DNA of 20,271 bases from positions 1-20,271 of the IMG/VR virus record IMGVR_UViG_3300020463_003070. One strand, 5' to 3'. Both the position numbers and the translations under genes were made by a program. The notes beneath the pieces were generated by a model. That model was given only the letters and a program-made list of their open reading frames with translations, made no database searches and had not been told where the DNA came from. This document shows positions 1 to 20,271 of the stretch, one piece after another. The stretch comes from a virus. Positions within the stretch are counted from its first letter, which is position 1. Each line of letters opens with the position of its first letter.

Positions 1-60
1 ACCTCTTTCGTAAGCCTTTAGAAACATTTCTTTTTCTTTTTCTTTTTCTTTTTTACTCAT
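1..60 (-). CDS. N-terminus of a Lys/Glu-rich hypothetical protein, cut by the window edge
   Basis: The ATG at 60-58 overlaps the TGA of the upstream membrane-protein gene (TGATG), so translational coupling is likely. Twenty codons are visible; they begin MSKKEKEKEKEMF and run open to the edge. The Lys-Glu run is encoded by a hexanucleotide repeat. No domain can be recognised from so short a piece; the charged start suggests a disordered or coiled-coil N-terminus. Confidence 0.65.
   Translation of the reverse strand, partial: MSKKEKEKEKEMFLKAYERG
27..54. repeat. Short tandem hexanucleotide repeat (TTTTTC, GAAAAA on the coding strand)
   Basis: Three exact TTTTTC units at 31-48 with partial units on both sides. 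It lies inside the start of the edge-truncated gene and encodes alternating Lys-Glu. Because the unit is six bases, changes in copy number would keep the reading frame and only alter the length of the charged run. Confidence 0.8.
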
Positions 61-230
61 CACCAACCCATATAAATTTTGAAAATGCATCCTACCAATA
101 CCATTATTCCCACCAAAAATCCTGGCACTATTGTTGCAGGGTGCATTCTTGTCATAATATCTTCGTTATCTTTTTCTATTTGTTCCCAATATTCTTTTGG
201 TGTTTCTTCTTTCATATTTTGATTATACAT
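60..230 (-). CDS. Small single-pass membrane protein, 56 aa
   Basis: Reading frame from ATG 230-228 to TGA 62-60. The N-terminal half is charged (MYNQNMKEETPKEYWEQIEK). Residues about 32-53 form a hydrophobic segment (TIVPGFLVGIMVLVGCIF), followed by a short KIYMGW tail, so one transmembrane helix is predicted, probably with the acidic N-terminus outside the bilayer core. The start overlaps the end of the UV endonuclease gene by 8 nt and the stop overlaps the next start as TGATG, which fits a real gene in a compact operon. No family is recognised. A role in lysis or superinfection exclusion is possible for such small phage membrane proteins, but nothing here shows it. Confidence 0.7.
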   Translation of the reverse strand: MYNQNMKEETPKEYWEQIEKDNEDIMTRMHPATIVPGFLVGIMVLVGCIFKIYMGW

Positions 231-1257
231 TTTTTTCTATGTGTTGTCTATATAATTGTTCTGCCGCCATATTTTTACCTTTGGCCTCCGTCTGTATATC
301 AAAGTGTTCACCAAAACTTAATGCCCAATCATTCACCTTGGTATTTGGTAACAAGTCTGAATGTGCTCTCAATTTTTGTTTTTTGCAACCACGTTCTAAC
401 AACATCTTAATATCGTGCATTTCTGAATGTATCTTGTTTCCAAGATTAGCAGGAGCCAAGTGTTCATCTCTCGAATATGAGTAGTGCATTGTAGGGCGTT
501 GTCCACGCCAAGAATCGATGACACGTTTTACTCTATCATCATGTGGTTGAATATATTCTTCTGCTCTTATCCAGTGATGATGTATATCCATGACTAATGC
601 AAGATCTTTTTCTAGTTCTAAACTTGCATCAAGTCCCCAACCCATTTCGTCATTTTCTATCGTGATTAGATTACGTGCTTCTTGTGAAAGTCTTGGAAGT
701 GCTTTACGTATTCCATCTGGTCCTTGCCGACCTGAGATGTGTACATTAATTTTGCATCCATCTTGAAAACTTTTACCGAATCCCATCCAACGGGCCATGT
801 CTGCATGGTACTCAAATTCTTCTATGCTCCTTTCTACAATGTCAGGGGTAACACTAGATAATACACAAAATTGTCCTGGGTGAAAAGATACTTTCACATC
901 ATGTTTTCGTGATGCTTCTCCCACCGGAGCAAATATTTTTTCACAATGGTCTTGAATTTCTTTTTTTTGCCACCAGTCCTTCCAGTTCTTTTCCGTATAT
1001 CCTTGTAGCATTTCGCTACCAAGTCTCACCATCCTACGTTCTGGTGCTAGTGTGCCAACACGTTCAATCATTCTCACAGCCGCCGCGGCGTTGTGATTCA
1101 TAATATCCCATTGTCTTTGTTCAGCATCTTCTGGATGTTCACGCAACCATCTCATTGTGGTTGATCTGCCATTTAGATCTCTGTCCTTGGCATTGACCTT
1201 CATTCCGCCAAATTCAGATTTATCGTTAAGCCATTTGCAACAGAAACCTATACGCAT
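223..1257 (-). CDS. uvsE: UV damage endonuclease, UvdE/UvsE family
   Basis: 344 aa, full length for the UvdE family. These TIM-barrel metalloenzymes nick DNA 5' of UV photoproducts and start an alternative excision-repair route. Conserved blocks run in order: HPGQFCVLS at about 126-134, INVHISGRQG at 170-179, LITIENDEMGWGLD at 197-210, VMDIHHHW at 222-229, PTMHYSYSR at 255-263 and AHSDLL at 298-303. The His, Glu and Asp residues in these blocks match the family's metal-binding site, so an active enzyme is expected. It has its own strong promoter immediately upstream; the -10 element is only 5 nt from the ATG, implying a leaderless mRNA. It probably protects the phage genome in sunlit surface water. 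The assignment is strong; the metal ligands are inferred from motif positions only. Confidence 0.95.
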   Translation of the reverse strand: MRIGFCCKWLNDKSEFGGMKVNAKDRDLNGRSTTMRWLREHPEDAEQRQWDIMNHNAAAAVRMIERVGTLAPERRMVRLGSEMLQGYTEKNWKDWWQKKEIQDHCEKIFAPVGEASRKHDVKVSFHPGQFCVLSSVTPDIVERSIEEFEYHADMARWMGFGKSFQDGCKINVHISGRQGPDGIRKALPRLSQEARNLITIENDEMGWGLDASLELEKDLALVMDIHHHWIRAEEYIQPHDDRVKRVIDSWRGQRPTMHYSYSRDEHLAPANLGNKIHSEMHDIKMLLERGCKKQKLRAHSDLLPNTKVNDWALSFGEHFDIQTEAKGKNMAAEQLYRQHIEKNV

Positions 1258-1290
1258 AATTTATAATAACACTTTTCCAATATTTGTCAA
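1258..1290 (-). promoter_or_regulatory. Sigma70-like promoter of uvsE, apparently leaderless
   Basis: On the minus strand TTGACA (1290-1285) is separated by 16 nt from TATTAT (1268-1263), then 5 nt (AAATT) lead to the uvsE ATG at 1257. TTGACA follows directly after the TAG stop of the upstream gene. With normal -10 to +1 spacing, transcription would start on or beside the A of ATG. There is no Shine-Dalgarno sequence. Confidence 0.7.
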
Positions 1291-1656
1291 CTAAAATGAT
1301 ATTCTAATACCCAATTTATGGTTTTGATTTATGACATCAAGATTGTAAACTATATTGTATGTGTGCCATATATCACGATACTTTGCTGGTATCAGTTTTG
1401 TGGTCTCGTAATGTGCCAGTCCTCGTAATATAAAGTACCCAAGTACCTCACCATGATTTGGATGTTTACCAAGTATAGGATTTGTTTCATACCATTCATC
1501 ACTTTCTACAATCTCAAATGTTTGAAACATATCTATTGTTTGCAAAATATTGAAAGCATAGATTGCCTTAATATCTCTTTTGGTTAAAGGATCCTTTGCC
1601 TTCACAGGAAGTATAATCCCTAATACAAGGATTACACAAAATATTAATTTTTTCAC
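1291..1656 (-). CDS. Small secreted or periplasmic protein with NPILG motif
   Basis: 121 aa, starting at a GTG 2 nt after the stop of the groES-like gene; no ATG is available before about residue 43. Residues 1-20 form a typical signal peptide (Lys-Lys, a hydrophobic core, then PVKA before KDPLTK), so export to the periplasm is predicted. The mature part contains ETNPILGKHP at about 57-66 and ends in RISF. I have seen NPILG-type motifs in small uncharacterised bacterial and phage proteins but cannot name a function. It lies between the co-chaperonin and uvsE and has no visible Shine-Dalgarno, so it probably depends on read-through translation from the upstream gene. Outer-membrane association is possible given the terminal Phe, but this is speculative. 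Confidence 0.75.
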   Translation of the reverse strand: MKKLIFCVILVLGIILPVKAKDPLTKRDIKAIYAFNILQTIDMFQTFEIVESDEWYETNPILGKHPNHGEVLGYFILRGLAHYETTKLIPAKYRDIWHTYNIVYNLDVINQNHKLGIRISF

Positions 1657-1658
1657 GG

Positions 1659-2081
1659 TTAGTCGTTGCCGGGTAAGGATTTCATTTGATAAGCACCACC
1701 CATATTATTGTATGTTGCTTGTTTAGTATTTGCTTCAGTAGGCTCTTCGTCGGAAACTAAAAGTATATCATTTTCGTCGATCATTCTACACTCTTGTTTT
1801 TCACCTTTTTCAGATTCGATGATAAAAGTTCTTGTCCACCGACCATGTGCCACCATAACCCATTGTCCAACTTTTACATCTTTTTGATCTTTTCCTATTG
1901 CGTGTACCTCTGCCCATCTAGGATGAACACCTTGCTCTTTTCCATCGTCATCCATTAAGATTATTCCGCCCTTGGTCTTTGTTTCACCAAAGTGCATATT
2001 TTTTACAATTATTCTCTTTTTAAGTGGAGTGATTTCCTGTGTTGTAGGTACCCAGCCACCTTCACCAAATTTACTTGCCAT
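1659..2081 (-). CDS. GroES-like phage co-chaperonin (gp31-like)
   Basis: 140 aa. The core follows the GroES pattern: ITPLKKRIIVKNM at about 17-29, a mobile-loop region ETKTKGGIIL at 33-42 that in GroES docks to GroEL, then WAEVHAIGKDQKDVKVGQWV, which matches the conserved V.AVG...VKVGD.V strand pair, and a terminal DENDIL strand. It is longer than bacterial GroES (about 95 aa) owing to an N-terminal extension and a C-terminal tail of about 30 residues (EEPTEANTKQ onward). In T4, gp31 replaces host GroES so that the major capsid protein fits in the chaperonin cage; the same role with host GroEL is the natural inference. Its near-consensus promoter overlaps the end of the upstream gene and places +1 at the ATG. 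Confidence 0.85.
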   Translation of the reverse strand: MASKFGEGGWVPTTQEITPLKKRIIVKNMHFGETKTKGGIILMDDDGKEQGVHPRWAEVHAIGKDQKDVKVGQWVMVAHGRWTRTFIIESEKGEKQECRMIDENDILLVSDEEPTEANTKQATYNNMGGAYQMKSLPGND

Positions 2082-2116
2082 GTTTATAATATAGTGTAAT
2101 AAACTTTATTTGTCAA
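2082..2116 (-). promoter_or_regulatory. Near-consensus sigma70-like promoter of the groES-like gene
   Basis: TTGACA (2116-2111), a 17-nt spacer, TATATT (2093-2088), then ATAAAC and the ATG at 2081. The 6-nt gap puts the predicted +1 on the A of ATG, so the mRNA would be leaderless. The TTGACA contains the TGA stop codon of the upstream 213-aa gene. Confidence 0.75.
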
Positions 2117-2754
2117 GACCAAATCACCATTTTAAAACGTTCTTTTTCTATATCAAAAAAGTTACATTTCCAATCAGACTGCTCAAAAAAGCCTAGTCCA
2201 TGCCATTCTTCTTTTCTTTCTAAAAGATCTCTACCACCTTTATCCCAATCGATCGAAAGTAATTTGCCTTCCATCTGTTTTTTCTTCTTGTTAATTTCGG
2301 CAAAGTCAAATCCGTCAAACTCCCAGTGAAACACTTCAAAGGCATTACCTTCTGCATCAACATAGTCTATTGAAAAGTCTAATCCCCATTTAGGCCTCAT
2401 AGCAATTAATTTATAAATTAAATTGTTTTCCTTTGCCCAAGTTTCAAGTTGTTCCTTTGCGGCACCTGTATATGCTTTTCTTTCGAATAAACAAGCATGA
2501 TTAAGCACTGCACCTGTAGTTTTTTTTTTTGATTGTGCGAACCAATCGTATTTTAATGCTCTTCTGTACCTATGTCCTTTGTCAGGTCCGAGATTTATTT
2601 TTGCAAACCTCTGCTCTAAGTCTGTTAAATCATAACCATTCTGATCGTAAAGATCTAATGCTTCTGAGTCGGGGGTTCCGTGTTCATATTGGATTGGTTT
2701 GTTCCAATATCCATTTTGGGATAATCTTTCATTAAGCAGTACTAGATCATTCAT
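2113..2754 (-). CDS. Conserved-looking hypothetical protein, 213 aa
   Basis: Soluble and rich in aromatic and charged residues, without signal peptide or membrane segment. Notable stretches are GPDKGHRYRRALKYDWF around 57-73, a Lys-Lys-Lys cluster, RPKWGLDFSIDYVD near 120-133, and EVFHWEFDGFDF near 139-150, which suggest a folded alpha/beta protein. I do not recognise the family. The preceding intergenic stretch (2755-2789) is AT-rich and contains TATAAT and TAAATA strings but no convincing -35. The gene ends in TGG TCT TGA, and that stop forms part of the next gene's -35 box. Confidence 0.75.
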   Translation of the reverse strand: MNDLVLLNERLSQNGYWNKPIQYEHGTPDSEALDLYDQNGYDLTDLEQRFAKINLGPDKGHRYRRALKYDWFAQSKKKTTGAVLNHACLFERKAYTGAAKEQLETWAKENNLIYKLIAMRPKWGLDFSIDYVDAEGNAFEVFHWEFDGFDFAEINKKKKQMEGKLLSIDWDKGGRDLLERKEEWHGLGFFEQSDWKCNFFDIEKERFKMVIWS

Positions 2755-2789
2755 ATCTAATATTTACTAAAATTATAAATTTTACTTGC

Positions 2790-3185
2790 TTATTCTATAC
2801 CATCTAAAGCGGCGTCGATGCCTGACTTCTCAGACTTTGGTTTGAACGTATCAACTGTTTTAGGTTGAGGTGTCGCTTTTTTAATAGGTTGTTGATTTAG
2901 GATTTTAGTTTCTACTACTTTTGGTCGTTGTACATCAGGTTTCACAGTATTTTCCTGTCTAACTTCTTGAGCAGTAGACACAACACCTTTTGGTTTTTCA
3001 TAATATTGTTTCATCAATTGCTCTCTAGTCTTTAGTATATTTCCACCCGGTCCAATTTCATCACCTCTAGCATTTACGCTCATATTTCCAACTGCCACAG
3101 TAGTTTCGTTTTGCTGTCTCAATTTTTCAATATCAACAGTTTTACCCTGCATAGTCTTGTATACTTTTTTAACTGGTGTTCTCAT
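2790..3185 (-). CDS. Hypothetical protein, low complexity, 131 aa
   Basis: The start is set by a clear Shine-Dalgarno, TTAGGAGAAAAA, just before ATG 3185-3183 (MRTPVKKVYKTMQG). An in-frame GTG 18 nt upstream exists, but it would translate the Shine-Dalgarno itself and is rejected. The protein is rich in Lys, Gln, Pro, Val and Thr with little hydrophobic core, especially after residue 60 (PKGVVSTAQEVRQEN, KATPQPKTVDTFKPKSE), so it is probably largely disordered. It ends in IDAALDGIE. Such proteins in phage structural neighbourhoods can be minor virion or scaffold-associated components, but nothing here proves this. Confidence 0.75.
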   Translation of the reverse strand: MRTPVKKVYKTMQGKTVDIEKLRQQNETTVAVGNMSVNARGDEIGPGGNILKTREQLMKQYYEKPKGVVSTAQEVRQENTVKPDVQRPKVVETKILNQQPIKKATPQPKTVDTFKPKSEKSGIDAALDGIE

Positions 3186-3212
3186 TTTTTCTCCTAAGTT
3201 CACTTTTACTTA

Positions 3213-3737
3213 TCATCGCAAAAATTCACGATAATCTATTTTGTACATCAGTGGATTGATCTTGTGGATACCTATCAAAAATAAACAAAAACTTGCCACA
3301 CTTGATCCTCGGCCAACACCCCAAACTATGTTATGCTTTCTCATCGTATCAACGAAATACACTAAAAACTGGAGGACCTTGATAAAATTTTTCTTCTCAA
3401 ACAACTCGTATTCTTTTTCAACACGTGCCGTTTCCTCTTTGGTTTGACATTTTTCCAAAAGATATTTTTTCATATCTAGATCATAATAGGATTTGGGCAT
3501 ATGCCAATTAGCATAATTTTTTTTGTCAAACTCTGTTACAGTGATGTCTCTTTTAGGAACATTTTTTATTTTTGGTAAATCAACACCGATGTCGTCTAGT
3601 GCTTTTTTATATTGATCAGTATCTTCAAAGTACAGTTTAGAAATATCAAAATCTGGATTTGTATACAGGAATTCTAAAGCATCATCTTCTGTAATAATGC
3701 AATCACCATACTCATTTGTTTTTATTTTTGCCGCCAT
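3213..3737 (-). CDS. Stand-alone fragment of a DnaE-like (C-family) DNA polymerase
   Basis: 174 aa. The C-terminal third reads like the start of the DnaE polymerase palm: a YELFEKKNF...LQFLVYFVDTMRKHNI helix, then VWGVGRGSSVASFCLF (about 138-153), LIGIHKINPL and YREFLR. This matches the bacterial pol III alpha segment containing GRGS, with the ...DPL...FERFLN element behind it. In full enzymes the catalytic Asp-x-Asp follows within about 15 residues; here a TGA ends the protein just before it, and the next gene does not supply it. The first 110 residues are not recognised. The ATG overlaps the upstream gene by 26 nt. It cannot be a polymerase alone; it may bind nucleotide or DNA, partner another protein, or be a relic. 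Confidence 0.75.
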   Translation of the reverse strand: MAAKIKTNEYGDCIITEDDALEFLYTNPDFDISKLYFEDTDQYKKALDDIGVDLPKIKNVPKRDITVTEFDKKNYANWHMPKSYYDLDMKKYLLEKCQTKEETARVEKEYELFEKKNFIKVLQFLVYFVDTMRKHNIVWGVGRGSSVASFCLFLIGIHKINPLMYKIDYREFLR

Positions 3738-4347
3738 CTAATACTCTTGGGTTGAACTCGAATATTTTAGCATGATCTTCGTGCTTCTTGTCAACGACTT
3801 TTTTCTCTTTTTGCCAACTAAAGTGTCCTGTGTATATTCCTTTTGACATTTCATTATCATAAGTTGCGGTATCTGGTCTTAACCACCATGGGTCAAACTT
3901 TTTGTATTTTTCCGAAAACCATTCATTTACATCTAATAGTGTAAGTTCTTTTGCGTTTTTGTCAACCTTATATTTTATTCCATCGCCTTGGAAACTTCCT
4001 AATGTCAAACTTTTAACATGAATTTTACCATCTAGTATTGCATTTGCTTTACAAAAACACACTGATGCCATCACTTGATCGTATGGTGGCTTTGGTAATT
4101 CAATAAATCTATTCATGGTAGACTTTCTTAATATTTGGTAAAGAGGGTCGGATCTATAAGATGTTATTGTGTTGTGGAACACATTTTCAAACAGCAATTT
4201 CAATCTTTCAAAATATGCTGACTGAGTTTTTAAATTTGATGTCGTTGGTTTAATTTCCAATTGCACATCATATTCATTTTGAAAAAGTTCATTGTCAACA
4301 ATTATTATTGATTTAAATTTGGTTGCCCAAGTAAAAGTACTGTCCAT
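3712..4347 (-). CDS. Hypothetical protein, 211 aa
   Basis: Soluble protein beginning MDSTFTWATKFKSIIIVDN. It contains NRFIELPKPPYDQVMASVCF at about 79-98, KSLTLGSFQGDGIKY around 112-126, and a motif rich in Trp and Asp (KKFDPWWLRPDTATYDNEMS). The tail is strongly basic (DGGKNKNK). No family is recognised. Its last codons overlap the start of the DnaE-like fragment by 26 nt, so the two are probably co-translated. It lies 11 nt after the 85-aa gene at the end of the structural block; whether it is a virion or early protein cannot be told from the sequence. Confidence 0.75.
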   Translation of the reverse strand: MDSTFTWATKFKSIIIVDNELFQNEYDVQLEIKPTTSNLKTQSAYFERLKLLFENVFHNTITSYRSDPLYQILRKSTMNRFIELPKPPYDQVMASVCFCKANAILDGKIHVKSLTLGSFQGDGIKYKVDKNAKELTLLDVNEWFSEKYKKFDPWWLRPDTATYDNEMSKGIYTGHFSWQKEKKVVDKKHEDHAKIFEFNPRVLDGGKNKNK

Positions 4348-4358
4348 ACAATTACTTA

Positions 4359-4616
4359 CTACTCGATGTTGACCAGGTCGCCAAGTTCTGGTTCACCTCT
4401 GCTTTTCTTGAACCTGTCTTGTGCTTCTTTAATTCTTCTTGTCCTTAATTCTTCCCTGTAGGTGTTCAATGCATTCTGTATTTGATTTTGCAAGTCAGGA
4501 TTTCTACTAAATCTTCTTGCACTCATTATTTTGCTTGTCAACTCTCTTATTCTTTTAGAAAGATCCTCTTCTGACAGTTTAGTAATATCTTCTTGTAATG
4601 GATGAAACAATGGCAT
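4359..4616 (-). CDS. Small helical protein, probably conserved in marine T4-like phages, 85 aa
   Basis: The preferred start is ATG 4616-4614 (MPLFHPLQEDITKL), with AAGG 6 nt upstream; the GTG at 4619 sits too close to that site. The protein is almost wholly helical and charged (EEDLSKRIRELTSK, SARRFSRNPDLQNQIQ, YREELRTRRIKEAQDRFKK), so a coiled coil is likely, and it ends in ELGDLVNIE. I associate this type of protein with conserved small genes next to marine T4-like tail modules but cannot name a function; a chaperone or assembly role is possible. Confidence 0.75.
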   Translation of the reverse strand: MPLFHPLQEDITKLSEEDLSKRIRELTSKIMSARRFSRNPDLQNQIQNALNTYREELRTRRIKEAQDRFKKSRGEPELGDLVNIE

Positions 4617-4636
4617 CACCTGCCTTTCGTTAGTGG

Positions 4637-5200
4637 TTAATCATACATCTTACCAAGTTGGTGCATCAAAATCGTAGTACCACCATCCGGAGACATGAAT
4701 TCGTACATATATCTTCCTAATGATCCTATTGTGATTGTGTTAGATGAACCATCACCGCCTGTTACGTTGTCTGCTACAAGCACGGTGCTTGGTATTGTTA
4801 TTGTATGCGATGTGTTTGCATACGTGATATCAAGTATAATTCTGCCTAAAGTTCCTGATACAGGAAAGTTTGTAAATGCCAAAGTTACAGCGGCATTTGT
4901 TGTAATTGTTTGATAGTGTCCGTTTTCATGATTCAAAGTAATATTACCACCTGCTGTGCCATGTCCAAACACAGTTTCGGCAGTGTCTTTTAAAACTGCT
5001 CTTGACACTATGTTGTCGTTAAAACTGTTTGCTACATTGTTAGCAACCGATGATGTTTGTAATGCTTCGATCTCAGACTTTGTCGTTGTAAAATTATTCT
5101 TTGTAGCAGTGAAATTATCTCTAAAACCTTGAGATGAATTATCCTGTCCTGCTATCGGAAATGTCCCGTCTATGTTTCCTGGTACTATACTACTTGCCAT
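4637..5200 (-). CDS. Virion structural protein, fibre or baseplate associated, 187 aa
   Basis: The N-terminus (MASSIVPGNIDGTFPIAGQD, then NSSQGFRDNFTATKNNF) is a divergent version of the adaptor module on the three fibre genes upstream: Gly-Gln-Asp-Asn, FRDNF and NNF replace NDGTGD, LRxAF and NxNF. A short coiled coil follows (TTTKSEIEALQ), then a beta-rich domain (residues about 70-187) with Thr/Asn-rich strands. Its start overlaps the previous stop as TAATG, indicating coupling to the Ig-repeat gene. Cyanophage and pelagiphage structural proteins of this kind are usually called virion structural proteins; the exact position in the particle is unknown. Confidence 0.75.
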   Translation of the reverse strand: MASSIVPGNIDGTFPIAGQDNSSQGFRDNFTATKNNFTTTKSEIEALQTSSVANNVANSFNDNIVSRAVLKDTAETVFGHGTAGGNITLNHENGHYQTITTNAAVTLAFTNFPVSGTLGRIILDITYANTSHTITIPSTVLVADNVTGGDGSSNTITIGSLGRYMYEFMSPDGGTTILMHQLGKMYD

Positions 5201-7752
5201 TATATTCCTTTTCTTTCAAATACAAGATATTTATCACCAGATTGCCTACTTACGACAAATTTTGCGCCGGCTATAGGTGCTGATGTGAAATTGATTGTGC
5301 TTTGTTTATTTTCCGTGTCATGCGTTAAAAAGAATTCGTTTTCAAAGTCTCCCGATCTTCTAGTATCATCTGACACCACTGTATTAACGTCAGCGGTTAG
5401 GTTTTTGAACACTTTTTGCACAAAAATCTCTACTCCGTCTCTGGTTAATTTGATTTCTTCTTCGTTAATCAATTCGTTTAAAGAGAAACTAGTTGTTGAT
5501 CCGTCTCCTTCAAACCTGCTAGGATCAACTTTTAGCATAGGATTACTGATCTGATATCTATCTATAATGTATTCAATATTTTCGAATTGTAATTTTTTAT
5601 CTGTAATTCTTTGTTTTATCAATCCTGCTTTACCAGGTTTACAATATGCTAAAACAATGGCTGGTTTGAAACCCAATGGAGCCAAGTCACCTGTTTGTGT
5701 AGTTCTCATCCACAATGGTAAATGTATCCATTCTTTATTTCCTAGAGATTTCATTTGAGTTCTCATATTATCTACTGCATTAGGATACACTGTTTTCACG
5801 TAATCTAGATCAGCAGATAATTCATTAGCATACCTAACTTTGGATCCGGATATTCTAAAACTCATTCCACCACCTGTGGTCACATTGTATTCTGTTGCGT
5901 CAGCAGTCAATATATCATCTGAAGAAACAGGTCCTTGAATAATATTTTGCAGTTCATCTCTTAATGTTATTGATTTACTCACCGACTTGCCTGAAGAGTT
6001 CACTAGTGGATCTATCATTTCTATATACACTACTTCATATTCTACCACACCATTTACTTTGGCGGTAGCAGTTTTTAATCCGTTGAAGTAAAGTCTTTTT
6101 GGTTCGTGGTTGAGAGCCATTTTATTTTGGAACTCGGTTAATGTTTTATGTTCGAGTCCAGCAAGTAACAACATTTGAGCATTGCTTGTTACACCAAAGT
6201 TTGGATCCTCTGGTCTGTATACATACTCAGGACTATTGATATTACTGTCTTTTCTTATTTCATCAAAAATGTTTTGATCTGTTTTTGAAATTATTCCACT
6301 AGTGCCTAGGTTGCCATATGTTTTGTTAAATGGCAATGATACGATTATTTTGAATTCTTTTGTAGTGCTTACAGTTTTGTATTGATCTGTGACGGTAACC
6401 TCAAAACTAAATTCTTTATCTATTGTTGTAGTGTTGCTGTCAAAGGTTACTGCGTTGTTTTCAAAAATTGTAAACTCATTATAATCAATTGTACCAACAA
6501 AGTTTCCTTGTGGAGATAAAGTGATTCCTGTTGGTAAACTACCACTAGTGACGCTGTAATTTAATACTCTATTTGTATCTACACCAACTGCTTTTACAGA
6601 TAGCAACGAAGGAACTCCTGCTGTCAGTGTTCCAATTAAATTAGTTGAAGTAAAAGAGACTCCAACGTCGATATCACCTATAATCCTTAATGTAAATTCT
6701 TTATCATTGTACACTGACAATCCAGTTGCCACTGTCCTATTTGCTCTAATTGTAAAAGTGTATAATGTTGTGACTGCGGTGCTTGTAGGCAATGTGCCAT
6801 AAAGTTCACCTGTATTTGTGTCTATGCTTATTCCTGGTGGCAATGATCCACTGATAACACTATACTCTAGAGCCGCTTGTAAAGGATCAAAATCCTCAAC
6901 ATCAATCTGAAGAACTAGTTTGTTATCATGTCTGTAAGTGCCAAGATCACTATCAGTTGTAAAAACCGGTTTCCTTATAGCAGATAGATCAATTGTCAAT
7001 GGAGAATTTTTGTAAGTTGTTCCATCAATTGTAATTTGATTGTTATCTATTCTCCAAAAATCTGCTGTAATTACTTGTATGCTGTTGGTCTGTGTCTTAG
7101 ATGATGATCCGTCAGATACCCTTACTATGAATTCATACAATATACTTCTTGATTTTGAGTACACCAAAGGATCGTATCCTTGCTGGTCATAACCTTTGCC
7201 GGAATATCCACCCATTGGTCCATATAACTCATCGTCTGTCAATCCAACTGTGCCAGTGATCAGTCCAGACTTACTCATGGATGTGCCTGGCGGCAGTGTT
7301 CCTTCCACTATGTCAAATAAAAGTTGTTGCCCTGTTGCTGTGTCTGTGTCTACCGCTTCAACTTGAAATTGTATTTTTGATCCATCGATTACCCAAATTC
7401 TTTGATAATCAGATCTAGTCGAATCTGAAAAATCTAGTGTACCAGACGCAGTTGTGAATGTTGGTTCATCTGCTCCTTTAATCTCTAGTGTAAATGTCCT
7501 GTCAGCGATGTTTGTGCCGTCTGATACCCTAACCACAAATTTGAAAACTCTTCTTGTAGCAACTTCAAACGGCACTCCTTGTATTACCCCATCAGAAGTA
7601 AGTTCAAGACCTGGGGGCAGTGACCCGGCAATAAGTGAATAAGTCAAACTGGTGCTATCTGTGTCGTTGGCTTCTAAAGCCAGAGAATAGGATTCTCTTT
7701 CATTAATCGAGGCAATTTTGCCTGCTGTGGTTGTCCACACGGGTGCGGCCAT
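5200..7752 (-). CDS. Large structural protein with putative Ig-like (He_PIG-type) repeats, 850 aa
   Basis: Four cadherin/Ig-like repeats are visible through the signature SLPPG...(S/D)G.I.G: SLPPGLELTSDGVIQGVP at about 44-61, TLPPGTSMSKSGLITGTV at 152-169, SLPPGISIDTNTGELYGT at 303-320 and SLPTGITLSPQGNFVGTI at 405-422. Each repeat ends in strands such as FKFVVRVSDGT and YTFTIRA. Residues about 474-850 form a separate domain with AGLEHKTLTEFQNKMALNHE and EWIHLPLWMRTTQTG, probably the part held in the baseplate or tail. In phage virions such Ig domains bind surface carbohydrate weakly and reversibly. A late-type AATAAATA and an AAGGAG ribosome site precede the ATG, fitting strong late expression. 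Confidence 0.85.
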   Translation of the reverse strand: MAAPVWTTTAGKIASINERESYSLALEANDTDSTSLTYSLIAGSLPPGLELTSDGVIQGVPFEVATRRVFKFVVRVSDGTNIADRTFTLEIKGADEPTFTTASGTLDFSDSTRSDYQRIWVIDGSKIQFQVEAVDTDTATGQQLLFDIVEGTLPPGTSMSKSGLITGTVGLTDDELYGPMGGYSGKGYDQQGYDPLVYSKSRSILYEFIVRVSDGSSSKTQTNSIQVITADFWRIDNNQITIDGTTYKNSPLTIDLSAIRKPVFTTDSDLGTYRHDNKLVLQIDVEDFDPLQAALEYSVISGSLPPGISIDTNTGELYGTLPTSTAVTTLYTFTIRANRTVATGLSVYNDKEFTLRIIGDIDVGVSFTSTNLIGTLTAGVPSLLSVKAVGVDTNRVLNYSVTSGSLPTGITLSPQGNFVGTIDYNEFTIFENNAVTFDSNTTTIDKEFSFEVTVTDQYKTVSTTKEFKIIVSLPFNKTYGNLGTSGIISKTDQNIFDEIRKDSNINSPEYVYRPEDPNFGVTSNAQMLLLAGLEHKTLTEFQNKMALNHEPKRLYFNGLKTATAKVNGVVEYEVVYIEMIDPLVNSSGKSVSKSITLRDELQNIIQGPVSSDDILTADATEYNVTTGGGMSFRISGSKVRYANELSADLDYVKTVYPNAVDNMRTQMKSLGNKEWIHLPLWMRTTQTGDLAPLGFKPAIVLAYCKPGKAGLIKQRITDKKLQFENIEYIIDRYQISNPMLKVDPSRFEGDGSTTSFSLNELINEEEIKLTRDGVEIFVQKVFKNLTADVNTVVSDDTRRSGDFENEFFLTHDTENKQSTINFTSAPIAGAKFVVSRQSGDKYLVFERKGI

Positions 7753-7777
7753 ATTTGAACTTACTCCTTTATAATGA

Positions 7778-7785
7778 TATTTATT
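7778..7785 (-). promoter_or_regulatory. T4-type late promoter octamer (AATAAATA) upstream of the Ig-repeat gene
   Basis: AATAAATA on the minus strand, 25 nt before the ATG at 7752, with AAGGAG between. It differs from the T4 late consensus TATAAATA at the first base only. There is no -35 requirement for gp55-dependent promoters. Two similar octamers lie before other structural genes in this window. Confidence 0.6.
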
Positions 7786-7790
7786 GGATT

Positions 7791-7946
7791 CTAACTTCTA
7801 TTTTTTGACTGTCTCTGCCAGTGTTCAATGTGTTGTGATATATTTTCTTTTTCAACAGGATCTTTTGCACGTTTAAGCATATCTTTTAACCGTGTGAGTT
7901 CAGATCTAGGTGTTTTAAATTTTTTGTACTTGTTATAGTGTTTCAT
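7791..7946 (-). CDS. Small basic protein, 51 aa, possibly DUF4167-like
   Basis: ATG 7946-7944 to TAG 7793-7791, filling the gap between the protease and the Ig-repeat gene. The start is basic (MKHYNKYKKFKTPRSELTRL), followed by DMLKRAKDPVEKENISQH and IEHWQRQSKNRS. The central pattern, a small gap then DxV..EN..QH.EH..R, resembles the core of DUF4167, a short domain of alphaproteobacterial proteins of unknown function (there roughly GDRV.AENYLQHAEHYFR). If correct, this hints at an alphaproteobacterial host such as SAR11. There is no strong Shine-Dalgarno. The gene is supported by exact fit into the gap and by composition; the family call is tentative. Confidence 0.55.
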   Translation of the reverse strand: MKHYNKYKKFKTPRSELTRLKDMLKRAKDPVEKENISQHIEHWQRQSKNRS

Positions 7947-7952
7947 ATTGTA

Positions 7953-7971
7953 TTTTTGGTTTGACCAAAAA
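7953..7971. other. Perfect 8-bp inverted repeat between protease and 51-aa gene
   Basis: TTTTTGGT (7953-7960), loop TTG, ACCAAAAA (7964-7971). The stem is AT-rich with a 3-nt loop, directly after the protease stop on the minus strand. No T-run follows on either strand, so it is not a standard terminator; it could be an mRNA-end stabiliser or processing site, or chance in AT-rich DNA. Confidence 0.4.
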
Positions 7972-7975
7972 AATA

Positions 7976-9529
7976 TTAAGATGCTGAATATGTAAATGGC
8001 GTACTTCCGTTCATGGTCAGATACGCAACTTTTTGACTACCACCTAATATACTATTATCAGTTGAATAGTCATTATTTTGTCCTGTGCTAAAAATTTTAT
8101 CACCCGCATTGTTAACCATCCAACCTTTGATTTGTGCTGGAGTCCAGTCAGGGTGAACCTGGGCCACTAGTGCAACTATTCCTGCCACCTGTGGTGCGGC
8201 CATTGAGGTACCACTCATTTTAACTTGTTTAAATGAGCCGCTTAGATTATATGTAACTGCACTTTGTTCATTTGTGTTTGAGCAGGCACTTACAATCTGT
8301 TCGCCACAAGCATAGATGTCAACACCTGGACCAGCAGAACTAAATGATGCTTTTTGATCAAGTGTTGCTGATTGTGTAGTGGCTCTAAGTGCACCTACTC
8401 TTATAATTTCGTCGTCGTGTGGTGATGATCCTCTGTGATAATGATAATAGTTTCCGCTTCCATCTGACAGGAAGTTATCATAGTCTGTGCCAGCCACTTC
8501 GTCGTGCTTCATAAAATTATTTCCCGCAGACACCACAACATGGATTCCTGCTGTTACCATTTGCTGTATGTCAGCATCTATTGATGATATTCTTCTTGGC
8601 ACAAAATAAATGCCAGAAGTATCAGTTGTAGCACCATACACTCCTTTTGCCAACAGATTACCTCTCACTGTTTCGGTGTGGTTGGCTCCTCTGTATTCTC
8701 CGCCGGCGACATCTGCGCCACCAATTGTGTTTGGAGATACGTTTGAATCTAGATAGTAGCCATAACCAAAACTCATATTGACAACTGTGGGTCTCCCTGT
8801 GCCTTTTGAGTTATGCCAGGCAGTAACAATGTCAAAACCTTCTGTCAATGAAATATAACCGGTGCCTTGAATTTTCATTGCATAGATGTGAGCGTTCTTG
8901 GCCCAACCAAAAGTCTTTCCTGCCACTGTGCCGGCCACGTGTGTGCCGTGCCCATTTGTGTCTGTGTAGTGTGACCCTGATTGAGAACCACTTACCCCAG
9001 AAACAGAATACCAGTCGACTTGTTTCAATCTTGAATTACCTTCTGCGTCTTGCCATTCTGGATGTGTAGGTTCTATCCCCGAATCCATTATAACAACATC
9101 AACTCCTGTACCATCAAGAACATAGTTGTATGCTGATCCTGGATCTAAAATTGAAGAACCAAAGTTGTTAGTTGCTGATATGTGTCTTAGCAAACCGTAG
9201 TTGTCCTGATTGCCTGCAGATGTAGTTCCTTTGTTAAAACTTGATGCGTCCTGTCCATCTTGTATTTTAAAAAGCACAGGATCTGGTAAATCTTCTAATG
9301 CGATTATATCTTCAACTCTAGAATCATTTTTTAATTTATTGACTTCTTCGGCAGTAAGATCGTAATGAGTATTTCTTTTATTGGTTGCTCTAAGTTTTGA
9401 AACTGGCACTGCCCTATCTGGAATGATGTTGGAATCTACCGATGCATCACCAGATGTGTCGTTGGTAAGTTCAGTATTCAGATCTTCCCAATTTGCTTCT
9501 TTTTTTACTGTTACTATGTATTCTGCCAT
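7976..9529 (-). CDS. Subtilisin-like serine protease (family S8), 517 aa
   Basis: The full catalytic set is visible: Asp149 in VDVVIMDSGIEPTHPEW, His194 in GHGTHVAGTVAG, the oxyanion Asn337 in VVVSAGNNF and Ser442 in SGTSMAAPQVAGIVAL. Residues about 1-90 resemble an inhibitor-I9-like prodomain (MAEYIVTVKK...LTAEEVNKLKNDSRVEDIIALED), as in secreted subtilases, so autoprocessing is plausible. There is no signal peptide, which fits assembly into the particle rather than secretion. It sits between fibre and Ig-repeat genes within the late module, so a tail-associated protease acting on host surface proteins or maturing tail proteins is likely. An insertion at about 270-320 (GGADVAGGEYRGANHTETVR) is longer than in bacterial subtilisin. 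The family is certain; the role is inferred. Confidence 0.92.
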   Translation of the reverse strand: MAEYIVTVKKEANWEDLNTELTNDTSGDASVDSNIIPDRAVPVSKLRATNKRNTHYDLTAEEVNKLKNDSRVEDIIALEDLPDPVLFKIQDGQDASSFNKGTTSAGNQDNYGLLRHISATNNFGSSILDPGSAYNYVLDGTGVDVVIMDSGIEPTHPEWQDAEGNSRLKQVDWYSVSGVSGSQSGSHYTDTNGHGTHVAGTVAGKTFGWAKNAHIYAMKIQGTGYISLTEGFDIVTAWHNSKGTGRPTVVNMSFGYGYYLDSNVSPNTIGGADVAGGEYRGANHTETVRGNLLAKGVYGATTDTSGIYFVPRRISSIDADIQQMVTAGIHVVVSAGNNFMKHDEVAGTDYDNFLSDGSGNYYHYHRGSSPHDDEIIRVGALRATTQSATLDQKASFSSAGPGVDIYACGEQIVSACSNTNEQSAVTYNLSGSFKQVKMSGTSMAAPQVAGIVALVAQVHPDWTPAQIKGWMVNNAGDKIFSTGQNNDYSTDNSILGGSQKVAYLTMNGSTPFTYSAS

Positions 9530-9536
9530 TTAACTA

Positions 9537-12017
9537 TTAAGAAACGATTGCTCTATCGCTTACTCTTCTCCAATTTGATCCGTCATAAAAGGCTGGTATT
9601 GCGCCACCGGATTCGTTAGTACAGAAAACCATCGATCCTGCTGATGAAGTCAATGATCCTAGTTGAGCAACTGTTTTGCTTACAAGTTTCATTGGTGCAT
9701 CGTTTATAATTTCTTCTACTGGATCTAATGTAATCGTAGTTGGAGAAGTAATAGTGTATGTGCCTGTGCTATCACTTGGTGCTGATATTGTTGAGACTGT
9801 GATTGTATCAGCAAATATTGTTCCTGTTACATTAAGTCCGTCATTTATTGTAACAACTGTTGAGTCACTTGAACTAATTGTATTTGTGTCAATTGTGGAT
9901 GCAGTCAACGGTCCAGATACACGCATTCCATCATTTACTAAAATCTCTGAACTATCAGATGATGAAATCGCGTTGATTATTGGAGTTGTTGTTCCTGTCA
10001 CTGTCAATACATCGCCACTCACTGCGGTTGTTATATTTGTTGCTCCAGCAATTTTAAATGTTTCTCCAAATACTAATGATGTTCCATTACTGTCATCACC
10101 CACTAATTTTAGTGCAACATCTGTTTTTTGTGCGTAATTTGTTAGTGTTGGTCCAGTAATTGTTAAAGTATCGCCTGACATCGCAGTGCCTATTCCAGTA
10201 GCACCAGCAAATTTAATTGTTGATCCTAGTGTTACATTTGTACCGTTTGAGTCATCACCAACTATTTTAATTGGATCATCACTGCCTCCAGTGATTGTCA
10301 TTACATCACCACTTACTGCAACTGTGGCTCCACCTGTTCCTCTAATTCTAAAAGTTTCGCCTGGACTTACTGCTGTGCCAGTTGAATCATCACCAACGAA
10401 AGTAATTGCGCCACCAGATGCAACGTCGTTGGTTATTGTCAACGTGCCTCCAGACAACGCAGTAGTAATACCTGTGCCACCTGCAATTTTAATTGTATCA
10501 CCGGCCGCTACTGTTGAAACTGTTGATGTGTCGTCTGCAATTTTAAGTCCAGAACCTACTCTAGCATCTACATAAGTTTTGTTTGTAGCATCTGTGCCTG
10601 CTGTAGGAGCCGCTAGATTAATAATTTTTTTGTTGTCTACGTCAATGTTTCCTGTACCTTGTGTTGCAAGTTTCAAGTTTCCGTTTGAAGTAATTGCTCT
10701 CACTGTGTTTGTGTCAACAGTTCCTGAAGTTTCTATGTCACCTGCTGATAATGTGTTTGATACAGCGACAAAATTTCCTGCTATTGTTACTGTGCCTGTG
10801 CCATTTGGAGTTATGTTAATACCGCCATTTGTATTTGTTGCCGTTATTGCGTTACCGTTGATGTCGATATTGTCTACTGTCAACGATCCTGTGATGTCAA
10901 CATCTTGGTTTATAAATGTTACCGGTGAACCAAAGTTTACTGTGCCTGAGCCGTTTGCTGTTATACTTAGGTTGGCGTTTGAAGCATTGGTTGAAATTGT
11001 GTTGTCTTTAATTCTTACATAATCAATATCAGATTGCCCTGTGACTGTGTGTGTTCCTACTGTGTTCACATTGGCAGTTGTTAAAACTCCTGATACTCCT
11101 AGTGTGCTTGAGATTGTTTGAGCACCAGTCAAGGCAAGTGTGCTACCATCAAAAGTTAAATTTGCTTCTCCTTGAATAGCATTTGCACCTGTGACAGTCG
11201 TAATAGTGTTGTTTGTTGATCCTGTTAAAACTGCTTTTGTGTCTGCATATGCTTTAATGGATTGTTGCGTTGCCAGTTTTGTCGCACTATCACTGGCCAT
11301 GTTGTCTTCATCTTTTATACCTGTGACAGTTGCTCCATCACCTGCAATGTTTAAAGAAGTTTCGGCAACCAAAGCACCTGTTACGTCAACTGCTTCAGCA
11401 AAAGTGAGTTTTGTTGATGTATCTGAACTTACTGTCGTTCCGTGAATTTTTAATGCTCCAACAAGTATGTCGCCTGTGCCACCTGCTGATAAAACTAAAT
11501 TTGAATTTGAGTTAGATGCTGTAATTTCATTGTCGTTGATAGTGATGTCAGCAATGTTGACTCCACCTGTGCCGTTGCCTTGTATTGTAACTGCACCATT
11601 TGTAACTGTGCTTGTTAATGTTGTTCCGTCTATCTGTAGTTGGTCTGCTTCAAATACACCAGTGACTTTGACTTGATCACTTGCGGCATTTCCTAAATTG
11701 ATATTTCCGTTTGCAACAATGTCTCCTGTTGCAGTGATATTACCTGTAACATTTGTATTTGCTTGTAATTCTATTGTACCTGTACCTGATGGGGATAATC
11801 TGATATTCTCGTTCGATCTGCCAGTGATTATTCTTCTACCATTTAGATCTAAGTCACCTCCCAACTGTGGAGATGAATCTTCTAATAAGTCATTTGCCTC
11901 GTCACTGTTTCCGTACAACTCTGTAAAGTTTTGATTGATTTTTGTGAATGCTGTTCTTAACGGATCACCTGTCCCGTCATTAGCACTAGTTCCGATATTA
12001 ATACTTTGTTTTGCCAT
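9537..12017 (-). CDS. Large repetitive tail-fibre protein, 826 aa
   Basis: The N-terminal adaptor is INIGTSANDGTGDPLRTAF then KINQNFTELY (residues 5-35), shared with the two genes upstream. A long beta-repeat shaft follows, with recurring units of the form I.a..SN.nL.l...GTG.i (for example at about 63-83, 164-184, 340-360, 390-412). Four copies of a 35-residue unit VGDDS.GT....GETFKI.G....TTA.SGD.LT.TG lie at about 493-530, 541-577, 586-622 and 638-675. NLAAPTAGTDATNKTYVDA (about 467-485) is a common phage-fibre element, and the end (GSMVFCTNESGGAIPAFYDG, NWRRVSD) is a typical fibre tip. A late octamer and TAGGA precede the ATG. It probably mediates host recognition. Confidence 0.85.
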   Translation of the reverse strand: MAKQSINIGTSANDGTGDPLRTAFTKINQNFTELYGNSDEANDLLEDSSPQLGGDLDLNGRRIITGRSNENIRLSPSGTGTIELQANTNVTGNITATGDIVANGNINLGNAASDQVKVTGVFEADQLQIDGTTLTSTVTNGAVTIQGNGTGGVNIADITINDNEITASNSNSNLVLSAGGTGDILVGALKIHGTTVSSDTSTKLTFAEAVDVTGALVAETSLNIAGDGATVTGIKDEDNMASDSATKLATQQSIKAYADTKAVLTGSTNNTITTVTGANAIQGEANLTFDGSTLALTGAQTISSTLGVSGVLTTANVNTVGTHTVTGQSDIDYVRIKDNTISTNASNANLSITANGSGTVNFGSPVTFINQDVDITGSLTVDNIDINGNAITATNTNGGINITPNGTGTVTIAGNFVAVSNTLSAGDIETSGTVDTNTVRAITSNGNLKLATQGTGNIDVDNKKIINLAAPTAGTDATNKTYVDARVGSGLKIADDTSTVSTVAAGDTIKIAGGTGITTALSGGTLTITNDVASGGAITFVGDDSTGTAVSPGETFRIRGTGGATVAVSGDVMTITGGSDDPIKIVGDDSNGTNVTLGSTIKFAGATGIGTAMSGDTLTITGPTLTNYAQKTDVALKLVGDDSNGTSLVFGETFKIAGATNITTAVSGDVLTVTGTTTPIINAISSSDSSEILVNDGMRVSGPLTASTIDTNTISSSDSTVVTINDGLNVTGTIFADTITVSTISAPSDSTGTYTITSPTTITLDPVEEIINDAPMKLVSKTVAQLGSLTSSAGSMVFCTNESGGAIPAFYDGSNWRRVSDRAIVS

Positions 12018-12036
12018 ATGTTTTTCCTACTAGACG

Positions 12037-12044
12037 TATTTATG
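12037..12044 (-). promoter_or_regulatory. T4-type late promoter octamer (CATAAATA) upstream of the 826-aa fibre gene
   Basis: CATAAATA on the minus strand, 19 nt before the ATG at 12017, followed by TAGGAAAAACAT as leader with a TAGGA ribosome site. It matches the T4 late octamer TATAAATA except at the first base. It lies in the 56-nt gap after the 327-aa fibre gene, the longest gap inside the fibre block. Confidence 0.6.
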
Positions 12045-12073
12045 TTTAGATTTTGTAAACCGAATGTAAAAAT

Positions 12074-13057
12074 TTATACAATTATTGCAGTTCTAAATGT
12101 TTTGAAATCTAATGGTGCTATTGCGTTCGGTGTTGCTCTTATTCTAACAGTGCTACCAGATACGTCTGCTGTGATTGTAGCCAGTTGGCTTGATCCAGTA
12201 AAAGTCACACCAAATTCTTGGAAATATGCACTTGTGCCATCGTGCACCACATTCAGTAAACTTGTTTGGTATTCGCTACGAGTGGCGTCTGTAACTTGTA
12301 CCGTGTAGTTGGCACTTCTGTATGTTGCCATTGTAAACTGATCAATGGTCAAGGCGGCAGTTGAACCTGCCGTTTTTGTGGCGTAATCTAATCCAACACC
12401 ACTTTGAATTCTAACGTTTCCTTTACTTGTAGTTTTTAAATCCAAGTGTTGGTCTGTCGCTGTGTTTAAGATATCGTTCCCTTCAATCCTAATGTTTCCT
12501 GCGTCCATTTCTGTAAACACAGAAGTTGTAAGAACGGCATTTATAGTGACTTGATCACCACTGACTGCTGTGGTAACGTTTGTGCCACCTACAAATTTAA
12601 ATGTTTCACCTAAAGGCACCGCTGTGCCTGTGGAGTCATCACCTACAAAAGTGTAACCAGTTGGTGCACCAAAAGACAAGTTGCCTGCGCCATCTGTTAA
12701 TAAAAATGTGTTTGCTGATCCATCTGCTGTTGGATATTTCAATCCACTAATTTTAACTTTACCTGTTCCACTTGCATTCAATACTAGATCATCATTTGAT
12801 CTAGTTGCTGAAATATTGTTGTCACTGAAAGATAATCCTTCCAGTTCAATTATTCCTGTGCCAGATGCAGTTAATTTTAAATTTGCATTTGATTGCGTGG
12901 ATGTAATTTCATTTCCAGCAATTTGTATTTGGGATCCAACGGCAGTGTTTGCATATATTTCTATAAAGTTTGCCTCTACTTTTTGGAAAGCGGATCTTAG
13001 ATCATCACCTGTTCCGTCATTTGCAACTGCTCCTACATTTAAACTTTGTCTAGCCAT
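12074..13057 (-). CDS. Tail-fibre paralogue, 327 aa
   Basis: It begins MARQSLNVGAVANDGTGDDL, then RSAFQKVEANFIEIY, the same adaptor as its neighbours. Two shaft units follow (ITSTQSNANLKLTASGTGII at about 51-70 and ISATRSNDDLVLNASGTGKV at 82-101), then TADGSANTFLLTDGAGNLSF and one copy of the VGDDSTGTAVPLGETFKFVG unit at about 138-157. The C-terminal 150 residues (from MDAGNIRIEGNDIL on) form a different beta-rich domain with YRSANYTVQVTDATRSEYQ, ending NAIAPLDFKTFRTAIIV. The gene starts only 1 nt after the 153-aa paralogue, so the pair are co-translated. It may be a fibre segment or receptor-binding tip; which one cannot be told. Confidence 0.82.
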   Translation of the reverse strand: MARQSLNVGAVANDGTGDDLRSAFQKVEANFIEIYANTAVGSQIQIAGNEITSTQSNANLKLTASGTGIIELEGLSFSDNNISATRSNDDLVLNASGTGKVKISGLKYPTADGSANTFLLTDGAGNLSFGAPTGYTFVGDDSTGTAVPLGETFKFVGGTNVTTAVSGDQVTINAVLTTSVFTEMDAGNIRIEGNDILNTATDQHLDLKTTSKGNVRIQSGVGLDYATKTAGSTAALTIDQFTMATYRSANYTVQVTDATRSEYQTSLLNVVHDGTSAYFQEFGVTFTGSSQLATITADVSGSTVRIRATPNAIAPLDFKTFRTAIIV

Positions 13058-13058
13058 C

Positions 13059-13520
13059 TTATATCGCCTGTAATACTAATTTTTTCCAGACAGCAGTAGA
13101 CCCATCATAGTTGGCAGTACAAACATACAAGTTTGTTCCGTCATAAGATATTGATCCTGCTCTGTCACCTGCGTTACCTATTCCAGTCGCAGTTTTTGTC
13201 GTGTTAATAATTATTCTGTCATCGTTTACAACCACGTTTCCTGTACCATTGACACCTAACGTTAGGTCATTGTTTGTAACCAAAGGAGTTATGGTTGTGC
13301 TGTTGATTTGTAATTGATCTATTTCAACGTTACCTGCACCATTCGGTTGGACCTTGATGTCGCCATTTGTCACAGATGTTGTTAAAAGGCCAGTGTCACC
13401 TGATCCTACTAGTTGGTATACTTCCTCGAAATTAGCATTGACTTTTAACATTGCGCCACGTATTGTGTCGCCTGTTGCTGAATTTCCTTCGGTTCCTGTG
13501 TTTATTATTTGTCTGGTCAT
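13059..13520 (-). CDS. Short tail-fibre paralogue, 153 aa
   Basis: The adaptor is INTGTEGNSATGDTIRGAML then KVNANFEEVY (residues 6-35), slightly degenerate (ATGD for GTGD). Two short shaft units follow (LTTSVTNGDIKVQPNGAGNV and ITPLVTNNDLTLGVNGTGNV), then a compact tip, GDRAGSISYDGTNLYVCTAN...VWKKLVLQAI, like the YDG-Trp tips of many phage fibres. It is the first gene of the late leftward block, with a late octamer 14 nt upstream of ATG 13520. Its small size and identical adaptor suggest it occupies the same docking site as its paralogues or forms an alternative short fibre. Confidence 0.82.
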   Translation of the reverse strand: MTRQIINTGTEGNSATGDTIRGAMLKVNANFEEVYQLVGSGDTGLLTTSVTNGDIKVQPNGAGNVEIDQLQINSTTITPLVTNNDLTLGVNGTGNVVVNDDRIIINTTKTATGIGNAGDRAGSISYDGTNLYVCTANYDGSTAVWKKLVLQAI

Positions 13521-13534
13521 ATTATATCTCTATG

Positions 13535-13542
13535 TATTTATT
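13535..13542 (-). promoter_or_regulatory. T4-type late promoter octamer (AATAAATA) at the head of the fibre block
   Basis: AATAAATA on the minus strand, 14 nt before the ATG at 13520, inside the 42-nt divergent region shared with the single plus-strand gene. One mismatch to T4 TATAAATA. No good promoter is visible on the plus strand in the same interval. Confidence 0.6.
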
Positions 13543-13562
13543 AAATAGTTTTAGGTGACATC

Positions 13563-13841
13563 ATGTTCAAAGAAACATTAAAAACTCTCAGATTGTATGA
13601 ACGCCAGTCAAAACTTGGCATTTACCATACCTTCAAACGTGCCAATACTGTATTTGTTTTCATGTGTGATTCGTGCGGAATCACATTTATGCGTCCAAGA
13701 TCCAAGGTAGATCCTGCTAGAGCATCTAACACTTACAAACACGTTTGCCATAATTGTGACAGCAAAAGATATGCACAAAAAGTAGGTGTAAAAATGCGTA
13801 AAATTTACAAGATTGATGCAAGTTCAACGATCACTCTTTAG
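13563..13841 (+). CDS. Small zinc-ribbon protein, the only plus-strand gene
   Basis: 92 aa. Two Cys pairs form a treble-clef or zinc-ribbon-type site: FVFMCDSCGITFMR (Cys35, Cys38) and HVCHNCDSKRY (Cys62, Cys65), spaced CX2C-X23-CX2C. The rest is basic (KETLKTLRLYERQSK, KVGVKMRKIYK), suggesting nucleic-acid binding. The ATG has TTAGGTGA upstream as a ribosome site. The gene is divergent from the fibre block and its last 4 nt overlap the end of the convergent minus-strand gene. The N-terminal zinc fingers of some phage HNH endonucleases look similar, but the HNH catalytic part is absent. A transcription or DNA-binding role is plausible but unproven. Confidence 0.8.
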   Translation: MFKETLKTLRLYERQSKLGIYHTFKRANTVFVFMCDSCGITFMRPRSKVDPARASNTYKHVCHNCDSKRYAQKVGVKMRKIYKIDASSTITL

Positions 13842-14581
13842 TACCTTTTCCAACGAATTGACGTTAAAGGCATTCCGTCCATCACCTTTTTTAGATCTCC
13901 ATAGGTGCCATATTTGAAGTTTTCTAAAAGTGTTGTTGCACTGTGTAATATGAAATTGGATTCGTTTACCTCTATTCTATTGATGTAGTAAAAATTTTTA
14001 TCCTTAAATCTTTTTGCCAATTGTTTCAGTTGCCATCTCCATTCATACTTTAAATATGCTTTCATGCTTTTCCTAGTTGGATAATTTCGAGAGTCTTTGT
14101 ATATGTTGTTTTGATCTCTGCTCATGGACCCGTCTCTTATTGTCCATTGTTTACCCCCTATCATATCAAATCCAATTATAAAAATATCTTTGTGATCATC
14201 AACACAGGCCTGCCACACTGCTGAACATCCAGATCCTTTCGTTTTCGAAAAGTCTAAAGTTTTAAGTTTTTTTCCTTCCTTCCAGCCGCCACCTGCCCAA
14301 TACCTACCTCCATCTTGTGTGTCACTTTTTAGAGTGTAGTCCCATTCGGGTAGTTCTTCGACTCCGATAATTTTTATGTCAGTCGGTATCATGCCCATAC
14401 CTCTGGCTTCAATTAGTTCATCATACATTTCTGAATTAACTGCAATTATTTTATCGCAAAGTTTTGGATGATCTCTGTATATTGCATTACAACCATATAT
14501 GGTTCCCTTGCCACCACGTAAATTATTTAGATTATATATTCTTCGGGATTCGCCGTTACCTATTACGAATGCATAGGACAT
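13838..14581 (-). CDS. GT42/DUF115-like protein (sialyltransferase-type fold), copy 1
   Basis: The start at ATG 14581 (MSYAFVIGNGESRRIYN) is chosen because it overlaps the Fe-S carrier stop as TAATG; a start 30 nt upstream would run into that gene. 247 aa. Motifs are VIGNGESR (6-13), YGCNAIYRD (29-37), KGSGCSAVWQACVD (115-128) and IFIIGFDMIG (133-142). These correspond in order to CstII-type sialyltransferases (IAGNGPSL, RCNQFY, TSGVYMCAVA, IYLSGIDFY) and to related MptE/DUF115 proteins, so a nucleotide-sugar or nucleotide-binding Rossmann-like enzyme is likely. A paralogue lies at 18799-19431. The substrate is unknown; modification of phage or host glycans is the working idea. Family-level confidence is moderate. 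Confidence 0.65.
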   Translation of the reverse strand: MSYAFVIGNGESRRIYNLNNLRGGKGTIYGCNAIYRDHPKLCDKIIAVNSEMYDELIEARGMGMIPTDIKIIGVEELPEWDYTLKSDTQDGGRYWAGGGWKEGKKLKTLDFSKTKGSGCSAVWQACVDDHKDIFIIGFDMIGGKQWTIRDGSMSRDQNNIYKDSRNYPTRKSMKAYLKYEWRWQLKQLAKRFKDKNFYYINRIEVNESNFILHSATTLLENFKYGTYGDLKKVMDGMPLTSIRWKRY

Positions 14582-14910
14582 TAAGCACCGAAACTCTCGC
14601 CACAACCACAAGAAGATTTTGCATTTGGATTGGATATCTCAAAATGAGATCCAAATACTTCTTCTTTCCAATTCACAGTTGTTCCAAGTACAAACATGAC
14701 ACTCATTGAGTCAACAACAAACTTTCCATTGTCCCACTTAACAACAACGTCATCTTTGTTTATTTCTGAATCTTTTGCAAAACCCCAATCATATTTAAAA
14801 CCTGCACAACCGCCACCTAACACTGATAAACGGACAGCGTCTTGTTCAGGATTTTTTGTCAGCAAATTTGACATTTGTACTTTTGCTGTTTCTGTTACAT
14901 TAATTGACAT
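14581..14910 (-). CDS. A-type Fe-S cluster carrier (IscA/ErpA/HesB family)
   Basis: 109 aa, the usual family length. The three cluster-binding cysteines are present: Cys35 in LGGGCAGFKYDW, and Cys101 and Cys103 in SSCGCGESFGA at the C-terminus. The opening NVTETAKVQMSNLL and the middle strand VVDSMSVMFVLGTTVNW also match (family pattern V.D..S...L.G...D). Such proteins receive Fe-S clusters from the scaffold and pass them to target enzymes. It directly follows sufE-like (8-nt gap) and grxD-like genes, forming a compact Fe-S cassette, and its stop overlaps the next start as TAATG. Likely function in infection: keeping host or phage Fe-S enzymes supplied. Confidence 0.93.
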   Translation of the reverse strand: MSINVTETAKVQMSNLLTKNPEQDAVRLSVLGGGCAGFKYDWGFAKDSEINKDDVVVKWDNGKFVVDSMSVMFVLGTTVNWKEEVFGSHFEISNPNAKSSCGCGESFGA

Positions 14911-14918
14911 ACTATTAA

Positions 14919-15320
14919 TTATCTAATTTTTGCCAACATCATTTCTATCATTTGATAAAAACCAGTTTGTCTATTCATTGTTAGCATTTCGTCTAACTTC
15001 ATCTTTTTAAAATCTTCTACTGTGATTTTTTTTGATTCTTCTTCCGTCATACTGTTAAAAATATCAACCAATATATATGCGTAACCTCCGGCAATCATGG
15101 CGTTGCTCCATGCTTTGAACTTGTCATCTTCTCTGTCAACAAAAAGATCGTATTGACAACGGCTTACCCTGTTATTTTCTGTTTGTTTTTCTTTGCTTAA
15201 AGAGTCAGTTGAAAGTTGTTTACCTAACCCAATCAACCATTGGTATACCTCTAGGCTGTCTATATTCTTAAGTGCTTCTAAATGGTCCTTATATTCTTTT
15301 ATTTTTTCATCAAACGTCAT
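14919..15320 (-). CDS. sufE: SufE-like cysteine desulfurase activator
   Basis: 133 aa, normal SufE length (about 138). SufE accepts persulfide sulfur from SufS on a conserved Cys and hands it to the SufBCD scaffold. The key block ENNRVSRCQYDLFVD (about 48-62) corresponds to the SufE V.GC.S.VW motif, with Cys55 as the acceptor; Gly before Cys is replaced by Arg. Downstream the family's D/N-A-x-I-x-x-G pattern is seen as WSNAMIAGGYAYILVD, and the end NRQTGFYQMIEMMLAKI matches the usual sR.nG...M. signature. The start overlaps the glutaredoxin stop as TGATG, indicating coupled translation. The sequence is divergent but the motif order is clear. Confidence 0.85.
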   Translation of the reverse strand: MTFDEKIKEYKDHLEALKNIDSLEVYQWLIGLGKQLSTDSLSKEKQTENNRVSRCQYDLFVDREDDKFKAWSNAMIAGGYAYILVDIFNSMTEEESKKITVEDFKKMKLDEMLTMNRQTGFYQMIEMMLAKIR

Positions 15321-15640
15321 CAGTCTATCCTATCTAATACCTTTTTTAGTTCGCCACTTTCATACATTTCTTTTACAATATCACAACCACCTAGAAATTC
15401 TCCTTTAACGTACAACTGAGGAATAGTTGGCCAGTCACTGAAATCTTTAATTCCTTGTCTTAAATTTTCATCTGCTAAAACATTTACTCCGATAAAATCT
15501 ACTTTTGAAACTTTAAGTATATTTGAGACTGCCATTGAAAATCCACACTGTGGTGCGTCTGGTGTGCCTTTCATGAAAAGAACAATATTATTATTATCTA
15601 TTGTGCTTTGTATTTGTTCATTTATTTGTTTATTTTCCAT
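15320..15640 (-). CDS. grxD: Monothiol glutaredoxin, GrxD type (CGFS)
   Basis: 106 aa, single-domain length. Hallmarks are VLFMKGTPDAPQCGFS with active-site Cys32, the cis-Pro region WPTIPQLYVKGEFLGGCDIV (70-89) and Lys24 for glutathione contact. CGFS glutaredoxins bind a bridging 2Fe-2S cluster with glutathione and transfer it to A-type carriers, frequently with BolA; they are not general disulfide reductants. The ATG lies inside the end of the VOC gene (19-nt overlap) and the stop overlaps sufE as TGATG. No bolA is visible in the window. The neighbours sufE and the A-type carrier make an Fe-S role very likely. Confidence 0.95.
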   Translation of the reverse strand: MENKQINEQIQSTIDNNNIVLFMKGTPDAPQCGFSMAVSNILKVSKVDFIGVNVLADENLRQGIKDFSDWPTIPQLYVKGEFLGGCDIVKEMYESGELKKVLDRID

Positions 15641-16059
15641 AACATCTCCGGGTTTTTCATTGTCTTTATTTCCATTGCATTGCCATAAGGGTCTGCGATG
15701 AACATTGTTTCCTGTTGTAATTCTGTTCCCTCGAATCTCACATATGGTTCATCTATATACTTTATTTTATGCTCTGCCAATCTTTGTTTTAATTTTGCAA
15801 AGACATCTGCGGTTAAATGCACACCAAAATGTGGCACACTGACGTTTCCCATATCAACGTTATGTCTTTTTGCTTCAGGCTTCTCATATTCTTCAGACGA
15901 ATGTAGAGTTAATTCATTACCCCAAAAGTTAATGTCTACCCAAGCATCTGGATATTTGAATTCGGAGTTTCCTTTTTCACAGCCTAAGACATCACAATAA
16001 AATTTTAGTGCTGTTGAAATATCTCCAACTGGTATTGCTAAATGAAATCTACTTGACAT
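15622..16059 (-). CDS. VOC-family (glyoxalase/bleomycin-resistance fold) protein
   Basis: 145 aa. Opening RFHLAIPVGDISTALKFYCD then VLGCEKG is the standard first beta-alpha-beta module, and the second module starts at PHFGVHLTADVFAKLKQRL and ends MFIADPYGNAMEIKTM. Candidate metal ligands are His6, His77 (or His81) and Glu130 at the expected places. VOC proteins include glyoxalases, dioxygenases and resistance proteins, so the substrate cannot be told. It overlaps the grxD gene by 19 nt and so belongs to the Fe-S/thiol operon; a link to thiol adducts or oxidative damage would fit but is inferred. Bacterial homologues are typically of this size, suggesting capture from a host. Confidence 0.88.
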   Translation of the reverse strand: MSSRFHLAIPVGDISTALKFYCDVLGCEKGNSEFKYPDAWVDINFWGNELTLHSSEEYEKPEAKRHNVDMGNVSVPHFGVHLTADVFAKLKQRLAEHKIKYIDEPYVRFEGTELQQETMFIADPYGNAMEIKTMKNPEMLWKINK

Positions 16060-16070
16060 ATTACTACTTA

Positions 16071-16424
16071 TTAATGCTCATCTGGGTCTCTGTCTCCATA
16101 ATGTTTTACTCCTACTTCAAACCAAAATTTGAACGCCTCTTTTCTGCTGTTGAAACTCATGAATGCCTCATTTGTTTCGTGTGCTGACCAATCTTCGTAC
16201 CATGTGCCATTTGTTTTGAACCACCAACCCCATTTGTGTTTACATTTGTCAATACACCAGTGTATTAGTTCTGCAGGAACTCCATACGTGCCTAAACTTA
16301 GGCTGTATCTATATTTTTTCTCATATCCGCAACCATGAGGAAACTTCATATCGTAATATCTAGCCTCGCCTGGTCTAGGAATAGTTTTGTATTTCTTTCT
16401 TGCTTTTTTTTTTAATTTAGGCAT
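16071..16424 (-). CDS. Trp- and Lys-rich hypothetical protein, 117 aa
   Basis: It begins with a very basic stretch (MPKLKKKARKKYKTIPRPGE) followed by an aromatic-rich body: YYDMKFPHGCGYEKKYRYS, WCIDKCKHKWGWWFKTNGTW, YEDWSAHE, and KEAFKFWFEVGVKHYGDRDP. Cysteines at about 32, 57 and 61 with nearby His could bind metal, but no standard finger spacing is seen. No family is recognised. It has its own TTGACA/TAAAAT promoter 8 nt before the ATG and may head the transcript for the VOC-Grx-SufE-carrier genes, 11 nt before the VOC gene. The basic N-terminus suggests nucleic-acid or membrane contact. Confidence 0.75.
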   Translation of the reverse strand: MPKLKKKARKKYKTIPRPGEARYYDMKFPHGCGYEKKYRYSLSLGTYGVPAELIHWCIDKCKHKWGWWFKTNGTWYEDWSAHETNEAFMSFNSRKEAFKFWFEVGVKHYGDRDPDEH

Positions 16425-16461
16425 TAAGCCTTATTTTACTAACTTTACTTCCAATTGTCAA
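16425..16461 (-). promoter_or_regulatory. Sigma70-like promoter for the 117-aa gene and Fe-S cassette
   Basis: TTGACA (16461-16456), 17-nt spacer, TAAAAT (16438-16433), then 8 nt (AAGGCTTA) to the ATG at 16424. The predicted leader is about 2 nt. The -35 lies within the last codons of the upstream glycosyltransferase gene. As the following genes are tightly spaced or overlapping down to 13838, it could drive all of them. Confidence 0.65.
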
Positions 16462-17158
16462 CTACCAGCGGATCACCACAGTTAAATGGTTTAGGTTCTC
16501 CGTGGAAAACTGCTACAGAACAGTCGTCTGGTATAGTGGGCGGATGTTGGAAAACGTGTTTAGCACCATTTTTTATCTTTGTGTCTTTTTTACCAACAAG
16601 TTCCCATTTGTATGATTGGATCCATGTTCTTGGCCACCAAACAATATCTTTGGTGCCTTTGCTGGTGATCCAATCTTGATCTCCGTGCATCCGGCCCTGT
16701 ACTGCATGGGGATCTTGTGCATACATCTCCCAAAGGTAATGTAGAGTGCCTGCTGTAAATCTCATGACAGAACTATTGCTGACTTTCCAATCTTCCATTC
16801 TACATCTGTTGAAATCTTGAATTATCATTAATTTATTTTGTCCTACATTATACGTCCATAGATTATCTATGTTTCTAAAAATCACAACATCTAAATCAAA
16901 ATAAAGTAGTTCACCCGACAAAGGCAAATCTTTATGGAACATATAAAGTTTGCTCCACCAAGTTTTTATGGCTCCAGGATTGTCAGGAAATTTTATTACA
17001 TTGATATCAGGATCTAAACCTGTGGGGTCATCAGTCAAACAATTAAAAGTGAAGTCGACCGTGCATTGTCTCTTACACATATTTTTAAGTATATTGACAT
17101 ACTCGGGTATAAACTTGTTACCCCATTTCACACAAATAATATGCTTATCTTGGCCCAT
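16445..17158 (-). CDS. GT-A-type glycosyltransferase, 237 aa
   Basis: The start (MGQDKHIICVKWGNKFIPEY) and the metal-binding DxD in LLYFDLDVVIF (Asp88, Asp90) indicate a GT-A nucleotide-sugar transferase. Further blocks are KTWWSKLYMFHKDL (65-78), an RMHGDQDWITSKG segment (156-168), where HGDQDW fits the acceptor or catalytic site, and VAVFHGEPKPFNCGD near the end. The fold is related to GT8-like enzymes, but no specific family is assigned. There is no signal peptide or membrane anchor, so it is cytoplasmic. With the two GT42/DUF115-like proteins it forms a scattered set of sugar-transfer genes, possibly altering DNA, virion or host surface. AGGTG upstream of ATG 17158 serves as ribosome site. 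Confidence 0.8.
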   Translation of the reverse strand: MGQDKHIICVKWGNKFIPEYVNILKNMCKRQCTVDFTFNCLTDDPTGLDPDINVIKFPDNPGAIKTWWSKLYMFHKDLPLSGELLYFDLDVVIFRNIDNLWTYNVGQNKLMIIQDFNRCRMEDWKVSNSSVMRFTAGTLHYLWEMYAQDPHAVQGRMHGDQDWITSKGTKDIVWWPRTWIQSYKWELVGKKDTKIKNGAKHVFQHPPTIPDDCSVAVFHGEPKPFNCGDPLVVDNWK

Positions 17159-17184
17159 CTTACACCTATTTAACTATTGACGAT

Positions 17185-17640
17185 TTATTTTGACTCGTAA
17201 ATGGCACTGTTAGCACCATGTTCCATACACTCTACTTTGACAACATAACATCTATTGTTAGTTTTCTCTCTAATCAATTTGTCAGCGAATTCAAAGGCGT
17301 GTTTTGCAAACATTTCTGCACCAACACCATCAAACATTCTTATCTCTGCTAGATCTAATTTTTCAAGTTCTTTAAATTTTTCTAAATGCGGATCGTTATG
17401 ATCCAAAGCAAGTTTATGATCAAACTTATCTTCGAGCCATGCTTTCAAAGGTTTGAGTCCTCCAAAGTCAACTGCCCAATTTTTATTATCTAATTCATCG
17501 CACCCAAAAGTAAATTTAAATGCTAACGAATAACCATGTAATAAATGGCAGTGTGAATGATCTGCGTTAGGTTGTCTAAAAACACAGGCTAAACCTATGT
17601 TGTGTCCATATGTCTTCGTACTATAAAATGGCATTCCCAT
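17185..17640 (-). CDS. queD: QueD-like 6-carboxytetrahydropterin / 6-pyruvoyltetrahydropterin synthase
   Basis: 151 aa. QueD makes 6-carboxy-tetrahydropterin on the way to queuosine or 7-deazaguanine. Visible features are the zinc-ligand region HSHCHLLHGYSLAFKFTF (His-rich, with the HGH motif changed to HGY), DFGGLKPLKAWLEDKFDHKLALDHNDP, which matches D(F/L)..LK....LDH..LN, and a C-terminal VVKVECMEHGANSAIYE strand with the family's Glu. A ribosome site AAGGAG lies upstream; spacing to the third codon ATG (17634) is better (8 nt) than to the first (2 nt), so the true start may be MPFYSTKTY. No queC, queE or folE is visible in the window. It may serve tRNA or phage-DNA modification. Confidence 0.85.
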   Translation of the reverse strand: MGMPFYSTKTYGHNIGLACVFRQPNADHSHCHLLHGYSLAFKFTFGCDELDNKNWAVDFGGLKPLKAWLEDKFDHKLALDHNDPHLEKFKELEKLDLAEIRMFDGVGAEMFAKHAFEFADKLIREKTNNRCYVVKVECMEHGANSAIYESK

Positions 17641-17705
17641 CTCTCCTTATACGACTTGCAGAATTTTTAGAGAGGGTTGAAAGTCTTTTTAAGTCCTCGT
17701 ATATG

Positions 17706-17957
17706 TTAATGTACAGTAAGTTTAGGTTGTTTGTCAAGACCTAATTCTTTACTAACCGTATTTAGACGTTCTGTCAAATCATTTGGCACATCCAATTTTC
17801 CATCAATTATGGATTTTAAGAAGTGTACCAAAACTTGGAATTGACCACTTTCTGCTATCTCTTCAGGATCAATACCAAACTTTTCAAATTGATTTAGCAT
17901 TGCCTCTAAAGAGTCGATTAGGCATTTAATACTATCATTGTGTTTATCACTCATCAT
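17706..17957 (-). CDS. Small acidic helical protein, 83 aa
   Basis: ATG 17957 overlaps the TGA of the Sm-like gene (ATGA), implying coupling. The protein is predicted helical: NDSIKCLIDSLEAMLNQFEK, then PEEIAESGQFQVLVHFLKSI, IDGKLDVPNDLTERLNTVSK, ending LTVH. No motif or family is recognised. The alternating hydrophobic pattern would suit a small helical bundle or dimer. Between it and queD lies a 65-nt stretch (17641-17705) with no strong promoter, only a weak TTGACA/TACATT pair. Confidence 0.7.
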   Translation of the reverse strand: MMSDKHNDSIKCLIDSLEAMLNQFEKFGIDPEEIAESGQFQVLVHFLKSIIDGKLDVPNDLTERLNTVSKELGLDKQPKLTVH

Positions 17958-18259
17958 ACAATTATGTTAGGTTTTGCGGTTGTCTTTATTTTGCTGAAAA
18001 CATTATTGTATTGATCCTTCAGTTTAGGATTTATCTCTGCTATTGCGGTTATGTTATTTGATGCAATCTTAATAGCCTTTTCTGGATTGGCTGTTGAAAA
18101 AAATGTACCTAATGCAATACCCTGTGGTCCTTGCATAAGCACCAGACCTTTTTCAACTTCAACATACCCTTCATTGGTAGATAAAAATTTACACAATAGT
18201 TCTTCACCATTTGATAGTTTAATAGTAATTAAATCATTGGGTTTATATTCTTTAAACAT
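17954..18259 (-). CDS. Sm-like or SH3-like small phage protein, 101 aa
   Basis: The first 50 residues have the strand pattern of an Sm fold: DLITIKLSNGEELLCKFLST, then NEGYVEVEKGLVL and MQGPQGIALGTFF, reminiscent of Sm1 (V.L..G....G.L...D....L). The last 40 residues are helical and basic (NPKLKDQYNNVFSKIKTTAK). Similar proteins recur in marine T4-like phages as conserved hypotheticals. An RNA-binding role, as for Hfq, is possible but there is no clear Sm2 motif. A TTGACA-based promoter stands 6 nt from the ATG, so the mRNA would be leaderless; its -35 overlaps the end of the glycosylase gene. The fold call is by pattern only. Confidence 0.7.
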   Translation of the reverse strand: MFKEYKPNDLITIKLSNGEELLCKFLSTNEGYVEVEKGLVLMQGPQGIALGTFFSTANPEKAIKIASNNITAIAEINPKLKDQYNNVFSKIKTTAKPNIIV

Positions 18260-18293
18260 ATTTTAATATTACACTCTATTTAGATTTTGTCAA
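18260..18293 (-). promoter_or_regulatory. Sigma70-like promoter of the Sm-like gene, apparently leaderless
   Basis: TTGACA (18293-18288), 16-nt spacer, TAATAT (18271-18266, 4 of 6 matches to consensus), then TAAAAT and the ATG at 18259. The -35 is read within the ATT GAC AAA codons of the glycosylase gene. The -10 is the weakest of the set, so the call rests on matching architecture. Confidence 0.5.
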
Positions 18294-18681
18294 TGTATTT
18301 TTTCAATTCTTTGTCTTGCACATCATCAGGAATGGTTTTAAGAAAGAATATTTGGTAACTATCGGAACCGTACTTGCCAATACCATGCAAATCACTTGCT
18401 TCCTTGCCGTTCCAAGTTAAAAATTGTTCCGTCATTTTACGAATCCTTTTTGATCTTACTTCCCACATACCTAAAGGTTTTAAGATTTTTTGTTGTGTTT
18501 TAAGGCGTCCTTTTAAATAGGCCAGAGGTGTTGGATATTTTTCAAACAAAAGTGGTAATATTGTTTTGACCTGTTTCCTGTAAGTGAGGTTTAGACACAT
18601 TACAGCAACCATGTGTTTCCACCTTTTGTAGGGTGCCTTAAGTTGTTGTTGAACCATTAATTTATCTAACATTGGTCTCAT
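18280..18681 (-). CDS. HhH DNA glycosylase resembling the MBD4 catalytic domain
   Basis: 133 aa, about the size of the MBD4 glycosylase core. It tracks that domain in order: MVAVMCLNLTYRKQ (MBD4: LIATIFLNRTSGK), LLFEKYPTPLAYLKG, KILKPLGMWEVRSKRI (MBD4: ELLKPLGLYDLRAKTI), DLHGIGKYGSDSYQIF (97-112; MBD4: ELHGIGKYGNDSYRIF), then VQDKELKKYIDK, where Asp123 sits where MBD4 has its catalytic Asp (HPEDHKLNKYHDW). MBD4 removes T or U opposite G, so repair of deaminated bases is the likely job. It lacks a methyl-CpG domain and the Fe-S cluster of MutY/Nth. The ATG lacks a nearby Shine-Dalgarno and sits just after a strong hairpin. Confidence 0.82.
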   Translation of the reverse strand: MRPMLDKLMVQQQLKAPYKRWKHMVAVMCLNLTYRKQVKTILPLLFEKYPTPLAYLKGRLKTQQKILKPLGMWEVRSKRIRKMTEQFLTWNGKEASDLHGIGKYGSDSYQIFFLKTIPDDVQDKELKKYIDKI

Positions 18682-18780
18682 AATTTTTTGGGGGGTGAAT
18701 TAACACCCCCTCCATGGATTGACTGCGGAAGGAAGTCGGCATTCAGGTAACTCTCGCCCCTGTTGAACGTGTCCAACCAC
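18682..18780 (-). ncRNA. GC-rich structured leader or small RNA upstream of the glycosylase gene
   Basis: A 99-nt stretch between the promoter and the glycosylase ATG. By hand count 18704-18780 is about 57% GC, far above its surroundings. On the transcript, GUUGGA-CACG-UUCAAC (18777-18762) is a perfect 6-bp hairpin with one G-U pair. CAGG pairs with CCUG (18762-18744, sharing one base with the first hairpin), GACU with AGUC (18737-18721), and GGGGGUG-UUAAUU-CACCCCC (18710-18691) is a strong hairpin ending 9 nt before the ATG and containing the only Shine-Dalgarno-like GGAGG nearby. This could be a riboswitch-like leader or a free RNA. Alternative: it encodes a micropeptide (26 aa from GTG 18780, or 32 aa from TTG 18776 ending ATGA on the glycosylase start). 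No known class recognised. Confidence 0.45.
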
Positions 18781-18816
18781 TTTATTATTATACTACGATT
18801 ATTTGTTTTTTGTCAA
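18781..18816 (-). promoter_or_regulatory. Consensus sigma70-like promoter for the structured leader
   Basis: Perfect TTGACA (18816-18811), 18-nt spacer, perfect TATAAT (18792-18787), then AATAAA and G at 18780 as predicted +1. It is the best promoter match in the window. The -35 uses the last codons of the upstream GT42/DUF115-like gene (TTG ACA). Confidence 0.8.
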
Positions 18817-19431
18817 CTGCTTTTGGATAAACTTTATAAGTCCATCATAGGTTTCAAAGAAAACGTTTTTATGTTGGCTCCACTCTTCCGGCATTTTCCA
18901 ACCTTGTTGATTTACCACTAACCATCTGCAATCACTGTGTTTCATCAACATATTGAATTGGTGTATCCAATAACTAGGATCTACTTCTCTTTTGATATAT
19001 TCATAACCTTTGGTATTTTTGTATACATTATTAACTTCGCCCTTGTTAAAACTATAAAGATCAAAGCCAATTAGAAATATAACTTTAGGTTTAAAACTCA
19101 AACCAATCAAACCAGCATATGGGCCGGAACCCCAATGAAAGGGTTCGTCTGCTCTATTAGATCCTTGATATGGCAATTCGGGGAACTTCTTTACATTTGG
19201 CCACATGGCAAATTGTCCATGCCATTTATCTCTTGTAAAAATTTTTGTGTTCTTGCCACAGGTATTTGCGGCTTCTTGTGCCATGTGTTTATCACAGGCA
19301 CTTATGTATTCAATGTTGTAGTCTCTGAAAATAGCATTACAGCCTACCACTGTTGAGAACTTTTTAAGAGGAGTTATATCAAACCCTTGTCTGCTTTCTC
19401 CGTTACCTATTACACTTACAAACTTGGTCAT
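18799..19431 (-). CDS. GT42/DUF115-like protein, copy 2
   Basis: 210 aa, paralogous to 13838-14581: SVIGNGESRQG (6-16), VVGCNAIFRD (28-37), HWGSGPYAGLIGL (99-111), VIFLIGFDLY (117-126) and NNVYKN (134-139) line up with the same blocks there. The order of the glycine-rich loop, CNAI, GSG helix and IGFD strand is that of CstII-type sialyltransferases and DUF115 proteins. Copy 2 lacks the stretch corresponding to residues about 85-110 of copy 1. It is cytoplasmic, with no signal or anchor. No Shine-Dalgarno is obvious. The end overlaps the promoter of the next transcript. A sugar- or nucleotide-transfer function is inferred from motif order, not demonstrated. Confidence 0.65.
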   Translation of the reverse strand: MTKFVSVIGNGESRQGFDITPLKKFSTVVGCNAIFRDYNIEYISACDKHMAQEAANTCGKNTKIFTRDKWHGQFAMWPNVKKFPELPYQGSNRADEPFHWGSGPYAGLIGLSFKPKVIFLIGFDLYSFNKGEVNNVYKNTKGYEYIKREVDPSYWIHQFNMLMKHSDCRWLVVNQQGWKMPEEWSQHKNVFFETYDGLIKFIQKQLTKNK

Positions 19432-19493
19432 AACCGTCTTAATTGTGCCCTTTAAAGCGTCTTACAGCGGCATACACGCATGGTAAATTTAAT

Positions 19494-20027
19494 CTATGCA
19501 TCTAACTTCACCACAGGAAATTTAGGTCCTTTTTCCACTATGCTCTGGTCTGATATTACCAAACTTCCTTCATCGAACATATCTAATATCCTTCTAGTGA
19601 CTTTGGATCTTGGTAAATCTTGATTCATTTGTTTTAAAGTATTTACAAATTCGTTACGTTTTTTTTGCCCTACAATAGTGTTGGCATCCTTGAATAACTT
19701 TTCTTTTAAGTATTGATCAGTTTTCATAAAGGCGGCCAATTCCTTTTCTTTTATCTTTTGTTCTTTTAGTTGTTCTTTGTCTGTATGCACTTCTGTTATT
19801 TTAAATTTACGGGCAACTTGTTTAGCACTCTTTTCGTGGCAGTACCAACTTACTCCGTTAAAAATAAAACTAGGAATTTTTTTGTCACATTTGTATCCGT
19901 AATCGATTTCATGTTTTTTTAAAAACTTTAAAAGATCGGCATCCTTCTTTTCATCAGCACCCACTATCGCATCTGGAAAACCACTGCACCAATTTTCTTC
20001 GATTAAAAAATATTTTACCCACGCCAT
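19494..20027 (-). CDS. Hypothetical protein with coiled-coil centre, 177 aa
   Basis: The start MAWVKYFLIEENWCSGFPDA overlaps the upstream small gene by 13 nt. The first 75 residues look globular (KKIPSFIFNGVSWYCHEKSA, with Cys and His). Residues about 80-135 are charged and helical, probably coiled coil (KEQLKEQKIKEKELAAFMK). A Lys/Arg-rich segment (DLPRSKVTRRILDMFDEGS) and KFPVVKLDA close the protein. No family is recognised. The RxKVTRRILDMF segment resembles a small helical binding domain, but no claim is made. It is followed by a 62-nt gap before the GT42/DUF115-like gene; there I see only a 9-codon ORF and weak dyads, no clear promoter. Confidence 0.75.
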   Translation of the reverse strand: MAWVKYFLIEENWCSGFPDAIVGADEKKDADLLKFLKKHEIDYGYKCDKKIPSFIFNGVSWYCHEKSAKQVARKFKITEVHTDKEQLKEQKIKEKELAAFMKTDQYLKEKLFKDANTIVGQKKRNEFVNTLKQMNQDLPRSKVTRRILDMFDEGSLVISDQSIVEKGPKFPVVKLDA

Positions 20028-20155
20028 TTTGGATGTCCTTTTGGATAGTTAATAATCTTACCAAAAGCGGAATAAGTTGCACCAAAGACTTCTTCTTCGA
20101 CTTGTTCTCTTGTTTTGCCGGATCCGTTCCATAAATCTTCATGCATAGAAATCAT
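20015..20155 (-). CDS. Small hypothetical protein, 46 aa, possibly the C-terminal part of a frameshifted gene
   Basis: ATG 20155 to TAA 20017-20015, reading MISMHEDLWNGSGKTREQVE and, at the end, AFGKIINYPKGHPKWRG. Composition is protein-like. Upstream in the same frame the codons stay open back to a TAG near 20217 and read KKRKKQEEEYID before the Met. A better start, ATG 20214, lies 1 nt after the previous gene's stop but is in the neighbouring frame; an A11 tract joins the two frames. If a -1 shift or an extra A occurs there, one protein of about 65 aa results. Otherwise the 46-aa form is made alone, with no clear Shine-Dalgarno. Confidence 0.6.
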   Translation of the reverse strand: MISMHEDLWNGSGKTREQVEEEVFGATYSAFGKIINYPKGHPKWRG

Positions 20156-20194
20156 ATCTATATATTCTTCTTCTTGCTTTTTTCTTTTTTTAAA

Positions 20195-20205
20195 TTTTTT
20201 TTTTT
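20195..20205 (-). other. A11 slippery tract near the start of a small gene
   Basis: Eleven consecutive A on the coding (minus) strand, 5 codons after ATG 20214. It contains A AAA AAA, a classical -1 slippage heptamer. In frame 0 the ORF ends after 18 codons; in the -1 frame it fuses to the 46-aa ORF that ends at 20015. A one-base assembly error in this homopolymer would have the same effect. Confidence 0.6.
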
Positions 20206-20215
20206 GGCATTCATA

Positions 20216-20271
20216 CTAATTATCATCATGTATGAGATGCCAAATTGTTTTATATTTTTGCCATGCATTTT
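20216..20271 (-). CDS. C-terminus of an upstream gene, cut by the window edge
   Basis: An open frame enters from the right edge and ends at TAG 20218-20216; the visible residues are NAWQKYKTIWHLIHDDN. It is followed after 1 nt by ATG 20214. Aromatic and charged residues make a coding end plausible, but 17 codons are too few to name a family. Confidence 0.5.
   Translation of the reverse strand, partial: NAWQKYKTIWHLIHDDN

What the first reader, a model, noticed from the sequence alone, without database searches (positions are those of the whole stretch)
3213..3737. Stand-alone DnaE-like fragment that stops just before the catalytic aspartates
The C-terminus carries the GRGS-containing segment of C-family polymerases and the helix after it, then ends at YREFLR where DxD would follow. 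Nothing downstream restores the missing part. Retention of such a precise piece suggests a domesticated function (dNTP or DNA binding, an inhibitor or decoy of host DNA polymerase III, or a partner of another phage protein).
Basis: partly seen in the sequence, partly recalled or inferred. Interest (0 to 1): 0.57.

Follow-up and report, generated by a model that had tools for sequence, protein, structure and literature searches.

The report
N-half of a split phage polymerase
This small phage gene is not a broken polymerase remnant but one half of a miniature bacterial-type DNA polymerase that these viruses encode as two separate proteins, an arrangement already described from genome comparison in 2021 but, as far as I could find, never tested at the bench.

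Summary
Observation confirmed: the 174-aa ORF at 3213-3737(-) matches the Pol III alpha NTPase domain (PF07733, E 3.6e-13) and stops at EFLR, just before the catalytic aspartates. The end point is a family trait: 52 of 52 IMG/VR relatives stop within 8 residues of it, and so do 18 of 18 loci found through neighbouring genes only.

The missing part is a separate gene (phrog_11778, ~200 aa) that starts at DxDxD and carries the third aspartate and short fingers, beside UvsW, primase and gp41. Of 60 phage records with the N-half, 59 were shown to have the C-half (one unchecked); so do five of five metagenome bins searched, including the one holding a 98%-identical copy of this protein. Models of the halves align to adjoining stretches of E. 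coli alpha (279-393, 394-784).

This is the split minimal Pol III alpha of Iyer et al. 2021 (PMC7824862). The decoy/inhibitor idea is not supported; 'partner of another phage protein' is. The window's 20-kb contig lacks the C-half, and activity is untested. Added here: an apparently marine clade, a 141-kb phage, and family-wide conservation of active-site residues.

The parts
3213..3737 (-). N-half of a split minimal DNA polymerase III alpha (phrog_11127 family), 174 aa
   Evidence: AlphaFold model pLDDT 82; aligned to E. coli alpha 279-393 (4jom Z 11.6, model residues 82-174; 5fku Z 10.6, residues 75-174)
3300..3314 (-). GRGSS motif (residues 142-146), the triphosphate-binding signature of C-family palms (role recalled)
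   Evidence: invariant in 41 of 41 distinct ORFs; many IMG/VR rows were fetched with a seed next to the motif, but it is also in 18 of 18 loci fetched by neighbouring genes only
3216..3227 (-). C-terminal EFLR, the conserved end point; the catalytic DxD would follow
   Evidence: E171 and F172 in 41 of 41; distance from GxGRGS to C-terminus 35-42 residues in 41 of 41, 35 in 18 of 18, 33-39 in 88 of 88
3712..4347 (-). upstream gene, 211 aa, unknown function, overlapping the start of the N-half by 26 bases
   Evidence: no Pfam match over cut-off and no PHROG match; present in 34 of 34 loci of the window's clade, L325-L358
2790..3203 (-). downstream small protein (phrog_14844), 137 aa, conserved neighbour
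   Evidence: present in 85 of 88 N-half loci
1659..2081 (-). GroES-like co-chaperonin / head morphogenesis protein (Cpn10; phrog_931), conserved neighbour
   Evidence: present in 82 of 88 N-half loci; same order in the annotation of RaK2, MIJ3, Phosso, 121Q and Vibrio phage 2.275.O

Best explanation
The ORF encodes the N-terminal subunit of a split, minimal C-family polymerase. Shown: it has the first half of the palm with the GRGS segment and ends where the metal-binding half begins; relatives encode that second half (DxDxD, the third Asp, the RPxK and FKxxH finger residues) as a separate protein of about 200 aa. Inferred: the two proteins bind each other after translation, without splicing, and form one active site in which the N-half holds the phosphates of the incoming dNTP and the C-half the two Mg2+ ions and part of the template. 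The result would be an alpha of about 380 residues without PHP, thumb, clamp-binding or OB parts. Inferred from gene context (N-half near the gp44 clamp loader, C-half between UvsW and the primase/gp41 genes): it works in the phage's own T4-like replisome beside the family B replicase, most likely as a short-patch or special-task polymerase (gap filling, repair or one strand), possibly with the stand-alone DnaQ-type exonuclease reported in such phages.
For: Family-wide end point. Partner first seen as weak PF17657 hits, identified as phrog_11778. Co-occurrence: 58 of 60 N-bearing phage records are among the 60 listed of 63 C-bearing records, RAS14 added by profile; 6 of 6 phage genomes and 11 of 19 IMG/VR records including the window's own; 5 of 5 metagenome bins searched, of 7 found. 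Active-site residues of the C-half (DxDxD, KxD, RPxK): 83 of 83 distinct ORFs, 20 of 20 found by profile without DNA seeds, 79 of 79. Structures: N model to E. coli alpha 279-393, C model to 394-784 (4jom, Z 11.6 and 9.4). No fused form: C ORFs none over 260 aa, at most 232 aa. Context: 80 of 80 C loci have at least one of UvsW, primase, gp41 or the zinc-finger neighbour within the fetched flanks. Bacterial DnaE is the single-chain form. Published: Iyer et al. 2021.
Against: The window's 20-kb record has no C-half, so its partner is inferred from relatives. Many contigs with one half lack the other: 8 of 25; all of 26 (one weak hit, E 0.011, in a frame of 1186 aa); 17 of 30; 9 of 13 C-bearing contigs without N; 18 of 20 without a proper N-half. 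Five C-lacking contigs of 66-231 kb were read end to end and also lack UvsW, gp61 and gp41, so the C region is probably not in them, but that does not prove the gene exists. There are no binding or activity data. With the thumb and much of the fingers missing, processive templated synthesis is doubtful. Foldseek E-values are weak (0.015 and 0.009), and the C alignments have rmsd 5.0-6.0.
Confidence: 0.83

Rival explanations
1. The protein acts alone as an inhibitor or decoy of host Pol III.
For: It lacks the catalytic aspartates and has its own gene, next to a head-assembly co-chaperonin and fibre-like genes.
Against: The complementary half is encoded by the same phages with the catalytic residues intact. 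Such phages carry their own family B polymerase in 16 of 17 records. The residues kept best are those of an active site.
Confidence: 0.05
2. The two halves form a heterodimer that is a nucleotidyltransferase but not a templated DNA polymerase (for example end addition to DNA or RNA, or priming).
For: Thumb and much of the fingers are gone: second to third catalytic Asp is 61-65 residues in the C-half against 164 in M. tuberculosis DnaE1 (my count from the alignment), while NTP- and metal-binding residues are invariant.
Against: Finger residues RPxK and FKxxHxxxY persist in most, and the C-half gene sits among replisome genes.
Confidence: 0.17
3. A truncated, decaying copy of dnaE.
For: The CBB genome paper called its 172-aa homologue truncated (PMC5259590, passage).
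Against: Same end in relatives, pN well below pS, conserved synteny.
Confidence: 0.01
4. A split gene mended into one chain by a split intein or trans-splicing.
For: The cut is at one exact point; C-halves of apparently marine phages begin with MPDxDIDF, close to where bacterial DnaE continues.
Against: The N-half stops at EFLR or EFLK, and in 59 of 83 C-half frames the first possible Met lies 1-5 residues before DxDxD, leaving no room for intein halves. Introns were not searched for with Rfam.
Confidence: 0.02

Closest known systems
Split minimal DNA polymerase III alpha of group 2.2 jumbo phages (Iyer et al. 2021, PMC7824862; section 13 and passages read)
   Different: The window belongs to an apparently marine clade known here only as fragments; the pair also occurs in a 141-kb circular phage record, below jumbo size (Slicko01)
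Bacterial DnaE (Pol III alpha), e.g. E. coli 2hnh/4jom, M. tuberculosis 5lew
   Same: Palm with GRGS, DxD and third Asp; both models align to adjoining stretches of one alpha chain
   Different: One chain of over 900 residues with PHP, thumb, full fingers and C-terminal parts (domain names recalled) that the phage pair lacks
CBB_328 of Pectobacterium phage CBB (PMC5259590; passages read)
   Same: 172-aa homologue; a DnaQ-type epsilon gene (CBB_280) is in the same genome
   Different: Described there only as a truncated alpha; its C-half (found here at KU574722 209160-209663) is not mentioned in the passages I saw
Single-chain PHP-less phage DnaE (phrog_405-like), L323 1429-3126
   Same: C-family palm with a GS motif and DVDIDF, in phage contigs that also carry the C-half
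   Different: Both halves and a longer finger region in one 566-aa chain

Membership tests
Split minimal Pol III alpha of phages (N subunit, phrog_11127) | Stand-alone palm N-half with GRGS, ending before the catalytic DxD | tested here: met
Split minimal Pol III alpha of phages (N subunit, phrog_11127) | Separate C-half gene (phrog_11778) in the same genome | tested here: inconclusive
   Absent from the 20-kb contig; present, on another contig, in the metagenome bin that holds a 98%-identical N-half; present in 59 of 60 N-bearing phage records, one unchecked
Split minimal Pol III alpha of phages (N subunit, phrog_11127) | Accompanying family B polymerase | tested here: inconclusive
   The window is too short to tell; PF00136 found in 16 of 17 related records
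Split minimal Pol III alpha of phages (N subunit, phrog_11127) | Reconstituted catalytic activity | not testable with these tools
   Needs biochemistry; the paper also infers it
DnaE / PolC, complete C-family polymerase | Catalytic aspartates and the remaining domains in one chain | tested here: not met
   The protein ends before DxD; PF07733 is matched only at 16-94 of 260 positions

The most novel reading that the evidence does not exclude
The two phage proteins assemble into perhaps the smallest C-family enzyme (about 380 residues, thumbless, two chains). Having lost most parts that hold template and duplex, it may not be a processive polymerase but a dedicated nucleotidyltransferase (primer synthesis, end addition or gap filling) serving a family B replisome, and a living model of the Pol III core before thumb, PHP and clamp-binding parts were added.
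Probability: 0.17. Interest if true: 0.72.

Novelty: new member of a known kind. Interest (0 to 1): 0.42.

Why it matters
A replicative-type polymerase split through its active site into two proteins, with no fused copy among the ORFs examined, is unusual, and its activity seems never to have been tested. If active it would be a minimal C-family polymerase, useful for learning what thumb, PHP and clamp-binding parts add, and it would mean that many large T4-like phages run two unrelated polymerase families side by side. The window adds a lineage, and the comparative data name the partner and the residues to test.

Tried and rejected
Truncation or pseudogene: rejected. Missing half inside the window: no match to C-half profiles, and the neighbouring ORFs scanned give no polymerase match. 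Fused N+C form: none among C ORFs (none over 260 aa, at most 232 aa) or N ORFs (at most 210 aa); the long single-chain hits in G062 and G065 are another DnaE family. Not followed to an identity: a weak PF07733 hit in Vibrio phage 2.275.O at 123058-123147 (E 0.06) and a weak C-profile hit in G015 (E 0.011). A lax profile and a motif search of five C-lacking contigs found nothing convincing; they also lack UvsW, gp61 and gp41. Tetranucleotide comparison (parts of contigs only) favours but does not prove that the C contig in the MED657 bin belongs to the window-like phage (window to C contig 0.893; the other N contig of that bin to the C contig 0.822). N-C coevolution statistics were not attempted. 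No absence of a fold is claimed from the VIA-align lists.

Caveat on counts: the search for related loci fetches loci by conserved peptide seeds (MRKHNIVW among those, VWGVGRGS, DIDID and GxxKxD stretches), so motif invariance in those sets is partly built in. Counts free of such seeds for the half in question: 18 N-halves via neighbours and 20 C-halves via profile, and 14 C-halves found with profile A4 (L413-L426). Rows dropped: A2 used 33 of 52 loci plus the window (near-duplicates and the fragment L052 left out); A3 used 60 of 80 loci (duplicates or near-duplicates, and L148 and L153 because the matched range ran over a stop). Of 7 metagenome bins found I searched 5 (those of L408 and L412 were not searched). 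'Marine' rests on bin names (MED657, Pelagibacter, FRAM18) and is inference.

Full report
Observation. The 174-aa ORF at 3213-3737 on the minus strand matches Pfam PF07733 (DNA polymerase III alpha NTPase domain) over residues 95-173 (E 3.6e-13) and PHROG 11127, 'DNA polymerase', over residues 8-174 (E 5.4e-47). It carries WGVGRGSSVAS and ends YREFLR-stop. The family profile aligns to E. coli alpha residues 323-392, so it ends just before the catalytic aspartates (D401, D403 and D555 by recalled numbering).

The end point is a family trait. All 52 IMG/VR loci found with the protein encode an ORF that stops 0-8 residues after the same EFLR/EFLK. Of 41 distinct ORFs, phage isolates included, the distance from GxGRGS to the end is 35 in 34 and 36-42 in seven. 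Loci fetched with neighbouring genes only (queries 3712-4347 and 2790-3203) contain the N-half in 18 of 18 cases, all with distance 35. A further search, with bacterial-bin contigs added, gave 88 of 88 with distance 33-39; some of these records repeat earlier ones. Against four relatives (L183-L186), the window's gene shows pN 0.20-0.23 and pS 0.65-0.87: purifying selection.

The missing half. PF17657 (fingers) gave weak hits in four of 17 N-bearing records. These are ORFs of about 200 aa that begin with DIDID and end after FKKxHAxxYA or FKRSHGVAYA; they match PHROG 11778, 'DNA polymerase', with E 3e-63 to 5e-108. Searching 25 N-bearing records with phrog_11778 found it in 17: six of six phage genomes and 11 of 19 IMG/VR records, the window's own 20-kb record being among those without. 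Among 50,697 phage records, tblastn lists 60 with the N-half at E up to 1e-12 and 63 with the C-half, 60 of them shown; 58 are shared. Of the other two N records, RAS14 has the C-half by profile and CM1 was not checked. Of the two C records without N in the list, Slicko01 has an N-half by profile and W12-3, an unverified 109-kb record, has none. Seven metagenome bins had N-half contigs; I searched five, and all five contain the C-half. One is the bin with a contig whose N-half is 98% identical to the window's; there the C-half is on a separate 60-kb contig. In two bins both halves are on one contig (contig lengths 335,231 and 89,521).

Incomplete pairs. Many contigs show only one half: no credible C-half in any of 26, none in 17 of 30, no N-half in 9 of 13 and no proper N-half in 18 of 20. 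IMG/VR records may be fragments. The C-half lies in a fixed neighbourhood: 80 of 80 C loci have at least one of UvsW, primase, gp41 or a zinc-finger-like protein (phrog_11058) within the fetched flanks. The five C-lacking contigs that I read end to end (66-231 kb) show none of UvsW, primase or gp41, though they do have gp44. So the region that should hold the C-half is probably not in those contigs. This is a fair account but not a proof.

Active site. In the C-half, DxDxD, KxD and RPxK are present in 83 of 83 distinct ORFs, 20 of 20 found by profile without peptide seeds and 79 of 79. The N-half keeps GRGSS in 41 of 41. Neither half alone has both the GRGS segment and the metal ligands, so a function that explains both patterns needs both proteins.

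Structure. AlphaFold2 models were made from alignments (N: 34 rows, pLDDT 82; C: 60 rows, pLDDT 79). Foldseek ranks Pol III alpha chains first for both, with modest E-values (0.015 and 0.009). In VIA-align 2 the N model aligns to 4jom (E. coli alpha) residues 279-393 (Z 11.6, rmsd 2.4, 93 residues) and the C model to residues 394-784 (Z 9.4, rmsd 5.9, 192 residues). The two proteins therefore cover adjoining stretches of one alpha chain. The C-half is much shorter: 61-65 residues from the second to the third catalytic Asp against 164 in M. tuberculosis DnaE1 (my count from the alignment). I read this as loss of the thumb; by the same kind of count some 80 residues are missing within the fingers. 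Residues 1-74 of the N-half are not covered by these alignments.

Context and function. The N-half has a steady order: upstream 211-aa gene (in the window's clade; 26-base overlap in the window), N-half, small protein phrog_14844, GroES-like protein (phrog_931), with gp44 in 61 of 88 loci within the fetched flanks. A family B polymerase is found in 16 of 17 N-bearing records. CBB and Atu_ph07 are reported to carry a Pol III epsilon homologue as well (PMC5259590 and PMC6102473, passages read). I infer a heterodimeric minimal alpha that helps the T4-like replisome. Binding and activity are not shown.

Known or new. Iyer et al. 2021 (PMC7824862; section 13 and passages of other sections read) described this arrangement: a phage-specific minimal Pol III alpha split into an N-terminal NTP-binding and a C-terminal Mg2+/template-binding protein from distant genes in group 2.2 jumbo phages. 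They suggested that the two reconstitute an enzyme. My literature searches (listings) showed no experimental test; they cover an open-access library only. The window is thus a new member, from an apparently marine clade, of a known but untested kind. What I add: residue-level conservation, the replisome neighbourhood of the C-half, the pairing in a 141-kb circular phage record, and the pairing in metagenome bins of the window's clade.

Noticed in passing
L323 1429-3126 (566 aa); L310 11127-12545 (cut at the locus end; 567-aa frame in L324): Contigs that carry the C-half also encode a second, single-chain PHP-less DnaE of about 566 aa with its own DVDIDF and finger motif (PF07733 E 8e-41, PF17657 E 5e-16, phrog_405 E 6e-67): two C-family enzymes in one phage.
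   Followed up: partly
C-half loci, e.g. L067 473-1168, L065 36-782: A zinc-finger-like protein of unknown function (phrog_11058) lies near the C-half in 78 of 80 loci, just upstream in those read; a candidate further subunit or regulator.
   Followed up: partly
window 1659-2081 and 2790-3203: A GroES-like protein and a small phrog_14844 protein stay next to the N-half in most loci (82 and 85 of 88), a puzzling link of a polymerase half with a head-assembly co-chaperonin.
   Followed up: partly
window 14581-15640: Three adjacent genes for iron-sulphur and redox proteins: Fe-S_biosyn, SufE and glutaredoxin, a small Fe-S assembly set in a phage.
   Followed up: no
window 7976-9529: A subtilase-family peptidase (PF00082, E 3.6e-37) among fibre-like genes.
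   Followed up: no
window 223-1257: UV-endonuclease UvdE (PF03851, E 5e-30), found with the N-half cluster in 17 of 34 loci of the window's clade.
   Followed up: no
window 17185-17640: 6-pyruvoyl tetrahydropterin synthase (QueD-like) gene (PF01242), possibly for a modified base.
   Followed up: no
window 4637-5200, 9537-12017, 12074-13057, 13059-13520: Four proteins share a similar N-terminal stretch by eye, apparently a repeated fibre module.
   Followed up: no

Follow-up and report, generated by a model that had tools for sequence, protein, structure and literature searches.

Leaderless mRNAs of the lambda cI type, i.e., those whose −10 element lies so near the gene that the transcription start (+1) is the start codon itself, represent one of the described systems closest to the locus considered here. 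Phage transcripts have been called often leaderless (PMC5312081). Another close system is the split ribosome-binding site of the T4 genes 25 and 38 (Nivinskas et al. 1999; Malys and Nivinskas; reviewed in PMC3014915). In gene 25, the spacing between the Shine–Dalgarno (SD) sequence and AUG is reduced from 27 to 11 nt through a hairpin, and this arrangement is experimentally supported (PMC3014915). The cis-regulatory leaders collected in Rfam are a further point of comparison.

The locus belongs to a window of 20,271 nt (the whole stretch of viral DNA analyzed, IMG/VR record IMGVR_UViG_3300020463_003070), where a GC-rich stretch of 99 nt separates a consensus promoter from a DNA-repair glycosylase gene on the minus strand. 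As in leaderless mRNAs of the cI type, the −10 element of its relatives is situated six nt ahead of the ATG, without an SD sequence; unlike in that type, the near-consensus promoter–ATG fusion is repeated at several genes within a single phage group, and the ATG of the window is displaced by the insert, with a GTG at +1. The locus also resembles T4 genes 25 and 38: it is a phage gene with an SD sequence about 27 nt from the AUG and an intervening hairpin that can shorten this distance to about 11 nt, and the arrangement occurs in a single lineage, more distant relatives lacking it. It differs from them in that the stem overlaps the SD sequence by two bases, the homologues are predicted to be leaderless, the gene is a different one, and the arrangement is predicted from the sequence. 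With the Rfam leaders it shares the 5′ position and a hairpin in the neighborhood of the translation start, whereas a family match, phylogenetic spread and covariation are lacking.

The glycosylase promoter in the window and in related phages

The glycosylase gene (18280..18681, minus strand) codes for a 133-aa protein of the HhH-GPD type. Its Pfam HhH-GPD match is below the cut-off; a profile search against the PDB retrieved 3iho with an E of 7e-21, the closest solved structures being MBD4 glycosylase domains, so the name given to the gene in the first-pass annotation is right. An MBD4-like glycosylase is also found in Cyanophage S-TIM54 (60% identity). The gene lying upstream (18799..19431, minus strand; phrog_30607, no assigned function) terminates with a stop codon at 18801-18799, and the promoter overlaps its 3′ end, so that the −35 hexamer is located within its last codons.

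The promoter, TTGACA-N18-TATAAT at 18816-18787 of the minus strand (−35 hexamer at 18811..18816, −10 hexamer at 18787..18792), matches the consensus at 12 of 12 positions. It was initially singled out as the best one available, and it is indeed the top promoter match in the region 17000-20271. The same region harbors 12 promoter-like sites, close to the mean of 13.0 for shuffled sequences; hence, the consensus alone is weak proof, and it is the conservation in homologues that provides the proof.

The set of homologues comprised 80 IMG/VR loci from the first search, those added by a profile search, and three loci from metagenome bins (MAGs). In total, 102 homologous loci were analyzed, with 83 distinct upstream sequences of 60 nt. 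The same promoter directly precedes the glycosylase in 100 of the 102; these insert-free loci keep TTGACA in 99 cases and have TAGACA in one, with a spacer of 16–17 nt and a TAWAAT-like −10 element, mostly TAAAAT or TATAAT. The genes upstream are of several unrelated kinds (with the C-termini ...INKQLTKK, ...LWPELSTLTA and ...FMGELTK, e.g.), and the hexamer falls in differing reading frames of these genes. Its retention thus points to selection on a promoter at the DNA level and not to protein conservation. Judging from this comparison, the promoter upstream of the glycosylase is real and conserved.

The distance from the end of the −10 element to the glycosylase ATG is 6 nt in 97 loci, 5 nt in one and 7 nt in two, and SD-like tetramers at positions −18 to −4 of the ATG were found in none of the 100 promoter–ATG loci. 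With the −10 element ending about 6 nt ahead of the ATG, the +1 in the relatives is expected at the ATG itself; together with the lack of an SD-like sequence, this predicts a leaderless glycosylase mRNA. Overall, it is well supported by the sequence comparison that, in this marine phage group, a strong sigma-70-type promoter ends 6 nt ahead of the glycosylase ATG, and that the glycosylase mRNA of the relatives would be leaderless. By the position of the expected +1, 97 of the 100 relatives would belong with the cI type, and the window's own glycosylase ATG would not.

The GC-rich stretch at the predicted transcription start

In the window, the place of the relatives' glycosylase ATG, 6 nt after the −10 element, is occupied by a GTG (18780). 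The 99 nt between this predicted +1 and the glycosylase ATG (18682..18780, minus strand) are absent from 100 homologous loci. Their GC content is 51.5% vs. 36.7% in the window, and equally GC-rich 90-nt windows make up only 0.2%, which bears out the early remark that the first 99 nt of the transcript are rich in GC. The only carriers of the insert are the window and a sister allele, B (L001/L081 in IMG/VR; L163 and L164 in a Rickettsiales MAG). Since it is confined to these two and absent in the relatives, the stretch is best interpreted as having been inserted, in this lineage, at the predicted +1 behind a promoter whose transcripts in the relatives would be leaderless. An assembly artefact was ruled out, since allele B is carried both by an IMG/VR contig and by two contigs from a separate MAG. 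As phage contigs that are sisters of the window and share its glycosylase region, these two show that the Rickettsiales MAG in which they were binned (MED657) contains phage sequence.

Exact 17–22-mers of the insert were found in IMG/VR only in allele B, apart from two unrelated 17-mer matches, and blastn of the insert against phage and plasmid records returned short chance matches only. No second copy of the insert exists in its own record, and in the Rickettsiales MAG nothing turned up beyond the two copies of allele B and a chance match of 18 nt. A search for tRNA and tmRNA found none.

The inserts of the two alleles are 97% identical and differ by two adjacent substitutions and one deletion (an unpaired C after the stem). 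The synonymous divergence (pS) of the flanking genes between the alleles is 0.11, ranging from 0.02 to 0.24 between genes; the changes in the insert, 2 in 99, are below this divergence (P about 1e-3), itself an uneven rate, and the coding stretch adjoining the insert is also nearly identical between the alleles. Because of this unevenness and of the equally conserved neighboring stretch, the low divergence of the insert is weak evidence for constraint. With two alleles only, constraint cannot be told apart from a young age of the insert or from local homogenisation of the block.

Between a GGAGG (18709..18713, minus strand) and the ATG lies the hairpin GGGGGTG-TTAATT-CACCCCC (18691..18710, minus strand; −14.7 kcal/mol), in whose predicted fold positions 18710-18704 pair with 18697-18691; 7/7 pairs are unchanged in allele B. 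No other hairpin in the 20 kb combines a stem of at least 7 bp with at least five G–C pairs and a loop of 3–8 nt; when the insert was shuffled 5000 times with its dinucleotides preserved, 30 of the shuffles contained a 7-bp hairpin with at least six G–C pairs. Apart from this last hairpin, the several hairpins ascribed to the leader did not rise above the level of shuffled sequences (z −1.3 for the whole-leader fold, a stability equaled by 20 of 200 shuffles), and the adjacent double substitution between the alleles breaks a predicted pair. The combination of hairpin and SD sequence was found in 22 stretches of IMG/VR; allele B aside, none of these has an ATG 8–9 nt downstream or any other likeness to the locus. 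The hairpin was also considered as an intrinsic terminator, and this was rejected, there being no T-run after it on either strand as read from the sequence.

The last hairpin had been thought to sequester the SD-like sequence. This is true of the GG of GGAGG, which is part of the stem, but in allele A the GGA remains partly unpaired, and the SD sequence is situated 27 nt from the ATG (26 nt in allele B), a distance over which it could not act if the hairpin were missing.

Translation of the glycosylase behind its leader

Once a leader has been added to a leaderless gene, translation has to be started by some other route. The explanation favored here, tentatively and at slightly less than an even chance, is a compensated 5′ UTR insertion, which would have made a formerly leaderless gene SD-led via a split ribosome-binding site, and not a riboswitch. 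Sequence comparison shows the inserted stretch and the conserved promoter; we infer the translation step and, likewise, where transcription begins, whether the mRNAs are leaderless in vivo and what the hairpin does. According to this explanation, the GC-rich stretch would have entered at the transcription start in the window's lineage, so that the mRNA gained a 5′ leader supplying both the GGAGG and the GC-rich hairpin between GGAGG and the ATG. The anti-SD of the ribosome would then open two pairs of the stem, and the 5-bp hairpin left would bring the SD-to-AUG distance from 27 to about 11 nt (11 nt as computed). Opening the two pairs costs 6.6 kcal/mol, which the SD:anti-SD pairing (−8.7 kcal/mol) can cover. 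The layout itself, an SD sequence too far from the AUG with a hairpin (18691-18710) in between, is that of a split ribosome-binding site, and the hairpin is both rare by chance and intact in the two alleles. Against this stands the stability of the 7-bp stem, which, once formed, leaves GGA alone free, and that only partly, and whose opening yields a net gain of about −2 kcal/mol; in allele B, moreover, GGA can pair elsewhere. The match in spacing to T4 gene 25 could be a coincidence.

The 99 nt may also be a neutral insertion devoid of any regulatory role, which we regard as possible, if rather doubtful; the AUG would then be translated from the A-rich unpaired stretch AAAAAATT ahead of it, or poorly. 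Of 26 genes examined in the window, about two thirds lack an SD-like sequence, so AAAAAATT might suffice for translation. A neutral origin would accord with the shuffle-level fold of the whole leader and with the lack of relatives of the insert in every collection searched (IMG/VR, phage and plasmid records, Rfam), but less so with the shortage of changes relative to the (uneven) flanking synonymous rate and with a rare GC-rich hairpin left intact next to an intact promoter and gene.

The short frames in the leader bring in a different kind of explanation. The first-pass annotation described a 26-aa frame opening with the GTG at the predicted +1, and this putative frame (18700..18780, minus strand) is present, its stop TAA (18702-18700) falling in the hairpin loop. 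It could be translated leaderless from the 5′ end, with the ribosome opening the hairpin, stopping at the UAA in the loop and reinitiating at the glycosylase AUG, 18 nt downstream; this chain of events, taken jointly, seems improbable. The GTG does stand at the relatives' leaderless-ATG place, and the frame is open, with equal length, in both alleles. However, GTG occurs at the 6-nt spacing in one of 264 strict promoters vs. 121 for ATG, and the single codon difference between the alleles is non-synonymous (R to L). An N-terminal extension of the glycosylase starting from this GTG was rejected, given the in-frame UAA in the window and the shift out of frame in allele B. A second, 32-aa frame starting with TTG (18678..18776, minus strand) also exists as described, overlapping the glycosylase start by ATGA; the overlap is gone in allele B owing to the 1-nt deletion, which argues against translational coupling, and tblastn of its peptide returned one match with an E of 3. 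With the overlap broken in allele B, a leader peptide in the TTG frame is not supported, and the frame is probably not a gene.

A strong promoter followed by a GC-rich leader whose hairpin lies close to the ribosome-binding site could also suggest a riboswitch or another ligand- or protein-sensing RNA controlling the repair gene, yet such an RNA is a far-fetched reading of this leader. The insert is found in one phage lineage only, and the Rfam scan, both at the gathering threshold and at E 10, yielded only a chance match to a frameshift hairpin, i.e., no family match even permissively. No diverged homologue was found, and the two alleles exhibit no covariation; thus, covariation and, essentially, conservation in homologues are both missing for the insert. 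The part of the leader upstream of the hairpin folds no better than shuffles, and the change between the alleles breaks a predicted pair. With two near-identical alleles, no covariation, a negative Rfam search and a shuffle-level fold, the idea of a new riboswitch or regulatory RNA is not supported. It is very unlikely as well that the insert represents a very young phage regulatory leader, controlled by a ligand, protein or peptide and inserted at a leaderless +1, which would gate the DNA-repair glycosylase via the terminal hairpin.

Promoters fused to start codons across the phage group

The layout seen in the relatives of the glycosylase locus is not limited to this gene. Among the 264 distinct strict promoters at the loci of this phage group, 121 have an ATG at exactly 6 nt; the genes concerned include that of the glycosylase, its neighbor just behind and a number of others (loci L002-L080 included). 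In the window, the layout is displayed by UvdE (1257), GroES (2081) and two further genes, at 18259 and 215 (all on the minus strand), i.e., by 4 of 27 gene starts vs. 3 of the 746 remaining ATGs (P 4e-5). When the first 50 kb of T4, HTVC008M and P-SSM2 were scanned in this way, no such peak at 6 nt emerged, and a literature search returned no matching report of group-wide promoters ending about 6 nt before ATGs. The mRNAs transcribed in this group from ATG-fused near-consensus promoters, e.g., those of UvdE, GroES, the glycosylase and others, are predicted to be leaderless.

Two other regions of the window deserve mention. At 14581-15640 (minus strand), a glutaredoxin (Pfam) is clustered with SufE-like and IscA-like proteins recognized by eye, suggesting phage-borne iron–sulphur cluster genes. 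The 174-aa ORF at 3213-3737 (minus strand) matches only positions 16–94 of the 260 of PF07733, a DNA polymerase III alpha domain, and is possibly a fragment or a split gene.

The locus offers a natural before-and-after pair, with the same promoter and the same gene occurring with and without a 99-nt leader, which may help to understand how a leaderless gene gains a 5′ UTR. The phage group as a whole, with its near-consensus promoters fused to start codons, would be a clean test system for leaderless translation in marine phage infection.
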